From positions 62,001-126,000 of the forward strand of contig DASUWA010000013.1 in assembly GCA_036378675.1 (NCBI GenBank): 64,000 nt of DNA, given 5' to 3'. The position numbers and the translations under genes are program-made. Shown here in pieces: positions 1 to 64,000 of the stretch. This DNA is from Acidimicrobiales bacterium (lineage in GTDB: Bacteria; Actinomycetota; Acidimicrobiia; Acidimicrobiales; Palsa-688). How positions within the stretch are numbered: position 1 is the first letter of the stretch; each line of letters begins with the position of its first letter. Below the pieces are notes generated by a model. That model searched no databases. It saw nothing but the letters and a program-made list of their open reading frames with translations, and was not told the origin of the DNA.

Positions 1-698
1 AGATCTTCCGGGGCTGGCAACGAGGCGAGGGACAGCCCGCCTGTGCCGACGGTGTTGCCGGCGGCCGCAGCTGCGCGACGGGCGCGTTCCAACGCTTCGG
101 TCACCATTCGAGTTTCCGCGATCGGCGACATCGCGTTGACGGTCACGCCGGCGGGTGCGCAGCGGCCGAGCTCCCAGGTGAGCGCGGCGACGGCGCGCTT
201 GGCACAGCTGTACGCCCCTGCGTCAGCTGACCGCCACCCCGAGCCGGAAGTCACTCCGACGATGTGGCCCCGCCCGGCTGCCGCCATGATCGGCAACGCA
301 GCCTCGAGAACGTTCAGGTAGCCCCCGAGGTGCACAGACAGAACTGCCAGCCAGTCCTGCTCGCTTCCTCTCGCGAAGCTGGTGGGGCGGGTGATGCCCG
401 CTACGTTCACTACTGCGTCGAGCCCACCGTGCTCATCCGCGAGTTCGTTGAACAAGGTCCGCAGCGCGTTGCCGTCGGTGACCGACGCTGACGACGCCCG
501 AGCCGAGCCGCCGGCCGCGGTGATGCGCGCTGCGGTCGTCTCCTTCGGTTCGGGCAACGTGGCGGACCCGTCAAGAGTGACGAGCGGGTCGACCGTCACC
601 ACGAACCATCCGTCGCGACCAAGCTGCTCGGCCACCGCGGCACCGATCCCTCCGCCGCCACCGGTAACGACGGCTACCTTCTGGCGCGCGGCGGTCAT
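1..698 (-). CDS. SDR-family NAD(P)-dependent oxidoreductase, C-terminus cut by window edge
   Basis: A short-chain dehydrogenase/reductase read on the minus strand from ATG at 698 and still open at base 1, so 232 codons are visible and the C-terminus is missing. The Rossmann motif TGGGGGIG is at residues 12-19, the NVAG motif at 98-101, and the catalytic set is Ser151/153, Tyr163 and Lys167. The start lies 10 bp after the stop of the upstream Baeyer-Villiger monooxygenase, so the two are probably one transcript. An alcohol dehydrogenase making the ketone that a BVMO then oxidises is a common pairing, but the substrate cannot be read from sequence. Confidence 0.85.
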   Translation of the reverse strand, partial: MTAARQKVAVVTGGGGGIGAAVAEQLGRDGWFVVTVDPLVTLDGSATLPEPKETTAARITAAGGSARASSASVTDGNALRTLFNELADEHGGLDAVVNVAGITRPTSFARGSEQDWLAVLSVHLGGYLNVLEAALPIMAAAGRGHIVGVTSGSGWRSADAGAYSCAKRAVAALTWELGRCAPAGVTVNAMSPIAETRMVTEALERARRAAAAAGNTVGTGGLSLASLPAPED

Positions 699-708
699 GA
701 TGCCGTAG

Positions 709-2511
709 TCACGATGTTTTGGCCCGGGCCTCTAACTCGAGCCCGTCGAGGGTGCCTTCAGCGAGCCACTGCTCCAGCCGTTCCCGGTATCGGAACCAGT
801 CGCCGAATCCGCGCCCGTAGTTGCCGTTGCGCGGGTTGAGCAGCTCCGGGTGCCCTTCGTTGTTGATGCGTGACGGAGTGCACGCGGACATGATGGCGCT
901 GCTGTCTACGTAGGAGTCGACGATCTGCTTCGTCCACGCTTCCTCGGCCTCGGCGCTCACGTCGAACACGTCGACGCCCTGCCTATCGAGAAGCTCGACC
1001 ATCCGGCCCACGAACTCGCCACCGAGGACCGCCACCTGGGTGTAGTTCACAGTCACCACGGCCTGCTGGCCAGGCGCGGGCATGACCAACATGTTCGGGA
1101 AGCCACGGGTCATCATCCCGAACATCGTGGCTGCTCCGTCAGCCCACTTCTCCGCCAGGGTGATGCCGCCGCGACCGACGATCTCGTGACCGGCGCGGCG
1201 GAACAACGGAGTCAGCTCCGGCTCGAACCCGGTGCCGTAGATGATGCAGTCGACCTCGTATTGCCGGCCGTTGACGACAGGACCCTTCTCGGTGATCTTC
1301 TCGATTCCCGCCGGGCAGTCGATCAGCGAGACGTTGGGGTTGTTGAACGCCTGCAGGTACTCGTCGTGGAAACAGGGACGCTTGCAGAGGTAGCGGTAGT
1401 ACGGCTTTAGGATGGCCGCCTTCGCCGGATCGGACACGAGTTCCTCTACGCGGCGCCGGTGCTCCTCCATGATCGCGTAGTCCAGTTCCTCGCCCGCGCG
1501 CATGTAGTCCGCGATCGTCATGCCGTCAGTTCGGGGAGGGTGGTGCACCGCGGCGTAGTGGTGGGTCCATCCGTCGTCCACGCTGTCGAAATCGACCTTG
1601 CGGCCCAGCATGATCGCCTGGAAGTTGTCCATCCGTTCACGCTGCCAGCCCGGCTTGCACTCGTCGCGGAAGCGGGGATCGGTTGGCCGGTTCCCGCGGA
1701 CACCGACTGCGGACGGAGTGCGCTGGAAAACGTACAAGTGCCTTGCCGATTCTGCTAGCGGCGGTACGCACTGGATGCCTGAGGCGCCGGTGCCGATGAA
1801 GGCGACGTCTTTGTCAGCGAGACGCGCCAGCGGCTCGTGCGGGCCTCCCCCCGTGTACTCGTAGTCCCATCGGGAAGAGTGGAACGAGCGCCCGGCAAAG
1901 TCCTCCATCCCTGCGATGGTGGGCAGCTTTAGCAGGTTGAGGATCCCGACCGCGAGCACGTACCACCGGCAACCGATCTCGTCGCCGCGGTCGGTGGATA
2001 TGCGCCACCTAGCTGAGTCGTCGTCCCATTCGGCACGGGTGACCCCGGTATGGAACAACGAGTCGCTCACCAGGTCGTACCGGTCGGCGATCTTCTCCAG
2101 GTGTTGCCGTATCTCCTCGCCGAACGCGTAGCGCTGTGTCGGTACGTAGTCGAACTCCTCGAGCATCGGGATGTACATGTACGACTCGACGTCGCACATG
2201 ACCCCCGGGTAGCGGTTCCAGTACCAGGTTCCTCCGATACCGCCGGCGAGGTCCACGATGCGGATCCGCTGCACGCCGGCCTTGCGGAGGCTGGCGCCGG
2301 CGAGGACCCCGGCAATGCCGCCGCCCACGATGACAACATCGACCTCATCCGAGACCGGTCCGCGCTCGATGAAGGGCGTGAACGGGTCGTCCCGGTACCG
2401 AGAGAAGTGCTCGTCCGCTCGCAGGTCGCGGATGTCGGAGCGGCCGGGAACCAGCCGCTTGTCGCGCTCAGCGAGATACTTGGTCCGAACGGCTTCTGGG
2501 TCGAAGCTCAC
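709..2511 (-). CDS. Baeyer-Villiger flavin monooxygenase
   Basis: A 600-residue class B flavoprotein monooxygenase that would insert one oxygen atom next to a ketone using FAD, NADPH and O2. The FAD-binding GGGIAG is at 63-68, followed by the GGTWYWNRYPG block at about 93-103. The Baeyer-Villiger fingerprint FxGxxxHxxxW is seen as F205, G207, H211 and W215. A second nucleotide motif, GTGASG, sits at 240-245. The length matches BVMOs with an N-terminal extension (cyclopentadecanone or steroid type) rather than the shorter cyclohexanone type. The SDR just downstream suggests an alcohol to ketone to ester pathway. The cyclic or steroid substrate is inferred only. Confidence 0.9.
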   Translation of the reverse strand: MSFDPEAVRTKYLAERDKRLVPGRSDIRDLRADEHFSRYRDDPFTPFIERGPVSDEVDVVIVGGGIAGVLAGASLRKAGVQRIRIVDLAGGIGGTWYWNRYPGVMCDVESYMYIPMLEEFDYVPTQRYAFGEEIRQHLEKIADRYDLVSDSLFHTGVTRAEWDDDSARWRISTDRGDEIGCRWYVLAVGILNLLKLPTIAGMEDFAGRSFHSSRWDYEYTGGGPHEPLARLADKDVAFIGTGASGIQCVPPLAESARHLYVFQRTPSAVGVRGNRPTDPRFRDECKPGWQRERMDNFQAIMLGRKVDFDSVDDGWTHHYAAVHHPPRTDGMTIADYMRAGEELDYAIMEEHRRRVEELVSDPAKAAILKPYYRYLCKRPCFHDEYLQAFNNPNVSLIDCPAGIEKITEKGPVVNGRQYEVDCIIYGTGFEPELTPLFRRAGHEIVGRGGITLAEKWADGAATMFGMMTRGFPNMLVMPAPGQQAVVTVNYTQVAVLGGEFVGRMVELLDRQGVDVFDVSAEAEEAWTKQIVDSYVDSSAIMSACTPSRINNEGHPELLNPRNGNYGRGFGDWFRYRERLEQWLAEGTLDGLELEARAKTS

Positions 2512-2541
2512 GGCCTACAAGCTAGTTCTATGACGCGCGTG

Positions 2542-4161
2542 TCAGCGAACTTGCCCGTCTCGTACTTCGACGATCCGGTCGTAGTCGACGGTTTCGAGTA
2601 GCCAGCGGTCGTGGGTGACTAGCAGGAGCGTGCCGGTGTAGCTGTCGAGGGCTTCTTCGATCTGCTCGATGGCGGGCAGGTCGAGGTGATTGGTGGGCTC
2701 GTCCAGCACAAGGCAGTTGGTGCCGGTCACCATCAGCTCGGCGAGGTTGGCCCGAGTGCGCTCACCGGGGGAGAGACCGCCGACCGGGCGGCCGGCATGC
2801 GCGGCGGTGAGGCCGAACTTGGCGAGCGTAGAGCGCGCTTCCTCGGCAGTCACTGATGTAGCCGCCACGAACGCATCCGCGAGGCTCAACGACGGATCCG
2901 CACGCCGCCGGCGCTGGTCCAGCTCGCCAAAGCGCACCGACGGCCCGACCCAACGGTCACCCTCAACCAGAGGCAGGTGCCCGAGTATCGCCTGCAATAG
3001 AGTCGACTTCCCGCCGCCGTTGGGCCCGGTGATCACCAACCGCTCCGCCCACCCGATCTCCAGATCGACCGGACCGAGCTGCCAGATCCCGCGCCGCGCG
3101 ACCGCTCCGGTGAGTTTGACGACCCGGTCGCCGGACCGCCCGGCATGGGACAGGTCGAGGTGCAGCTGCCAGCCCTCCCAGGGTTTGTCCACCGCGCCCA
3201 GCCGCTCGAGCGCCCGTTCGGAGATGCGAACCTTGGAAGCTTGCTTTTCTGTGCGGTTGACGAAGAACCCGCGCTGCGCCTTGTCATGGTCCCGCGGCCG
3301 CTTAACGACTTTCCGCACGCCCTGCTCGGACCACGATCGCTGGGCTCTGATGCGCGCCCGGAGGCGATCCCGTTCGGTCTTCCATGCCTCGTAGGCGGTA
3401 GACGCCTGGGTGCGGGCGAGGGCCCGTCGTTCGACGAACTCGCTCCACCCCCCGGCGTATTCGCTGGCGCGGTGGGTGTGCTCCTCCAGCTCCAGTATGC
3501 GCGTGGCGACCCGATCCAGGAACGCCCGGTCGTGCGACACCGTGACCACCGCGCCGTCGAAACGATCGACCGCAGCTTCGAGAAGATCGAGACCGGAGAA
3601 GTCCAAGTCGTTGGTCGGCTCGTCCAACAACAGCACGTCCGCTCTGGTCAACAGCACCGCGGCCAGACGAGCCCGGGCGGCCTGGCCACCCGACATCTCC
3701 GAGACCGGCACGTCCACCTTGTCTGGCGGCAGGCCGACCTCGCGGGCCACAGCAGAAGCGCGCGTCGCGAAGTCATCTCCACCATTCGATAAAAAGACTT
3801 CGAGAGCCGCGGTGTAGTCGTCGACCACATCCGGGTCCGCGGCGAGGAGCTCGGTCAGCTTGTCGAGCTCGGCCTCCGCATCCGCCACTCCCGTTCTGCG
3901 CGCCAGATAATCCAATAGCTTCTCGCCCGCTCGTGCATCGGTCTCTTGCGGCAGGAACGCGATCCTTAAGGACGCCGGCGCTCGTTCCACCCTGCCCTCG
4001 TCCGGAACCTGAGTGCCGGCCAGGACGCGCAGGAGCGTGCTCTTCCCAATGCCGTTCGGCCCGACAACCCCGAGGCGCGACCCTTTGTCGACCGACAACG
4101 ACACCGACTCGAGGACGGTTCGCTTCCCTCTTGTCACGGTCACTCGTTGGGCGGACAGCAC
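2542..4161 (-). CDS. ABC-F family ATPase (translation or antibiotic-resistance type)
   Basis: A soluble protein of 539 residues with two ATP-binding cassettes and no membrane segments, which defines the ABC-F family. The first cassette has Walker A GPNGIGKST at about 34-42, signature SGGQ and Walker B LLLDEPTND. The second has GPNGGGKST, signature LSPGE and LVLDEPTNH. Family members bind the ribosome E site and act in translation or protect against ribosome-targeting antibiotics. Which applies here cannot be decided. It lies 30 bp upstream of the BVMO start on the same strand and may be cotranscribed with it. Confidence 0.9.
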   Translation of the reverse strand: MLSAQRVTVTRGKRTVLESVSLSVDKGSRLGVVGPNGIGKSTLLRVLAGTQVPDEGRVERAPASLRIAFLPQETDARAGEKLLDYLARRTGVADAEAELDKLTELLAADPDVVDDYTAALEVFLSNGGDDFATRASAVAREVGLPPDKVDVPVSEMSGGQAARARLAAVLLTRADVLLLDEPTNDLDFSGLDLLEAAVDRFDGAVVTVSHDRAFLDRVATRILELEEHTHRASEYAGGWSEFVERRALARTQASTAYEAWKTERDRLRARIRAQRSWSEQGVRKVVKRPRDHDKAQRGFFVNRTEKQASKVRISERALERLGAVDKPWEGWQLHLDLSHAGRSGDRVVKLTGAVARRGIWQLGPVDLEIGWAERLVITGPNGGGKSTLLQAILGHLPLVEGDRWVGPSVRFGELDQRRRRADPSLSLADAFVAATSVTAEEARSTLAKFGLTAAHAGRPVGGLSPGERTRANLAELMVTGTNCLVLDEPTNHLDLPAIEQIEEALDSYTGTLLLVTHDRWLLETVDYDRIVEVRDGQVR

Positions 4162-4271
4162 AACCTGTTGAGGCTAGGGGTTGGTTGCGCGCCATCCCGG
4201 GAATTTTCGTCCTCGTGGAGACGCAAGCGCAGTAACTGCTGGCCCTGGCCGGCGGGCTCCGATTGGATCTG

Positions 4272-4346
4272 TTAGCTGGAGCGGAGCTTTTGGGCGGCGA
4301 CCAATCCCAGCCCGACGAGTACAGCAAGAATGATGAGCTTCTTCAT
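4272..4346 (-). CDS. Tiny single-pass membrane peptide, 24 residues
   Basis: A short open frame starting with ATG at 4346 and ending with TAA encodes a 24-residue peptide. It has Met-Lys-Lys, then about 16 hydrophobic residues (IILAVLVGLGLVAA) and a basic tail. Tiny proteins of this shape are common in Actinomycetota and are often missed. It sits in the gap between the ABC-F gene and the divergent patatin gene. No function is known, and it could be a chance frame, though the lysine-then-hydrophobic pattern argues against that. Confidence 0.5.
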   Translation of the reverse strand: MKKLIILAVLVGLGLVAAQKLRSS

Positions 4347-4485
4347 GCGCCCGAGCGTAGCGTCGTTGCGGCGGCACAAATTCCATCGACACCACCAGGT
4401 TCGGTTGGGCTCATTTGGGACAAACGGCGTGGCAACTCTTGTATCAAGGGATCAATCTCGAGGATCTTCTGCCGATGAGAAGAGT

Positions 4486-5385
4486 ATGAAGGGGTTCGAG
4501 CGCACTACGGGACGGCTGTTTTCCGTTCGCGACCGTGTCGGCCGCCGCTCCACCCCGTCGCCGACTCCTCCTCCTGGACCCCCCGTTGCACTCGTACTAT
4601 CCGGTGGCTCGGTGCTCGGGGCGATCCAGGTCGGGCAGGCCCGCGCGCTGCTAGAGGCCGGTTTCGTCCCCGAGTTGATCGTCGGCTGTTCGGTGGGCTC
4701 GTTGAACGGAGTGTTTCTCGCGTCACGCCCCGATCTAGAGAGGGTCGCGGAACTGGAGGCGATATGGACGAGCCTGCGCAGCAGTGACGTGTTCGGCATG
4801 CGTTCCGTGCGCACCCTGGCGAACATGGCCGCCGGCAAGGACTACCTGTGCCGCCCAGACGCTCTGCGGCAGTTGATCGGACGCTTCTGCCCGGTCGTCG
4901 ATCTGGCGGATCTGCCTTGCCGGTTCGAGGTGGTCACCACAGATCTGGACTCGCGCACACCGGCGTGGTGGTCCACCGGTCCCGCGGTCGACTTGCTGCT
5001 CGCTTCAGCCGCCCTTCCGGGGGTGTTCCCGCCGGTCATTCTCGGAGGGCACCGGCATGTCGATGGCGGAGTGCTGGTGCCAGTACCGGTGGCCCGAGCA
5101 ATCGCGGCAGGTGCGAAGCAAATATTCGTGTGCGATGTTTCAGCGCGTTCGCGGCCACGTGTTCCTGGACGGTTAGGAGCGTTGGCAACGTTGCTCGAGG
5201 CCTTCGACGTAGCCCGTTTCGCGCTGGGCCCAGACCCGCTTCCTGCCGAACATCAGAGGGTGACCGTGCTTCCAGCTCCTCAATTCGAGGGCTTGTCGAT
5301 GATGGATTTCCGGCACACCCGCCGTCTGGTTGACGAGTCCTACGAACTCGCGGCCGAGGCGTTGGCGTCGAGCGTCGCTGCTTGA
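4486..5385 (+). CDS. Patatin-like phospholipase
   Basis: A serine acyl hydrolase of the patatin/RssA type, 299 residues from ATG 4486. That start was chosen because the open frame further upstream crosses the opposite-strand membrane peptide and looks non-coding. The oxyanion loop GGSVLG is at 40-45, the nucleophile motif GCSVG at 67-71 gives Ser69, and the DGG motif gives Asp193, so the Ser-Asp dyad is complete. The first 33 residues are Pro- and Arg-rich and probably unstructured. There is no signal peptide, so it is probably cytoplasmic and acts on phospholipids or other acyl esters. Confidence 0.85.
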   Translation: MKGFERTTGRLFSVRDRVGRRSTPSPTPPPGPPVALVLSGGSVLGAIQVGQARALLEAGFVPELIVGCSVGSLNGVFLASRPDLERVAELEAIWTSLRSSDVFGMRSVRTLANMAAGKDYLCRPDALRQLIGRFCPVVDLADLPCRFEVVTTDLDSRTPAWWSTGPAVDLLLASAALPGVFPPVILGGHRHVDGGVLVPVPVARAIAAGAKQIFVCDVSARSRPRVPGRLGALATLLEAFDVARFALGPDPLPAEHQRVTVLPAPQFEGLSMMDFRHTRRLVDESYELAAEALASSVAA

Positions 5386-5410
5386 CGACTGAGCGACGCG
5401 CCCAGATCTA

Positions 5411-6031
5411 TCAGGTCGTGTAGTGAACGGTCCCTCGGAACACGGCGCCGTTCACCGCTAGTTCGTAGCTGTCTCCCTCGGCAAGGAGGTAGTTGTCCTT
5501 CTGCTGATACTGGGAGTAGGCCGATCCGAACGTGAACACCACCTGGCTCGGTGTGAACTTGGATTCGATGAGGCCGATGCAGTCAAGTTCATTCAGGTTG
5601 GGCCTGTACCGTCCTCCGGCCCAGTTCCGGCTGGTGTCGAACAGGTAGAAACTGGTGCCGTAGTCGTACCCCTGGTTCGCCGATGGTGGCAACGGGCAGA
5701 GGTTGGTGCCCTCCGGCGTGTAGGTGGGATTGGGTGCCGGCAGCTGACCCAGGCCGGAACCGGATACCGTCACCGTCGGATTCAAGGTCGTCCCACTGAA
5801 CACGACCGATGTGATCGCAGCACCTGCGGCCGAGCCGGCTCCCCCCGCCGACCCGTTTGTGGTGCTTGATTCCGGCTGGGCGGTCGCGGCAGGGGCTGTG
5901 GTGACCGATGGTCTTGTGGAGTTGCTCGAGCCACCGTTTCCTGTCGAAGTTCGGCTGCTCCCTCCGCAGCCTGCAATGAACGCAGCTAACAGGACGAGTC
6001 CGACCCGCGTGTAGCGGAAAGTCGATGACAT
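5411..6031 (-). CDS. Predicted lipoprotein of unknown function
   Basis: A 206-residue exported protein starting at ATG 6031 behind a good ribosome-binding site (AGAGGGG about 8 bases upstream). The N-terminus has basic residues, a hydrophobic stretch and a lipobox ending IAGC, so lipid attachment at that Cys is expected. A Ser/Thr/Gly/Asn-rich linker follows, typical of surface lipoproteins. The folded C-terminal half has several Tyr and Trp residues and two Cys. I do not recognise the domain. It faces away from the secreted protein at 6300. Confidence 0.7.
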   Translation of the reverse strand: MSSTFRYTRVGLVLLAAFIAGCGGSSRTSTGNGGSSNSTRPSVTTAPAATAQPESSTTNGSAGGAGSAAGAAITSVVFSGTTLNPTVTVSGSGLGQLPAPNPTYTPEGTNLCPLPPSANQGYDYGTSFYLFDTSRNWAGGRYRPNLNELDCIGLIESKFTPSQVVFTFGSAYSQYQQKDNYLLAEGDSYELAVNGAVFRGTVHYTT

Positions 6032-6299
6032 TTTCACCCCTCTGTGGAACGTCCGATACCTACTGAGGCGACGGCATCGCTGAGTATGCACTATGTGGCG
6101 TTGGACGAATGCATTGTCCGGACTTTTGGTCACAAGCATCACGTTGCGATTCGTTGGTGTACTTGGGGTCAACTTGGTAGCGCGGCCTCTTCACAATTTC
6201 TTGATACTTCCCTTCAAGGCTGAAAACGACCTTGCTCGATGCTGACACGCGACGTCGGGCGTTCCGGCGCAGTGAAACTGACGAGCAAGGAGCAACACC
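6032..6299. other. Intergenic region between two divergent exported-protein genes
   Basis: These 268 bp separate two divergent start codons and should hold both promoters. The only clear elements are the two ribosome-binding sites, AGAGGGG on the minus side and AAGGAG at about 6289 on the plus side. No convincing -35/-10 pair, repeat or RNA structure was found by eye. The stretch is visibly more AT-rich than its surroundings. Confidence 0.5.
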
Positions 6300-7031
6300 A
6301 TGTTCAAGCTTCTAAGCGGTATCGCAGCCGGGGTGACAGCGGTGGGTGCGGCCGGCGGCGCGGCTACCCACGCGCCAGCGGTCCCTTCAGCGGCTGCGAG
6401 TTCGGCGACATCCGGGCAAGGGTCGGGGTCGACCGCTCCGGGTAAGGCCAACTGCGACACGAACTCGCACTGGCCCGCTTACGTGCAAGGCCGACCCGAC
6501 GCTTTCGACGCACGCGATGATGGCGTCTACCTGTGGCACAACCCGAGCGGGGGATGGGGCCTGCGGGTCAGCCACCCGCTGCTCCCTGGCCAGGCCAACC
6601 GGGTGGTGTTCACCGGAACCATCACTTCGCGCGGTCAGATCGGCAACGTCACCCGGGTGAAGGACGAGAAGGATGACGTAGTCAAGGTAGGCCCCAAAGG
6701 ACACTCGTTGCGGTTCCGTTTCGTTGACTACGGGGGAGTCGATGGAGTGGACTTCACCACCACCTGCACTCCCGGACTCCAGGTGAGCCTCAAGGCCGAC
6801 CGGGCGACGATCCAGCCCCAGTTCGTCCACCTCGGTGACAAGAAGGTGTCTCCGGGATCAGACCCGTTCCGGATCCGCCGGCGTGAAAACGACACCGCCA
6901 CCAGGCCGGTGCCGCAGAAGTCGTCGCCGAACAAGACCCCACGTGGGGGAGCCGGGACCACCCGTCCTCGTGGATCAGGCGCCGCCCCTGGAACGTCCGG
7001 GACACCCGCGAGCGGTTCCGCCACCTCCTAG
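6300..7031 (+). CDS. Secreted protein of a conserved actinobacterial family
   Basis: A 243-residue protein starting at ATG 6300 behind AAGGAG. The N-terminus is a signal-like segment rich in Ala and Gly, then a Ser/Thr linker. The central region carries NSHWPAYVQGRP and HNPSGGWGLRVSHP, a pattern that recurs in secreted actinobacterial proteins of unknown function, with two Cys that may form a disulfide. The last 60 residues are Pro, Ser, Thr, Arg and Gly and are probably disordered. A strong hairpin terminator follows about 50 bp after the stop. Role unknown. Confidence 0.65.
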   Translation: MFKLLSGIAAGVTAVGAAGGAATHAPAVPSAAASSATSGQGSGSTAPGKANCDTNSHWPAYVQGRPDAFDARDDGVYLWHNPSGGWGLRVSHPLLPGQANRVVFTGTITSRGQIGNVTRVKDEKDDVVKVGPKGHSLRFRFVDYGGVDGVDFTTTCTPGLQVSLKADRATIQPQFVHLGDKKVSPGSDPFRIRRRENDTATRPVPQKSSPNKTPRGGAGTTRPRGSGAAPGTSGTPASGSATS

Positions 7032-7082
7032 CCAAGCTCCGCGGTGACCGAGTCTTGATCGGTCAACTCCGAGGGATCTAAC

Positions 7083-7118
7083 ACCGCCCGGCCGGTCTGG
7101 CGAGACTGGCCGGGCGGT
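7083..7118 (+). terminator. Hairpin terminator after the secreted-protein gene
   Basis: A 16-bp stem (7083-7098 paired with 7103-7118) closes a GGCG tetraloop, with a single G-T type mismatch. It is followed by TTGTCTATTT, a modest T-rich tail. The position just downstream of a plus-strand gene and upstream of a new promoter fits intrinsic termination. Confidence 0.8.
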
Positions 7119-7151
7119 TGTCTATTTCCGTGCGGGCGTTATCGGGGTGTG

Positions 7152-7181
7152 TTGACACGTAACCATTTGGTTACGTATATT
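7152..7181 (+). promoter_or_regulatory. Promoter with palindromic operator for the ArsR-type regulator
   Basis: A consensus TTGACA at 7152-7157 and TATATT at 7176-7181 are 18 bp apart. The spacer is filled by a perfect inverted repeat, ACGTAACCA / TGGTTACGT (7157-7165 and 7168-7176). The transcription start would fall at about 7188-7190, exactly at the GTG start codon at 7190, so the message is probably leaderless. Binding of the ArsR protein to this repeat would block RNA polymerase, which is the usual autoregulatory arrangement. The binding itself is inferred. Confidence 0.75.
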
Positions 7182-7189
7182 CTCGCGGT

Positions 7190-7510
7190 GTGGAGGACGA
7201 CAATCGTGTGTTCAAGGCGTTGGCGGACCCCACGCGTCGTTTCCTACTTGACCTTCTCTTCGAGCGCGAAGGCCGCACGTTGACCGAGCTCGAGGCGGAG
7301 GTGGACATGACGCGCATCGGGGTGATGAAGCATTTGCGCCTGCTGGAAGGGGCGGGGCTTGTCGTCACCCGCCGGTCTGGCCGGGAGAAGTTGCATTTTC
7401 TCAATCCCGTCCCGATACGGCTGATCCACGACCGGTGGATCGATAAGTACACCGAGCGCCAAGCTTCGGCGCTCGTCAATCTCAAGACCGAGTTGGAGGC
7501 ACGGAAATGA
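7190..7510 (+). CDS. ArsR-family winged-helix regulator paired with an SRPBCC protein
   Basis: A DNA-binding regulator of 106 residues, starting at GTG 7190. The winged-helix sequence includes FKALADPTRRFLLDLL and TRIGVMKHLRLLEGAGLV, typical of the metal-independent ArsR subgroup. No Cys-containing metal motif is present. Such regulators are typically cotranscribed with an AHSA1/SRPBCC protein, and here the next gene starts inside this one (ATGA overlap at 7507-7510). The palindrome in its own promoter is the likely operator. The inducing ligand is unknown. Confidence 0.88.
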   Translation: MEDDNRVFKALADPTRRFLLDLLFEREGRTLTELEAEVDMTRIGVMKHLRLLEGAGLVVTRRSGREKLHFLNPVPIRLIHDRWIDKYTERQASALVNLKTELEARK

Positions 7511-8025
7511 CCACGGCGAGTCAGACGACGGAGACAGTCCAGATGTACCGGGTGTACATCAAGGCGACGCCCGAGGCGATCTGGGAGGCGATCACCAAGC
7601 CGGAGTGGACGGTGAAGTACGGATATGCCCCACTTCTGGAGTACGACCTGCAGCCTGGGGGTGCCTTTCGGGCTCACGCCAACGAAGGCATGAAGGCGGT
7701 GGGATGCCCGGACGTCATCAGCGACGGCGAGGTGATAGAGGCCGACCCGCCTCGGAAGCTGGTGCAGACCTGGCGCATGACGATGACCCCCGAGCTGGCC
7801 GCGGAGGCGTTCACCCGACTAACCTGGGACCTGGAACCGGCCCGGGGCGGGGTTACCAAGGTCACCGTCACCCACGACGTGACCGGGGCGCCGATCTGGG
7901 CCGCAGTGCTCAGGGGTGAGAGTGAGTCGAGTGGCGCCGGCGGCGGCTGGAGCGAGATCCTCAGCGGCCTCAAGACGCTCCTCGAGACTGGCGAGCAGCT
8001 CCCCTTCCAGAGCGGTCCGGCATAG
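7507..8025 (+). CDS. SRPBCC (AHSA1-like) ligand-binding protein
   Basis: A 172-residue START-like fold protein with the family opening pattern KATPEAIWEAITKPEWTVKY and the typical late segment near GGWSEILSGLKTLLETG. It is translationally coupled to the ArsR regulator by a 4-bp overlap. These proteins bind a hydrophobic ligand in a deep cavity. When paired with ArsR they are thought to act on or sense small molecules, but the ligand is rarely known. A 9-bp inverted repeat begins 3 bp after its stop. Confidence 0.85.
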   Translation: MTTASQTTETVQMYRVYIKATPEAIWEAITKPEWTVKYGYAPLLEYDLQPGGAFRAHANEGMKAVGCPDVISDGEVIEADPPRKLVQTWRMTMTPELAAEAFTRLTWDLEPARGGVTKVTVTHDVTGAPIWAAVLRGESESSGAGGGWSEILSGLKTLLETGEQLPFQSGPA

Positions 8026-8027
8026 GC

Positions 8028-8085
8028 ACCGATGACTTTGCGCCGGCCGACTCGTCACAAACGGTTAGTGCCCGTCGTCATCGGT
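8028..8085. promoter_or_regulatory. Long-loop inverted repeat upstream of the MMPL gene
   Basis: ACCGATGAC at 8028-8036 is perfectly matched by GTCATCGGT at 8077-8085, with 40 bases between them. The spacing is too long for a classic terminator. It could be a pair of half-sites for a looping regulator of the MMPL gene at 8138, or a weak termination structure for the ArsR/SRPBCC operon. Confidence 0.35.
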
Positions 8086-8137
8086 ATTGGACTTACTTCG
8101 GGATAGACGGAGCTTCGTCGGATGCAAGGAGATTTGA

Positions 8138-10291
8138 GTGCTTCTGTCACGGCTTTCGCGTTGGTGCTACGACCACCGCCGGCGCGTGGTCCTGCTCTGG
8201 GTTGCCGGATTCATCGTCATCAACGGAATCGGTGCGGCGATCGGCAACGCGTACAGCAACAACTACAGCGGCGGACACTCTGACTCGGTCAGCGCGTACA
8301 ACCTGCTGAAGACCCATTTCCCCGCTCGGGCGGGTGACACCGCGGAAATCGTCTTCACTTCGCGCGCAGGGGTGAACGACCCGCAGGTGGAAGCGGCGAT
8401 GCAGGCCCTGTTCGCCGAGGCGGGCCCTGGCCACGTCCCTCACGTGATGGCGCTCGACTCGCCATATTCGTCGCCGGGTAGGGTCAGCGCGGACCGGTCG
8501 GTTGCCTTCGCGACGATCACCTTCGACAAGCAAGCCGGCGACATGCCGACCAAGACCGCCAAGCCGATCATCCAGGCCGCCAAGGCTGTCAAGGTGCCCG
8601 GGCTGAAGGTCGCCCTCGCTGGCCCGGTGGTAGCGGAGGCCATCCAGCAACCTCCCAGTGGGTCTGAGGGGATCGGGATCGTGGCGGCGATGATCATCCT
8701 GTTCGTTGCCTTCGGGTCCTTTATCGCTATGTCGCTGCCGATACTTGCGGCGATCGCGGGGGTTGGGATCGGTACCGTCTTTGTCGCGCTTCTAAGCCAC
8801 GCCGTGACAGTCCCGTCATTCGCCCCTTACCTGGCGATCATGATCGGCCTCGGTGTTGGGATCGACTACGCCCTCTTCATCGTCGTCCGTTATCGCGGCG
8901 GTCTGCACGAAGGCCTGGACCCAGAAACGGCGACCATCTCCGCGCTTGCGACCGCGGGGCGTGCCGTCCTCTTCGCCGGGTCAACGGTGATCCTGTCGCT
9001 GTTCGGCATGTTCATCATGGGGATCAACTTCATCTACGGGCTGTCGCTCGGCGCGATATTCGCGGTACTGATGACGATGTTGGCGTCGGTGACCCTGGTT
9101 CCCGCGATCATCGGTTTTGCCGGCCAAAAGCTGGTCGCGAAGGAGCACAAGCGCCGACACCACAGAGAGAGCGCGGCGTACCGGTGGAGTCACATGGTCC
9201 AGAACCACCCGTGGTTGATGGGCGGCGGCGCCGCGGCGGTGCTGGTGGTTCTCGCCCTGCCCCTGTTCTCGATCCGCCTCGGACAGGCCGACCAAGGCAA
9301 CGACCCGGCATCGTGGACGACACGACAGGCGTACGACATACTTGCCAAGGGGTTTGGGCCCGGGTTCAACGGGCCTCTGTTTCTCGCGGCGAACCTCAAC
9401 GGCCATACCACGGTCGCGTCGGTGCAGCAGTTCGCCGAGATCGCCGCAAGAGATCCCGATGTCGCCTACGTGATGCCCATCCGCCCCAGCCCCACCAACG
9501 ACGCGGCAGTGTTGATGGTGGTCCCTAAGGGCGCACCCCAGGATCGTTCGACCGAGTCGCTCGTTCACAGGCTGCGGGGTGAGATCAAAGGTGCGGCGCT
9601 TGATATCCATGTCGGAGGAGACACCGCTGTGGGTATCGATGGTGCCGATCATGTCGGGTCACGGCTGCCACTCATGGTCACCGCTGTGATCCTCCTATCG
9701 TTCCTGTTGCTGATGACCGCGTTCCGCTCCGTCGTCATCGCGATCAAGGCCGGTCTCATGAACCTGCTTTCGATCGGTGCCTCGTATGGCGTGATCGTGG
9801 CGATATTCCAGTGGGGCTGGCTCCGCGACGTCGTCGGCATCGGACGACCGGGCCCGATCGAGTTTTGGGTGCCGATGATGCTGTTCACCATTCTCTTCGG
9901 TCTCTCGATGGACTACGAGGTCTTCCTGCTGTCGAGAATCCGAGAGGAGTATGTGCTCAGCGGCGATACGAGATCAGCCGTGTCGAACGGTTTGGCTTTG
10001 ACTGCACGGGTCATCACCGCCGCGGCCGCCATCATGGCCGCCGTCTTCTTGTCGTTCGTCCTGGGCGATCAGCGGGTACTGAAGCTGATGGGCCTCGGCC
10101 TGGCGACAGCCGTGATCGTCGATGCGACTATTGTCCGCATGGTGCTCGTCCCGGCCATCATGCAGCTGCTCGGGAAAGCCAACTGGTGGATGCCCGGCTG
10201 GCTCGATCGTTCGCTTCCGAGGCTGACCATCGACACGGCGCCCGAAGCGCTGCCAGCGCCCTCTGCCACTCTGGAGCCCTCCGCCGTCTAG
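8138..10291 (+). CDS. MMPL-family RND transporter
   Basis: A 717-residue inner-membrane protein of the MMPL type, starting at GTG 8138 behind AAGGAGA. The architecture is one N-terminal transmembrane helix, an external domain, a block of about five or six helices (roughly 175-330), another helix at 360, a second external domain and a second block of helices (roughly 510-690). The duplicated membrane blocks carry the family signature GVGIDYALFIVVRY (about 240-255) and LSMDYEVFLLSRI (about 588-600), whose Asp-Tyr pairs relay protons. These proteins export lipids or hydrophobic drugs, and the gene is followed at once by an exported SH3-type protein. Confidence 0.9.
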   Translation: MLLSRLSRWCYDHRRRVVLLWVAGFIVINGIGAAIGNAYSNNYSGGHSDSVSAYNLLKTHFPARAGDTAEIVFTSRAGVNDPQVEAAMQALFAEAGPGHVPHVMALDSPYSSPGRVSADRSVAFATITFDKQAGDMPTKTAKPIIQAAKAVKVPGLKVALAGPVVAEAIQQPPSGSEGIGIVAAMIILFVAFGSFIAMSLPILAAIAGVGIGTVFVALLSHAVTVPSFAPYLAIMIGLGVGIDYALFIVVRYRGGLHEGLDPETATISALATAGRAVLFAGSTVILSLFGMFIMGINFIYGLSLGAIFAVLMTMLASVTLVPAIIGFAGQKLVAKEHKRRHHRESAAYRWSHMVQNHPWLMGGGAAAVLVVLALPLFSIRLGQADQGNDPASWTTRQAYDILAKGFGPGFNGPLFLAANLNGHTTVASVQQFAEIAARDPDVAYVMPIRPSPTNDAAVLMVVPKGAPQDRSTESLVHRLRGEIKGAALDIHVGGDTAVGIDGADHVGSRLPLMVTAVILLSFLLLMTAFRSVVIAIKAGLMNLLSIGASYGVIVAIFQWGWLRDVVGIGRPGPIEFWVPMMLFTILFGLSMDYEVFLLSRIREEYVLSGDTRSAVSNGLALTARVITAAAAIMAAVFLSFVLGDQRVLKLMGLGLATAVIVDATIVRMVLVPAIMQLLGKANWWMPGWLDRSLPRLTIDTAPEALPAPSATLEPSAV

Positions 10292-11167
10292 ATGGCAGAG
10301 AGTCCGGGTCGGGTCGCTTCGCCTGTCAGGAGCCTCCTGGCGGGGGCAGCCTTGATGCTTAGTGTCGCACCAGCTTGCAGTTCGAACCCGCACAGTTCGT
10401 CGCCGACGACCTTGACCCCCTCCACAACTACACAGGGCACCTCCACCAGCGCACCCGGACCCCAGACGAGTGGCTCCAGAACGGTTCTCAGCCCGAATGG
10501 GCTGAACGTGCGGGGCGCACCCGACCCGTCGGCTCCGGTGGTGGGGTCGGCAGCCCAGGGGGTCGTGCTCACCGTGCTCGGCTACATGGACACCGGGGGA
10601 GGATGGTTCAAGGTGAAGGGCGCGACCGTGACCGGATGGATCAGCGCGAAGCCGACTTTGAGTGCACCCGGGGAGTTCCGCTCCTACAGCTCCTCCCAGT
10701 TCGCTGCCCTGTACCCAGCTGCGTGGAGCGAGTCCCCAGTGCCGGGATCGACCTCGGTGCCGACGACGTCGACCTCCTCGGAGACCACGAGCGCCGCTGC
10801 AACACCCTCGACCGTGGTGTTCCGCCCGGCTTCTGGCGCCGGGGACATCGTGGTCACGGCGGCGGGGGGTGTTTCCCAGCTCCCGCACGGGCGCTCAGGC
10901 TATAGCCGCAACAGCGTCTCTCAGGTGGTCGCGTGCGGTATCACCGCTGGACTGGTCGTTTTCCAGCAGGCCGGCGGCACGACGACCGCGTCGCCGTCGA
11001 CATCGGTTCCCGAGTCGTTGACCTATCTGGCCGAGGTCCGGTTGGCCGTCGACACTCAGCACGCTCTCGGCCTCTACGCGGACATGCCAGACCTTGGCCC
11101 TGCATTGCAGATCTTCGAGGATTTCGTAGCGTCGTTGACCTTCAGCGCTCCGCAATGCGCGGGGTGA
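10292..11167 (+). CDS. Exported protein with an SH3-like domain, possible lipoprotein
   Basis: A 291-residue protein whose ATG directly abuts the MMPL stop codon, so it is translationally coupled. Residues 1-30 form a signal sequence ending APAC, a weak lipobox (Pro at -2 is unusual). A Ser/Thr/Pro linker follows. The segment NVRGAPDPSAPVVGSAAQG to about GWFKVKG and TGWI is a bacterial SH3 domain. A Thr/Ser stretch leads to a C-terminal domain with a pair of Cys. A periplasmic or cell-wall partner of the transporter is a reasonable inference from the coupling. Confidence 0.7.
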   Translation: MAESPGRVASPVRSLLAGAALMLSVAPACSSNPHSSSPTTLTPSTTTQGTSTSAPGPQTSGSRTVLSPNGLNVRGAPDPSAPVVGSAAQGVVLTVLGYMDTGGGWFKVKGATVTGWISAKPTLSAPGEFRSYSSSQFAALYPAAWSESPVPGSTSVPTTSTSSETTSAAATPSTVVFRPASGAGDIVVTAAGGVSQLPHGRSGYSRNSVSQVVACGITAGLVVFQQAGGTTTASPSTSVPESLTYLAEVRLAVDTQHALGLYADMPDLGPALQIFEDFVASLTFSAPQCAG

Positions 11168-11189
11168 GCGGCTGAGAATCCGCCTTCGG

Positions 11190-11963
11190 TCACACAGGTC
11201 CGCCGTAGAGATTGAGCGTGTGGGCCATCCCTCCGTCGACGGAGATGATCTCGCCCGTGATGAAACGCGCGGCGTCAGAGGCCAGGAACACGATGACGTC
11301 GGCGATGTCCTCGGGCGTCGCCCATCTGCGCAGTGGTGTCTGACTCTCGACGGTGTCGACCACACCCGGAACCGTCTTGTTCTTCGCCCACATGGCGGTG
11401 TCCACGACCCCGGGCGCGACCGAGTTCACGCGGATGCCCGACGGTCCGAGCTCGATAGCGAGCGACCTGGTCGCGGCGTCCAGAGCGCCCTTGGAGGCGG
11501 CGTATGCCGCGCGACGGGGCGTGCCGGTCAACGCCGACACCGATGACAGATTGATGATCGATCCCGTCCCACGTCCGACCATCGAGGGTATAAGGGCAGC
11601 GGTGAGCAGCAGTGGCGCCCGAACATTCACCGCCAAGAGATTGTCGATGATCGGCGCGTCAGTTTCCGAGGTCGGGAGCCGGGCTGCCGTGGCGGCGTTG
11701 TTCACCAACACGTCGACATGGCCGAGAGCTTCGAGCACCCGCCTAACAACCGCGGCGGGTACTTCGACGCGGCCGAGATCCGCTGCTACCACGACAGGGT
11801 CATTGGTCAACTCCTTGGCGACACGCTGGAGTTCCTGGTTTCCTCTCGCGACGAGGGCCACCCGCGCCCCAGCACGATCGAGGGCCCGGGCGGACGCTTC
11901 CCCGATCCCGCGGGATGCTCCAGTGACAACAGCTGTCAAACCGTCGAGCGAGAAGCGGTCCAT
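11190..11963 (-). CDS. SDR-family oxidoreductase
   Basis: A classical SDR of 257 residues. TGASRGIG is at 14-21, a variant NNAA motif near 88-91, and the catalytic Ser with YAASK is near 143-162. The C-terminal ITGEIISVDGG segment is typical of the FabG-like group. The length and motifs are complete, so the enzyme should be active as an NAD(P)-dependent alcohol or 3-oxoacyl reductase. It is convergent with the SH3-type gene, 22 bp apart. The substrate is unknown. Confidence 0.88.
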   Translation of the reverse strand: MDRFSLDGLTAVVTGASRGIGEASARALDRAGARVALVARGNQELQRVAKELTNDPVVVAADLGRVEVPAAVVRRVLEALGHVDVLVNNAATAARLPTSETDAPIIDNLLAVNVRAPLLLTAALIPSMVGRGTGSIINLSSVSALTGTPRRAAYAASKGALDAATRSLAIELGPSGIRVNSVAPGVVDTAMWAKNKTVPGVVDTVESQTPLRRWATPEDIADVIVFLASDAARFITGEIISVDGGMAHTLNLYGGPV

Positions 11964-12004
11964 CTTTCGAGCCTAGAGATAACCCACGACCGTGGCCCTA
12001 GCGG

Positions 12005-12679
12005 TCACCCGATTGCCCCCATCACGTGAACGACGCCACCCTCGGAGTCGTAGACGGAAGAACCGGGACAGCCTCGGACGTCGGCGAGGAAGTTTTGATG
12101 ATGACGAGGCGTGGCGCCTCCATCGGCTACTGGGGTGCCGAACCAGGCGACGGAGTGCCCGAGGTCGGCGCAGACGCGAACGGGTGGGGCGTAACGCTCG
12201 GTCCACATGATCGAGGTCGCCGCCAGGCGGCCCCACTTCGGGTCGACCCGAATTCGCCCGACCTGCTGGTCGTCGACTTCAGCGCGCCACCAACCGTCGC
12301 CTTCGGCAAGGATGGCCAGGCGCTCGCGTCGACCGGGAGTCCACTGGTACCGAATCCGCACAGTCATACCGGTGCCCTCCCCGCTGAACGGCGCGGCGTA
12401 TTCCGGGCCATCCGCGTCGATCGCCCCCCAGATCGAGAAGATGGCTATCTTCCCGGTCGGCTCCCATCCCGCGGTTTGCAAACCGAAGTAGGCGGCCTCC
12501 CCGCCGGCCAACGCCAACTGGTGGCTCCAAAAGTAGCCGGCAGGCGAGGGGTCGGACCGGGGCTCGAGCTCCCAGCGCATTTCTTCGTAGCCCGACCCGG
12601 ACGGCGGCCATGACCACTCGGTGTATGTACCGACTGGGACCGGAGGCGGGCGTCGCCGGAACACCGAAGCGATCTTCAC
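12005..12679 (-). CDS. Possible DUF3472-like carbohydrate-associated protein
   Basis: A 224-residue protein when read from GTG 12679, which has AGGA at a suitable distance. The frame stays open to GTG 12796, but the extra 39 residues look like neither a signal nor a domain. The segments GTYTEWSWP, YFWSHQLALAGGEAAYFGLQ and a Trp-rich middle resemble the DUF3472 sandwich domain. Position in the cell and function are unknown. It is divergent from the DGPF/sigma-factor operon. Confidence 0.5.
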   Translation of the reverse strand: MKIASVFRRRPPPVPVGTYTEWSWPPSGSGYEEMRWELEPRSDPSPAGYFWSHQLALAGGEAAYFGLQTAGWEPTGKIAIFSIWGAIDADGPEYAAPFSGEGTGMTVRIRYQWTPGRRERLAILAEGDGWWRAEVDDQQVGRIRVDPKWGRLAATSIMWTERYAPPVRVCADLGHSVAWFGTPVADGGATPRHHQNFLADVRGCPGSSVYDSEGGVVHVMGAIG

Positions 12680-12843
12680 TCCACCATCCTGGTCCGGTAT
12701 GACCTGGAAGGTGCACGATGATGGCACCGGATATGAACATTCTTGGATTGGTGTGTCGATTTGATGTTGGCCGTTCGTGGAGATGATGGCTCCCACCGAG
12801 CCTGACCCGCTAAGACCATCCGCTAAGAAAGGGAACGATCAAC

Positions 12844-13191
12844 ATGCCGCAGTACCTTGTCTCCGTCTGGCACGATGACAATTACGATCTGGATTTCTCC
12901 TCTCCCGATGCGCAACGCATCGGAGCTCAGGTGGAGGCCGTCAACGAGGAGCTGCAGAAGGCCGGTGCCTGGGTGTTCGCCGCCGGCCTTCACCCCGCCT
13001 CATCCGCCACGGTCGTGCGTTCCTCGGGAGGGGAGACGTCGATGACCGACGGCCCCTACGCCGAGACCAAAGAGCAGATGGGCGGCTTCTGGATCATCGA
13101 TGTGCCCGATCTCGACGCTGCCCTCGAGTGGGCTGGCAAAGCATCAGGCGCCTGCGAACGACCGGTCGAGGTCCGGCCCGTCCAAGGGTGA
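12844..13191 (+). CDS. DGPF/YCII-family protein, partner of the ECF sigma factor
   Basis: A protein of 115 residues with the YCII-related fold. The hallmark DGPYAETKEQMGGFWIIDV segment is at about 62-80. Genes of this family are the standard neighbours of ECF42 sigma factors. Here the stop codon overlaps the sigma-factor start by 4 bp (GTGA, 13188-13191). The biochemical role of DGPF proteins is not settled, and they are usually regulon members as well as neighbours. Confidence 0.88.
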   Translation: MPQYLVSVWHDDNYDLDFSSPDAQRIGAQVEAVNEELQKAGAWVFAAGLHPASSATVVRSSGGETSMTDGPYAETKEQMGGFWIIDVPDLDAALEWAGKASGACERPVEVRPVQG

Positions 13192-14432
13192 CCGACTCGC
13201 TCGAAGAGGTCTTTCGGCGCGAAACCGGCCGCTGCACCGCCTCGTTGATCCGTGTCCTTGGCGACATCGACCTAGCCGAGGACGCGGTGGCGGAGGCCTT
13301 CGCCATTGCCGCAGCGCAGTGGCCCCGGACGGGTACGCCGCCCAATCCGGGCGGCTGGATTACCACCACCGCCCGCAACCGCGCCATTGACCGCCTCCGA
13401 CGCGAGTCGTCCCGCAGCGACAGACATCTCGCTGCGCACCGACTCCACATCGACAGCATGGAACCTGACCACGACCCTGAACTTGACCGGCTTGACAGCC
13501 TCGTCGATGTTGTCGCCGACGACCAGCTTCGGCTCATGTTCCTCTGCGCCCACCCCGCCTTGGCTGTCGACGCCCAGGTCGCGCTGATCTTGCGGCTACT
13601 CGCCGGGCTGACCACCGAGGAGATAGCCGAGGCGTTCGTCGTCCCCGAGGCGACACTGGCGCAGAGGATCGTCCGCGCCAAACGCAAACTCCACGACAAC
13701 CACGCTTCCTATCGCATACCCAGACCCGCCGAGCTCCCTGACCGGCTAAAGGCGGTGCTGGCCGCCATCTACCTCGTTTATACCGAGGGTCACACCGCCA
13801 CCTCGGGACAGACACTCACGAGAAACGATCTGTCGACCGAGGCCATCCGGCTCGGGCGGGTCCTAACCGAGCTGATGCCCGACGAACCCGAAGCCGTCGG
13901 CCTGCTCGCCCTTATGTTGCTCACCGAGGCGCGCCGATCTGCCCGTATCCGGGCCGACGGCACCATGGTCCGTCTCGCCGACCAGGACCGCACCCTATGG
14001 GACAGCGCCTTCCTGAGCGAAGGCCAGCAGTTGGTACGCGCATGCCTGCGCCGCAACCAGCCCGGCCCGTTCCAGATCCAGGCAGCGATAGCCGCTGTCC
14101 ACTCCGACGCACCCACCGCCGAGTCCACCGACTGGTCGCAAATCATCGCCCTTTACGACCACCTCTACTCCCTCCGACCCACCCCCGTCGTCGCGCTCAA
14201 CAGGTCTGTAGCGATCGCCGAACTCTACGGACCCGTCGAAGGGCTCGCAGCTCTCGCCCAGATCGACTTGGGTTCGCTCGACGACTACCAGCCCTACCAC
14301 GCAGCCCGCGCCGACCTACTCGCACGCGTCGGACACCGCGACGAGGCCGTCGCGGCCTACGACCGGGCCATCGAGCTCACCAACAACCCGGTTGAACGTA
14401 ACTTCCTCGGTGGTCAACAGGCCAGCCTCTGA
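13188..14432 (+). CDS. ECF42-type RNA polymerase sigma factor with C-terminal extension
   Basis: A sigma factor of 414 residues, starting at GTG 13188 inside the stop of the DGPF gene. Region 2 lies in residues 1-80 (LGDIDLAEDAVAEAFAIAA) and region 4 in roughly 105-165 (GLTTEEIAEAFVVPEATLAQ). A long helical C-terminal extension follows, typical of ECF42 and containing TPR-like helices (RADLLARVGHRDEAVAAYDR). No anti-sigma gene is nearby, so the extension may itself control activity, as reported for this group. Regulation of the DGPF operon by its own product is likely but not visible. Confidence 0.88.
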   Translation: MTDSLEEVFRRETGRCTASLIRVLGDIDLAEDAVAEAFAIAAAQWPRTGTPPNPGGWITTTARNRAIDRLRRESSRSDRHLAAHRLHIDSMEPDHDPELDRLDSLVDVVADDQLRLMFLCAHPALAVDAQVALILRLLAGLTTEEIAEAFVVPEATLAQRIVRAKRKLHDNHASYRIPRPAELPDRLKAVLAAIYLVYTEGHTATSGQTLTRNDLSTEAIRLGRVLTELMPDEPEAVGLLALMLLTEARRSARIRADGTMVRLADQDRTLWDSAFLSEGQQLVRACLRRNQPGPFQIQAAIAAVHSDAPTAESTDWSQIIALYDHLYSLRPTPVVALNRSVAIAELYGPVEGLAALAQIDLGSLDDYQPYHAARADLLARVGHRDEAVAAYDRAIELTNNPVERNFLGGQQASL

Positions 14433-14544
14433 GGGTGCGAACCAGCGACTGTCTCGGCACGGTGCGGTCCCAGCCATAGAGGATGTCTTCCACTGCGGTC
14501 GTGCGCGATGCTCTCTCTTACTGGCAACCACGAGGAGCTCACCG

Positions 14545-15021
14545 ATGCCCGACACTGTCATTCTGACCGACCGAATCGAGGTCACTAGGCCCATCCCTGC
14601 CCCGCCGTCCACCATCTTCGACGTCCTGCGCAGCCCGGCCGGTCACGTGGCTATCGACGCGTCGGGAATGTTGCAGGACTTCACCGGCGAGCCGGCGGAG
14701 AAGGTGGGCGACACATTCGTCATCCATATGGACCGTGAGTCCCTGAACGACATCCCGCTCGGCAAGTACGACGTGACGGTGCACATCATCACCTTCGAGC
14801 GCGACAAAGAGATCGCTTGGAACCTGGGGCCCGATATCCCGTTTCCGCATTTCTACGGCTATCGACTACAGCCCGGCGCAGACGGAGTTACCGAAGTGAC
14901 CTCCTATTACGATTGGTCGAAGGTGACCGGCGACATCAAGGAACGATTCCCAATCGTTCCGGCATCGGCTCTGCGAGCCACTCTCGGCATCCTTGAACGG
15001 ACGGTCCGCCGGGGCCTGTGA
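14545..15021 (+). CDS. SRPBCC-family protein
   Basis: A 158-residue START-like protein from ATG 14545, preceded by GAGGAG. It opens with VTRPIPAPPSTIFDVLRSP, the usual first strand and helix of the polyketide cyclase/dehydrase group, and has a late VTSYYDWSKV strand. No catalytic residues can be assigned, and ligand binding or hydrolysis of small hydrophobic compounds is the usual guess. It lies between the sigma-factor operon and an O-methyltransferase, all on the plus strand. Confidence 0.75.
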   Translation: MPDTVILTDRIEVTRPIPAPPSTIFDVLRSPAGHVAIDASGMLQDFTGEPAEKVGDTFVIHMDRESLNDIPLGKYDVTVHIITFERDKEIAWNLGPDIPFPHFYGYRLQPGADGVTEVTSYYDWSKVTGDIKERFPIVPASALRATLGILERTVRRGL

Positions 15022-15135
15022 GCCTGGTCCACACCGTATTGTACGGAAGTCAAAAACGACCCTTCGGGTGAGGAGACGCCGCTTAGCATCGCCGGGAGTC
15101 GCCGGCGCACCGTGCGCCGTGGTCAGGAGGAACTG

Positions 15136-16197
15136 ATGGACGAGCCGGACAATGCTCCGAACCTTACGGGACACTCGGTCGATCTCGACCCCTCACTGAT
15201 CATGCAGGTCGGGATGGGCTTCTGGCCGTCCAAGACACTTCTATCGGCCGTGGAGCTCGGGCTGTTCACTGTTCTGGGCGCGAGTAGTCGGACAGGGGAG
15301 GAGATCTCCGACCTTCTCGACCTGCGCTCGCGAGCTACATACGACTTCCTTGACGGGCTGGTGGCAATCGGGCTGCTGGCACGCGACGGTCATGGCAGTC
15401 AGGCTCTCTATTCGAACACGCCAGAGACAGCGCTGTTCCTGGATCGAAGCAGTCCTGCATACATCGGCGGAATCCTCGAGATGGCCAACGCCCGTCTGTA
15501 CGACTTCTGGGGTGGCCTCACCGACGGCTTGCGCACCGGTAGTCCCCAAAACGAGATCAAGTCGACCGGCCGGTCGATGTTCGAAGAGCTGTACCGGGAC
15601 CCCGACCGACTCGAGCAGTTCATGCGGGCAATGGCGGGCATCTCGGCGGGGAACTTTCATGCTCTAGCCGCCAAGTTCGACTTCTCACGTTACGAGACGG
15701 TTTGCGACGTCGGCGGGGCCACAGGGCAGCTGTCGAGCATCCTCGCCCAGTCTTACCCGCACCTCCGCTGCACCAGTTTTGACCTGCCGGTGGTAGAGCC
15801 GATCGCCCAAAGATGCATCAAGGAGGCGGGAGTCGAGGACCGGGTCACCACCGCTTCGGGAGACTTCTTCGCCGACCCGCTTCCGAAGTCGGATGTGGTC
15901 ACGATGGGCCTGATCTTGCACGACTGGAATCTCGACAGAAAGCTCCAGCTCATCCGCTCGGCGTACGAGGCGCTGCCATCCGGAGGAGCGTTCGTGGTTG
16001 TCGAGAACCTGATCGACGACGAACGGCGGGAGAACGTGTTCGGTCTGATGATGAGCCTCAACATGCTCATCGAGTTCGGTGACGCGTTCGATTTCACCGG
16101 CGCGGACTTCCGAGGCTGGTGCGAAGACATCGGCTTCAAGTCGGTCGAGGTGCTGCCGCTGGCAGGCCCGGCGAGCGCTGGGATCGCCTACAAATAG
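15136..16197 (+). CDS. S-adenosylmethionine-dependent O-methyltransferase, two-domain type
   Basis: A 353-residue class I methyltransferase of the plant-COMT/hydroxyneurosporene type. ATG 15136 is preferred over GTG 15112 because AGGAGG lies just upstream. Residues 1-95 form a winged-helix dimerisation domain (SKTLLSAVELGLFTVLG). The SAM motif VCDVGGATGQLSS is near 190-202, and an active-site region HDWN with an acidic VVENLI strand follows. It would methylate a hydroxyl group on a small aromatic or polyketide molecule. No biosynthetic cluster surrounds it. Confidence 0.85.
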   Translation: MDEPDNAPNLTGHSVDLDPSLIMQVGMGFWPSKTLLSAVELGLFTVLGASSRTGEEISDLLDLRSRATYDFLDGLVAIGLLARDGHGSQALYSNTPETALFLDRSSPAYIGGILEMANARLYDFWGGLTDGLRTGSPQNEIKSTGRSMFEELYRDPDRLEQFMRAMAGISAGNFHALAAKFDFSRYETVCDVGGATGQLSSILAQSYPHLRCTSFDLPVVEPIAQRCIKEAGVEDRVTTASGDFFADPLPKSDVVTMGLILHDWNLDRKLQLIRSAYEALPSGGAFVVVENLIDDERRENVFGLMMSLNMLIEFGDAFDFTGADFRGWCEDIGFKSVEVLPLAGPASAGIAYK

Positions 16198-16238
16198 AAA
16201 GCCCACCACTACCAAAGCGTCTGAGAGGATTCCTCCGA

Positions 16239-16478
16239 ATGGAAAGCGACGGTGGAGATTCCAAGGCCAAGAACGCCATCGTGGAGTTGACCCGGGTCCA
16301 GCCGATCGAGGCGGAGGTAATCGTTGCGCGGCTTCGCGCCTCGGGCATCGAAGCAACGCTCGGCGCTGAATCTGTTTATCCCTCTTTGACGGTCGCCGAC
16401 GGTGTGCCGGTCTTCGTTTCGGCGCGGGACAAGGTGCGAGCCTTAGCCGTCTTGGAAGGTCGCGACCCGCCTGAGTAA
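16239..16478 (+). CDS. DUF2007-type small protein
   Basis: A 79-residue protein from ATG 16239. It matches the pattern of small putative signal-transducing proteins of the DUF2007 group: a short ferredoxin-like fold with the segment VQPIEAEVIVARLRASGIEA and the late VFVSARDKVRALAVL. Such proteins are thought to bind regulatory ligands or proteins, but no mechanism is known. It follows the methyltransferase by 41 bp and is convergent with the TetR gene. Confidence 0.7.
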   Translation: MESDGGDSKAKNAIVELTRVQPIEAEVIVARLRASGIEATLGAESVYPSLTVADGVPVFVSARDKVRALAVLEGRDPPE

Positions 16479-16492
16479 CGAATCCTCTGTAC

Positions 16493-17044
16493 CTACGTGG
16501 CGACAGCCTTTCCTTGCAGCAGCCATCCGGCGATGCGGCGCGTAGCGGATTGAAGGGTATCGGTCGGGATCTCCTCCATCCCGGCGGCGGAACGGATGAA
16601 CGGCTCGAACAGTTGCCACCCCAATGCCAACGCGACTGCGTGCCCCGCGGCGAGACGGGCGGACGCCTCGTCGTCGTAGGACCTCCGCGCACTCTCGACG
16701 AGGCCCGTCACAACGGGGAACCGCTGCTGCAAATGCCCGACCGGGTAGCCGTCGAGGATCGCCCTGGCCAGGACCCGCCAATGCCGCTCGGTCGCGCCCG
16801 CAGTGTCGCTGAGTTCGGCCGCGTACTCCTCGCTCAGTGCATCCAGGACCGCGGCCACCAACGACTCCTTGGTCCCAAAGTGGCGGTACACGAGACCGTG
16901 GTTGACACCCGATCGAGCCGCCACTTCTCGTATCGACGTCGCGGCCGGACCCTTCGAGGCGAACAGGTCGGCAGCCGCGTCTATCACCGCCGCCATGACG
17001 TCCTCACGCCCGACTGGACGCGCCTCTGGAAGTGCTGTAGTCAC
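16493..17044 (-). CDS. TetR/AcrR-family repressor
   Basis: A transcriptional repressor of 183 residues, starting at GTG 17044, which lies inside a palindrome shared with the divergent dioxygenase gene. The N-terminal HTH is seen as IDAAADLFASKGPAATSIRE, then VAARSGVNHGLVYRHFGTKE at about 24-55. The C-terminal ligand-binding domain is all helical. Its own operator overlaps its start codon, so it probably represses both itself and the TauD-type gene. The inducer may be the dioxygenase substrate. Confidence 0.88.
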   Translation of the reverse strand: MTTALPEARPVGREDVMAAVIDAAADLFASKGPAATSIREVAARSGVNHGLVYRHFGTKESLVAAVLDALSEEYAAELSDTAGATERHWRVLARAILDGYPVGHLQQRFPVVTGLVESARRSYDDEASARLAAGHAVALALGWQLFEPFIRSAAGMEEIPTDTLQSATRRIAGWLLQGKAVAT

Positions 17045-17054
17045 TTGACTACAG
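17035..17054. promoter_or_regulatory. TetR operator between the divergent repressor and dioxygenase genes
   Basis: CTGTAGTCA (17035-17043) and TGACTACAG (17046-17054) form a perfect 9-bp inverted repeat around a 2-bp centre. It overlaps the GTG start of the repressor at 17044 and lies 10 bp before the dioxygenase ATG at 17064. This is the expected place and symmetry for a TetR dimer site controlling both genes. Confidence 0.75.
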
Positions 17055-17063
17055 TAGCAAGCG

Positions 17064-17999
17064 ATGCCGACCGATGAAGCCGCGAGGCCAGGCCCGTTCC
17101 CACTCCCGGGATACGAGGTACTGGTCGGTCCGTTCACCCACCTCGCGCCCGAACGCGACCGGCTCGACGGGCTCACCTGGAACCACTTCGACGCCAAGCT
17201 CCTCGGCGCGACGATCGGCGCAGAGCTCGAGGGCATTGACCTGACGGACGATCTGCCTGACGAGGTCGTCGCTGACATCCGCCGGGCGCTCCACGAGTAC
17301 AAAGTGATCTTCTTCCGCGATCAGCCGCTCACGCAGCGCCAACACATCGCGTTCGCGAAGCGGTTCGGGACGCTCGAGGTGCATCCCTTCCTCCCGTCCA
17401 ACACTGAAGAACCCGAGCTGGTTCGCTTCGAGAAGACGGCCGAGGTCAGCGGGTACGAGAACGGTTGGCACCACGACGTGACCTGGCGCGAGATCCCATC
17501 GATGGGCGCCGTACTACACGCTCTCCAGGTTCCCGGACGTGGCGGCGACACGCTGTTCTCCGACATGTACGCGGCCTACGACGCTCTGGACACGGACACG
17601 AAGAAAGTGATCGACGAGCTCGACGCCGTACACGATTTCACGCAGACCTTCGGCCACGGTATGAGCCCGAAAGAACGCAAGCAGGCTCAGGCCGCTTATC
17701 CACCCGTCGCTCACCCCGTGGTGTGCACCCACCCCGCGACCGGCAAGCGCCACCTCTACGTGAACCGGGCGTTCACGAGCCACATTGTTGGGTTCGACCC
17801 CGATGCCAGCCGCGCCCTGCTGGATCGGCTATGCCGCCAAGCCGACTCGCCGGAGCATCAGTGCCGGTTCTCGTGGTCCATCGACGCGGTGGCCTTCTGG
17901 GACAACCGCGCCGTCCAGCACTACGCCTCCAGCGACTACTGGCCGCACAAGCGGACGATGGAGCGTGCTTCCATCGTCGGCGAACGCCCTCGACGATGA
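17064..17999 (+). CDS. TauD/TfdA-family alpha-ketoglutarate-dependent dioxygenase
   Basis: An Fe(II)/2-oxoglutarate dioxygenase of 311 residues. The facial triad is His136-x-Asp138 in NGWHHDVTW and His285 in AVQHYASS, and Arg296 would bind the 2-oxoglutarate carboxylate. Family members hydroxylate taurine, alkyl sulfates, phenoxyacids and similar compounds next to a leaving group, releasing sulfite or an aldehyde. The substrate here is unknown. Control by the adjacent TetR protein suggests an inducible catabolic step. Confidence 0.88.
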   Translation: MPTDEAARPGPFPLPGYEVLVGPFTHLAPERDRLDGLTWNHFDAKLLGATIGAELEGIDLTDDLPDEVVADIRRALHEYKVIFFRDQPLTQRQHIAFAKRFGTLEVHPFLPSNTEEPELVRFEKTAEVSGYENGWHHDVTWREIPSMGAVLHALQVPGRGGDTLFSDMYAAYDALDTDTKKVIDELDAVHDFTQTFGHGMSPKERKQAQAAYPPVAHPVVCTHPATGKRHLYVNRAFTSHIVGFDPDASRALLDRLCRQADSPEHQCRFSWSIDAVAFWDNRAVQHYASSDYWPHKRTMERASIVGERPRR

Positions 18000-18042
18000 C
18001 GAACTAACCGGCCTCGATTATCGACTTCGCTGCTCACGTCGA

Positions 18043-18843
18043 TCATGGTTGGCCATTCCCGGCTGGGGTAAGGGTTGCGAGGAAATCTTCGACTGCGCGG
18101 TTGAACGCTTCCGGTTGGTCGATGTTGGCCGCGTGGCCGGCGCCCGGGAGCACCACCTTCTTCGAGCGGGGAATGTGGCTCGCCATGTAGTCGGCGGCTT
18201 TGAGGAACGCACGGTCCAGCTCGCCGACCAGCACCAAGGTCGGAACGTCGATGGAATCGAGCGACTCAATCACTTCCGATCCTTGCTGGGTGAGGATGTA
18301 GCGGGCGGCGAGGGCGAGGCCATGGGGATCGTGTACACCTCGGGTTACCTCGGGTGAGTTGCCCAAGGCCTCCAGACCCGCGGTCTCGAGCCGTTCGGCC
18401 TGGGAAACGGCGTAGTTGTTCCAGCCCTGACGGCCCTCATCGTTGCGATACCCGGGTCCGGTGTCGAAGAGAAGCAGCGCCCTTACCCGCTCCGGATAAC
18501 GGTTGTAGAAGGCGAGCGAAAGGTACCCGCCGAGCGAGAGCCCGCCAACGGCGGCGCTTTGAAGTCCGCAGGCATCAAGGACTGCAGCCATGTCCTCCAG
18601 CGAGGCGTCATGGGAGTACATCTCCGGTCGCGGAGGCACCACGGTTTGACCGTGGCCTCTGATGTCCCAGGTGATTACCTGTCGCGAAGCCGCCAGCTCA
18701 CTCAGGTTTGGTTCCCACATGGCGCTCGACGCCGAGAACCCGTGGCTCAGCAGCAGTGGCACAGATCGCTCTGCCTCGCCTGCGACCGAGTAGTACAGCC
18801 GGATGTCACCTCGATCGATGAGGTTCTCTCTCACTGTTCGCAC
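18043..18843 (-). CDS. Alpha/beta-fold hydrolase
   Basis: A 266-residue hydrolase when read from GTG 18843. The frame runs further upstream, but codon third positions there lose their GC bias, so the shorter start is preferred. HGFSASSAMWEPN marks the oxyanion region, GGLSLGGYLSLAF carries the nucleophile Ser, and GAGHAANIDQP carries the catalytic His near the C-terminus. It resembles 3-oxoadipate enol-lactonase and related esterases. It faces away from the PAS-LuxR gene. Confidence 0.82.
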   Translation of the reverse strand: MRTVRENLIDRGDIRLYYSVAGEAERSVPLLLSHGFSASSAMWEPNLSELAASRQVITWDIRGHGQTVVPPRPEMYSHDASLEDMAAVLDACGLQSAAVGGLSLGGYLSLAFYNRYPERVRALLLFDTGPGYRNDEGRQGWNNYAVSQAERLETAGLEALGNSPEVTRGVHDPHGLALAARYILTQQGSEVIESLDSIDVPTLVLVGELDRAFLKAADYMASHIPRSKKVVLPGAGHAANIDQPEAFNRAVEDFLATLTPAGNGQP

Positions 18844-19011
18844 GTCGCGACCGTACCCAGGAAATCCCTCGCGCGCCGGTGTGTCCAGCGAATCTCGTAG
18901 GTACTTCGGTTGAAACGGATCGGATGGGGGAACAGCCGGTGGTTGACTTGTCTTGAGCCAGAGGGAGGGAGCCATGCACGCTAAGCCTGGCCGCGGGCGA
19001 GGGAGCGTGAG

Positions 19012-20046
19012 TTGAGCTCGCGTGCCGGTCTCACGGAACCTTCCAAGCCGGAGCTCCAAGCTCGACCTGACGAGCTCGCATCCGCGCTGGGTGCTTGTGA
19101 CTTTCCGCTCGTCGTCTGGTCGACTTCGGACGCGGTGATACGCATGGCGAATATCCACGCCGCCGAACTCTTTGGGTTGGCGCTGAACGATCTGGTTGGC
19201 AGAAGCCTTCACGATCTCGTCGAGCCGAGCCAGGCGGTCACCGAGGTGGCAGCGCAGCTCGCCGCCGGCGAGCTATCCGCCGTCTCGAGCGAGCGCCTAT
19301 TGCGCACGGTGGATATCCCTGTTCGCACCTGGACGCGCGCGATCCAGCTCGGCGATCAGCGAGGCGGGGTTTCCGTGTTCGTGCCGGCCGGGGAGATCGC
19401 CAGTCTTGGCCGGGATCCGACCCGTCCCCTGCGAGACCTCTATCCGGTGGCGGTGGGGATGATCCGGCCTGACTGGACCGTCACCGCGGTCAGTGCCGAA
19501 ATCCGTGATCTGACCGGGCTCGACCCGGCCGTTGTCATCGGCCGGATGCTCCTCGAACTTGTCCACCCCGACGATCGGGCCAAGCTGGCTGCTCCCGGCG
19601 GGAGCCCACCCGCCGACCCGGTGTCGCGGTGCTCCATCCGCCTCCGTCATCAACCGGGCGGATGGGTGGACAGCTGCTGGCTGCTTGCCCCCGCCGAGGT
19701 CGACAGATTCGGTTTCGCCATACTCAGCCGTCCGCGAACCACTACCGACGGCCGGCGAATCGCCGAGTTGGAGCTGCTCCTGAGGCGGATTGCTGCCGAG
19801 CTCCGCGCGGCCGGGGTGCTCGACAACATCACCGACGTGCCGTCGCCGGCGATCCTGGACGAGCTACCCGAGCTGAGCACCCGCCAATGGGAGATTCTCA
19901 GTCTCCTGCTGCAGGGAAGAAGGGTGAAGACGATAGCCAGGGAGCTTTACGTGAGCCCCAGCACGGTTCGCAACCACCTGACGTCCATTTTTCGAAAGTT
20001 CGGGGTCCACTCTCAAGCCGAGTTGATGGAGGCTCTTCGCAGCTGA
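19012..20046 (+). CDS. PAS-domain LuxR-type transcriptional regulator
   Basis: A 344-residue regulator from TTG 19012, with GAGGGA 8 bp upstream. Two PAS-type sensor segments are visible, at about 25-120 (MANIHAAELFGLALNDLVG) and 140-240 (AVSAEIRDLTGLDPAVVIG). A LuxR/GerE HTH is at 283-344 (STRQWEILSLLLQGRRVKTI, then VSPSTVRNHLTSIFRKFGV). No kinase or receiver domain is present, so the PAS domains should sense a ligand directly. The next gene is another LuxR protein on the same strand, 56 bp downstream. Confidence 0.85.
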   Translation: MSSRAGLTEPSKPELQARPDELASALGACDFPLVVWSTSDAVIRMANIHAAELFGLALNDLVGRSLHDLVEPSQAVTEVAAQLAAGELSAVSSERLLRTVDIPVRTWTRAIQLGDQRGGVSVFVPAGEIASLGRDPTRPLRDLYPVAVGMIRPDWTVTAVSAEIRDLTGLDPAVVIGRMLLELVHPDDRAKLAAPGGSPPADPVSRCSIRLRHQPGGWVDSCWLLAPAEVDRFGFAILSRPRTTTDGRRIAELELLLRRIAAELRAAGVLDNITDVPSPAILDELPELSTRQWEILSLLLQGRRVKTIARELYVSPSTVRNHLTSIFRKFGVHSQAELMEALRS

Positions 20047-20102
20047 CTCCCGATCGTCGGATAAGCGGACGGCGGTCTGTCGGCCCGGGCAGACTGTGGC
20101 CG

Positions 20103-22886
20103 GTGCCTCAGCAGCTGTGCCCGGTGGTCATCGGCCGGGTCCGTGAACTCGAAGTTCTTCGAAACGCCCTACTGGCGGCGGCAGCTGGCGATGGCCGGTG
20201 CGTGGTTCTGCTGGGAGAGCCGGGGATTGGAAAGTCCCGGCTGGCGCGGGAAGTCGCCGACTGGGCGACCGAGAGGGGGCTGGCGATCGCTACCGGCCGG
20301 GCCGTACCGGCCTCGGCCACCGCGGCCTTCCGCCCGATCGCGGAGGCCCTCCTCCAACTGCTCCGCGACCGGACGCTACCGGACGATCCGACGCTCGCTC
20401 CATGGATAGGGGCCTTGCAACCTCTCCTTCCCGTCCTCGCGTCTCAACCGGTCGCGGCCCCCGACGTCTCTCCGGCCGTACGGGGCGAGGCGGTGCTGCA
20501 GGTTCTGCGGCGAGCACATCCCACGGGGGCGATGATCGTTCTCGAAGACTTGCATTGGGCGGACCCCGACACGGTGTTCCTTGTCGAGTACCTGGCGGAC
20601 AACCTGCGTCGGGAGCGGGTACTGCTCGTCCTGACGTTGCGGGACAGCCCGCCGACCGCTGCGGTGGAGATGGTTCGGCGACAAGGAGGCACGGGCCGGA
20701 CCGTCCATCTTGGGTTAGAGAGGCTAAGCAGCGAGGAGTCGGTCGCGATGATCCGAGCCTGCGCGCCCGAAGCTTCTGACGACTTGTTGCAGCGGATTCG
20801 GGAGGCCGCTGAGGGCGTCCCACTACTGGTCGAAGAGCTGCTCGCGTCCCCACGACTGCCAGGGAGTTTCGCATCCACCGTGATTTCCAGGCTGGAAGGG
20901 CTGGGTGCGGATGAACGCTCAGTTATCGAAGCCGCGTCGATGTTGGGGCGCCACTTCGACTGGCAGCTTCTCCCGGCCATGACCGGCCAAAGCGAAGAAG
21001 CGGTTGCCCGTGCCCTCAGCAATGGCGTGACATCGCAGCTCCTGAGCAGCCACGGGACCGAGATCCAGTTCAGGCATGCGCTGACTCGCGATGCAGTGCT
21101 GGAGTCAGTGCTCGCACCGCAGCAGCGCGAACTCGCCGCAGGAGCGCTCGAGGCACTACTGGCCTCAAAATCGCCCCTAGATGAAAGCTCGCGCGAGACC
21201 GCCATCGATCTAGCGGTTCGCGCGGGCGATCGAAGGAGGGCCGGTATTTGGATGATCGAGTCAGGCCGGCAATTCCTGGCGTGGGGGGCGCTGGCGAGCG
21301 CAGCCGAAGCCATGCGCCGCTCGGCCGGGCTGCTCGCCGGGTGTCCGGAGCAGTCCGAGGCCGAGCTTTGCTTGCTGGAGGCGCTTGCTCTCGCCGGGCG
21401 AGTCGATGAGGCCGCAGCGACCGGTGGTCGCCTCGTTACTCGACTCGCTAACGACGAAGCCACGTCAGGGCAGCGAGTTCTGGCTCATTTGCAACTGGCC
21501 CGCGCAGGGATTGCAGCGTCGCGCTGGCAGATGGCACGTCACCACCTGAGATCCGCCCGACAACTCGGCGGAGCGGAGCCGCCCGCCGAAGTCGCAAACC
21601 AAATCGCCGTTTTTGAAGCCGACGTCCTCATCGGCGGTGACGAGTACGAAGCCGCCGAGCAACTCGCCGAACAGGTCGTCCGATCAGACGGCGCCAGGCC
21701 CGACTCGCTCTGCCACGCCCACGAGATCATCGGCCGTACCCGTCGCTCCACAAGTTTGGCCGAAGGTCGTCGAGCCTTCGAGCAGGCGCTGATCGTCGCC
21801 GAAACGGCTGACCTGCCGCTGTGGCGTATGCGCGCGCTGCACGAGCTGGGCACGATTGACCTCTTCGACCACGCCGGAGTGGAGCGGCTTCTTCAAGCCA
21901 GGAAAGCGGCGGAGCAGGGCGGGGCGGTGACAACGGTTGCAATCCTGGATCTGCAACTCTCGGCGGCGTTCACCTGCCGTTGGGATCTCGACGCCTGCGA
22001 CGCCCACGCCCGTTCGGCTGCAGATGCGGCTGAGCGGCTCGGGCTGGATCAGGTACGTGCCAAGGCGCTGGCGTTTCTTGTCGGAAGTGCCAGCATGCGA
22101 GCGGACTTAGCGGAAACCGAGAGGTACGCGCAGTTGTCGCTGTCGGCCGCTCCCGAGGATCAAATGTTGAAGGCACTCGGATTGGGTGGGCGTGCCGTCG
22201 CTCTGCTTCTCAGCGGCGACACCGACGGCTGTCTCGAGCCGTACGGCAGGGGCATAGGCATATTGTCGAATGTTCCTCATGCCGAGCCGGCGACGCTTCG
22301 AGCGCTATGGCCAGTCGTCCTGGCCTCGATCGGTGATCGGCGCGCTAGGCCGGCGATTGACGAAGCCCGGCGGCGCGGCGTTGCCGCGCTCAATCTCAAT
22401 CGCGGGCTCCTCGGTTACGCGGAAGCAATTCTCGCGGGGCGCGCAGGAGACATACCCGCCGCGAAGGAGTTCGTTTCGGTCGCGGAGGGCGGGTTCTCGA
22501 ACTGTGCGGGGTGGCTGGACCTGGCTCGTTTTCTCGCCGCGCCCGAAGCCAGCGAAGGAGGCTGGGGAGATTCCGAGAGATGGCTGAGCGAAGTGGCCGA
22601 TCGCTTCGACCAGCGGGGGCTTACCGCCCTCAGTGCACTCGCGAAGGAGAGGCGGGATAAGCCGCGGGCTAATCCGTGGGCCGGCGCAGGCATCAGCGCC
22701 CGCGAAGCTGACGTCCTTCGGCTCGTAGGCGAGGGCCTGAGCAACAAGGACATCGCGTCTCGACTGCATCTCTCCCCACGAACCGTCGAGAAGCACCTGG
22801 AGTCTCTTCTGAGAAAGACCAGCGCCCGTTCCAGGACCGAACTGGTGGCCCGCCTCATCCGGCCGGCCACCGGGACTTCTTGTTAA
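20103..22886 (+). CDS. Large LuxR-family ATPase regulator (LAL type)
   Basis: A 927-residue regulator read from GTG 20103. Residues 1-30 precede Walker A GEPGIGKSR at about 36-44, and Walker B ends in LEDLHWADPD at about 140-150, which marks an AAA/STAND ATPase. A long helical region of tetratricopeptide-like repeats spans about 330-850. A C-terminal LuxR HTH follows (SAREADVLRLVGEGLSNKDI with SPRTVEKHLESLL). LAL proteins act as ligand- and ATP-dependent activators. The target is probably local, perhaps the cupin operon downstream, but nothing in the sequence proves this. Confidence 0.87.
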   Translation: MPQQLCPVVIGRVRELEVLRNALLAAAAGDGRCVVLLGEPGIGKSRLAREVADWATERGLAIATGRAVPASATAAFRPIAEALLQLLRDRTLPDDPTLAPWIGALQPLLPVLASQPVAAPDVSPAVRGEAVLQVLRRAHPTGAMIVLEDLHWADPDTVFLVEYLADNLRRERVLLVLTLRDSPPTAAVEMVRRQGGTGRTVHLGLERLSSEESVAMIRACAPEASDDLLQRIREAAEGVPLLVEELLASPRLPGSFASTVISRLEGLGADERSVIEAASMLGRHFDWQLLPAMTGQSEEAVARALSNGVTSQLLSSHGTEIQFRHALTRDAVLESVLAPQQRELAAGALEALLASKSPLDESSRETAIDLAVRAGDRRRAGIWMIESGRQFLAWGALASAAEAMRRSAGLLAGCPEQSEAELCLLEALALAGRVDEAAATGGRLVTRLANDEATSGQRVLAHLQLARAGIAASRWQMARHHLRSARQLGGAEPPAEVANQIAVFEADVLIGGDEYEAAEQLAEQVVRSDGARPDSLCHAHEIIGRTRRSTSLAEGRRAFEQALIVAETADLPLWRMRALHELGTIDLFDHAGVERLLQARKAAEQGGAVTTVAILDLQLSAAFTCRWDLDACDAHARSAADAAERLGLDQVRAKALAFLVGSASMRADLAETERYAQLSLSAAPEDQMLKALGLGGRAVALLLSGDTDGCLEPYGRGIGILSNVPHAEPATLRALWPVVLASIGDRRARPAIDEARRRGVAALNLNRGLLGYAEAILAGRAGDIPAAKEFVSVAEGGFSNCAGWLDLARFLAAPEASEGGWGDSERWLSEVADRFDQRGLTALSALAKERRDKPRANPWAGAGISAREADVLRLVGEGLSNKDIASRLHLSPRTVEKHLESLLRKTSARSRTELVARLIRPATGTSC

Positions 22887-22995
22887 TCGGAGCTACGTAG
22901 CCAAAAACGCAAGTTACGTGTTCTTCCCGATGCGGTCGGTCGGTCTCTTCCCGCAGGGTAGGAGGCGCCAAAGCCAGCACAAGGAGGGACACAGA

Positions 22996-23517
22996 ATGCT
23001 CGACACCACCAAGGCAACGCTCGCAGTCAAGAATCTCGATGACCCGGACGAGCGGCGCACGCTTCCCCACGGCGTCCTCGAGGTTGTCAACCTTCCCGGG
23101 GCCACGATCGCCCGGGCCCTCTTCCACCCGGGCTGGAAGTGGTCCACCGACGTAGCCCCCCTGGTTGGCACCAGTTCGTGCCAGGTGGCCCACACCGGCG
23201 TTGTTCTGTCCGGGCACTTCCACGTTCGTATGGACGACGGCCGCGAGTACGACTTCCGGCCTGGCGACGCGCACGTGGTCGCGCCCGGTCACGACGCTTG
23301 GGTCGTGGGCGACGAGCCGGTGGTCGCCATCGATATTGCCGCGACCGGCCAAGCGCTATCGGGTCACGTCGTCCGCTGCCCTTGCGGCGTCGAGTTCCGG
23401 GTGGCCAGCGAGGACCAGCTCGACCACCTGGTCGGGGCCGTCCAGCAGCATGCTTCCGCTTCCCACAGCCACGATCTGACTACCGAACAGGTCCTCGCCG
23501 AAGTGTCGGCACCGTGA
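22996..23517 (+). CDS. Cupin-domain protein
   Basis: A single cupin barrel of 173 residues, starting at ATG 22996 behind AAGGAGG. HTGVVLSGHFHVRMDDGRE and FRPGDAHVVAPGHDAWVVGDE cover the two cupin motifs, with His residues available for a metal. A late segment has CPCGVEFRVA, unusual for a cupin, with two nearby Cys. The stop overlaps the start of a second cupin gene by 4 bp, so the pair is translationally coupled. The enzymatic or sensory role is unknown. Confidence 0.78.
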   Translation: MLDTTKATLAVKNLDDPDERRTLPHGVLEVVNLPGATIARALFHPGWKWSTDVAPLVGTSSCQVAHTGVVLSGHFHVRMDDGREYDFRPGDAHVVAPGHDAWVVGDEPVVAIDIAATGQALSGHVVRCPCGVEFRVASEDQLDHLVGAVQQHASASHSHDLTTEQVLAEVSAP

Positions 23518-24014
23518 GCGCCGACGTCGGCACCTCGGCCAGCATCGACGCCGAGTGGACGTTCCTCGGGGTCCGTATTCGGCAGCTCACCGCCCCCGGC
23601 GCACCGATCGTCGTCGCCGAGGCGCACCTGCCGGCCGGCGCATCCCCACCGCTCCACGTACACGCCGACCTCGACGACAGCTTCTACGTGATCGAAGGAA
23701 CCATGGTCGTGCGCTGCGGCGAGGAGGTGAGCATCGCCAACACAGGTGACTTCGTGCCGTTCCCGTCCGGAGTGCCGCATACCTTCCGGGTTATCGACCG
23801 GCCGGCCCGAGTGTTGACGGTGCACACCAACGACAGCTTCATGCGAGCCGTCCGAGCTATAGGAACCCAAGCACGCGGCAGTGAGCCGCTGGCCACCCAC
23901 GCAGGGCCGGCTCCCGACCGGTTGGCTCAGATGCTGGCCGAACACGGGATATGCGTCGTCGGAGCTGCGATGGAAGAAGATGAAGGAAGGAAGTGGGTCC
24001 GATGGCTCGGGTAG
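23514..24014 (+). CDS. Second cupin-domain protein
   Basis: A 166-residue protein starting at GTG 23514 inside the preceding stop codon. PPLHVHADLDDSFYVIEGTM is motif 1 with both His and the acidic residue, and FVPFPSGVPHTFRVID is motif 2 with its His, so a metal site is intact. This resembles quercetin dioxygenase-like and storage-type cupins. Coupling with the first cupin suggests a hetero-complex or sequential steps on one compound. Confidence 0.78.
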   Translation: MSADVGTSASIDAEWTFLGVRIRQLTAPGAPIVVAEAHLPAGASPPLHVHADLDDSFYVIEGTMVVRCGEEVSIANTGDFVPFPSGVPHTFRVIDRPARVLTVHTNDSFMRAVRAIGTQARGSEPLATHAGPAPDRLAQMLAEHGICVVGAAMEEDEGRKWVRWLG

Positions 24015-24073
24015 GCTCCCGGTTGCCAGGTTGAGGGGCAGGTCGTTCGCAGACCAGTCGAAGGGAACCGCCG

Positions 24074-24922
24074 ATGGGCGCGGAGGAGCCGGGGAGGAGC
24101 GAAGTTCCGGGTGACCCTGGGCTCAATCTCAATATCGACGAGACAGCCCGGAACAAATGGCACAAGGTCCTCGTCGAGGGGCATGAATCGTTGCGCCGCG
24201 CCCACAAGGTGTTTCGACATCTACCTGGACCGCCGAGGTGCAAGCTGTGCCACAACCCCTTCGGCGGGGTCGGCGGACGCATCGTTGGGATCGCCGGGTT
24301 CAAACCGTCCCGCAAGAACCCCAATCTCTGCAGTCGCTGCTGCGACGACCTTCCCGCGGGCGGGCTCGAGGTTGATATCGCGGTCCTCTTCGCCGATCTG
24401 CGTGAGTCGACCGCGCTGGCGGAGCAGGTCGGCCCGGTAGCGTTCGCGAGCCTGCTCAACCGTTTCTATCGAATCTCGACCGGTGTCCTCATCGCACACG
24501 ACGCCATCATCGACAAACTCATAGGAGACGAGGTGATGGCGCTGTTCATCCCCGGGATTACCGGGAGCGCCTACCGGCGTGAGGCTGCAACCGCGGCAAT
24601 CGAGCTGCTCACGGCTCTGGCCGCGGAACCGTCACTACACGTCGGTGTCGCGGTCGATGCCGGCGTGGCCTACGTCGGCAACGTGGGTTCTGATGGAGTG
24701 GTCGACTTCACAGCGCTTGGTGACCCCGTGAATACCGCGGCCCGCCTTCAGGCACAGGCCTTCGCGGGCGAGCTGGTGCTGGCCGACCATCTGTACGAGG
24801 AAGTCGCGGATCTGCTCCCAGACGCCGAAGCGCGGGCCGTAACCGTTCGCGGCAGGCAGCTCCCCATAGACATCCACGTCGCGCGGATCGTCCCAGTCGA
24901 ACCCGGAGCCTCCCTGAACTAG
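24074..24922 (+). CDS. Class III adenylate/guanylate cyclase with Cys-rich N-terminus
   Basis: A soluble 282-residue nucleotidyl cyclase. Metal-binding Asp108 (VLFADLRES) and Asp152 (LIGDEVMALF) are present. Lys148 and Asp217 are the adenine-selecting positions, and Asn220 and Arg224 (GDPVNTAARLQ) are the transition-state residues, so it should be an active adenylate cyclase. The first hundred residues carry CKLC (56-59) and CSRC (86-89), a likely zinc-binding pair ahead of the catalytic domain. The stop overlaps the convergent acyl-CoA ligase stop by 4 bp. Confidence 0.87.
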   Translation: MGAEEPGRSEVPGDPGLNLNIDETARNKWHKVLVEGHESLRRAHKVFRHLPGPPRCKLCHNPFGGVGGRIVGIAGFKPSRKNPNLCSRCCDDLPAGGLEVDIAVLFADLRESTALAEQVGPVAFASLLNRFYRISTGVLIAHDAIIDKLIGDEVMALFIPGITGSAYRREAATAAIELLTALAAEPSLHVGVAVDAGVAYVGNVGSDGVVDFTALGDPVNTAARLQAQAFAGELVLADHLYEEVADLLPDAEARAVTVRGRQLPIDIHVARIVPVEPGASLN

Positions 24923-26445
24923 GCCGGGGATACGGGCTCCTCTCTCAGCTCTCGCTTGAGCGGCTTCATCGCAGCGGACATGGGTAACGCGTCGATCCTG
25001 ATCTCGACCGACTTGGGAACCTTGAACGCAGCCAAGTGCTGCCGTGCGTACGCCACCACATCGTCCGCCGAGAGATCCTCACCCGGCTTAGGTACGACGA
25101 CCGCGTGCACGACCTCACCCCACTTCTCGTGCGGAGCCCCGATGACCGCAACCTGAGCCACCGACGGGTGACGTGCGATAACCGACTCAACCTCGACCGA
25201 GTAGACGTTCTCACCCCCGGTCACGATCATGTCCTTGAGCCGGTCAACGAGGAACAGGTAGCCCTCGTCATCGAGGTATCCGACATCCCCGGTTCGATAC
25301 CAACCGTCGCGGAAAGCGTCCCGCGTGCCCGCCGCGTCATGCCAGTACCCGTCGAGCAGATTTCCGCCTTGCGCGCAAACCTCGCCGACGACGCCCGCTC
25401 CGAGGACCGCCCCGTCGGCGTCCTGGATGCTTAACGCCACCCCAGGGACAGCACGACCCACCGACCCGAGAAGCTCCGATCTCTCATGATCCTCGGGCTG
25501 CAACATCGTGAGCGCGCCGGCCTCGGTCATCCCGAACCCTTGCGCCAACTCCACGCCCGGCAGCACTTCGCGGAGACGCCCCAGCAATGGAGGCGGCATC
25601 GGCATGGCGCCGTAGCCGATGCGGCGGAGGCTCGCCAAGCGCTCGGCCGCGAAGTCGGGATGCTCGAACAGCATCTGCATCATTGTCGGGACCAACACCG
25701 TCTCGTCGACCTTGTATGTCTCGACTGCGTCGAGGCACGCCGCTGGCTCGAAGCGGGGGGCAACGACCGAGCGGACTCCGAAAGCGGGAGCGCTTGCCAC
25801 TGAGACCAGCGCCGTCGCATGGAACATCGGAGCCTGGTGCAGGAAGGTCCAGCCCCGTTGGCACGCGACACCGCCAGACATTGCCGTGTGGTACACGTAG
25901 AGCATCTCGGCCCGCTGGCTGCGCATCACTCCCCGAGGCAGGCCGGTGGTCCCTCCGGTATAAACGAGCGCAACGAGATCTTCCTCGTCCGGCTCGGGCG
26001 GAACCACCTCCGCGCCCGCAGACACGAGGTCCTCGTAGTCGCCGTCCATCATGACCACCCGAGGGAAGGGGCCCTTCTCCGCACGCAGGACGTCTTCGAG
26101 CAGCTGGGCCAGGCGTGGATCGGCAAACAGCACCGCCGTCCCCGAGTCGTCGACGATCCGCCGGATCTCCGTGGGGCTCAGGCGGATGTTCACCGGGGTG
26201 ATGACTCCTGCGCCCAGATACCCGGCGTTGTGCAGCTCCATGTAATGGTGACCGTTCAGCCCGAGAACGGCGAAACGGTCACCGCGTTCGAGGCCGAGGT
26301 CTTTGCGCATGGAATTGGCCAGTCTCAGGACCCTGGCAGCATGCCGGTCGAACGTCGCGGCGTATGCATCGTCGATGATGCACTCTTGCTGTCCGTAGCG
26401 TTCGACTGCCGGCAGGAACAGCCGGCTGAACACTAACTCCTTCAT
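24919..26445 (-). CDS. Acyl-CoA synthetase (AMP-binding enzyme)
   Basis: A 508-residue ANL-superfamily ligase that forms acyl-AMP and then acyl-CoA from a carboxylic acid. The P-loop-like YTGGTTGLPRGVM is near 166-178, the A5 core GFGMTEAG near 308-315, YRTGDVGYLDDEGY near 398-411 with the Asp that binds ATP, and GGENVYSVEVE near 427-437. The catalytic Lys lies in the C-terminal MSAAMKPLKR segment near 495. It is divergent from a Rieske oxygenase, which fits activation of steroid- or fatty-acid-derived carboxylates. The exact substrate is unknown. Confidence 0.9.
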   Translation of the reverse strand: MKELVFSRLFLPAVERYGQQECIIDDAYAATFDRHAARVLRLANSMRKDLGLERGDRFAVLGLNGHHYMELHNAGYLGAGVITPVNIRLSPTEIRRIVDDSGTAVLFADPRLAQLLEDVLRAEKGPFPRVVMMDGDYEDLVSAGAEVVPPEPDEEDLVALVYTGGTTGLPRGVMRSQRAEMLYVYHTAMSGGVACQRGWTFLHQAPMFHATALVSVASAPAFGVRSVVAPRFEPAACLDAVETYKVDETVLVPTMMQMLFEHPDFAAERLASLRRIGYGAMPMPPPLLGRLREVLPGVELAQGFGMTEAGALTMLQPEDHERSELLGSVGRAVPGVALSIQDADGAVLGAGVVGEVCAQGGNLLDGYWHDAAGTRDAFRDGWYRTGDVGYLDDEGYLFLVDRLKDMIVTGGENVYSVEVESVIARHPSVAQVAVIGAPHEKWGEVVHAVVVPKPGEDLSADDVVAYARQHLAAFKVPKSVEIRIDALPMSAAMKPLKRELREEPVSPA

Positions 26446-26556
26446 CGGTCCCTCCCCGGAGCGGTTCGTGCCAAACCCTACCTTCGCGACATCGGCAAGG
26501 GCGCCCCGAGACCGCTAGGGTTCGTATACGGAACATAAGGCTTAGGGGAGGGCCCG

Positions 26557-27630
26557 ATGGCTGTGGCGAAAGCGGAGCTGGACCAATCAGTGAGAGACGC
26601 CGCCGCCAGTTCACCGCTCGCAGTGTCGTCCTACCGGTACCCGACCGGGTGGTATGTCGTTGCGTGGGCCACCGAGGTGCCCGAGGGCACCGTGAAGAAA
26701 CTTCACTACTTCGGCCAGGACCTGGTCTGCTTCCGGGGCGAGTCAGGGAAGCTTTCCGTGCTTGACGCCTACTGCCAGCACCTCGGCGGGAACCTTGGCG
26801 AAGGCGGAACCGTGGTAGGGGATGAGATCAAGTGCCCTTGGCATGGCTGGCAATGGAACGTCGACGGGACCAACGCATTGATCCCATACAGCAAGGAACA
26901 GTGCAAGAAGAACGTAAGGATTCGCTCCTACCCGGTCATCGATTGGTACGGGTTCGTCGTGGTGTGGTTCGACCGCGATGGAAACGCGCCTTACTGGAGG
27001 CCTCCTGTGGTCCCCGAGTTGGAGGGAAACGATTATTACCCACCCCATCCTCACTCCCGAATGTGCGATCGGGTCAAGGTACATCCTCAGATGATCGTCG
27101 AGAACGCTGCGGATCCCTATCACATCGAGCACGTGCACCACGGCGACCGCCCAGCCTTCAACACATCCTTCGAGTTGCACGACTATTACCTCCACGCCAC
27201 GGTGTCGGTGAATTACGGCGGCGGCCGGCCGACCACGTGGCTGACCCCGAACGGCCCTGTCGACGGGACCGTCGTATACGACACCTACGGCCTGGGCATC
27301 GGCTTCGTGCGTTTCCCTGAGGAGGTGCTGGCGTCGGTTCAGATCACCGGCCACACTCCCGTGGACGAGGAGTACACCGACTATTACTTCACGATGGCGT
27401 GTGTACGCGAGCCCGGAGACACCGGCGATATCCCGAACGACCGCGCAGCGAAGTGGATCGCGCTGCAGCAGCAGACGGTAAGGCAGGACTACTTCATCTG
27501 GGAGAACATGAAGTACCTGGCTAAGCCCAACTTCGCGCTCGAGGAGGCCAAGGACTACGCAGCCCTGCGCCGATGGGCCCGGCGTTTCTACCCCGCCGAC
27601 ACGCTGCCCGACGAGACTCCAGACTCTTAG
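26557..27630 (+). CDS. Rieske non-heme iron oxygenase, KshA-like
   Basis: An oxygenase subunit of 357 residues. The Rieske [2Fe-2S] ligands are Cys73, His75, Cys93 and His96 (YCQHLGG and KCPWHGW). The mononuclear iron site is visible as ENAADPYHIEHVH, giving Asp186, His189 and probably His194, with a later acidic ligand. Overall layout and length resemble 3-ketosteroid 9-alpha-hydroxylase oxygenases, which open steroid rings, but terpenoid-type relatives look similar. The reductase partner is not in the window. It faces away from the acyl-CoA ligase. Confidence 0.88.
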   Translation: MAVAKAELDQSVRDAAASSPLAVSSYRYPTGWYVVAWATEVPEGTVKKLHYFGQDLVCFRGESGKLSVLDAYCQHLGGNLGEGGTVVGDEIKCPWHGWQWNVDGTNALIPYSKEQCKKNVRIRSYPVIDWYGFVVVWFDRDGNAPYWRPPVVPELEGNDYYPPHPHSRMCDRVKVHPQMIVENAADPYHIEHVHHGDRPAFNTSFELHDYYLHATVSVNYGGGRPTTWLTPNGPVDGTVVYDTYGLGIGFVRFPEEVLASVQITGHTPVDEEYTDYYFTMACVREPGDTGDIPNDRAAKWIALQQQTVRQDYFIWENMKYLAKPNFALEEAKDYAALRRWARRFYPADTLPDETPDS

Positions 27631-27653
27631 ACCGGCGGGTCTGAGCCCCGTCG

Positions 27654-28085
27654 CTAACAGCTGGTCTGCATGTCGGAGACAGCTTGCTGCGCATCCTGGG
27701 TGACTGGGCGGGTGATGTAGAACCGGTTGCCGTCCAGATCACGAATCAAGAAGGAAACGAAGTTCGGGGAAGGAACCAGGGGCCCGCAGGAGACACCCCT
27801 CTCGATCAGATCGGTTCGGACCTCACTCGGATCGCGACTGACGATCACGTTGATGGTCGAACTCTCCTGCCCAGGCTCCGCGGCCTCGAGCGCCGCTTCC
27901 AAAGGTTCGAGCACGACGATGGTTGAACCCATCATGAACGAGGCGTACCCATGCCCGTCGGTTCCAAGTGCCACAGGGGACAGCCCGAGCTTGTCCAGGT
28001 ACCAGGCGACGGCCCGATCGAGATCCTTCACATAGAACGAGGTGGCGGCGAGTTGGATGGTTCCGAGAGGTCCTGTTTCGCTCAC
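27654..28085 (-). CDS. VOC-family (glyoxalase/extradiol dioxygenase fold) protein
   Basis: A 143-residue vicinal-oxygen-chelate protein read from GTG 28085. A much longer frame extends upstream on this strand, but it lies over the plus-strand MscS gene and is not coding. The opening AATSFYVKDLDRAVAWYLDK and the late FVSFLIRDLDGNRFYITRP are the paired beta-alpha-beta modules of the fold. A role such as glyoxalase, bleomycin-type resistance or ring cleavage cannot be chosen. It is convergent with the Rieske gene. Confidence 0.82.
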   Translation of the reverse strand: MSETGPLGTIQLAATSFYVKDLDRAVAWYLDKLGLSPVALGTDGHGYASFMMGSTIVVLEPLEAALEAAEPGQESSTINVIVSRDPSEVRTDLIERGVSCGPLVPSPNFVSFLIRDLDGNRFYITRPVTQDAQQAVSDMQTSC

Positions 28086-28289
28086 GCCCGAGAACCTACC
28101 GGGTCGTCGCTCCGGTTGCGAAGAGCCGGCGATTAGGTGACAGAATGTCACCAAGCCACGAGACTGCCGGGGAAAAGCCGTGCGTTGGAGACGATCGTCG
28201 ATCGACTGCGTCCCCTCTGACCTGCGCTTTGGGGCATACCCATGGGCGCGTTCAGCGGGGTGGGCGGTATTCGCTAGTTTCGATATTTC

Positions 28290-29159
28290 GTGACTGTGCC
28301 GGCGACAATCCTGTCCACGACCCAGCCCCACCTTGTGGCTACACACGGCCTGACGCTGTGGGACTGGGTGCACGCGGCCGTGATCGTCGTGGTCGCCATC
28401 GCGTTGTCTCAAATGGTGCGACGCGTCACTCTCAGAGCGTTCGGGACTCATTCGAACCGACCTGCTGCGCGCATCTCGGCTCGATTCGCCGCCTACCTCA
28501 TCGCTGCCGGCGGGTTGCTGTATTCGCTCAACGCACTGCACGTACAGGTAGGCCCGCTTGTGGGTGCGCTCGGCATAGGCGGCATCGCGCTCGCCTTCGC
28601 CCTGCAGGACATCCTGCAGAATCTGGTCGCAGGGGTAATCCTTCAGGCTCGAAGACCCATCCGTCATGGTGACCAGATCGAGGTCGGCCACTATCAGGGC
28701 ACCGTCCTCGATATCGACCTGCGCAACGTGCAGATTCGAACCTACGACGGACTCGACGTCTACCTCCCAAACCGGCTTGTGCTGGATGGGCCGATCGTGA
28801 ACTACACGATGAGCCCCCTGCGTCGCTTGGCGCTCGAAATCGGCATCGGGTACCGAAGCAATCTGTCCGACGCGCAGCGGTGCCTCCTCCAGGCCGCTTC
28901 GAGCGTCGACGCGGTCCTCGCCGAACCGGCTCCTGCTGCCTGGGTGACCGAATTCGGGGAGTCGTCGATCAAGTTCAGCGTCCTGTTCTGGTACGCGGTC
29001 GCCGACCACACCTTCTGGGAAGTCCGTTCCGCTGTTGCCGTATCGATACAGCAAGCCCTGCGCGACGCCGGGATCCAGATCCCGTACCCGATCCGGACCC
29101 TTGAAGTCGACCAGTCAACCATCAACGAGATCGATCTGCGACAACACGCGGATCGATAG
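28290..29159 (+). CDS. Small-conductance mechanosensitive channel (MscS family)
   Basis: A 289-residue channel with three predicted transmembrane helices (about 25-42, 66-84 and 92-112). The pore-lining third helix carries the Gly/Ala-rich GALGIGGIALAFALQDILQN. The beta domain follows with GDQIEVGHYQGTVLDIDLR and the motif YLPNRLVLDGPIVNYT. It releases solutes when membrane tension rises. Start GTG 28290 has no clear ribosome-binding site. A gap of 204 bp precedes it with no obvious feature. Confidence 0.87.
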   Translation: MTVPATILSTTQPHLVATHGLTLWDWVHAAVIVVVAIALSQMVRRVTLRAFGTHSNRPAARISARFAAYLIAAGGLLYSLNALHVQVGPLVGALGIGGIALAFALQDILQNLVAGVILQARRPIRHGDQIEVGHYQGTVLDIDLRNVQIRTYDGLDVYLPNRLVLDGPIVNYTMSPLRRLALEIGIGYRSNLSDAQRCLLQAASSVDAVLAEPAPAAWVTEFGESSIKFSVLFWYAVADHTFWEVRSAVAVSIQQALRDAGIQIPYPIRTLEVDQSTINEIDLRQHADR

Positions 29160-29260
29160 AGAACGGTTGAAGAGCGGGCGGGCACACCGAGCCCGGCTCT
29201 CTGTGAGAACGGTGGCTCGTGCCGCCGAGCGCTCAGGGTCGGGGAATAGCTCCGGCAGCC

Positions 29261-29644
29261 ATGGCCGTTGAACCGATCATGAAGCCAGGCCATACGATCG
29301 CCATCGCACCTGCTGACGCGCACATTGAAGTGCGCCTAGGAGGTGAACTAGTCGCAGCGAGCGACCGCCCTCTCGTTCTGGAAGAGACTGGGCTTCCGGC
29401 GCGGTACTACCTGCCCCGAGAGGATGTACGGATGGACCTGCTCCGAGCTACCTCGTTCCACACGACTTGCCCGTTCAAGGGTGAGGCCTCCTACTGGTCG
29501 ATCGATATCGACGGCCAGGCTCATGACGGCATCGTCTGGAGTTACGAGACGCCCATTGACGGAGCTCTCGAGATCAAGGAGATGATGTCGTTCTACCCGG
29601 ACCGCACCGAAGTCACCGTGGACGGTGAGCGCATCGAGAAGTAG
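29261..29644 (+). CDS. DUF427-domain protein
   Basis: A small single-domain protein of 127 residues from ATG 29261, where GTG 29219 and ATG 29279 are also possible. The pattern AHIEVRLGGELVAASDRPLV, then RYYLPREDVRMDLL, TTCPFKGEASYWSI and FYPDRTEVTVDGERIE is typical of DUF427, a beta-rich fold found widely in actinobacteria and fungi. The function of the family is unknown. It is convergent with an Smr gene. Confidence 0.82.
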   Translation: MAVEPIMKPGHTIAIAPADAHIEVRLGGELVAASDRPLVLEETGLPARYYLPREDVRMDLLRATSFHTTCPFKGEASYWSIDIDGQAHDGIVWSYETPIDGALEIKEMMSFYPDRTEVTVDGERIEK

Positions 29645-29669
29645 GGGCTAAGAGGCTCCATCGCCCGTC

Positions 29670-29924
29670 TCATTTCCAGCGGAAGTGAACGAAGACCCTT
29701 CCGAAGTTGCGCGAGTCCTTCTCGATTCGGTCGTACAGCTGCCTGATCTCCTTCTGCTCCAGGAATCGCAGAACCCTCTTCTTGAGCTGGCCGCTCCCCT
29801 TGCCCGGGATGATCTCCACGAGCGGAGCCTTCTTTTGGACCGCCTCGTCGATGATTGCTCGGAGAGCGCGGTCGATATCCTCTCCCCGGTTGTAGATGTC
29901 ATGCAGGTCGAGCTTTAGCTTCAA
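29670..29924 (-). CDS. Stand-alone Smr-domain protein
   Basis: An 84-residue Smr domain with the typical LDLHDI start (residues 5-10) and the PGKGSGQLKKRVLRFLE stretch at about 40-56. Smr domains are nucleases or RNA-binding modules, usually at the C-terminus of MutS2, but stand-alone forms like this are common. The HxGxG-type element is seen as PGKGSG. It lies 10 bp downstream of the GNAT gene on the same strand and is likely cotranscribed. Confidence 0.78.
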   Translation of the reverse strand: MKLKLDLHDIYNRGEDIDRALRAIIDEAVQKKAPLVEIIPGKGSGQLKKRVLRFLEQKEIRQLYDRIEKDSRNFGRVFVHFRWK

Positions 29925-29934
29925 GTCGGATGGC

Positions 29935-30690
29935 CTAGCCGTTCCCTGGGATCTGCATTATGACGAAAGTGACGGGGCGCCGGACCTTGAAGCCCAGCTC
30001 CTCGTAGAGACGGATGGCCGTGGTGTTGCCGGCCGCAGCGTGCAGGAAGGGAACCTCGCCGCGGCTGCGGATGTCGGCCGCTACTGCACGGACCAGGATG
30101 GTGCCGAGCCCCTGGTTGCGGTATTCGGAGTCGGTGCAGACAGCGGATATCTCGGCCCAGCCGCCCGGGCGCATCCGTTGCCCGGCCATTGCAACGAGGG
30201 CACGCCCACGCCGAATTCCGAGATAGGTACCGAGCTTTGCGGTCCCCTGAAAGAACGGCCCGGGTTGGGTGCGATTCACCAGTTCGAGCATCTCGGGTAC
30301 GTCATCGAGTGTAAGGCGCTCGACGTCGGGATGGTCCTCGCATCGAAGTGAGACATCGATCATCTGAACGCCGTCGATGGTCTCCAACTGCCAACCCGGT
30401 GGAGGGGGGAGCCTTCCGCCGACGATCGCAACCATGGAGCCGGGTCCGACCAACGTGGCGAGGTCTTGCCAGACGGAGTCGTCGGCCTCAGGCGAGATGG
30501 CGGCAAATGGGGACATGTCCACTGGATACCGGGCGGCACAGCCGTACGTCTCGGCGAAGCGGGCGTGATGACCGGTCAAGGATGCCCAGACCGGATGATC
30601 GAGAACCGCTTCGCCGGCCGGTCCGGCCTCGCCGGCTCGGGCATCGTTGGGTTCGCCGCGTTCGGCGAGTGTGTTGACGTCTTCGGCCAC
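29935..30690 (-). CDS. GNAT-family acetyltransferase (FR47-like)
   Basis: A 251-residue protein read from GTG 30690. The frame remains open upstream but crosses the start of the divergent DUF1684 gene. The C-terminal half holds the acetyl-CoA site with YRNQGLGTILVRAVAADIRS at about 195-215, followed by FLHAAAGNTTAIRLYEELGF. The N-terminal half (PVWASLTGHHARFAETYG) resembles the second domain of FR47-type proteins. It would acetylate an amine, but the acceptor is unknown. Confidence 0.82.
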   Translation of the reverse strand: MAEDVNTLAERGEPNDARAGEAGPAGEAVLDHPVWASLTGHHARFAETYGCAARYPVDMSPFAAISPEADDSVWQDLATLVGPGSMVAIVGGRLPPPPGWQLETIDGVQMIDVSLRCEDHPDVERLTLDDVPEMLELVNRTQPGPFFQGTAKLGTYLGIRRGRALVAMAGQRMRPGGWAEISAVCTDSEYRNQGLGTILVRAVAADIRSRGEVPFLHAAAGNTTAIRLYEELGFKVRRPVTFVIMQIPGNG

Positions 30691-30789
30691 GTCCGCAGAG
30701 CTTTCCACCCCCTCTATCGGCTCGGAAACGCTTTTCCGCCCCTTCGGCTCCAGGAGAGGCAGAATGAAGCAAATCCTGGAGGGACCACA

Positions 30790-31611
30790 TTGAGCGTTCA
30801 GGCCAGATCGAACAACGTCTCCACCTTCGTCGCCGAGTGGGAAGAGTGGCACCACAAGGTGGAGTCCCGGCTCGCCGATCCGCACGGGTTCCTGGCCATC
30901 ACCAGTCTGCACTGGTTGACTCCCGAACTGCAGCGCTTCGACGACGCGGCGGGATCGTGGTCGACGGGTGAGGATGGGGTGACCGTTCTGCTCGAAGAGG
31001 GGGAGGAACTGATCATCAATGGCGAGCCCGCGCGCGGCAGACATCCCTTCGGGACCATCCCGGAACGCGGTGGCGTCAACGCCACCTGGGGCGATGCAGT
31101 GCTAGAGGTGGCGAAGAGGGGAGGACATGACATCCTCCGCCCGCGCCACCCGAACAATCCTCTGCGCCTCGCCTACCGCGGCACGCCGGCATACCGCCCG
31201 GACCCCGGATGGCGGGTGTCCGGTCGCTACGTGCCCTTCGAGCAGCCTCGCCCCACCAGCGTGGGTGCCGCCGTCGAAGGGCTCGAGCATGTCTACGACG
31301 CGCCAGGTCGCGTCGAGTTCGAACTCGATGGCCGAGCGCTGTCGCTAACCGCATTTCCGGGTTACAGCCCCGGAAAGCTGGCGGTGCTATTCACCGATGC
31401 CACGTCTGGGGAAACGACGTATGGCCCGGTGAGGACCCTGTCGATCGAAGAACCAGGCCCCGACGGTTCTGTGATCCTGGACTTCAACCGCGCCGTGAAC
31501 CTTCCCTGTGCTTACACCGATCTGGCAACATGCCCGCTACCACCCGTGGAGAACCGCCTGCCGGTTGCGATCGAAGCAGGGGAGAAGATCCCCCACGAGC
31601 GGTCTGCCTAG
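30790..31611 (+). CDS. DUF1684-family protein
   Basis: A 273-residue protein of the DUF1684 family, starting at TTG 30790 with GGAGGGA seven bases upstream. Conserved family blocks include FVAEWEEWHHKVESRLADPH near the N-terminus, GRHPFGTIPERGG in the middle and the diagnostic FNRAVNLPCAYTDLATCPLP, then ENRLPVAIEAGEK, near the end. The function is unknown although the fold is widespread. Its last base pairs overlap the convergent isomerase-type gene (31608-31611). Confidence 0.87.
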   Translation: MSVQARSNNVSTFVAEWEEWHHKVESRLADPHGFLAITSLHWLTPELQRFDDAAGSWSTGEDGVTVLLEEGEELIINGEPARGRHPFGTIPERGGVNATWGDAVLEVAKRGGHDILRPRHPNNPLRLAYRGTPAYRPDPGWRVSGRYVPFEQPRPTSVGAAVEGLEHVYDAPGRVEFELDGRALSLTAFPGYSPGKLAVLFTDATSGETTYGPVRTLSIEEPGPDGSVILDFNRAVNLPCAYTDLATCPLPPVENRLPVAIEAGEKIPHERSA

Positions 31612-32450
31612 CGACCGAAGAAGGCTGCCAGCCCGATAGCGAACGACTGGCACAGCGATTCGTCGCCGGCAAACTTCAGATCGGCGATCTGCGCTCTGGT
31701 CAACGCACGGGAGAACAGTCGAGCGGCAGTTGCCGTGTCCATAGTTAGCGCCACGGTCGGATCGGGTGGAAGCCCGTCGCAGAGTCTCCAGCCGGCGGCT
31801 TCATTCCGGACGGTCCAGGCGGGGCCTCCGCTGAGAACGACGGCGACCGTCGTGCCCTCGGCAGCCGATAGAGCCGCGAAGCCCAGCGGGAAGCCGCGCA
31901 CGGCGACGGCGACCGCGGGATGCACCCATCGCTCGTCGAACCATTCCCCGCGCCCCACCGCGCGTCGGATCTGGCACTGGTGGATCCACCGCTCGAGGTA
32001 CTCCCTGGCGCAGAGGAGCGAATAGGGCGCCGGCTCGGGGCCGATCCATGGGATCGGCTCGCCCAGAAGATCGGGGTCTACAACGTTGTAGAAGGCGTAG
32101 GTGTCCTCGCCGGAACCTCGCAATAGGTTGATGATCAGCGGGAGGCTGAAGAACCTCGCCGCGGAAACCCAACTTTCGTTGTGGCGGTCCAGCGCGACGA
32201 AGAACTCGTCCCAGTTCGACCCGGCTTCGATCGCGACGAGTGAAGGTTCGCCGTCGCGCTGGCGGGAGAGGATCGACAGATCGTCGCCGAGTAGGTGAAG
32301 CACTATGCCCTTCACCGACCAGGCAGGGCACTCGGTGGGCGCAGCCCAGTCTTCCGCCGGCAGGGCGCTCAGGAAGTCCAGCAGCTCGGATCGCTCTTCG
32401 GCGAAGATTGTCGGGTAGTCGAGGCGACCTGCCGGGACCAACTCTGCCAT
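31608..32450 (-). CDS. Maleylpyruvate isomerase/DinB-like (TIGR03083-type) protein
   Basis: A 280-residue protein with the four-helix DinB-like mycothiol-dependent N-terminal domain: ERSELLDFLSALPAEDWAAP, then TECPAWSVKGIVLHLLGDD with the metal-binding His. A His-containing SLLCAREYLERWIHQCQIRR helix lies near the middle. The C-terminal part resembles the sterol-carrier-like half of such proteins. The mycothiol link supports an actinobacterial host. The substrate is unknown. Confidence 0.8.
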   Translation of the reverse strand: MAELVPAGRLDYPTIFAEERSELLDFLSALPAEDWAAPTECPAWSVKGIVLHLLGDDLSILSRQRDGEPSLVAIEAGSNWDEFFVALDRHNESWVSAARFFSLPLIINLLRGSGEDTYAFYNVVDPDLLGEPIPWIGPEPAPYSLLCAREYLERWIHQCQIRRAVGRGEWFDERWVHPAVAVAVRGFPLGFAALSAAEGTTVAVVLSGGPAWTVRNEAAGWRLCDGLPPDPTVALTMDTATAARLFSRALTRAQIADLKFAGDESLCQSFAIGLAAFFGR

Positions 32451-32611
32451 TGCGGAACGCTACCTCTCGCTAGTAGGCGACCTGGCCCGCCAAGTGAACG
32501 GGAGATCCGACCCCTGACCTGGTCTTTTCTTCGGGACAGCCCGCATCGGGAGCGACTGTAGACCACCGTCTCCCCTCAACTCACCAGCCTCGGGCGTCGA
32601 GAAATTCGGGT

Positions 32612-35557
32612 ATGGACGCATCTGGGGGGACGGGGGAGGAGCGCGACTCCTCCAACCTGACCACCGCCCTGATCATCGGGTATGTGCGCAACCGAGCGGG
32701 TGACGCTGCGGTCGGCGAGATGCTGGCCGCCGCCGGCGAGGAACGGCCGATCGAAGAGCTCCTCGACGAGGGCCGCTGGAGCTCGTACGGCCAGAAGCTC
32801 CGCTTGTTCGAGGCGGCCATCGCCGTCCTCGCCGACCCGGACACTCCCCGGCTGGTCGGCGCGACTGTCCTTGATCAGCAGATCGGAACAGCCATTCGCC
32901 TCATGCTCCGTGCGCTCGGGTCGCCGGCCTCGGTGTGCCGGAGCGTGGCCAAGGCCTCCGCCAAGTTCTCAACCAACTACACGTGCGAAGCCTTATCGGT
33001 CGGTCGCGAGGGTGCGGTGATCTCGAACCGCCTCCACGACGGCTACGAGCCGAACATCATCGACTGCGAGTACACAACCGGCCTCCTTTCTCAAATCCCG
33101 GCACTCTTCGGCCTGGAGCCCGCCGTTGTCATGCACGATGAATGCCAGGTGCGCGGGGCTCCGGCCTGCATCTACACACTCAAGTGGCGGGCGCGTCACC
33201 GCCTGCTGTGGAGTCGGCGGCGTGACAAGGTCGCCTATCTCGAGGAGGAGTTGCGGCTCCTGACCGAACGCTACGAGGAGCTGCAGTCGACGATCGTCGA
33301 CCTGGTGTCGCCTGCGGACGTCGACACTGTCCTACGCCGCATCACCCGCCGCGCCGCCGACGCGGTCAGGGCTCAACGCTTCCTGCTGGCTCTCGGTGGC
33401 GACGCCGAGGGCGTATCGGTTCACCACGACGGAATGTCGAGCGATGAGGCTCTTCGGCTGGCCTCGGAGGTGCTGGCGGCCGAGCCCGACGACGGCGGCG
33501 GCTCTCGGCTGATCGTCGACGTGGCGTCGTCCCGGCGGTTCTACGGACGGCTCGTTGCGGTCTACGAGTTCGAGCACATCTTCTTTCCAGAGGAGCGCAG
33601 GCTCTTGGCCGCATACGCCCGGCAAGCCGCTGTCGCGCTTGACGCGGCCACTGCCCTCGAGGAAGCCCGCCGTCGGGGTGAGACGGCGAGCGCGTTGCTC
33701 GAGCTGGCCCGGCGGCTGGCTCTGGCGACCTCGACCGACGAGGTGGCCCAAAAGCTCGCCGACGCGGTGCCTACGGTCATTGGAGCGAATCGCGCGAGCG
33801 TTCTCTTGTGGGATCCGAAGCATGAGGAGCTTCGCGTCCGGGCCCGCTCCTGGTTTGGCAACCTCGATCTGCAGGAAATGCCGAGGAGAGCGATATCGCT
33901 TACCGACACGCCCGTGCTCGCCGAGATGCTCCGCACCCGGATGCCGCAGCACATCCGCCGGGACACTGCCGACCCCTACCTGCGGAACCGGCTGATGGCA
34001 ACCGACATCGAGGAGATACTCGCCGTTCCGATCCAGAGCAGGGGCGAGATGCTGGGGGCCATCGCCGCACTGCGAACGGCCACCGCGCCTCCGTTGGTCG
34101 ACCAGCAGGCCCTTGCCGACCGCCTGACCGGTATGGCCGACCAAGCGGCACTGGCGTTCGAGAAGGTACGCCTGCTGGAGCAGGAGCGCGAAGCCGTGCG
34201 ACGCTTACAGCGTGACGAGCGGCGCATCAAGGAACTCGCCTATCAAGACGCTCTGACCGAGCTCCCCAATGGCCGGCACTTCTCGGAGGCGCTCGACAGC
34301 TGTCTCGCGCGGGCCAGGACCGAGGGTCGCCAGGTGGCCCTGCTCTTCTGTGACCTCGATCGCTTCAAGAACGTCAACGACAGCATGGGCCACGCGATGG
34401 GCGACCGGCTCCTCAAGGTGGCGGCGGCTCGCCTGCAAGCGTGCGTCCGGGACACCGACACCCTTGCCCGGCTCGGAGGCGACGAGTTCACCTTGCTCCT
34501 CAACGGTGTTACCGGCCCGGAGGATGCCGCGACCATCGCAGACCGCGTTCTTACCGCGTTCCGAGATCCGTTCAACCTCGATGGGCAGGAATTGTTCCTG
34601 TCTGCGAGCGTTGGCGTGGCGCTCTATCCCGAGGACGGGAAGGATGCTCAGACGCTGTTGAAGAACGCCGACACAGCGATGTACGGGGCGAAGCTGGCAG
34701 GCCGCAACAACCAACTGCGTTACGCCCCCGCGATGAACGCCAGGTCTCGGCAGCTCCTGGAGCTCGAGGCAGACCTGCACGAGGCGGTGCGAAGGAGGGA
34801 GCTCGTCGTGTACTACCAGCCTCAAGTGGCGGCGGGCACGGGCGAGGTAGTTGCGGTCGAGGCACTGGTTCGCTGGAACCATCCACGCCGGGGGATGCTT
34901 CCGCCTGGAGAGTTCATCGCGTTGGCCGAGGAGCGCGGACTCATCGGCGCGGTCGACGCTTGTGTGCTTTTCGAGGCGGCCAAGCAGTGCAAGCGTTGGG
35001 AGGACGCCGGGCTCCCGCCCGTTAGGGTCGGGGTCAACCTGTCGGCCCACCAGTTCCGAGGCGCCAATCTGGTGACCCTGGTGGACCGCGTACTGCACGA
35101 CACCGGGGTGCGCCCCGAGCTGCTCGAGTTGGAGCTCACCGAAACCGCAGCCATGCAGGAGCCGGAACGCATCGCCGAGACCCTCGCCCAGCTCCGGCAT
35201 CTAGGTGTCGGACTCGCCCTGGACGACTTCGGAACCGGGTATTCAAGCTGGACGCACATCAAGCACTTCCCGGTGGGCCGGATCAAGATCGACCGGTCCT
35301 TCGTGTCCGGGTTACCGAAAGACCGTTACGACGCGGCGATCGTCACCGCGACGATCGAGATGGCGCACCTGATGGGGATGGGCGTGACGGCCGAGGGAGT
35401 CGAGACCAGCGCGCAGGCCGAGTTGCTGACCGTTCAGGGCTGCGACTTGTTGCAGGGATTCCTCTACAGCGAGCCGAGGCCGAACGAGGAGATCACGGAG
35501 CTCCTGCAAACGGCGGCTGCCACCGGGACACCGTGGATAGCGACCTCCGTCGCTTAA
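32612..35557 (+). CDS. GGDEF-EAL cyclic-di-GMP enzyme with V4R-like and GAF sensors
   Basis: A 981-residue signalling protein from ATG 32612. Residues 1-200 resemble a V4R/heme-NO-like sensor ending with a Cys-containing DECQVRGAPACIYTLKW. A coiled coil and two GAF domains follow (about 210-350 and 360-520). The GGDEF motif is intact at about 620-625 (ARLGGDEFTLL), and the EAL domain starts near 745 (VEALVRWNH) with DDFGTGYSS further on. It may make and/or degrade cyclic-di-GMP. No transmembrane helix is seen, so it is a cytosolic sensor. Confidence 0.9.
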   Translation: MDASGGTGEERDSSNLTTALIIGYVRNRAGDAAVGEMLAAAGEERPIEELLDEGRWSSYGQKLRLFEAAIAVLADPDTPRLVGATVLDQQIGTAIRLMLRALGSPASVCRSVAKASAKFSTNYTCEALSVGREGAVISNRLHDGYEPNIIDCEYTTGLLSQIPALFGLEPAVVMHDECQVRGAPACIYTLKWRARHRLLWSRRRDKVAYLEEELRLLTERYEELQSTIVDLVSPADVDTVLRRITRRAADAVRAQRFLLALGGDAEGVSVHHDGMSSDEALRLASEVLAAEPDDGGGSRLIVDVASSRRFYGRLVAVYEFEHIFFPEERRLLAAYARQAAVALDAATALEEARRRGETASALLELARRLALATSTDEVAQKLADAVPTVIGANRASVLLWDPKHEELRVRARSWFGNLDLQEMPRRAISLTDTPVLAEMLRTRMPQHIRRDTADPYLRNRLMATDIEEILAVPIQSRGEMLGAIAALRTATAPPLVDQQALADRLTGMADQAALAFEKVRLLEQEREAVRRLQRDERRIKELAYQDALTELPNGRHFSEALDSCLARARTEGRQVALLFCDLDRFKNVNDSMGHAMGDRLLKVAAARLQACVRDTDTLARLGGDEFTLLLNGVTGPEDAATIADRVLTAFRDPFNLDGQELFLSASVGVALYPEDGKDAQTLLKNADTAMYGAKLAGRNNQLRYAPAMNARSRQLLELEADLHEAVRRRELVVYYQPQVAAGTGEVVAVEALVRWNHPRRGMLPPGEFIALAEERGLIGAVDACVLFEAAKQCKRWEDAGLPPVRVGVNLSAHQFRGANLVTLVDRVLHDTGVRPELLELELTETAAMQEPERIAETLAQLRHLGVGLALDDFGTGYSSWTHIKHFPVGRIKIDRSFVSGLPKDRYDAAIVTATIEMAHLMGMGVTAEGVETSAQAELLTVQGCDLLQGFLYSEPRPNEEITELLQTAAATGTPWIATSVA

Positions 35558-35757
35558 GGACGTGATTGTCCTCAGTCGTTGAGTCCGCCCCGATCCCGCC
35601 ACCAGGAACATAGCGCGAGGAGGCGGTCCGACGGGGCTGATGTATGTGGCGTGGGCGGGAGTCCTCAAGGACCCAAAACTTCCTCGAGCGCTTGCGACGT
35701 TGTTCGGAGCGGTAACTCCGGTTTAGAACCCTTCAGGCGGAAGTGCGCGCGCCGCTG

Positions 35758-36024
35758 CTATTTTCCGTTGCGCTCGCGGTGGCTGCACCCCGGCCAGCAG
35801 CAGGGCCGACGTTGGCCTTCCTCCAGCTCCTCCTGGGTCCGGCGTATACGGCGTTCTCTGGTCTTCTCCTGCTTGGCGTCCTCGACCCAGCAGATGAACT
35901 CGTTGCGGGCAAGCGGCGTGATGTCGTTCCACGCATCGAGTGCGGTGGGGTTGGAGGCCAGCGCCTCGTGCAGGTCTGCTGGAAGCCTGTGCACCACCCC
36001 ACCGGGCACTCGCTGGCTGCTCAT
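35758..36024 (-). CDS. YdeI/OmpD-associated-type small protein
   Basis: An 88-residue protein whose core DLHEALASNPTALDAWNDIT then ARNEFICWVEDAKQEKTRERR matches the C-terminal domain of YdeI/OmpD-associated proteins (PF13376 type). The tail has RRPCCWPGCSHRERNG, an unusual Cys-rich ending. The 200 bp between the GGDEF-EAL stop and this gene hold nothing recognisable. It forms a possible operon with the DUF393 gene 40 bp upstream. Confidence 0.75.
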   Translation of the reverse strand: MSSQRVPGGVVHRLPADLHEALASNPTALDAWNDITPLARNEFICWVEDAKQEKTRERRIRRTQEELEEGQRRPCCWPGCSHRERNGK

Positions 36025-36064
36025 CGGGACAGAGTAGCGACGATGGGGGAGCCCGTTCGTCCTC

Positions 36065-36499
36065 TCAGCGCCCCTCTCCTGGTTGGCTTGCGCCCGTCGA
36101 GGTGTGCGGCCCCTGAGGTGTGACTCGGCAAGCCGGTGTTCCTCGCGGCAGCCGGTAGCGGTATCGGACGACGACCGTGTAGACGGCGGCCGCGCACCAC
36201 AACAAGGGTGGATAGCTCAGCAGAATTCCGGCCACTCGCTTCCAACCACTCGAGGCGAGCAGGCTCTTGGCAATGGCTCGATGGCCCTTGAACGTTCGCC
36301 CAGACTCGTCGACCCACCACGCTGCTTCCTTGGCATCCTCCGCGCTGAGCCCCAAGGCCTCGAGGCCGTCCGACCCCAAATGTTGCCAGGGGATCGCCCG
36401 CGGGCCAGGACGCCAACTTTTGGCGACCCACCCGGCCGACGAGGTGCAGAAACCGCAATCGCCGTCGAATATCAGCAGGCCATGACCAGGGGTGACCAC
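36065..36499 (-). CDS. DUF393 (DCC-family) thiol-disulfide oxidoreductase-like protein
   Basis: A 144-residue protein from GTG 36499. The defining FDGDCGFC motif is at 11-18, giving the DCxxC-like redox or metal site, and a hydrophobic helix lies near 100-115 (PPLLWCAAAVYTVVVRYRYR). The family is thought to be related to thioredoxins and is often membrane-associated. Start choice is fixed by the motif lying only 10 residues from the N-terminus. Confidence 0.83.
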   Translation of the reverse strand: MVTPGHGLLIFDGDCGFCTSSAGWVAKSWRPGPRAIPWQHLGSDGLEALGLSAEDAKEAAWWVDESGRTFKGHRAIAKSLLASSGWKRVAGILLSYPPLLWCAAAVYTVVVRYRYRLPRGTPACRVTPQGPHTSTGASQPGEGR

Positions 36500-36534
36500 G
36501 AAGTCCAGGGTATTGCCAGCAGCGCGGCGAGATC

Positions 36535-36657
36535 ATGACGATCATCCAGTTGGCCATGCTGGGCAAGCTCACCTACCGCGAGATGGCGGAGGCGATCTTC
36601 ACCCACTCGCTCTTGGCGGAAGGGCTCTACACCATCTTTGCGATGTTCGACGACTAA
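36535..36657 (+). pseudogene. C-terminal remnant of a mercuric-reductase-like flavin disulfide oxidoreductase
   Basis: A 40-residue open segment on the plus strand reads MTIIQLAMLGKLTYREM, AEAIFTHSLLAEGLYTIF and ends in AMFDD before TAA. It matches the extreme C-terminal dimerisation helix region of pyridine-nucleotide-disulfide (mercuric-reductase-like) oxidoreductases, where AIFTH(P)xxAEGL is typical. The frame upstream hits a stop within 15 codons and the DUF393 gene lies beyond, so the FAD and NAD domains are gone. This is a decayed gene fragment and marks a past deletion or rearrangement. Confidence 0.65.
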
Positions 36658-36737
36658 CTGAGTAGCGTATAACTCGGCAGCTCGAGGGGCAGCACGATCA
36701 CTAGTCTGACTGCGTCGATCGTTCTCTTGATTCGCGG

Positions 36738-37457
36738 GTGGTGCTCATCACCGGGGCCGGCAGCGGCATAGGGCGCGCGACCGCGCTGCTCGCAGCAAGG
36801 GAGGGAGCGATCATCGCGGCCATCGATTGTGACGAAGAAGGCCTCCGCTCGACAGCAGAGTCGGTCCGGTTAGGCGGGGGCCGCATCGCCATGCGGGTCT
36901 CCGACGTCACGGACCGAAGCGAACTGGTTGCGTCGATCGACTCGCTGGTCGCTGAAGTGGGACCGCTTCACGGGGTGTTCGCGAATGCGGGAGTACTCCC
37001 CCCGCCGGTCCCGGTGGATTCGCTCGACTGGCAGGAGTGGGATCGAGTCCTGAACGTCAACCTCACAGGCGCGATGTTCACCCTGATTTCAGCGTTGGGT
37101 CACGTCGCAGACGGTGGGTCCCTGCTCGCTAATGGATCATCGATGGCAATCCGTCCTCGGGAGCGCAGACTCTCCTATGTCGCAGCGAAGGCGGGGCTCC
37201 ACGCCGCTGCCCGAGGTCTCGCGCTCGAGCTTGCGGAGCGGCGGATCAGAGTGAACGTGCTGGCACCCGGTCTCAGCGACACTCCGATGGTCCGTCGAAT
37301 CTCGGGCCATATCGAAAGTGGCCTCGCGAGCGTTCCCCTTGGAGAACTCGTGCCTCCCGAGGAAGTCGCCGCCTTGGCTGTTCATCTACTGTCCGATCAG
37401 TCACGGCACATTACCGGTGCAGTATTCACCGTCGATGGAGGGCGCACTTCTGGTTGA
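36738..37457 (+). CDS. SDR-family oxidoreductase with unusually short N-terminus
   Basis: A 239-residue SDR. ITGAGSGIG begins at residue 4, a NAG motif is near 77, and the catalytic Ser and YVAAK are near 139 and 154-158. GGR.TSG at the end is typical of the group. GTG 36738 is the first start-like codon, yet family members normally have several more residues before the Gly-rich loop. The frame continues upstream with SLDSRVV but without ATG, GTG or TTG. A truncated 5' end after the adjacent rearrangement is possible. Confidence 0.78.
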   Translation: MVLITGAGSGIGRATALLAAREGAIIAAIDCDEEGLRSTAESVRLGGGRIAMRVSDVTDRSELVASIDSLVAEVGPLHGVFANAGVLPPPVPVDSLDWQEWDRVLNVNLTGAMFTLISALGHVADGGSLLANGSSMAIRPRERRLSYVAAKAGLHAAARGLALELAERRIRVNVLAPGLSDTPMVRRISGHIESGLASVPLGELVPPEEVAALAVHLLSDQSRHITGAVFTVDGGRTSG

Positions 37458-37490
37458 TTAGTTCGCGTCGAGATGGGAGTGGATTCTGTC

Positions 37491-37511
37491 GAATCCCGTT
37501 CTTCGGGATTC
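37491..37511. terminator. Hairpin between convergent genes
   Basis: GAATCCCG (37491-37498) pairs perfectly with CGGGATTC (37504-37511) around a TTCTT loop. It lies 34 bp after the SDR stop and 64 bp before the stop of the convergent gene, where a bidirectional terminator is expected. There is no strong T-tract. Confidence 0.6.
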
Positions 37512-37574
37512 AGCCGGCCGGGCTGTGCGCGTCTTCGTCTTGTGGCTCGCAGCGATTGGTTCCAGATGAGGCAA

Positions 37575-38012
37575 TCAGCGCAGACGGTACAGATCGGCGA
37601 CTACTCGCTCCACAGGTTCCTCTCCGGGCGCGCCGTACCACCACGAGTGATGGAGGCGCTCTGGCTCCGGCATCGAGATCATCACCTTCATTGGGTACGC
37701 CGCGACCTCGCTCCCCAGCTCGAACACCCCCGGCTTGGACTCCCGGAGGATCGCGACCGAAGCCGCGTGGATATCACTTATCACCATCACGGCAGAACCG
37801 CGGTGAGTCCGGCCGATGAGGCTCCGCTCCACGTGCCCGAGGGGCCGATCAGGAGTGGACGGATTGAAGATCTCGTAATCCAACGTCACCCCGGCTCCGC
37901 CCGGGAGCGGCGAAATGACGATACGCGCCGCTCCCACCCGATCTGTGTTCAGCACTTTGTCGACGCCGACGTACATCCCGGGGTGAGCAATCAGGTCATC
38001 AACTATCCCCAT
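37575..38012 (-). CDS. Conserved-looking protein of unknown function
   Basis: A 145-residue protein starting with ATG 38012. I do not recognise a family. It has a helical start (IVDDLIAHPGMYVGVDKVLN) and several beta-rich segments (RIVISPLPGGAGVTLDYEIF, AVMVISDIHAASVAILRES) with a Trp-Trp pair near the C-terminus. There is no signal peptide or membrane segment. Strong GC bias at third codon positions supports coding. A heme- or lipid-binding beta-barrel is possible but unproved. Confidence 0.6.
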   Translation of the reverse strand: MGIVDDLIAHPGMYVGVDKVLNTDRVGAARIVISPLPGGAGVTLDYEIFNPSTPDRPLGHVERSLIGRTHRGSAVMVISDIHAASVAILRESKPGVFELGSEVAAYPMKVMISMPEPERLHHSWWYGAPGEEPVERVVADLYRLR

Positions 38013-38066
38013 CGCGAGATGATGACCCCACTTTCAAGAAGCCGCAAACTCGCTTCGTAGGGTCGC

Positions 38067-38165
38067 GATGGGAGACCGGCGCTCTACGGGGTCCGGGCGC
38101 AGATCGAGGCGTTCGGGCTAGAGCTGATCGAACTGCGCCGAGTCGGGCTGTCGAACGGTCCGTGA
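38067..38165 (+). pseudogene. Possible C-terminal gene fragment, family not identified
   Basis: A 33-codon open segment without a start codon, bounded upstream by TAG at 38058-38060, reads GRPALYGVRAQIEAFGLELI and continues ELRRVG before TGA. The pattern of a short amphipathic helix then a strand looks like the C-terminal end of a real protein. It lies in a 192-bp gap that is otherwise empty. It may be a decayed gene tail, or chance in GC-rich DNA. Confidence 0.3.
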
Positions 38166-38204
38166 TCCCCCAGCTGGGTTCAATGACTGGAAGGTGACCC
38201 TTGA

Positions 38205-39725
38205 CTATCGAATGTGGACCGTAACCGTGCGGCCAAACACGGGCACCGGCTGATCGACGGGACTCGAAGGCCCGAGGTCGACGGACAAAGTGTGGTGAAC
38301 GTGGCAGCTCGCAGGAGGGGTAACGGTCCAGGTTCCGCTCCCTTGCATCGTCACTTGGTCGCAGTTGACGTTGCTGAGGTCGAGAAATTCCACTGCGGCG
38401 CGCTGTCCGGAGAAACTCCACCCCCAGATAGAAAACTGAGTCCGAATGGTCCGGTAGTCGAAGCTGACCGGCGTCGGATCGGGACGCTGGATGTGAGCCA
38501 GCGCGAATTGGATGAGTCCTCTGAACCACGCGTTGCGATAAATGTCGGAGTGGACGCCCTGGTGGATCGCAAATGTGTTCGCCACGCCGGAAGTATCGAA
38601 AGCGAGCTGCATGTCCATGTTCATCGGGAACACGATCACCTCGAAGGGGGTGTCGCCCGCGTCCTGTGATCGACGTGCGACCATGTCGTTAACGAAGCTG
38701 TCGATGCCGATCCCGGCGCGGCCGTTCCCTGCGAGGTCGGTCGGCATGTTGCCCCGGAAGTAGGCCTGGTCGGCGACGGGATCGCCTAGTGCGTCGAGCG
38801 CGGTCAAGAAGGTGCCCAACTGTTGTGGCGCCGGCAACCCGGTGACTGGACCGGTCGGCGCGGGCAGGCGAGTGTATGTGATCGGGATGGGCGGGCTCAC
38901 CCCTGGAGGTAGCGGGGGAGGTGCCGGGGCGAACAGAAAGTTATGCGCGCCCGAAACCGAGATCGTCGATGACCAGAGGTCCGGATGCAGCAAGCCTTCC
39001 TTGAACGCTCCGTAACCTCCGAGCGACACGCCGGCAATCGCACGACCGGCCCGCCCCGTCTCGGCCGGCAGAAAAGATTCGACGAACGCGGGAAGCTCGT
39101 AGGTCAGGTAGTGCTCGAATTCCGGTGGCGGCGTCGCATACCTCTGCTCGTCGCCTCCAAGCGCATACCGGGGATTCCAGTCGGTCCAGTAGCTGTCCAA
39201 GCCGGCCGCGGGGCCGTAACCCCCAGGGAGTGTCTGACCCAACGGCGCAACCAGGATGAAGTTGATCGCCGGTGCTTGCTTCCACGTCCGAGGGTCGTAG
39301 TACTGCCACGGCGCCGATTCGAAACCGGCTGGGGGTGAATGGTCGAGAGTTTGAATCCACGCGGACGAGGTCGTGCCAGGCGTCCCGAGCATCTCGGTGT
39401 AGCTCCCTCCGAAGCCGTGCAGCAGGTAGAGCACCGGGCATTCGACCCGGTTGATCGGCGTGCACGCCGCGGGCACGTAGTACTCGAACGGGGCGGGGAT
39501 CCCGTTACCGAGGTCGTGGGTGGTGAGCTCCTGACACGCGACCGTTCCCACCACTGGAGCGGCAGGTTGGGCCGGCGCGGGAGGGGCTGCGCATCCGGGA
39601 AAGGGGGTCGCGGCCGCCCCTGTCCCAGTCGGTCCTACCGCCGCGCGCGCACTGTCCAGCGCGCTCGGCAATGCCAGCGCGACCGCAGCGGCTGCCAGAA
39701 TCCCCCAGCGGGATCCGATCCCCAT
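38205..39725 (-). CDS. Secreted esterase of the EsteraseD/mycolyltransferase-like fold
   Basis: A 506-residue exported hydrolase. The start at 39725 gives a good signal peptide (residues 1-29), while the open frame 20 codons longer does not. A Pro/Ala linker follows. The catalytic domain has LLHGFGGSYTE near 101-110 and the nucleophile motif GVSLGGYGA at 232-240, giving Ser234, with the acid and His further on. Residues after about 430 look like a beta-rich accessory domain. The fold resembles antigen 85 and S-formylglutathione hydrolase-like esterases. Confidence 0.8.
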   Translation of the reverse strand: MGIGSRWGILAAAAVALALPSALDSARAAVGPTGTGAAATPFPGCAAPPAPAQPAAPVVGTVACQELTTHDLGNGIPAPFEYYVPAACTPINRVECPVLYLLHGFGGSYTEMLGTPGTTSSAWIQTLDHSPPAGFESAPWQYYDPRTWKQAPAINFILVAPLGQTLPGGYGPAAGLDSYWTDWNPRYALGGDEQRYATPPPEFEHYLTYELPAFVESFLPAETGRAGRAIAGVSLGGYGAFKEGLLHPDLWSSTISVSGAHNFLFAPAPPPLPPGVSPPIPITYTRLPAPTGPVTGLPAPQQLGTFLTALDALGDPVADQAYFRGNMPTDLAGNGRAGIGIDSFVNDMVARRSQDAGDTPFEVIVFPMNMDMQLAFDTSGVANTFAIHQGVHSDIYRNAWFRGLIQFALAHIQRPDPTPVSFDYRTIRTQFSIWGWSFSGQRAAVEFLDLSNVNCDQVTMQGSGTWTVTPPASCHVHHTLSVDLGPSSPVDQPVPVFGRTVTVHIR

Positions 39726-39845
39726 GGCGCTCGGTACGGTAGCCGTCGCAGAAAAAAATTCCCAAAGTCGTGACCCTACGAACATATGTTTGGGTATAGT
39801 GTTGGGTGACGCCTCGAGGCCGGGCGTGCCGATGCTTTGAAGCGG

Positions 39846-39887
39846 CCTCCTCCAAATACAGGTTTGTTTTGTGCGCCTTGGAGGAGG
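39846..39887 (+). promoter_or_regulatory. Leader hairpin that buries the ribosome-binding site of the DUF222/HNH gene
   Basis: CCTCCTCCAA (39846-39855) is the exact reverse complement of TTGGAGGAGG (39878-39887), with 22 bases between. The 3' arm is the ribosome-binding site for GTG 39892, so folding would hide it. Upstream a TATAGT at 39795-39800 and a GTGACC about 19 bp before it may be the promoter, next to the 10-bp palindrome AACATATGTT at 39781-39790. The leader would be about 85 nt. Structure-dependent control of translation is inferred. Confidence 0.6.
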
Positions 39888-39891
39888 TGTT

Positions 39892-41088
39892 GTGCCGGCA
39901 TCGCTTGTGTTTGCTGCTCGTCAGTTGCGGTCGTTGCTGGCCGACTTCGAAGTGGGCGCGTACAGCGGGGCGGACTGCGCTGAGCTGGTGGAGGAGCTCT
40001 CCAACACTGAGAAGGCGTGTGCCGGTGTGCGGCTGTTGGCCGCCGCCCGCGCGGTCGAATGCAAGGCGCACGAGCAGAAAGGTTTCAATGATGGCGCCGA
40101 CTGGCTGGCGCGCCAATCCGGCACAACGCCCGGTGAGGCCAAGCGGAACCTGAACACCGCGGGCAAGCTCGGCGACAAGACCAAGGAGGCGCTTCTCGCC
40201 GGCGAGCTGTCCTTGGACCAGGCGGAGGAGATCACCAACACCAACTCCGAGGTTCCCGGCTCCGAAGGCGAACTGGTCGACCTTGCGCGTAAGTCTGATC
40301 TCGGCCGCCTGCGGGAGGAGGCCCGGGACGTCCGCCTGGGAGCGATGAAGCGCGAAGAGCTACACGAGCGCCAGCGCAAGGCGCGCAGCTTCCGGTCCTG
40401 GCGGGATGCGTTGGGCATGGTCCGCTTCAGCGGCGCCCTTCCACCCGAAACCGGTGTGGTGCTGGCCCGCCGGCTTGAGCTACACGCACACAAGCTGCGC
40501 ACCGCCGCCAAGAAAGACCCCGACGCCCAGGTCGACTCGTTGGAGCAGTACGGCGCCGACGCGTTGGTCGACATGCTCAACCAGTCCGGTGACTCCAAGC
40601 GGGCAACCAACGTCGAGCTGTCTTTGGTCTGTGACATCCGGGCCTGGCGGCGCGGTCATGTCCACGAGGGCGAACCCTGCCACATCGTCGACGGTGGCCC
40701 CATCCCTGTAGACGTGGCCAAACAGCTCGCCAAGGACGCCTTCTTCAACGTGGTGCTACACGACGCGGTGAACATCCTCACCCTCACCCGGCTCGGCCGG
40801 CACATCCCCGCACATTTGCGCGCCGCGCTCGATATCGGTGATCCGCCCGACTTCACAGGTAAGCGATGCGCCGACTGCGGCAAACGGCACCGGCTCCAAC
40901 TCGATCACGTCGACCCAGTCGCCAACAACGGGCCCACCAGCTACAACAACCTTCAGCCCCGCTGCTGGACCGACCACCAAGCCAAAACCGAACAAGACCG
41001 CAAAGCAGGACTACTCAAACCCCGGCGCGAGTCAGGCGACGCCGGCGAGGTACGCGAGCCGGGTCCAGATCCTCCGGCGCCTCCATAG
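39892..41088 (+). CDS. DUF222/HNH endonuclease-domain protein (13E12-like repeat family)
   Basis: A 398-residue protein of the DUF222 family with a C-terminal HNH nuclease module. The helical N-terminal domain spans about 1-270 (FAARQLRSLLADFEVGAYSG). The HNH part has CADCGKRHRLQLDHVDPVA, then NNLQPRCWTDHQAKT near 325-370, with the zinc Cys pair and catalytic His. Such genes occur in many copies in actinobacterial genomes and behave like dispersed selfish or domesticated elements. Start GTG 39892 sits four bases after its ribosome-binding site. Confidence 0.88.
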   Translation: MPASLVFAARQLRSLLADFEVGAYSGADCAELVEELSNTEKACAGVRLLAAARAVECKAHEQKGFNDGADWLARQSGTTPGEAKRNLNTAGKLGDKTKEALLAGELSLDQAEEITNTNSEVPGSEGELVDLARKSDLGRLREEARDVRLGAMKREELHERQRKARSFRSWRDALGMVRFSGALPPETGVVLARRLELHAHKLRTAAKKDPDAQVDSLEQYGADALVDMLNQSGDSKRATNVELSLVCDIRAWRRGHVHEGEPCHIVDGGPIPVDVAKQLAKDAFFNVVLHDAVNILTLTRLGRHIPAHLRAALDIGDPPDFTGKRCADCGKRHRLQLDHVDPVANNGPTSYNNLQPRCWTDHQAKTEQDRKAGLLKPRRESGDAGEVREPGPDPPAPP

Positions 41089-41124
41089 GACCGGGAGCTA
41101 ATACGCAGGAAGACGGCTGGGAAC

Positions 41125-41158
41125 GACCACCATTGAGCAATGACCACAATCGAGCAAT
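41125..41158. repeat. Tandem 17-bp direct repeat upstream of a secreted-protein gene
   Basis: GACCACCATTGAGCAAT (41125-41141) is followed directly by GACCACAATCGAGCAAT (41142-41158), 15 of 17 bases the same. A possible -10 box TATATT lies 38 bp further down (41197-41202). The ribosome-binding site AGGAGGGG and ATG 41236 follow. The position would suit an activator binding site. Confidence 0.5.
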
Positions 41159-41235
41159 AAGGCCATCGTTGGTCGATCAGGCCCGCGAGGGCGCAGTATA
41201 TTTGCGGCGCAGTCGAGTTCCTAGGAGGGGCGGAT

Positions 41236-42345
41236 ATGGCGGAAACGCGGTCTCGTAGTCGTATCGCGGTGTGTTCGTGCGTTGCTGTTGCGCTGTTCTG
41301 GTTCGGTGGTGGTGAAGCGTTCGCCGCTGGGCACGTGACTACGTCGGGAAGCCACCACGGTGGCGGTGGGGGCGGTGGCGGCGGCTCGGCCAGCGTCAGC
41401 GTGAGTAACCCAGGCAACCAGATCTCCAGCACCGGTCGAGCTGTAGGACTGCAAATACGCGCCAGCGACTCGAACGGTGGCGTGCTGAACTACAGCGCAA
41501 CTGGCCTTCCCGGTGGGTTGAACATCAACACCGCAACCGGGCTGATCAGCGGAACTCCAACGAGCGCGACGCAATCATCTGTCCTGGTGACTGCGCTGGA
41601 CACCAACGGCGGCGCGTCGGGCAGCACCACGTTCAGTTGGACGGTAAACGCGGCTTACGACATCTCCTACCCGCAGTGCAACACGACGCTTCCGCCGGCG
41701 GCGAGCTTTTCAATAGTCGGGGTCAATGACGGCATAGTGCTGTCCGCCAACCCGTGCCTCGCCAGCCAGGCAAACTGGGGCGACGGGCATGGGCTGCAGT
41801 TCTACGCGAACACTGCCGACCCCGGACCGGCCTATTCCTCGCATTGGCCCACGAGCGGGCAGGCTTCGCCCCAGAACTGCACGACCTCCGACCAGAACTC
41901 GACGGCGTGCTCGTTCGACTACGGCTACAACGCCGCCCGCGACTCGTTCCAGGACGCGGTGAACGCAGTCGCCGGCACGAGCATCAATCCGGCCTCGGTC
42001 GTCTGGTGGTTCGATGTCGAGACGGGCAACAGCTGGCAGACCCTGGAAGGGGCTTACGGGCAGAGCCCCCAGTACCAAGCCAACGACGCGGCCGCCCTGC
42101 AGGGCGAGGTGGCCGGGCTACAAAGTGAGGGTGTCACCACGGTGGGCTTCTACTCCACCGGATACCAGTGGACCCAGATCACAGGCGGAACCGGATCGAC
42201 CTTCGGCAACAACCCGGCTTGGTTGGCGGGTTACTCCTCCCAAGCCCAAGCCATGACGGGATGCGGATCCGCGAGCTTCACGGGCGGCCGGGTGACCTAC
42301 ACGCAATACCCTTCCGGCGGTTTTGACGCCGACATCCCGTGCTGA
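41236..42345 (+). CDS. Secreted protein with Ig-like and GH25-like domains
   Basis: A 369-residue exported protein behind a strong AGGAGGGG. The signal peptide covers residues 1-31 and is followed by a His/Gly linker with a run of nine Gly. Residues about 53-135 form a putative Ig-type (He_PIG) domain (GLPGGLNINTATGLISGTP). The C-terminal domain starts with YDISYPQCN and has SIVGVNDG and VVWWFDVETG, a pattern of glycoside-hydrolase 25-like folds in actinobacterial surface proteins. It may act on or bind cell-wall glycans. Confidence 0.75.
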   Translation: MAETRSRSRIAVCSCVAVALFWFGGGEAFAAGHVTTSGSHHGGGGGGGGGSASVSVSNPGNQISSTGRAVGLQIRASDSNGGVLNYSATGLPGGLNINTATGLISGTPTSATQSSVLVTALDTNGGASGSTTFSWTVNAAYDISYPQCNTTLPPAASFSIVGVNDGIVLSANPCLASQANWGDGHGLQFYANTADPGPAYSSHWPTSGQASPQNCTTSDQNSTACSFDYGYNAARDSFQDAVNAVAGTSINPASVVWWFDVETGNSWQTLEGAYGQSPQYQANDAAALQGEVAGLQSEGVTTVGFYSTGYQWTQITGGTGSTFGNNPAWLAGYSSQAQAMTGCGSASFTGGRVTYTQYPSGGFDADIPC

Positions 42346-42381
42346 GCGGCTGAAGAGTACGAAGAGCGGTCTGCTTAAGAC

Positions 42382-43011
42382 GTGAGCGACATTCCCGATG
42401 TAGCGAGGCCCGGGCCGGCGCAGGCAAGGGCGCCTCACGAGTTCGACGAGATGTACCTGTCCACCCCGCCCTGGGATATCGGACGCCCGCAACCGGTGTT
42501 CGTTCGTTTGGCGGACGAGGGTGACATCTCGGGTAGCGTCCTCGACGCGGGGTGTGGCACCGGCGAACACGCGCTGATGCTCGCGGCCCGCGGACTGGAA
42601 GTCACCGGTGTCGACGCTGCTCCCCGGGCGATCGATGCGGCAACCGCGAAGGCGACCGAACGCGGCCTGTCGCCGAGGTTCCTGCTGTGGGACGCCCTCA
42701 AGCTCAGCGATCTGGGCGAGCAGTTCGACACCGTCATCGACAGCGGGCTGTTCCATGTTTTCGATGACGAGCGACGCGCTCAGTACGTGGATCAGCTGCG
42801 CGCCGTGGTCTACCCGGGAGGTCGTTATCTCATGTGTTGCTTCAGTGACCGCCAGCCCGGCGATTGGGGCCCGAGGCGAGTGACCCAAGCGGAGATTCGC
42901 AACTCGTTCGCCCAAGGTTGGAGCATCTCATCCATCACGGCCGAGACGTTCGACATCAACTTGGACCCTCCGACCGCTCTCGCGTGGCTCACAAAGATGA
43001 CCCGGGTCTGA
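42382..43011 (+). CDS. Class I SAM-dependent methyltransferase
   Basis: A 209-residue protein from GTG 42382. The SAM-binding motif VLDAGCGTGEHALMLAARG is near 53-71, followed by the acidic end of strand 2 (VTGVDAAP) and motif IV near DTVIDSGLFHVF. The opening PHEFDEMYLSTPPWDIGRPQ is typical of thiopurine-type and small-molecule methyltransferases. It is the last plus-strand gene before the divergon. The substrate is unknown. Confidence 0.85.
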   Translation: MSDIPDVARPGPAQARAPHEFDEMYLSTPPWDIGRPQPVFVRLADEGDISGSVLDAGCGTGEHALMLAARGLEVTGVDAAPRAIDAATAKATERGLSPRFLLWDALKLSDLGEQFDTVIDSGLFHVFDDERRAQYVDQLRAVVYPGGRYLMCCFSDRQPGDWGPRRVTQAEIRNSFAQGWSISSITAETFDINLDPPTALAWLTKMTRV

Positions 43012-43028
43012 CCGCACGAACACCTGGA

Positions 43029-43403
43029 TCACACGGTGCTGTGGCGGCTGCTGATGGGGTCGGTCTTCTCGTCGCCCGAGAGGCCGATGGGCCGGCTGCG
43101 AAGATCGAGTAACACAGTGTGGTGCTCGTCGGCGATCGAGACCTGAGCTACCGACTGGTTGTACCGGAACTTGAGCTTTACCTCAGAGCAGAGAGTGGCC
43201 CAGCGGTCCACCGCAAGGACGGCCAGGAGCGCCCAGGCCTGAAGTGGAATCGCCGCGTCCAGCGAAAACGCGGTCCCGCTAAGGCGGTGTTCGTCGGGCG
43301 CGCAAAGCACGTCGATCACCAGCTCTTCCGGACGCGGTTCGGCGAAGATGATCTGCGCGCGCAGTTCGGGTAGTAGATGCGACGTCGGGTGCCTATGTTT
43401 CAC
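43029..43403 (-). CDS. Unrecognised protein in the operon with the RHH-like paralogue
   Basis: A 124-residue protein starting with ATG 43403, which overlaps the end of the preceding gene by 11 bp. Third codon positions are strongly GC-biased, so it is probably expressed. Segments such as IIFAEPRPEELVIDVLCAPD and KLKFRYNQSVAQVSIADEHH alternate polar and hydrophobic residues like a small beta-rich fold. No family is recognised. Its coupling to the RHH-like gene suggests a shared role. Confidence 0.55.
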   Translation of the reverse strand: MKHRHPTSHLLPELRAQIIFAEPRPEELVIDVLCAPDEHRLSGTAFSLDAAIPLQAWALLAVLAVDRWATLCSEVKLKFRYNQSVAQVSIADEHHTVLLDLRSRPIGLSGDEKTDPISSRHSTV

Positions 43404-43914
43404 CCGGATCTCCTTCCGGCACGTCTTCCCCAGCGGTGCTGCGCTCGCTCTCGCCAGTGCCGCGATCGGTATGGAGATGCTCGGTTTCCATCACTGCGGC
43501 CCGCACTTCGCTCAGCGCCTCCTGCATTCCCCGCACGGTGACCGGGTCGTCGAGGCGGGTTCGCCACTCTGTACCCCACCGGTCCTCGAGGACGCGCTCG
43601 CCGTCGTCGCCGAATCGTGCGCGGCGAATTCGCCAAGGCGATCTCACCAGTTCAGATAGTTGCGACCAGGTGATCGTTTCAGCGACCGCTATGCCGGCGT
43701 GGTAGCCGTCGTCGTAGCGGGGCCTGATCTCGGCAACGAACCGCTCGGCGACATGAGCGATCCGTTCCGAGGTCCACAGCGGACCGGAACGGGGCTGGCC
43801 CCAATACGTGCACGCCGCGTCGGCAGCGGACATCGCCGAGCGGAGCGCAGACTCCACCACGGACGAGACGCTCCCCAGCAGCTCCTGCACCGCTTCCTCG
43901 ACAGGTGCTCCCAC
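43393..43914 (-). CDS. RHH-like paralogue lacking the DNA-contacting beta-strand
   Basis: A 173-residue protein from GTG 43914 with GGAGGTGAGG upstream. Its middle (about 58-130) aligns with the neighbouring RHH protein at 44025: over a 39-residue gap-free stretch starting ERFVAEIRPRYDDGYHAGIA, 13 residues are identical by hand count. Residues about 15-30 (SVSSVVESALRSAM) match the second RHH helix of the neighbour, 8 of 14. The beta-strand that would touch DNA is absent, and a stop lies just upstream in frame. A heterodimer partner is a fair inference. Confidence 0.6.
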   Translation of the reverse strand: MGAPVEEAVQELLGSVSSVVESALRSAMSAADAACTYWGQPRSGPLWTSERIAHVAERFVAEIRPRYDDGYHAGIAVAETITWSQLSELVRSPWRIRRARFGDDGERVLEDRWGTEWRTRLDDPVTVRGMQEALSEVRAAVMETEHLHTDRGTGESERSTAGEDVPEGDPGET

Positions 43915-43932
43915 CCGACCTCACCTCCGGCG

Positions 43933-43996
43933 CTGTAGGATATATAGGTAGGATAGAATGGGTACGACAAAGCGTCAAGGGTAGGATGTACTACAG
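43933..43996. promoter_or_regulatory. Bidirectional promoter region with three GTAGGAT repeats
   Basis: GTAGGAT occurs at 43935-43941, 43948-43954 and 43981-43987, the first two 13 bp apart. CTGTAG at 43933-43938 and CTACAG at 43991-43996 form an inverted pair framing the array. The 110-bp gap carries the promoters of both divergent genes and is AT-richer than its surroundings. TAGGAT also resembles a -10 box, so the repeats may be promoter elements as well as operators. Confidence 0.55.
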
Positions 43997-44024
43997 TTGC
44001 AAACAGGCTTGGTGAGAAGGGCAG

Positions 44025-44531
44025 ATGGCTAAACGCAGCGTCTACATACCGGATGGACTCTGGACCGAGATCCAGGATCAGGTACACGGGCTCAACCTGA
44101 GCGTCTCCGAGATCGTTCAGACAGCCCTGCGCCAAGCGTTCGGCGCGACCAGAACCCACGCCCCGACGCCCGACGAGGCCTTCAAACCTCGGCACCGGCG
44201 CGTAGACGCCGACACCCTGGACCGGCTGAAAGACAGGTTCCAAAAGCAGGCTCAGGCCGCCTACGACGAAGGCCACGACTACGGCAGCGAGATCGCAGGA
44301 AGGCTCAACTGGGCGGAACTGGGAGCCCTTGCACGCACCAACTGGCGTCATCCCCGAAAGGACGGCGACACGGGCTGGGACGCCTACCAAGCAGTGCTCG
44401 GCACGCCGTGGGGGCCCGAATGGGTCAACCGTCTGAAAGAGGACGGCATGGCCAGCCGCGGTCTCAGCGACGCGCTGCAGGAGATATACGACTACACCAC
44501 CGCTGACCTAGCCGACGATCCTGACGGCTAG
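44025..44531 (+). CDS. Ribbon-helix-helix regulator with a novel C-terminal domain
   Basis: A 168-residue protein from ATG 44025 with AGAAGGG upstream. Residues 1-40 form a ribbon-helix-helix domain: strand KRSVYIP, then helices DGLWTEIQDQVHG and SVSEIVQTALRQAF. The C-terminal domain (about 62-155) has YDEGHDYGSEIAGRLNWAEL, then ARTNWR and WGPEWVNRL, and is shared with the divergent neighbour. It probably binds the repeats in the promoter between them. The role of the shared domain is unknown. It ends 3 bp from the convergent GGDEF-EAL gene. Confidence 0.65.
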   Translation: MAKRSVYIPDGLWTEIQDQVHGLNLSVSEIVQTALRQAFGATRTHAPTPDEAFKPRHRRVDADTLDRLKDRFQKQAQAAYDEGHDYGSEIAGRLNWAELGALARTNWRHPRKDGDTGWDAYQAVLGTPWGPEWVNRLKEDGMASRGLSDALQEIYDYTTADLADDPDG

Positions 44532-44534
44532 CCG

Positions 44535-46775
44535 TTAGATGACAGCCGGCTGGTGGATGACCGTCCCGTTGAGGAGCTTTGAGGGATCCTCGGGGGCCGG
44601 CTGCGGCTTGCCAAGATGAAAACCCTGCGCCCTGTCGCAGCCGAGGGCTCGAAGAACTGCGAGCTGCTCGCAGGTTTCGACGCCTTCTGCGATAACGATC
44701 CGCCCAAGGTCGTGGGCCAGTCCGATGATCGCCTTCACGATCGCTTCGTCCTCGGAGCTCACGGTCAGGCCGGCAACGAAACGCTGGTCGATCTTCACTT
44801 TGTCGAACGGGTATGTGCGGAGATTGGCGAGCGAGGAGTAGCCGGTACCGAAGTCGTCCATCGCGAGAAACACGCCGAGCGCCTTGAGCTTGCCGATCCG
44901 TTCGGCCGCCGCGTGAGGGTCGCGTATCAGCGCGCTCTCGGTCAGCTCCAGCGTCAGGTGCAACGGCCGGCGGAGCATCTCCTCCACAGTTTTCGCGAAA
45001 TCCTCGTGTGCGAGTTGGCCGGCCGAGATGTTGACCGCCATGTGCACTGGTGACCCGTTTGCGGCCCACATCGTCGCTTGGTCGCAGGCCTGCCGGAGCA
45101 CCCAATCACCGAGCATCATGATCAGCCCGCTGTCCTCGGCGACTTCGATGAACTGCTGCGGACCGATCAGCCCTTCGTGGGGGTGCTGCCAGCGGAGAAG
45201 GGCTTCGGCCGCAACGAGTTCTCCGGTTCGGAGGTCGAGGATCGGCTGGTAGAAGAGCCTCAGCTCGCCGCGATCGACGGCGCCGCGGAGAAGGTGCTCG
45301 GTGTGGACCCTGGCCAAGGCGCTGGCCCGAGCCTCCTCGTCGAATACCTGGACCCGGCCGCGTCCGAGCTCCTTGGCCCGGTACATCGCAGTGTCGGCAT
45401 CGCGGATCAGCTCCGCCGGGTTGGAAGCCAGATCCTCGGCGGAGGCGACTCCGATGCTGGCCGTCAAATAGAAGTCCTCGCCGGCGAGACGGAAGGGCTG
45501 ATCGAATGTTTCCAACAGGCGGCGCGCGACCACCACCGGGTCTCCCGGCGGCTCGCAAAGGATCACGAACTCATCGCCGCCGAAACGAGCGACCGTGTCT
45601 CCAGTTCGCAACGCAGAGCGCAGCCGCCCAGCCGCCTCGACAAGCAACTGGTCGCCGGTGTCGTGGCCGAGGCTGTCGTTGATCAGCTTGAACCGGTCGA
45701 CGTCGAGGAACAGCAGCGCCGGCTGCTCAGCCCCTGGCTGCAACCGGGCCAGGCTGTCGGACAATCTCTTGAGCAACAAGGCTCGGTTCGGAAGCCCGGT
45801 CAGCCCGTCGTGCATGGCGTTGTGCGCGAGCTCAGCTTCCGCCCGTTTGCGGTCCGTGACATCCCGGACGTTCAGAACGACCCCTCCGATCGACGGGTTG
45901 GCCCTCTGGTTCGTTCCCACCGCCTCGACGTGTCGCCATATCCCGTCGGGCCGTCGTACGCGCATCTCCACCGGCTGGCTCGGCCCAGGAAGGAGAAGCG
46001 CTTCCGCAAGATAATTTCTGACCGGCTCGATGTCGTCGGGATGAACGAGTGAGCGAAGGTCCGCCTTGTGGAGCTCTTGCGCGGTCATCCCGGTTATCAG
46101 TTCGCACGCGCCGCCGGCGTAAATCGCCGTTCCTACTTCGTCCAAAACGAGGATCATGTCGGAGGAGTTCTGGACGAGCGACGCGAACCTCTCACCGGTC
46201 ACGCGCGCTGCCTCCCAGGCCCGTTCTCTGTCGGCCGAGATCGTCTCCGCCATTCGGGAGACGTAGAGGAAGGCGACGGCGCCGAGGGCCGCAATTCCGT
46301 TGTCGAGCGGCGTACGGATGTACGAGGGGGCGATCCCGACGGCGACCGCGATCTGACCGCCCGCGATTCCCGCGAAGGCCCACAGCCTGCAAACCCGCCA
46401 GGCGGCGGCGCCCTTCTCTGCAACCAATTGTTGAGCCGCGACGAGGTATACGACGTCCACGGCCGGTCCCCACCCAGTGGCATAGATGATCAGCGTGGTG
46501 GCCAGGGCGCCTGTAGCGGCCCGACCCTGAAGCGTCCACGCCGTCGGGTGCTTCGCGTCACGAACGGTCGCCGCTGTCGACAGGACCGCGGGAATGAGCC
46601 AGAGCAGCCCGTAAACCCACATCGGGTGGTCGGCTATGTCGTGCATGTCCCGGAAAAGCCAGAACAGCACCAGCGTCACGGGACCGATGGCATAGGCGAG
46701 GAAGAGCGGCTGACGCGCCACGCTCAGCAGCTGTGCTCGCCCAGGCAGGGATATTCGCTGTTCGGCCACGATCAC
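44535..46775 (-). CDS. Membrane GGDEF-EAL cyclic-di-GMP enzyme with PAS sensor
   Basis: A 746-residue protein from GTG 46775, 11 bp after AGGAGG. About seven or eight hydrophobic helices fill residues 15-190 (MHYT- or MASE-like membrane sensor). A PAS domain follows at about 195-310 (ILVDEVGTAIYAGGACELIT-type pattern). The GGDEF motif is at about 400 (FGGDEFVIL) and an EAL domain starts near 520 (AEALLRWQHP) with DDFGTGYSS. Both active-site motifs are intact. It is the second such enzyme in the window. Confidence 0.9.
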   Translation of the reverse strand: MIVAEQRISLPGRAQLLSVARQPLFLAYAIGPVTLVLFWLFRDMHDIADHPMWVYGLLWLIPAVLSTAATVRDAKHPTAWTLQGRAATGALATTLIIYATGWGPAVDVVYLVAAQQLVAEKGAAAWRVCRLWAFAGIAGGQIAVAVGIAPSYIRTPLDNGIAALGAVAFLYVSRMAETISADRERAWEAARVTGERFASLVQNSSDMILVLDEVGTAIYAGGACELITGMTAQELHKADLRSLVHPDDIEPVRNYLAEALLLPGPSQPVEMRVRRPDGIWRHVEAVGTNQRANPSIGGVVLNVRDVTDRKRAEAELAHNAMHDGLTGLPNRALLLKRLSDSLARLQPGAEQPALLFLDVDRFKLINDSLGHDTGDQLLVEAAGRLRSALRTGDTVARFGGDEFVILCEPPGDPVVVARRLLETFDQPFRLAGEDFYLTASIGVASAEDLASNPAELIRDADTAMYRAKELGRGRVQVFDEEARASALARVHTEHLLRGAVDRGELRLFYQPILDLRTGELVAAEALLRWQHPHEGLIGPQQFIEVAEDSGLIMMLGDWVLRQACDQATMWAANGSPVHMAVNISAGQLAHEDFAKTVEEMLRRPLHLTLELTESALIRDPHAAAERIGKLKALGVFLAMDDFGTGYSSLANLRTYPFDKVKIDQRFVAGLTVSSEDEAIVKAIIGLAHDLGRIVIAEGVETCEQLAVLRALGCDRAQGFHLGKPQPAPEDPSKLLNGTVIHQPAVI

Positions 46776-46915
46776 TTTTGGATGAGCCTCCTAGAAACTC
46801 ATCGGAAGTTGGTCCGGCAAGCTTGAATGACCTGTCCCTCGCCGGGTGTTATCCACACCAGGCGAGAGGGACAGCACCCTCACGAGAGACGGCTGGAACC
46901 CCTACCGTTGAAGAT

Positions 46916-47632
46916 GTGGAGGGCACGGATGCCCGCGGGGTACAGGTTGAGCGCACCGCGTTATCGGGCGCGGTGGTCGCGCACGGTGTCCGCAAGATGT
47001 TCGAGGCGGACAACGCGCCCATCCGGGCCCTCCGGGGCGCCGACCTCGTGGTGCAGGCTGGTGAGTTCGTGGGCATCATGGGTCCGTCGGGATGCGGGAA
47101 GAGCACACTTCTCAACCTGATCGCCGGGCTCGACGTGCCAGACGGAGGTCAGATCCGCGTGGCGGGACAGCCGCTGGCCGGTCTGGACGAAGACGGCCTC
47201 GCCCGGATGCGACGGCGGCACATAGGGATCGTGTTCCAGTTCTTCAACCTTCTCGAAGGGATGACGGTTCTGGAAAACGTGACCCTTCCGGCGGTCATCG
47301 CCGGCAGAAGCCGGCGTGCCGCCGAATCCCGCGGCCGGGATCTCCTCGACCTCTTGGGGGTGGCCGACAAGGCGATGACCATGCCCACGTCGCTCTCGGG
47401 TGGTCAGCGACAGAGGCTCGCCATCGCGCGCGCCCTCGCCAACGACCCGACGGTGCTGTTGGCGGACGAACCGACCGGTTCGCTCGACACCGAGGGCGGC
47501 CGGGAGATCATGGAGCTGCTCCGCCGCCTGCACGCCGCAGGCCAGACGATTGTCATGGTGACGCACAACCCCGAGGTGGCCACCTCCGCGTCCCGCTTGG
47601 TGGCGATGCGGGACGGCCGGATCGAAGAGTGA
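46916..47632 (+). CDS. ABC transporter ATPase of the LolD/MacB type
   Basis: A 238-residue ATPase read from GTG 46916, a start without a clear ribosome-binding site. Walker A GPSGCGKST is at about 58-66, the Q-loop is QFFNL, the signature LSGGQRQRLA and Walker B LLADEPTGSLD follow, with the switch His in VMVTHNP. The motif LADEPTGSLD is typical of LolD/MacB/BceA-type ATPases that pair with FtsX-type permeases. The nearby FtsX-type permease (51385-53901) is on the opposite strand, 3.8 kb away. Its stop overlaps the kinase start by 4 bp. Confidence 0.87.
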   Translation: MEGTDARGVQVERTALSGAVVAHGVRKMFEADNAPIRALRGADLVVQAGEFVGIMGPSGCGKSTLLNLIAGLDVPDGGQIRVAGQPLAGLDEDGLARMRRRHIGIVFQFFNLLEGMTVLENVTLPAVIAGRSRRAAESRGRDLLDLLGVADKAMTMPTSLSGGQRQRLAIARALANDPTVLLADEPTGSLDTEGGREIMELLRRLHAAGQTIVMVTHNPEVATSASRLVAMRDGRIEE

Positions 47633-49518
47633 GCGCCACCTCGTCGCGAATCGCTGCTGCGGCCGCGCTGCTTCTCTCGTGGGTGGCCGTCGCTGTCGGG
47701 TTCTCCGAAGTACCAGTGTCGAACGTGGTCGGATGCGGTCTCGGCGTCGCAGCGCTGTGGGCGGCAGCGGGTTGGCTCGTGTGGAGGCGCAACGGGATCC
47801 CCCTCGTCGCCTTCGCAAGCTTCCTTGCCGCAACGGCATTGGCCGCGTCGCGTTTCCCGCCGGACGGTCGGGCGGTCGAAGTCACCGCCGCAGCACTGGC
47901 TGGGGTGGTGACGTTCTGGTGGTTGGTGGATGCCGTTCGCCGAGGTTATCGACGCGGTCCGGCTGCAGACCGGGACCGGCTGCGCTGGCTCGCCGCCGGG
48001 ATAGTGGCGGGCACCTCGGTGATCGTCGTGAGCGCGGCATTGCGGACCTTGGTCGGCTGGCCGGATGACCTGGGGCCCGTCGCCGTGGGCGCTTCAGCAG
48101 CTCCCGCCGTCGCGAGAGCGGCCTCGGAGTCGCGCCGGGGCAGTGGTCGTGGCGGACGCGTGCTTGTCGACACGCTGGCGCTCGGAACGTTCGCGGCGAT
48201 GATCTCGGTGGTGTACCTGATCGTGGTGCGCGGCCTCGGTAATCCTCCGAAGCAGAAGTCAGATCGCGAGACGCTGGGACTTTCGATGGTGGCCGCAGCG
48301 CTGGCGGCGGTGTCGTTCGGACCGGCGCGCCGGAGTTTTCTGAGCACAGCCAACCGGCTTGTGTATGGCGCCAAGCAGGCACCCGACGAACTCATCCGGG
48401 CGTTCGCGAGCCGGCTGACACGGAACACACCGATGGAGGAGCTGCTGCTTCAGTTGTCGGAGTCGTTGGTTCGCTCGATGAATTTGTCGAGCGCCGAGGT
48501 CTACACCGGATCGGGAGGCGTGCTCGAGCGGGTCGCGGGGGCACCTGCCGACGGAGGCCCCCGCTCGATACTCGTCAGCGACCGGGAGCGGCCGGCGGTG
48601 GCGCGTGCGATGGTCTCGGGAAACGCGTGGGTCGAGGTTTGGCTGCCGCAGTTGGTCCATCCAAATGGCGATCACCAGCTACGGGTTGCTCCCATCCGCA
48701 ACGCGGGTGAGCTGCTCGGTCTTCTTGTGGTCGAGCGCGCGGCTTCTGCCGAACCGTTCGCGGAGGACGACGACAGAGTGCTGTCCGATCTGGCCCGCGA
48801 GGTTGGACTTGCGTTGCACAACATGCAGCTGGACAGCGCGCTGCAGGACACTCTGGCCGAGCTTCGGGTCCAGGCGGAGGAGTTGAGGGAGTCGCGTGCG
48901 CGCATCATTGCCAGTGGAGACGCGGAACGGCGGCGGGTAGAACGCGACCTCCACGATGGCGCGCAGCAGAACCTGGTGGCTCTCGCGATCGAGTTGCGGT
49001 TGGCGCGCGACCTTATGGCCGACGACCCCGACTCGGCGGCTCGCATGCTCGACGATCTGACCTTAGAGGTCCAAGAGACGATTCGCGAGCTGAGAGATCT
49101 TGCTCACGGCATCTACCCTCCGCTGCTCGCCGACGGAGGCCTGGCACCGGCGCTCGGCGCGGCCGCGGCCCGCAGCCCGCTCTCAGTCTCGGTCGACGTG
49201 AGCACGAACAGCCGCTTCGATCAGGACACAGAGGCTGCTGTCTATTTCTGCTGTCTCGAGGCGCTACAGAACTCGGCCAAGCACGCACCCGGCGCAACCG
49301 CGAAAGTGCGCGTGTGGAGTGACGACGCCACTCTCTTTTTCCGAGTGATCGACGACGGACCGGGATTCGATCCAACCGTCACGCCTCGTGGGCACGGGCT
49401 TACCAACATGACCGACCGTCTCGGCGCGATCGGCGGCACGGTCCGATGGACATCTCGGCTTGGCGAAGGTGTCGAGGTGTCGGGTTCGGTGCCAGTTACG
49501 GGTGCCCAGCAGCGATGA
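47629..49518 (+). CDS. Membrane sensor histidine kinase (NarL-type partner)
   Basis: A 629-residue kinase from GTG 47629, overlapping the ATPase stop by 4 bp. Residues 1-215 have six or seven hydrophobic helices. A GAF-like domain spans about 255-395 and a coiled coil 395-430. His442 in ERDLHDGAQQNLV is the phospho-acceptor of the HisKA_3 type. The HATPase domain has ALQNSAKHAPG and DDGPGFDP with GLTNMTDR. It would phosphorylate the response regulators encoded just downstream on the other strand. Confidence 0.88.
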   Translation: MSATSSRIAAAAALLLSWVAVAVGFSEVPVSNVVGCGLGVAALWAAAGWLVWRRNGIPLVAFASFLAATALAASRFPPDGRAVEVTAAALAGVVTFWWLVDAVRRGYRRGPAADRDRLRWLAAGIVAGTSVIVVSAALRTLVGWPDDLGPVAVGASAAPAVARAASESRRGSGRGGRVLVDTLALGTFAAMISVVYLIVVRGLGNPPKQKSDRETLGLSMVAAALAAVSFGPARRSFLSTANRLVYGAKQAPDELIRAFASRLTRNTPMEELLLQLSESLVRSMNLSSAEVYTGSGGVLERVAGAPADGGPRSILVSDRERPAVARAMVSGNAWVEVWLPQLVHPNGDHQLRVAPIRNAGELLGLLVVERAASAEPFAEDDDRVLSDLAREVGLALHNMQLDSALQDTLAELRVQAEELRESRARIIASGDAERRRVERDLHDGAQQNLVALAIELRLARDLMADDPDSAARMLDDLTLEVQETIRELRDLAHGIYPPLLADGGLAPALGAAAARSPLSVSVDVSTNSRFDQDTEAAVYFCCLEALQNSAKHAPGATAKVRVWSDDATLFFRVIDDGPGFDPTVTPRGHGLTNMTDRLGAIGGTVRWTSRLGEGVEVSGSVPVTGAQQR

Positions 49519-49906
49519 ATGATCCCCGTCGTCCGCCGCCCCATATCCGGCGGAGCTCGTCAGCCCCGAAGAGCTCCTTGCTCAGGTAGGCCCGGGCTCC
49601 GCTGGATTCGAGTTCGCCGGGAAGATCGGAGAAAGCCAGCGTCGAGCAGAGGATCACGAAAACGTTCGGGTCGGCCGCGACCATCCGCCTTGTCGCTTCG
49701 ATCCCGTCGATGCCCGGCATATTGATGTCCATAAGGACCACGGAGGGGTGGAGGTCGTCGACCATGGCGAGCGCTTCCTCTCCCGTTTCGGCCTCGCCGA
49801 TCAGCTGGAAATCATCCAAGCTCTCGATGACGGTTCGTGCTGCCCGCCGGAACGGCGCCTGGTCGTCCACGACGAGAACGCCCACGGCGGTCGCGGTCAC
49901 TGCCAT
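49496..49906 (-). CDS. Receiver-only response regulator
   Basis: A 136-residue receiver domain with the phospho-acceptor Asp60 in VVLMDINMPG, acidic pair DD near 14-15 and a conserved Lys in YLSKELFG near 112. There is no DNA-binding domain after the receiver, and the gene's end overlaps the kinase gene by 23 bp on the other strand. Such proteins relay phosphate or act by protein contact. It could also be a NarL-type regulator that lost its HTH. Confidence 0.83.
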   Translation of the reverse strand: MAVTATAVGVLVVDDQAPFRRAARTVIESLDDFQLIGEAETGEEALAMVDDLHPSVVLMDINMPGIDGIEATRRMVAADPNVFVILCSTLAFSDLPGELESSGARAYLSKELFGADELRRIWGGGRRGSFIAAGHP

Positions 49907-49913
49907 GCACCCA

Positions 49914-50591
49914 TCATGAACCGTCCTGGTCGCTCAGGTACATGAGAACGGCCTTGACTCGCCGGTTGACGTCGCGTTCTTCTCGCAGGCCGAGCTTGGA
50001 GAAGAGTGAGTTGATGTGCTTTTCGACGGCCCGTTCGGAAAGGCCAAGGCTCGCCGCGATGCCGGCATTGCTGTGTCCCCGGGCCATGCCCGCCAGGATC
50101 TCGGACTCCCTCGGGGTCAGCCAGGACAGGTCGGAATTTCGCTTGCCTGCGCGGCTTCGGACCAGGTCGTCGACCACGGTGGGGTCGATCACCGACCCTC
50201 CTTCGGCCACGGTTCGGATGGCGCCGGCCAGTTCGGTCGCACCCGCGACGCGCTCCTTCAACAGGTAGGCACGGCCGGCCGAGCCGTCGCCGAGGAGGGC
50301 CAGCGCCAAGGCCGGGGTGGCGTACTGGCTCAGCACCACCACCCCCGTCTTCGGCCGGTTGGCCCGCAACCAGGCAGCGGCCTGGATCCCTTCGTCAACC
50401 CTCGTCGGCGGCATGCGGATGTCGGTCACCACCACGTCCGGGTCCTGTGCTACGACCAACGCCAGGAGGTCGGGGAGGTCCGACGCCACCCCGACCACTT
50501 CGAAGTCGTCCTCGGACTGCACCAGCCGGGTCAGCCCGTCGCGGACCAGCGCATGGTCCTCGGCGAGCGCGACGCGTATACCTGGCGCCAT
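49914..50591 (-). CDS. NarL/LuxR-type response regulator
   Basis: A response regulator of 225 residues. The receiver domain has acidic ED near 11-12, phospho-acceptor Asp57 (VVTDIRMP) and Lys near 111 (YLLKERV). The LuxR HTH spans about 155-215 (LTPRESEILAGMARGHSNAG, then LSERAVEKHINSLFSKLG). It lies 7 bp upstream of the receiver-only gene on the same strand and faces the kinase gene. The pair probably forms the output of the kinase at 47629. Confidence 0.88.
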   Translation of the reverse strand: MAPGIRVALAEDHALVRDGLTRLVQSEDDFEVVGVASDLPDLLALVVAQDPDVVVTDIRMPPTRVDEGIQAAAWLRANRPKTGVVVLSQYATPALALALLGDGSAGRAYLLKERVAGATELAGAIRTVAEGGSVIDPTVVDDLVRSRAGKRNSDLSWLTPRESEILAGMARGHSNAGIAASLGLSERAVEKHINSLFSKLGLREERDVNRRVKAVLMYLSDQDGS

Positions 50592-50601
50592 GCCGCGGAC
50601 T

Positions 50602-51255
50602 CTAACTCTTGGCCGAGCGGCGGACAGTGAAAATCGCGCCGACCACGATCACCCACAGCGCGGTGCCGAGAAGAGCAATGAAACCGAGGATCACTGTGGC
50701 GGCAGCAAAAGCGAGTACCCACGACACCCACGCCAGCCAGCCGGGGAGCAGCCTCGTCCGTCGGATCAGGAAACCAGCGGCCAGGAACATGAGCGCCAGG
50801 CCCACGGTGGTCATCGGGTAGTTGAAGTTCTGCGACAGGCTGGCCATCAGCTGGAGAGAGCCCGTGCTCAAGTGCTTTGCGTCCTGACTAAGAGTCGCCT
50901 GGAGCCCTGCTGCGATGGTCCCGGACGCACCGAACAGGATCGCGCCGGTCACGAACATGGTTCCCATCCAGCTCCGCTCCGACCGGGTGAACTGAAAATG
51001 GAGCCAGGTGAAGAAGTACAACCCGACGACGACGGCCAACGCGGTCAACACCAACGACGCACCCAGCAAACCTGTGTGCTTGACGTCCCACGCCTGCACC
51101 TTCGCGGCGTGCTTCGCCGCGGGCATGCCTGCGGTCATCAGGACCGCGGCTGCGAGCAGCGGTGCGAACACGATTCCGCTGATCCCACCCCAGCGGGCCC
51201 AATTTGCCTGGGTGTCCGAGGCGGAAACTCGGGCAGAAACATCGACTGCGGTCAT
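50602..51255 (-). CDS. Multi-pass membrane protein of unknown function
   Basis: A 217-residue protein from ATG 51255, placed by the ribosome-binding site AGGAGGGG. Five or six hydrophobic helices are visible: residues about 24-40, 62-84, 96-115, 140-160, 166-185 and 190-212. There are no conserved charged motifs or Cys. It lies 10 bp upstream of the response-regulator operon and may be cotranscribed with it, so a link to membrane stress signalling is possible. The family is not recognised. Confidence 0.65.
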   Translation of the reverse strand: MTAVDVSARVSASDTQANWARWGGISGIVFAPLLAAAVLMTAGMPAAKHAAKVQAWDVKHTGLLGASLVLTALAVVVGLYFFTWLHFQFTRSERSWMGTMFVTGAILFGASGTIAAGLQATLSQDAKHLSTGSLQLMASLSQNFNYPMTTVGLALMFLAAGFLIRRTRLLPGWLAWVSWVLAFAAATVILGFIALLGTALWVIVVGAIFTVRRSAKS

Positions 51256-51384
51256 ATGCCGACCCCTCCTTAGATCTGGAGCAGCTGAATGCGGCTCCTG
51301 AAGTGACGGTAAAAGCAGTTGCATTGGCGGCCAAGGGTGCCCGCGCACCGGAACCAGGGGTGCTAGCACCCCATTCCGCAGGAT

Positions 51385-53901
51385 TCAGTCCGCCCTCAAC
51401 ACTCGTGCGGCCGGGGTACGAGCGGCCAGCCGGCCCGGCAGCACCGCCACGAGTAAGGAAATCAGGACTGCGCCAACCGCCACCAGAGCCACTGAGGCTG
51501 GGACCGTTGGCGCGGGCACCGCATCGATGCTGCGCGCGAACGCGATCCACAGCTGCCGGCCGGCTGCGATCCCAAGCGGGATGCCGAACGCGTCTGCGAG
51601 CAGTGCCGTCACCAAGGCCTGCGCTGCAACCGCTCCGATCATCTGCCGACGGACGAATCCCAATGTCTTCAGCACGGCGAGGTCACGCCGGCGACGCCTC
51701 ACGGACGCGACCATGCTGAGAGCCAGCGCGACGATCGCGGCGACGGCTAATCCCGAGGCCAGCACCAGCGGGGTGTCGCCGGTAGATTGGTAGTTCACGA
51801 TGGAGGCAGGTCGTTGCACGGGAAGGTACGAGACGACATCCCCGACGGCTTGAGGATCGCTAGCGAACTCCTGGTTGGCGATGGCGACAATCCGGCGCAG
51901 GTGGGCGGCCGCGGTCGACTTGCTCACCGATGGGCGGAATCGGACGAACACCAAGGCAGGGCCACTTTGAACAGGATCGGGGGATTGGGTCTGCAGCACG
52001 AACGACCTCGGCAGCGAGTCGAACGAGAAGAGACCTCCTACACCCATCGAAGTGTGATCAGCGAACGTGGTCGCGCCCGCTATCGTCGGGAACGTCGCTG
52101 TGCCGACGATCTTCAACGGCTGCGGCGGCAGGTAAAGCGGAGCCGTGTTTGGGCTGCCGTATCCGACGCCCACCGTTTCCCCGACCCGCTTGTGCAACGC
52201 GGTAAGGGTCGCTTGACCGAGGACGATCTGGCCCACCCCAGGTTCGTGACCGGACACGAGGGGTGGCCTGACGCTCGGTGTGGTAACCGAGATCAGGACC
52301 GGGACGCTGTGCCCGTCGATGGGGGCGTTAACCGAGGTGTACCCGGCCCACGCCTGCACAGAGGGGTCATTTCGTAGCGCTGCTTGAGCGTCGGGCGGGA
52401 GACCGTAGTAGCCCGTCAGCGCGTAACCCCAGTCCCACCCGTAGAGGGCCGGTCGGCTGACGAGGGTTCTCAACCCGCTGGCGAAGGTCACTGTCGTTAC
52501 GACCAACGCGACAGACAGGATCGCGCCGAAGAGCACGGAGCGAGCCGGTACCGAAGAGCGACCCTGTCCCGGCTCCACGGCGAAGCGCGCCCCTACCACA
52601 GCGGTGGCCGGCAGGCCCGCCGACGCTGCGGCATCGACGGCGCGCGACACCCGAGCCGGTGGGCCTGGTTGGTAGGGAGTGAGTTTGCGTCCTGCGCGTC
52701 GAATGCCCATGATCACCGCAGCGCCGAAAAGAGTCCCCACGAGCACCGCCACCCCCCCTGTGGTCACGGCCCAGTCCGGACTCCAGTCCCGTGGGTGGTA
52801 CACGGTGCGCACCGGGCCGAGGGGGGCGAACGAACCAACGGCCACTGACACGACGCTGGCTAGGACCGTCCCGAGAAACACACTGGCACCGATGCCGATG
52901 TAGAAGTCGGCCGCGATCGCTGATTTGCTCGCTCCGAGGGCGCGCAGGACCTCGCGTTCGTCCTGGCTGTTGACCAGCAAGCGGGCCATGATCGGAAGGC
53001 AGATTCCAACGGTGGACAGCCCGGCGATCAGTCCAAACACGCCTATCGCGATCGATTCCGGCCTCATGGCGCTTTCGACCTTCGCTTCGGTGGCCGCCGT
53101 GAGTTTGAAGTTGTCGATTCCGCCGGCTGGGAGTAGCCGGGTCAGCTGCTGTTCCACTTGGCCGATGTCTTTGACGCCTGGCTTCAAACGGATGGCGTAC
53201 CAGGTTCCGTTGCCCTGGTTCTCCTCGGTTCGGGCCAGCGCGGGGGTGAAAACCAGGTTGACCGGCGTGCGGTCGGTGTCGTCCTGGATCACCGCGTCGT
53301 TGAATGCCACGATTGCGACCAGGCGCATCGGGAGCCGAATCGTCTCACCGGTCGTGCCGAACACCAAGGTCTGGCCCAGATGAACCCCGAGTAGCCGGGC
53401 GCCCAATTCGGACGTCATGAACTGGTACGGGTCGGCCGGATTCGCCATTCGCCCCTTGATCACCGTCACCCTGTCCTCGTGGAAGAAGACCCCACCGAGG
53501 GAAGCCGCGATGTTCACCGAGTTGAGGACGGCGAAGTTCAGCGATCCATCAGGTTCGAGCGGGGCGTTGTTTGTCCCGACCCAAGTCCCGACCTCGGCGA
53601 TTTCAGGGAGGTGGCGTAGCCGCTGCTCGAGCGCCGTCGAGTAGAAGTTGGCCGGGGAATTGGAGCCGATGCCGTACGTAGACATGATGAGCGTCGACGC
53701 GTCGTCATGACGAAGGAACGATGCGTAGGCCGACTGAGTCCGCCGGCCGGCTACGACCGATCCCATGGCCAGGCCGCCGACCGCGGCCACGATGAGCGTC
53801 AGCAGCAGGTAGTCGGACCATCGGTGACGGAGGATGGACCGGAGGCGGTACAGGTACACCCGGGTCGGGTGAACGTCTGTCGGCCTGCGCCCCCGGTCCA
53901 C
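51385..53901 (-). CDS. FtsX-type ABC transporter permease
   Basis: An 838-residue permease from GTG 53901. A transmembrane helix near 32-52 is followed by a large periplasmic domain, then three helices near 290-410, a fourth near 455, a second external domain, and three helices near 700-830. This duplicated MacB/FtsX-type layout matches the LolD-like ATPase at 46916, so the two may form one exporter though they are not in one operon. The segment between residues 50 and 290 would face outward. Confidence 0.8.
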   Translation of the reverse strand: MDRGRRPTDVHPTRVYLYRLRSILRHRWSDYLLLTLIVAAVGGLAMGSVVAGRRTQSAYASFLRHDDASTLIMSTYGIGSNSPANFYSTALEQRLRHLPEIAEVGTWVGTNNAPLEPDGSLNFAVLNSVNIAASLGGVFFHEDRVTVIKGRMANPADPYQFMTSELGARLLGVHLGQTLVFGTTGETIRLPMRLVAIVAFNDAVIQDDTDRTPVNLVFTPALARTEENQGNGTWYAIRLKPGVKDIGQVEQQLTRLLPAGGIDNFKLTAATEAKVESAMRPESIAIGVFGLIAGLSTVGICLPIMARLLVNSQDEREVLRALGASKSAIAADFYIGIGASVFLGTVLASVVSVAVGSFAPLGPVRTVYHPRDWSPDWAVTTGGVAVLVGTLFGAAVIMGIRRAGRKLTPYQPGPPARVSRAVDAAASAGLPATAVVGARFAVEPGQGRSSVPARSVLFGAILSVALVVTTVTFASGLRTLVSRPALYGWDWGYALTGYYGLPPDAQAALRNDPSVQAWAGYTSVNAPIDGHSVPVLISVTTPSVRPPLVSGHEPGVGQIVLGQATLTALHKRVGETVGVGYGSPNTAPLYLPPQPLKIVGTATFPTIAGATTFADHTSMGVGGLFSFDSLPRSFVLQTQSPDPVQSGPALVFVRFRPSVSKSTAAAHLRRIVAIANQEFASDPQAVGDVVSYLPVQRPASIVNYQSTGDTPLVLASGLAVAAIVALALSMVASVRRRRRDLAVLKTLGFVRRQMIGAVAAQALVTALLADAFGIPLGIAAGRQLWIAFARSIDAVPAPTVPASVALVAVGAVLISLLVAVLPGRLAARTPAARVLRAD

Positions 53902-53953
53902 CGCGTTGATTCTTACCGGCGGGATTCTCGTCGGGTCGATTCTTGTCGGCCGG

Positions 53954-54454
53954 CTATCCGCACGAGGCGCTGACGTTCTGGACGCTGGCCGTTGGCTGTC
54001 CAGTGGCGTTGGTCGTGCCGTGGAAGTTGACGTGAAGCTGCAGAGTCCCTGCGGGCCCCGTCCCCGAGAAGTTAAGGGTCAACCCGCCCTCGCTCTGAGC
54101 TTTGGCGTTGTTGCCGCCGCCCTGCCAGATGGTGAGGTGCCCTTGGTACCAAGGCGTGCTGTTCTCGTAGAAGACGGCGGTGCCCTCCATGGTCATGCCA
54201 CCCCAATCGCCGTTGGCGTTCATCGTGCCGTGCTGAACCTCATTCCCGGACAGGAACACGAAGTTGGCGTCCTCGTTTGGGAACGGGCACGACGAGGGGA
54301 GCGCTACCGGCGACGGCCCGATGTCGAAGGGTGTGCCGGCGGGGACGCTTCCGGTTTGTGCCGAAGCGAAGGCAGGGGAAGCGTAAAGGCCGATGGCGGC
54401 GGCCGCGGTCAGCGCGGCGGCTCCGGCGGAACGAACTACGGACATTGTTTTCAT
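53954..54454 (-). CDS. Secreted protein of unknown function
   Basis: A 166-residue exported protein from ATG 54454 with GGAGGGG upstream. The signal peptide covers about 1-30 and ends ASPAFA. The mature part is a Gly/Asn/Ser-rich, likely beta-sheet domain with Cys near 55 and near the C-terminus (SASCG) that may form a disulfide. No family recognised. It lies 52 bp upstream of the FtsX-type permease on the same strand. Confidence 0.7.
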   Translation of the reverse strand: MKTMSVVRSAGAAALTAAAAIGLYASPAFASAQTGSVPAGTPFDIGPSPVALPSSCPFPNEDANFVFLSGNEVQHGTMNANGDWGGMTMEGTAVFYENSTPWYQGHLTIWQGGGNNAKAQSEGGLTLNFSGTGPAGTLQLHVNFHGTTNATGQPTASVQNVSASCG

Positions 54455-54754
54455 GTGCCCCTCCGAGCAGGTCATGGCGCAACACGGTGTCGTCGCCATC
54501 GGTAGTCGGATGGATTGTCGGGTGCGCGTCGAAATCCCGGAAGGGTGGAAGCACTCCGGTTGTAGGTGGTGCTACCTCCACGCGCCTCCGGTCCCTAGGG
54601 AACGTCGGCTACCAACGCACCACGGCGTAACTGCACCCGAATCGAGATTCAGGTCACTAGATCGGCGGATGGCCTAACAGACAGTGATCCCCGCAGCGGC
54701 GGTCTTGCATTGGTACCTTTCGCACGTTTCAAGATCGAAAAGGAGGGGCACTCG
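54455..54754. other. Intergenic region between divergent genes
   Basis: A 300-bp gap between the secreted-protein start and the flavin oxidoreductase start. Only the two ribosome-binding sites are clear (GGAGGGG on the minus side, AAGGAGGGG at about 54740 on the plus side). Small palindromes such as CCCTAGGG near 54593 are present. No coding frame with actinobacterial codon bias was seen. Confidence 0.5.
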
Positions 54755-56104
54755 ATGGCTAGTCGTCGTGCAGTCGTTGTCGGCGCCAGCATGGCTGGGC
54801 TCACAGCTGCGAAGGTTCTGGCGGACAGGGTGGACGAGGTGACGATCGTCGAGCGCGACGTCCTTCCCGCCGAGCCCGCAGACCGCAAGGGAGTACCCCA
54901 AGGCCGGCACGCCCACGGCCTTCTTCCGTCGGGGGAGCAGGTTCTTCGCGATCTCTTCCCTGGGATCATGGAGGACCTCGAGGCTGGTGGGGCCCAGCGG
55001 ACCTCGACCAGCAGCGCGAAGTGGTGGCAGTTCGGTGGCTACCGCGTAGATGTCCCCGAGTTCACCGGAATGTTCTTCTCCCGCTGTTTCCTCGAGAACA
55101 CGGTCCGCAAGCGCGTGCTCGGCGTGCCCGGCGTGTCTCTCGTCTCGGCAGGAGCTCAGGGACTCGTGGTCGAAGGCGGGCGCGCCAGAGGAGTGGTAAT
55201 CGAAGAGGACGGCCAGTCCCGGCAGATTCCTGCGGACGTGGTCGTGGACGCGTCCGGGCGGGGCTGCCAAGCTGCGCGCTGGTTGGAGGCAGCCGGGTAT
55301 CCCATCCCCGAAGTGGCGCAAGTCACCGTAGACATGGCCTACGCCACGCGCTTGTACCGGCGCACCCCCGGCCGGCTGCCCGACGACACCTGGATGATCA
55401 CAATCGGCGACCCTGACCGCTGCCCGCGCTTCGGCGTCGCCTTCCCGATCGAAGGACGGCGATGGATCGTCACGCTCGCCGGCGTGCATGGCGACCGTGC
55501 GCCGACCGACGACGACGGCTACCTCCAATACGCCGAGACGCTTCCGACCGGTGACGTCGCCGACGTGATACGGAACGAAGAAACGCTTTCACCCATCGTG
55601 ACCCATCGGCTCCCGTCGAACCAGTGGAGACATTTCGAGAAGCTGAACCGCCACCTCCCAGGGTTCCTTGCGATCGGAGACGCCATCTGCAGCTTCAACC
55701 CGATATATGGCCAAGGAATGAGTTCGGCAGCGCTTCAATCCATCGCGCTCCGCTCGTCGATCGAAGCCGTCGGCATCGACTCGCCCTCCCTCGCCGATCG
55801 CTTCTACAAGGCGGCCGCCAAGGTCATCGCCAACCCTTGGGCGATCGCAGCAGGCGCCGACTTCGTGTTCCCTCAGACGACTGGCTCGAAGCCGCCGATG
55901 GTCGATCGCATCAACGGCTACGTGAAGCGAGTCATCATCGCCGCGCAGTACGACCCGGTCGTGGCCAGAGCAATGTGGGAGGTTCAGGGTCTTTTGGCTC
56001 CGCCTCCGTCGCTGATGAAGCCGCAGATGATGGTCAGGGTGCTCCGGGCGGCGCGCAAAGGCCCGCGTGGACTGCCTGCAAGCGCGGTCGCCGCGCCTGT
56101 TTAG
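54755..56104 (+). CDS. FAD-dependent oxidoreductase of the geranylgeranyl-reductase/halogenase-like group
   Basis: A 449-residue flavoprotein from ATG 54755 behind AAGGAGGGG. The N-terminal dinucleotide motif is VVGASMAGLTAAK at 8-20, with the acidic ribose-binding E near 34. The late GD motif FLAIGDAICSFNPIYGQG is near 315-332. This matches PHBH-fold monooxygenases or reductases acting on lipophilic substrates. A short HGLLP element near 50-55 is typical of a hypothetical actinobacterial subgroup. The substrate is unknown. Confidence 0.83.
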   Translation: MASRRAVVVGASMAGLTAAKVLADRVDEVTIVERDVLPAEPADRKGVPQGRHAHGLLPSGEQVLRDLFPGIMEDLEAGGAQRTSTSSAKWWQFGGYRVDVPEFTGMFFSRCFLENTVRKRVLGVPGVSLVSAGAQGLVVEGGRARGVVIEEDGQSRQIPADVVVDASGRGCQAARWLEAAGYPIPEVAQVTVDMAYATRLYRRTPGRLPDDTWMITIGDPDRCPRFGVAFPIEGRRWIVTLAGVHGDRAPTDDDGYLQYAETLPTGDVADVIRNEETLSPIVTHRLPSNQWRHFEKLNRHLPGFLAIGDAICSFNPIYGQGMSSAALQSIALRSSIEAVGIDSPSLADRFYKAAAKVIANPWAIAAGADFVFPQTTGSKPPMVDRINGYVKRVIIAAQYDPVVARAMWEVQGLLAPPPSLMKPQMMVRVLRAARKGPRGLPASAVAAPV

Positions 56105-56173
56105 TACGGCTCGGCGCTGCGCGCTTCCCTAAGTAAAGATTGTCCCCCGACAGCGACGTACGGGGAGCGAGGA

Positions 56174-57193
56174 ATGAACGGTGACAGGCGTGCCGAGGCC
56201 TGGCGAGCGCGAGGTGGATACTTCGAATGGGCGCCCCGCGACCGGAGCACGGACCGGGTCCAGATCTTTCACGTCGAGTCGGGGCAGCCAGAGAGTCCGG
56301 TGCTGCTCCTCGTGCACGGCTTTCCAACCTGCAGCATCGACTGGTTCGGGATCGTGGACCTTCTGCAGGACCGGTATCGGGTCTGCGCGATGGACTTCCC
56401 CGGCTATGGGTTCTCCGACAAGCCGCAAGGTTGGGGATACAGCCTTGCCCGCGACTCGGAGCTTCTCGGTTTCTACGTTCGTGAGGTCCTCGGCGCCGAG
56501 TCCGTCGTCGTCATGGGCCACGATCGTGGGTCGAGTGTGGCGATCAACTACGCCCTCGCCGAACCAGGGGTCGACCACCTGGTTCTGACCAACGGGAACG
56601 TCTTTCTCCCGCTTTCGAACCTCACCGAGTTCCAAAGATTGGTGCTTGACGCGTCGACCGCTCCGGCGGTGTTGGATTTCCTCACCCCGGACCGGCTGGC
56701 GGCAGGCATGGGATCCACGACTTTCTCGCCACCGAGGCCTCCCGACCACTCAGACGTCGAGGCAATGTCGGCCACGTTCGCTCATGCCGATGGTGTGAAG
56801 GTTCTGCACGAGACGATCCAGTACCTGCTTGAGCGCGCTGATCATGAGCGCGAGTGGCTCGAGCTGCTCGCAGCCAGAGATGTTCCCACGACCGTCATCT
56901 GGGGTCTGAGTGACACCGTCTCGCCACCACGTGTTGCTTCGTATGTCTGGAACGAGTTCCTGATGCTCAAGCCCGGACGGAACCGCCTGTATTTCGTTCC
57001 CGGAGCCAACCATTACCTTCAGGTAGACAGGCCGGATGCCGTGGCTGCGGCCTTCCTGCACGCCCTCGATCTCGACTCGGATCGGTCCCCCGGTCCCGTC
57101 GGTCCGGATCCCGGTTCGCCGGTTCTGATCGACGAGTCACGGGGGCGCTTGCCGCAGGCGGTAGAGGTGCTGGCTCGGAAAGATCCCGGTTAG
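56174..57193 (+). CDS. Alpha/beta-fold hydrolase, epoxide-hydrolase/haloalkane-dehalogenase type
   Basis: A 339-residue hydrolase. HGFPTCSIDWF gives the oxyanion region near 49-59. The nucleophile is Asp117 in GHDRGSSVAINYA, not Ser, which places it with epoxide hydrolases and haloalkane dehalogenases. An acidic residue and the late His in GANHYLQVD near 275-283 complete the triad. The Trp just after HGF..S typical of dehalogenases is seen as W57. The substrate remains open. It follows the flavin oxidoreductase by 69 bp. Confidence 0.82.
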   Translation: MNGDRRAEAWRARGGYFEWAPRDRSTDRVQIFHVESGQPESPVLLLVHGFPTCSIDWFGIVDLLQDRYRVCAMDFPGYGFSDKPQGWGYSLARDSELLGFYVREVLGAESVVVMGHDRGSSVAINYALAEPGVDHLVLTNGNVFLPLSNLTEFQRLVLDASTAPAVLDFLTPDRLAAGMGSTTFSPPRPPDHSDVEAMSATFAHADGVKVLHETIQYLLERADHEREWLELLAARDVPTTVIWGLSDTVSPPRVASYVWNEFLMLKPGRNRLYFVPGANHYLQVDRPDAVAAAFLHALDLDSDRSPGPVGPDPGSPVLIDESRGRLPQAVEVLARKDPG

Positions 57194-57201
57194 GCGCCCG
57201 G

Positions 57202-57831
57202 TTAAGCGATCGAGGCGTCGTTCGGTACCAGCACCCGGATCTCGTCACCAAGGGTCGCTCCTCCGAGCAACTCGAGCCGGTCTCCGCTCCAGAACCGGCC
57301 AGGGTCATACCAATTGGCTGGCCGCTTGGTGGTTAGCAAGCCCATCGCTTGGTAACTGCTCGCAACCACTTCGGCGCAGTACGCGGCTTCGGCCGGGGCC
57401 TGTCGGCGAAGGCGGCCTCGAGCCCAGCGGCCGGCGAGGGCGAGTGTTGTCGGAAAGGGCATGCCGTCCTTGCGTGCGATCTCCCTCAGCAAGGCGTCCT
57501 CCGTCTCCTGAGTGATATCACCCTCGAGTTGACGCAGCCAGCATTCCTGGTGATAACGAACCGTCCAGGTGATCACCGCGGAACGAAGATCGTGCAGCTG
57601 CACGCCTCGATGATGAGTACCGGTCCAGACGTCCTCGACAGACTGGCCGAGCTCGGCGTGCCACATCAGCGGAGGCAGGTCTTCGAGCACGACAGCCATA
57701 CCAACGTGGTTCACTGGGCTGTTGGTGAAGGTGCGTATCGCTTGATCACCGGCCGTCGGACCCCGAAACAGCCAGAGATCCCCAGTCCTCGTCAGGTCGA
57801 CCGCTTCGTCTAGGGACAGCGTTTCAGCCAT
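57202..57831 (-). CDS. Permuted NlpC/P60-like (YiiX-type) amidase-like protein
   Basis: A 209-residue protein from ATG 57831 with GGGGGAAG upstream. It has the permuted papain-like arrangement: GDLWLFRG near 17-24, catalytic His42 in NHVGMAV and Cys152 in YCAEVVASSY. This places it with YiiX/YebB-type amidases. No signal peptide is seen. It is translated after a small membrane protein whose end overlaps its start by 8 bp. Confidence 0.75.
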   Translation of the reverse strand: MAETLSLDEAVDLTRTGDLWLFRGPTAGDQAIRTFTNSPVNHVGMAVVLEDLPPLMWHAELGQSVEDVWTGTHHRGVQLHDLRSAVITWTVRYHQECWLRQLEGDITQETEDALLREIARKDGMPFPTTLALAGRWARGRLRRQAPAEAAYCAEVVASSYQAMGLLTTKRPANWYDPGRFWSGDRLELLGGATLGDEIRVLVPNDASIA

Positions 57832-58012
57832 GCTTCCCCCGGTCCTCCACGCTTTCGAGGCGGTGGTGGAGGCGGGCACGAACCTCTTCGGGTGTGTAGG
57901 AGCGGCGCTGCCTCTCCGAGCGAGCCACCACCACACCGGTCGCCGCCACTCCGGCGAGGCCGGCAAGGCCGACAAACTTCCAGATCGAACGTCGTCTCGG
58001 TGCCACCGCCAC
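57824..58012 (-). CDS. Small single-pass membrane protein
   Basis: A 62-residue protein from GTG 58012. A basic start (PRRRS) is followed by a membrane helix (FVGLAGLAGVAATGVVVA) and a charged C-terminal helix SYTPEEVRARLHHRLESVED. The end overlaps the start of the amidase-like gene by 8 bp, so the two are probably translated together. Such small proteins often accompany NlpC/P60-like genes in actinobacteria, but the role is unknown. Confidence 0.65.
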   Translation of the reverse strand: MAVAPRRRSIWKFVGLAGLAGVAATGVVVARSERQRRSYTPEEVRARLHHRLESVEDRGKHG

Positions 58013-58092
58013 AAGCTAGGCGCGCAGGCGACTGGTTATTGGCACGTGAAAACGTCTCGCACGCATATGGCCTCCGGTGCTTGGATGTTCGA

Positions 58093-58551
58093 ATGACCAC
58101 CGAGGCAGACGGCGGGCGCGTCGTTAGCGCGACGCGCGATATCGCGGCCGGCGCAGACCGCATCTTCGAGTTCATAGCTGACCCGGCTCAACAACCACTC
58201 TGGGATGGCAACGACAACCTTGCCTCGGCAGAGAGCGGGCAGAGGGTTCGCTCCGTCGGTGATGTGTTCGTGATGACGCTCACCATGGGCACCGTTCGCG
58301 AGAATCATGTAGTCGAGTTCGAGGAGGGACGGCGGATCGCGTGGAAACCTTCCGAGCCTGGTCGCCAACCGCCCGGGCACCTTTGGGCGTGGGCCCTGGA
58401 GCCGATCGACTCCTCGCACACCCGGGTTACCCACACCTACGACTGGACCCACTTGACCGATCAGAAACGTTTCGATACTGCTCGGTCGATGACGGCCGCG
58501 CGACTTCAAGCCTCTCTTGACCGGCTGGCAGCCCTCTCGGAGACCGACTGA
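58093..58551 (+). CDS. SRPBCC-family protein
   Basis: A 152-residue START-like protein from ATG 58093. The first helix pattern SATRDIAAGADRIFEFIADP and the late THTYDWTHLTDQKRFDTARS, with a C-terminal helix, mark the fold. Trp and Pro residues (WDGNDNL, AWALEPI) are typical of the group. It is divergent from the small membrane protein. The ligand is unknown. Confidence 0.8.
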   Translation: MTTEADGGRVVSATRDIAAGADRIFEFIADPAQQPLWDGNDNLASAESGQRVRSVGDVFVMTLTMGTVRENHVVEFEEGRRIAWKPSEPGRQPPGHLWAWALEPIDSSHTRVTHTYDWTHLTDQKRFDTARSMTAARLQASLDRLAALSETD

Positions 58552-58572
58552 CCGCACGCCCGACGCCCGCTT

Positions 58573-58620
58573 CTGTCAGGGCTGGGTTGACAGAACCGGG
58601 TTTGTCAAGGTTTACTTGAC
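58573..58620. promoter_or_regulatory. Promoter with two TGTCA-type inverted repeats
   Basis: CTGTCA (58573-58578) pairs with TGACAG (58588-58593), and GTCAAG (58604-58609) pairs with CTTGAC (58615-58620). The consensus -35 TTGACA is at 58587-58592 and a weak -10 TTTACT at 58611-58616, 18 bp apart. Transcription would begin near GTG 58623, making another leaderless message. The repeats share a TGTCA core and would cover both promoter boxes. Confidence 0.5.
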
Positions 58621-58622
58621 GA

Positions 58623-58940
58623 GTGGCCGTTGACCCGGAACACCTGCGTAGAGCGGTAGATGTCCTCCTCGACGCGGGTTCGCCGATTGACGCCCTTCGT
58701 GCTGCGCAGGAGACCCGCGAGTTGATGGCCGGGTGGGAGAGCCATCTCGCCCGTCAAGCCCTGGCAGCCGGTGAGACCTGGGAATCGATCGGAACCGCGC
58801 TGGGCATCAGCCGCCAAGCCGCTTGGGAGCGGCTTCGCCCAGGGGTAGCCGAAGAGATCCGCGCCGACAAGTCTCGGATCAGGTCAGAGCAGGCAAGGTT
58901 GAGAGAGGAGAGAGTGAAACGATGGCCGACGAAGAGATGA
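58623..58940 (+). CDS. Small HTH-domain protein upstream of the DUF4097 gene
   Basis: A 105-residue protein from GTG 58623. Helices LRRAVDVLLDAGSPIDALRA and RELMAGWESHLARQAL precede an HTH (AGETWESIGTALGISRQAAWERL) at about 49-71. The C-terminus is a charged helix. Overlap of 19 bp with the next gene shows coupling. It probably regulates itself and the DUF4097 gene through the repeats upstream. Confidence 0.7.
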   Translation: MAVDPEHLRRAVDVLLDAGSPIDALRAAQETRELMAGWESHLARQALAAGETWESIGTALGISRQAAWERLRPGVAEEIRADKSRIRSEQARLREERVKRWPTKR

Positions 58941-59926
58941 CGCGAGCGGAGGGGATCGCGAAGCGCGCGTCGGAGCTTGCGGCACGCGCGGAGGAGCTTG
59001 CGCGCCACGCCCATGAGGTAGCCGGCGTCGACGAGGAGCTGGCCAAGCTCGAGTCGGAGCTGGACGCTCTCGTGGCCGAGGAAGAAGCCCTAGACGCCGG
59101 CCTTGCCGGCGAAGGAGAGGAGCAGGCCGAGGAGCAGGCGGATGATCGGTGGGTGAACCTCGCCGAGTCCCTCGCTGAGAGGATGGAGGCACTTGGCGAC
59201 CGGCTCGGAGACTTCATTTCCGGGTCCGTCGATTCAGCGCTGCACTCGTCCCTTGGTGAAGGTTCTGTATTTGCCACCGGAGCGCAGATCACCGAGAGCG
59301 AAGCGATGTTGCCGGTCTCGGGACCGCTCCCTGTCAGGGTCCGCAGTCCGGGTGGCAACGTCGACGTGCGTCCGGGGCTATCCGATCGAGTCCACGTGGC
59401 GTGGCGTGGACGGGGCAGCACTCTAGGGGATCTACCCCCCTTGGTGACGGTCCAGCAGCACGGAAGCTACGTGATGATCGAGTCCGTCGGAACGAGCGGG
59501 TGGCGGCACAAGGTGGTGCACATGGATGTCTCGGTTCCTTCCGGCTCACCCATCGAGGTGGTCACGGGCGGCGGATCGATCCGGATCGAAGGTACCAACT
59601 CGGCAGTCCGGGCGAGGACAGGGGGAGGCTCGATCACGGTCGCAGGCGTCAACGGCGAGGTCGACGTGACTACCGGCGGTGGGAGCGTCCACGTCGATGG
59701 GCGCCTCAGCGGCCAGTCGAACATCAACACCGGCGGGGGCTCGATAGATGTGGTGCTGCATCCGGGTACACAGATCGACATCGATGCGGTCGGGACGAGT
59801 GCCAGCATCGACGTCCCGGGGCTCCATGTACAGGGCCACCGCGTTTGCGGGTCCGTGGCCGGCGGTGACGGCGGTCATTTGAGGGTCCGGACGGGCGGCG
59901 GCCGGGCGAGAGTCACCCAGCAGTGA
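58922..59926 (+). CDS. DUF4097-type beta-strand repeat protein with N-terminal coiled coil
   Basis: A 334-residue protein from ATG 58922. Residues 1-80 are Ala, Glu and Arg-rich and form a coiled coil, then an acidic stretch. From about 120 on come repeated GGGSI-type strands (TGGGSIRIEG, TGGGSITVAG, TGGGSVHVDG, TGGGSIDVV) that build the DUF4097 beta-helix-like domain. There is no signal peptide. Proteins of this group are linked to adhesion or stress responses, but their role is unproved. Confidence 0.75.
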   Translation: MADEEMTRAEGIAKRASELAARAEELARHAHEVAGVDEELAKLESELDALVAEEEALDAGLAGEGEEQAEEQADDRWVNLAESLAERMEALGDRLGDFISGSVDSALHSSLGEGSVFATGAQITESEAMLPVSGPLPVRVRSPGGNVDVRPGLSDRVHVAWRGRGSTLGDLPPLVTVQQHGSYVMIESVGTSGWRHKVVHMDVSVPSGSPIEVVTGGGSIRIEGTNSAVRARTGGGSITVAGVNGEVDVTTGGGSVHVDGRLSGQSNINTGGGSIDVVLHPGTQIDIDAVGTSASIDVPGLHVQGHRVCGSVAGGDGGHLRVRTGGGRARVTQQ

Positions 59927-59955
59927 GTGCAGAGGCGGCCAAAGCCATGAGCGGC

Positions 59956-60756
59956 TCAGCCGAGCCGAGCCGCCTGCCCACCGTCGACAGGCAGAACCAC
60001 GCCGGTGATGAATCCCGCTTCGTCGGAGTGTAGGAAGAGGCTGGCGTGGGCGACATCCCACGCGGTGCCCATCTTCTTTCGGAGCGGCACCATCCGGTCG
60101 CGCATGTCGCGCACCTCGTCGCGGGTCATGCCAAAGGATTCCGAGGTGCCCTCGATCGCCATGGGAGTGTCCATCAGTCCGGGCGCGATCGTGTTCACCC
60201 GGATCCCGTGAGCAGCGTTCGCCATCGCCAGCGACTGGCCCAAGGCGTTCATCCCGGCCTTGGAGACCTTGTACGCGGTTAGCGGGGTCGAAGCCACCGC
60301 GGCCAACGACGACACGTTGACGATGGTTCCGCTCCCTTGCTGCCTCATTACCGGCAGGACGGCCTGGCAGGACAGGAGGCATCCCTTCAGGTTGACGTTG
60401 AGTATGTGGTCGAAGGCATCCGGATCGACGCGCAGCGGGTCGGCGTCGCCGGTACCGATGCCGACATTGTTGTGGAGGAAGTCAATTCTGCCGAACGATT
60501 CAACACACGCGCCGGAGTACGCGGCACAGTCGGCCCGGCTGGTCCAGTCACCCTGGATGCATTCAGCTGTGCCGCCCTCTGCCCGGATCATGGCTGCGGT
60601 TTCTTCTGCCGAATCGAGTCGGCGATCCACGAGCAGAACCCGGGCACCTTCTCGTGCGAACAGGATGGCGGCGGCCCGCCCGTTGCCGATCGTCTCGCCA
60701 GGTGTTTGGCCGGCCCCGACAACTATCCCGGCCTTGCCCGCCAGCCGCGTGGTCAG
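59956..60756 (-). CDS. SDR-family oxidoreductase with a probable CTG start
   Basis: A 266-residue SDR if started at CTG 60756, since no ATG, GTG or TTG lies in frame upstream of the Rossmann motif VVGAGQTPGETIGNGRA (about 12-28). The CTG overlaps the stop of the wax-synthase gene (CTGA) and GGAGG lies 9 bases upstream. A start at the internal GTG near 60630 would delete the nucleotide-binding loop. HNNVG, a Ser near 150 and YKVSK near 163-167 complete the catalytic set. It is the third gene of a lipid operon. Confidence 0.78.
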   Translation of the reverse strand: MTTRLAGKAGIVVGAGQTPGETIGNGRAAAILFAREGARVLLVDRRLDSAEETAAMIRAEGGTAECIQGDWTSRADCAAYSGACVESFGRIDFLHNNVGIGTGDADPLRVDPDAFDHILNVNLKGCLLSCQAVLPVMRQQGSGTIVNVSSLAAVASTPLTAYKVSKAGMNALGQSLAMANAAHGIRVNTIAPGLMDTPMAIEGTSESFGMTRDEVRDMRDRMVPLRKKMGTAWDVAHASLFLHSDEAGFITGVVLPVDGGQAARLG

Positions 60757-62249
60757 GTGACGATGCCTCCGGCGGCCAACAGCTCGCGGTAGGCGTCGTC
60801 GATGTTGCGCGCCAGACCGGCCGGGTCGGTGACTGCGGCCGGGTCGGCGAGCAGGCCCATGTCGAGCGAGCCGTTCTGGCTGAGGGTCGTGAGGTTGGCG
60901 GCGGTGCCCGCGACCGGCCCGAGTGGTATTCCAGCGACCACGGCCGCGCCGCCAATGTATGTGGGGAAGCCGGCGCCCCGCAGGTTGGAGGTGGCGAGGT
61001 CGAGCTTGGAGGCCTGTTGCCGCGCGAAACGTGTGCTGACAGACGTGGGGAGCAGGTTGGCGATGCCCGCGATGGCGCTCATGGTTCCGCCGCCGCTCAC
61101 GCCGCGCCGGCGTTCGGCCATGAGGTCACGGATTTGGGTGAAGCGTTCCTCCGGGCCGAGCGTGCCGCGGCCGGGCACTTGGAACGGAACGGGTGTGAAA
61201 GCGTTGCCTCCCATCGCGCGATCCGAACGGGTGCTGACCACGAAGGTCATGTTTAGGCCCTCGACGGGGGTTCCCCGCTCGGAGTGGTAGGCGAGCGCGC
61301 CCATAGCGGCGCCGGTTACGAACAGGTCGTTGACCGACCCGCCGAGAGCCTTGGCCGCGGCTTTTGCGTCGTCGAGCGAGAGGCGCAGCGTTTCCAGGTG
61401 CCGCTTGCGCGAGCGGTTGGTCCAAAGCGGAGCGCTCGCATTCATCGCGCGAGCGGTGCCTGCCGTGCTGAGCGTGCTCCGGATCTGTTCGACCAGGCCG
61501 ATGAAGGCCCGCGGGACGCGGGTGGGGTTGGTCACCAGATTGAAGACGTCCCCCGCCGCCCGGAGCGCTATGCCCTGCTGTCGGCGCAGGTTGTGAGCGA
61601 CGGTGCGCACGGCCGTGTCGATGATCGAGTCACTCACGTCGGCGCCGGCTTCGAGCAGCTCGCCCCGCTCGGCGGCGATCGCGTCTGCAAAAACCTTGTC
61701 GAGGTCGACTTCTGGCGGACGGGGAGGGGTTCGCTCCAGGTCGGTGTAGATCTCCGCCATCCGAAGAGCGCCGATGCCGTCGGCCACCGAATGGTGCTGC
61801 TTGATGAACAAGGCACCGCTGCCATCCTCCATGCCCTCGATCGCGTAGAACATCCAGAGAGGACGCGTGCGGTCGTAGGGTTCCTCGTAGAGGTGGGTGA
61901 CCAGATCGAGCAGCTGGCGTTTGGATCCCGGGGCCGGCAGGCTGAGGCGCCGGATGTGATAATCCAGCTCGAAGTCGCGGTCGGTCGCCCACACCGGCGG
62001 TGAGAGACGGCCCAACCCGGGCACGACCCGCTCCCGCAGTCGTGACAAACGGGCCAGGCCGTAGCGGAGCCGGGCTATGAGCAGCTCGAAGTCCGCCGGC
62101 TGGTCGAGCAGCGTCAGCAAAGCCCCGCTCGGGTTCAACCAGGGGTCCTTCTCGACGTTCCACATCAGCGCTTCTTGGTCGGACATGCGGCGCGCGAAGG
62201 CCAGCTCACGCGAGCGCTCCATGCTCGGCGCGGCGGGGCCGTCGACCAC
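60753..62249 (-). CDS. Wax ester synthase/diacylglycerol acyltransferase (WS/DGAT)
   Basis: A 498-residue acyltransferase that would join acyl-CoA to a fatty alcohol or diacylglycerol. The catalytic HHxxxDG is intact as HHSVADG at 152-158. The C-terminal domain has PLW.N.S and NLRG/GPVAG-type motifs usual in the family. Start GTG 62249 overlaps the last base of the PlsC stop codon. It probably stores carbon as wax esters or triacylglycerol, as in mycobacteria and other lipid-rich actinobacteria. Confidence 0.88.
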   Translation of the reverse strand: MVDGPAAPSMERSRELAFARRMSDQEALMWNVEKDPWLNPSGALLTLLDQPADFELLIARLRYGLARLSRLRERVVPGLGRLSPPVWATDRDFELDYHIRRLSLPAPGSKRQLLDLVTHLYEEPYDRTRPLWMFYAIEGMEDGSGALFIKQHHSVADGIGALRMAEIYTDLERTPPRPPEVDLDKVFADAIAAERGELLEAGADVSDSIIDTAVRTVAHNLRRQQGIALRAAGDVFNLVTNPTRVPRAFIGLVEQIRSTLSTAGTARAMNASAPLWTNRSRKRHLETLRLSLDDAKAAAKALGGSVNDLFVTGAAMGALAYHSERGTPVEGLNMTFVVSTRSDRAMGGNAFTPVPFQVPGRGTLGPEERFTQIRDLMAERRRGVSGGGTMSAIAGIANLLPTSVSTRFARQQASKLDLATSNLRGAGFPTYIGGAAVVAGIPLGPVAGTAANLTTLSQNGSLDMGLLADPAAVTDPAGLARNIDDAYRELLAAGGIVT

Positions 62250-62911
62250 TACGCGTTCACCAGTGCGAAGCGATCGGAGGAGGGCTGTCCACACAACCGA
62301 GCGATGTCGTCCATCACCAGATCGGTGAATTCTCGCAGCCGTTGCGAGTTGTTGGCTTCGCCGGAGTTGATCCACCGGGGCACACCAAAACGCACCGACA
62401 CCTTCTTGCGTGGCCTCGGCAGTCGCTGGCCCGGCGATTGCACTTCCTCGGTGCCGACGAGCCCGAGGGGAACGATCGGCGCGCCCGACGACCGTGCCAA
62501 GCGGGCCGGTCCTAGATGGCCGCGGTGGAGTTTCCCGTCGCGCGAACGGGTGCCCTCGGGGTAGACGCCGACGACGCCGCCCGCTGAGAGCACATCCTCT
62601 GCAGCTTCGAGCGCCTCCCGGGCACCGGCCGGGCTTCCCCGCCGGATCGGGATCTGACCGGTTGCTCGGAACATCCACGCGGTGCGCCGCCGATCGAAGT
62701 ACTCCGCCTTGGCAAGGAAGGAGACCGGCCGGTCCACCACCAACGCGACGAACAGCGAATCCATGAAGGACCGATGATTGGCGGCCACGATCACCGGGCC
62801 GGCCGGGAGATCGCGCGGGCCGTCGACGCTGATCTGATACGCGGCCAACAAGGGACGACTCAACACGGCCTTGGCGACCTTATAGCCCGTCGGACCCGCA
62901 GCTTCACCCAT
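62249..62911 (-). CDS. 1-acyl-glycerol-3-phosphate acyltransferase-like protein (PlsC family)
   Basis: A 220-residue acyltransferase from ATG 62911, preferred over GTG 62920 because GGAGGTG lies seven bases upstream. The HX4D motif is NHRSFMDS (His46, Asp51), and the glycerol-phosphate site is seen as YPEGTRS near 116-122. It would acylate lysophosphatidate or a similar alcohol. It opens an operon with WS/DGAT and an SDR, which suggests a short lipid-assembly pathway. Confidence 0.87.
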   Translation of the reverse strand: MGEAAGPTGYKVAKAVLSRPLLAAYQISVDGPRDLPAGPVIVAANHRSFMDSLFVALVVDRPVSFLAKAEYFDRRRTAWMFRATGQIPIRRGSPAGAREALEAAEDVLSAGGVVGVYPEGTRSRDGKLHRGHLGPARLARSSGAPIVPLGLVGTEEVQSPGQRLPRPRKKVSVRFGVPRWINSGEANNSQRLREFTDLVMDDIARLCGQPSSDRFALVNA

Positions 62912-63062
62912 TCGGCCCACCTCCGCGCTTAGCTACCCTGCCCGGGGGGAATCATCCCATTTAACTGCGAAGTAGGCGCGAACACCAAGTGACGATTTGA
63001 AGAACCTGCGCGGTCGCCACTCCACTTGGCTGACCTGGCGCTCCGGGTCCTAGGCTGCGTTC

Positions 63063-64000
63063 GTGGGACGGTGCCTGGGGACCCGCCTCTTGGTGGTGGC
63101 CGGACTTGCTTGCCTTCTCGGCATTGTTCCCGCTCGCGCCGTAAGTGGCCCTCCGACACCATCCAGTGATCCCTTCTACACCTACTCAGGCAAGGCGCCC
63201 CTGGCCAACGTGGAGCCGGGGACAGTTCTGAAAGAGCGGTCGATACAAGTGACGTTCGGGACGAGCGCCACACCCCTCCGAGGTGAGCAGCTGCTCTACA
63301 GGACGACCGGTCAGCTAGGCGACCCGACCGTCACGGTCACATCGATCCTTCGGCCCACCACGATCGCCCCCACAACCGGCATTGTCGAGTACCTCAGCTT
63401 CTACGACGGGCTCGCGTCGAAATGCGACCCCAGCTACACACTCGACGGCGGGAAGCCCGGATCGGTTACCGAGCAGCAGGCGGAGGAGGAAGAGCTGCTG
63501 GTCAGCTGGTACCTGAGCAACGGATTCACTGTGACGGTTCCTGACTTCGAAGGGACTGCACTCGACTGGATGGCAGGCCGCGAGTCCGGTTACGGCGCAC
63601 TCGACGCGCTCAAGGCCACCGAGTCCTACCTCCACGCACCTTCTTCCACGCCGCTCGGACTGTCCGGTTACTCCGGCGGTGCTGTTGCGGCCGACTGGGC
63701 GAGCGAGCTGGCGCCGGCATACGCGCCGCAGCTGCGGATCGCCGCTGTCGCCGAAGGCGGCATACCGGTCGACTACTCGCACATGATCGCCTACATGAAC
63801 GGCAGCTCTGTCTACTCCGCCGCCATTCCGGGAATGCTTCTCGGCCTCGCGCGTGCGTACCACGCGGACCTCACGCCGTACCTGTCCGCATATGGGCAGA
63901 AGGTCGTTGACGACGAGAGCAACACGTGCATCGACGAGGACTTCGGTCGCTACCCCGGTCTGACCGTGCAGGCACTTATGAAACCGCAGTACCGCAGCTT
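63063..64000 (+). CDS. Secretory lipase (LIP family), C-terminus cut by window end
   Basis: An exported lipase read from GTG 63063 and still open at base 64000, so 312 codons are seen. The signal peptide covers about 1-28 (LLVVAGLACLLGIVPARA). The nucleophile motif GYSGG at about 202-206 gives Ser204. The segments SILRPTTIAP and VTVPDFEGTALDWMAG are typical of triacylglycerol lipases of the LIP type (PF03583). The catalytic Asp and His are beyond or near the window end. It is divergent from the PlsC operon. Confidence 0.82.
   Translation, partial: MGRCLGTRLLVVAGLACLLGIVPARAVSGPPTPSSDPFYTYSGKAPLANVEPGTVLKERSIQVTFGTSATPLRGEQLLYRTTGQLGDPTVTVTSILRPTTIAPTTGIVEYLSFYDGLASKCDPSYTLDGGKPGSVTEQQAEEEELLVSWYLSNGFTVTVPDFEGTALDWMAGRESGYGALDALKATESYLHAPSSTPLGLSGYSGGAVAADWASELAPAYAPQLRIAAVAEGGIPVDYSHMIAYMNGSSVYSAAIPGMLLGLARAYHADLTPYLSAYGQKVVDDESNTCIDEDFGRYPGLTVQALMKPQYRS

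Follow-up and report, generated by a model that had tools for sequence, protein, structure and literature searches.

In a 64,000-nucleotide stretch of DNA from an Acidimicrobiales bacterium (the window), we found two divergent paralogous genes, one encoding a protein (P0002) with a ribbon-helix-helix (RHH)-like start and the other a protein (P0001) that lacks the DNA-contacting RHH strand. The spacer between them carries short repeats, as well as a motif common to the promoter regions of related genes in other genomes. Many small bacterial regulators have an RHH domain, in which one and the same strand reads the DNA and builds the dimer; a paralogue missing the strand only would show whether the helices and the attached domain suffice to capture and silence the intact copy. 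The observation is real and modestly novel, and it suggests, short of proof, a gene switch that brings its own antagonist. P0002 would be an autoregulating RHH repressor and the strandless P0001 would act through mixed dimers, an account to which, taken as a whole, we assign a probability of about 0.45.

A divergent pair of paralogues

P0002 (168 residues) is encoded on the plus strand at 44025-44531 and P0001 (173 residues) on the minus strand at 43393-43914; the coordinates and reading frames first proposed for the two genes proved correct on re-check. P0002 consists of a predicted RHH domain (approximately residues 1-41) and an all-helical C-terminal domain (C-domain, approximately residues 60-164), as delimited by BLASTP, AF2 and the alignment to the VapB-like protein P0007 described below. 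P0001 retains the helix part (residues 5-30) and the C-domain. The next gene, P0003 (124 residues; 43029-43403, minus strand), starts before P0001 ends, with an overlap of 11 nt, which makes co-transcription of the two probable. Scored by the codon use of the long open reading frames of the window, P0001 and P0002 both show coding-like codon use (GC3 of the two, 0.74 and 0.78). Their GC content (0.667 and 0.643, respectively) is like that of the neighbouring genes (0.651) and thus gives no sign of recent import.

The two proteins are identical at 46 of 145 aligned residues (32%; BLASTP E 1e-16), with both domains covered, which bears out the paralogy originally proposed from shorter stretches. 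The counts given for those, 13 of 39 identical residues without gaps in the C-domain and 8 of 14 in the RHH-like second helix (SVSxxVxxALRxA), were confirmed by eye on the alignments. When the parts were compared separately, the score of the C-terminal parts (140) was reached by none of 5,000 shuffles (best shuffle 65), as was that of the N-terminal parts (48), the latter by a narrow margin (best shuffle 46). A tblastn search of the whole genome of origin (as searched, 4.1 Mb in 75 contigs, 97% complete) with P0002 returned itself and P0001 (4e-13) as the sole matches at E 0.001. In a tree of five proteins, P0001 and P0002 group at 99/97, apart from three more distant relatives (P0004, P0008 and P0005, see below); five sequences are thin evidence, yet the tree agrees with a gap common to the pair, both of which miss a stretch of the C-domain present in the three relatives. 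P0001 does not appear to have evolved clearly faster than P0002, as their branch lengths in this tree are 1.02 and 0.84, respectively.

P0001 has no DNA-contacting strand, as had been predicted. An in-frame TGA (43923-43921), followed by two sense codons, sits just upstream of the GTG start (43914), so that the gene cannot carry the strand, and by eye nothing strand-like resembling the P0002 start (MAKRSVYIPD) was seen in the other two frames upstream. The RHH helices are kept: residues 5-30 of P0001 align without gaps to residues 16-41 of P0002 (11 of 26 identical), and 11 of the 12 hydrophobic helix positions remain hydrophobic. Since P0004 and P0008 both begin with strand-like sequence, we read the absence of the strand in P0001 as loss. 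An origin of P0001 as a local inverted duplicate of P0002 (or of a common ancestor), with subsequent loss of the strand, is well supported by these sequence comparisons. The codon use, SD and promoter of P0001 resemble those of a live gene; the SD-like sequence GGAGGTGAG (43920-43928, minus strand), read from the sequence, lies ahead of the GTG start.

The evidence on the full RHH domain assigned to P0002 is mixed. The region has no direct match in Pfam, and its match to NCBIfam TIGR04563 is weak and below cut-off (E 0.0021). The assignment is supported by way of P0007, an RHH-only, VapB-like protein of genome G863, which aligns to the P0002 RHH with 21 of 46 residues identical and itself reaches Pfam CcdA (PF07362) above the gathering score. 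In addition, the start of P0002 is close to that of P0008 (MARISVYIPD). AF2 models of P0002 and P0001, built from two-sequence alignments, had mean pLDDT of 61 and 69, respectively. The C-domains were helical, with pLDDT, in blocks of ten residues, of 87-93 in P0001 (one block at 65) and 52-85 in P0002. The RHH parts of both proteins were below 60 (residues 1-60 of P0002 below 50) and drawn as one helix, with no strand in the low-confidence model of P0002. The structure predictions, therefore, neither support nor exclude the RHH or the pairing. Fold comparison of the P0001 model gave nothing usable (Foldseek, VIA; best E 1.1, best Z 3.3), and sequence searches of the PDB returned no match for P0002 and two weak rows for P0001 (E 0.25 and 0.62).

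The C-domain and its relatives in other genomes

The C-domain had been noted as unrecognised, and indeed none of the family libraries searched gave it a name above cut-off. Profile searches found it, behind an RHH start, in two proteins of the same order, P0004 (genome G917) and P0008 (genome G1200; L038 406-1203, minus strand); by database labels the two genomes belong to one genus. In P0008 the two RHH helices are separated by a serine/glycine-rich insertion of some 30 residues; the low-complexity family matches of this protein, all below cut-offs, were taken as chance. The nearest library family was Pfam DUF6415 (P0004 residues 114-165; E 0.0086, 17.3 bits versus a cut-off of 27.5). P0004 also matched Pfam CcdA below cut-off (E 0.046); P0001 and P0002 matched neither of these two Pfam families.

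A tblastn search with P0004 led to P0005, a protein of 410 residues encoded on a Nocardia sp. NBC_01503 plasmid (NZ_CP109597.1, 161453-162685). In place of the RHH, its N-terminus matches HTH_31, just above cut-off. Its C-terminus is probably homologous to the C-domain, judging from the BLASTP match to P0004 (E 2e-9 as a single comparison, 9e-3 collection-wide) and an hhalign probability of 79% for P0005 against profile A3. The C-domains of P0004, P0008 and P0005 are longer than those of P0001 and P0002. As the domain apparently occurs joined to an RHH in some proteins and to an HTH in another, and goes unnamed in the libraries, we regard it as a candidate module for binding partners or signals.

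The survey suggested with the original prediction spoke partly against obligate pairing, as all three C-domain relatives were found without a strandless neighbour. P0004 is next to a divergent AAA_16 gene; P0008 has a downstream open reading frame, P0009 (4-nt overlap), and a divergent gene resembling a membrane protein, on a 5-kb contig that ends inside the P0009 frame; and P0005 is flanked by other genes, none of them a strandless partner. Pairing is thus not conserved in the searchable data. P0004 and P0008 have the RHH start, the C-domain and the GTAG-CTAC motif described below in common with P0002, but not the partner. All the relatives are more distant from P0002 than P0001 is, so the pair may be a lineage-local invention rather than a decayed old system; what the comparison appears to support is a lineage-specific duplication, not a conserved two-gene system.

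Searches of larger samples gave few candidates. P0002 and P0001 were each found in 1 of 32 genomes of the family, and P0002 in 2 of 396 genomes of the phylum (own genome included in each case), where the second match, a frame with two stops, was judged chance. Profile A1 was found in 1 of 395 class genomes, 3 of 397 order genomes (E up to 0.01) and 13 of 396 phylum genomes (E up to 0.05), again with the own genome included; G080, the one inspected among the 12 other phylum rows, was judged chance. Profile A3 matched 4 of 35 genomes in the family of G917 (E up to 0.01, centre genome included), the rows of G774 and G1201 being weak, and G863 gave a second weak row (E 0.025). Profile A4 matched none of 197 genomes of another class. 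The genome samples overlap, and scoring in most of the large ones was limited to 8-9 candidates per genome (16 for A4), so that relatives may have been missed.

No relative was found in viral contigs with P0001 to P0004 or profiles A1 and A3, in phages with the same four proteins, or on plasmids with P0002 (E 0.01), P0001 and P0003. Five plasmid records matched P0002 at E 0.09 to 5 when E up to 10 was allowed, and were taken as chance; the C-terminus of P0005 found only itself on plasmids. A pattern scan of genome contigs, limited to two degenerate patterns, gave one match, in Polaromonas, which was rejected as it sits inside a 391-residue frame that we take to be a radical-SAM-type protein. 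A text search of open-licence literature, including part of PMC2701414, found no printed description of a strandless RHH paralogue.

Repeats and predicted promoters in the shared spacer

The suggestion that the two genes share a promoter region was borne out by their divergent 110-bp spacer (43915-44024; GC 0.52 versus 0.65 for the window), which carries repeat sites. The heptamer GTAGGAT occurs in it three times, at 43935-43941 and 43948-43954 (plus strand) and from 43981, the last copy within an inverted pair GTAG-N6-CTAC (43981-43994), and no further copy was found on either strand of the 64 kb. Any 7-mer was present three times in 110 bp in 34 of 20,000 shuffles. Pairs of GTAGGAT 3-30 bases apart were found nowhere else in the genome, both matches being those of the spacer. 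Three places in the window contain some threefold 7-mer in a span of 60 nt, which makes the repeat unusual, not unique.

A GTAG inverted pair is present upstream of all three genes that encode an RHH together with the C-domain. Before P0002, P0004 and P0008 it takes the forms GTAGGATGTACTAC, GTAGTACTAC and GTAGCACTCCTAC (GTAG-N-CTAC with gaps of 6, 2 and 5), which begin 44, 14 and 27 nt before the respective start codons. In joint shuffles, a common half-site arose in 8, 14 and 25 of 4,000 cases for gaps up to 6, 8 and 10, respectively, and in 6, 11 and 15 of 4,000 when the last 110 nt only were used; the motif was found post hoc, its gaps vary and two of the three genomes are from one genus. 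With a gap up to 6, the window has the pattern at two positions, 43981 and 54562. Eight other loci, 73.6 kb in sum, contain three further copies, one each ahead of P0004 and P0008 and one in genome G003. The pattern is absent before the VapB-like gene of G863 and before P0005. The second copy in the window (GTAG-N6-CTAC, 54562-54575) lies in a divergent spacer, between 53954-54499 (minus strand) and 54710-56104 (plus strand).

A promoter scan found a promoter-like TTGACG-17-TATCCT for P0001 and P0003 (43950-43978, minus strand; one hit in 301 bp versus a shuffle expectation of 0.1), the -10 hexamer of which is overlapped by the second GTAGGAT. Promoters were also predicted for P0004 (GTGACT-18-TATAGT) and P0008 (TTGACG-18-TATCTT), and in both genomes the GTAG-CTAC motif coincides with the predicted -10 or directly follows it. 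No P0002 promoter passed the scan; TAGGAT at 43982-43987 could be its -10. The inverted pair is likely to be an autoregulatory operator, a reading weakened by the occurrence of the motif with no RHH and C-domain gene nearby (54562 in the window and L014 6149 in G003). The proposed operator makes the question of antagonism testable by a small reporter.

How the pair may work

In the account that we prefer, P0002 would bind GTAG-type half-sites around both -10 regions and thereby repress transcription from the spacer that it shares with P0001. P0001, having arisen by inverted local duplication and lost the strand but neither the C-domain nor the hydrophobic side of its RHH helices, would most likely enter, together with P0002, mixed dimers or oligomers of low affinity for DNA, thereby setting the level or threshold of P0002 repression. 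P0003, made from the same message as P0001, would serve as the output under regulation or as a third component. DNA binding and repression by P0002, the mixed dimers and their effect, and the role of P0003 are all parts that we infer. A more far-reaching version, in which a bacterial RHH repressor and its duplicated strandless antagonist share one operator-bearing spacer and the ratio of the two copies is an adjustable switch for P0003, appears to us rather doubtful.

SinI of Bacillus subtilis is a short relative of SinR, an HTH protein, and the genes of the two are adjacent. According to PMC4238804, the partner binds the repressor as a heterodimer, which frees its promoters. P0001 is likewise a relative of a regulator without the DNA-binding part, and by analogy the pair might work like SinI/SinR; in contrast to that system, P0002 is an RHH protein, a full second domain is retained in P0001, the two genes point in opposite directions and the interaction is a proposed one. 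Similarly, Id proteins are paralogues of bHLH factors that have the dimerisation parts without the DNA-contacting part, and their effect is established. P0001, too, keeps putative dimerisation parts and lacks the DNA-contacting one, but the Id system is eukaryotic and of an unrelated fold, and for P0001 the antagonism is proposed. P0002 is also like CcdA/VapB-type RHH antitoxins in its RHH-like sequence and likely autoregulation at short repeats, whereas it differs in its helical domain of some 100 residues and in that no adjacent gene was recognised as a toxin.

In the RHH fold, two molecules contribute strands that pair to make up the ribbon, as described in PMC5016525. Loss of the strand may therefore weaken dimerisation and the C-domain might be the sole contact, so that a strandless copy could poison the RHH dimer or fail to dimerise. 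It is possible, though in our estimate somewhat unlikely, that P0002 is an autoregulated RHH repressor on which P0001 does not act, P0001 having a separate job, in which its C-domain might for example bind P0003 or a ligand, or being on its way out. The loss of half of the dimer ribbon and the overlap of P0001 with P0003 are in keeping with such independence, as is the lack of a strandless partner beside the three relatives, which also weakens the mixed-dimer account; the near-equal branch lengths, the intact hydrophobic helix face and the live-gene signals of P0001 (promoter and codon use) argue against it. Alternatively, P0001 may strengthen repression, with the C-domain linking it to P0002 in larger assemblies that span the repeats. 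Retention of the C-domain in both proteins, and several half-sites over 60 bp, would suit such oligomers, but these are hypothetical and a protomer without the strand makes no RHH-type contact with DNA; a co-repressor is improbable.

It is improbable that the locus represents a type II toxin-antitoxin module, intact or as a remnant, with P0002 antitoxin-like and P0003 or P0001 as the toxin. Neither P0001 nor P0003 matched any Pfam, NCBIfam or PADLOC family significantly (nor did P0003 in PHROGs, with one weak row at E 0.21), leaving no recognisable adjacent toxin, though a toxin of an undescribed kind could be present. What speaks for such a module is the closeness of the P0002 RHH to P0007, beside which lies a presumably VapC-like gene, and the 4-nt overlap of P0008 with P0009, which we take to be a toxin, together with the HTH-annotated neighbours of P0009 homologues on plasmids. 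P0009, however, has no significant match in Pfam, NCBIfam or PHROGs (the best PDB toxin, RelK, is at E 0.92), and no RHH gene was seen upstream of its homologues in the four plasmid loci read on that strand. P0003 was tried as a toxin and this was not supported: it does not resemble P0009, and its relatives occur without the P0001/P0002 pair. The genome of origin has three copies of the P0003 family (43029-43403 in the window; L013 4960-5328; L015 about 5400-5750), and 1 of 31 other genomes of the family, G003, has a relative (L014 5616-6080); no RHH gene was seen beside the other copies. GTAG-N6-CTAC (L014 6149) lies 69 nt before the G003 copy, and was rejected as a feature of the P0003 family as the two other copies in the genome of origin are without it.

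The family of P0009 (L038 2-409) has the motif GGGYWEAM..M.GW.EVR and includes eight plasmid records from Streptomyces, Nocardia and Rhodococcus, annotated as hypothetical (for example NZ_CP140775.1, NZ_CP109597.1 and NZ_CP011296.1). In all five of the plasmid loci fetched, the convergent gene is annotated as helix-turn-helix, and an addiction-module antidote model matched the two of these neighbours scanned, weakly and below cut-off. The P0009 family and its HTH neighbour are perhaps an under-annotated toxin-antitoxin pair.
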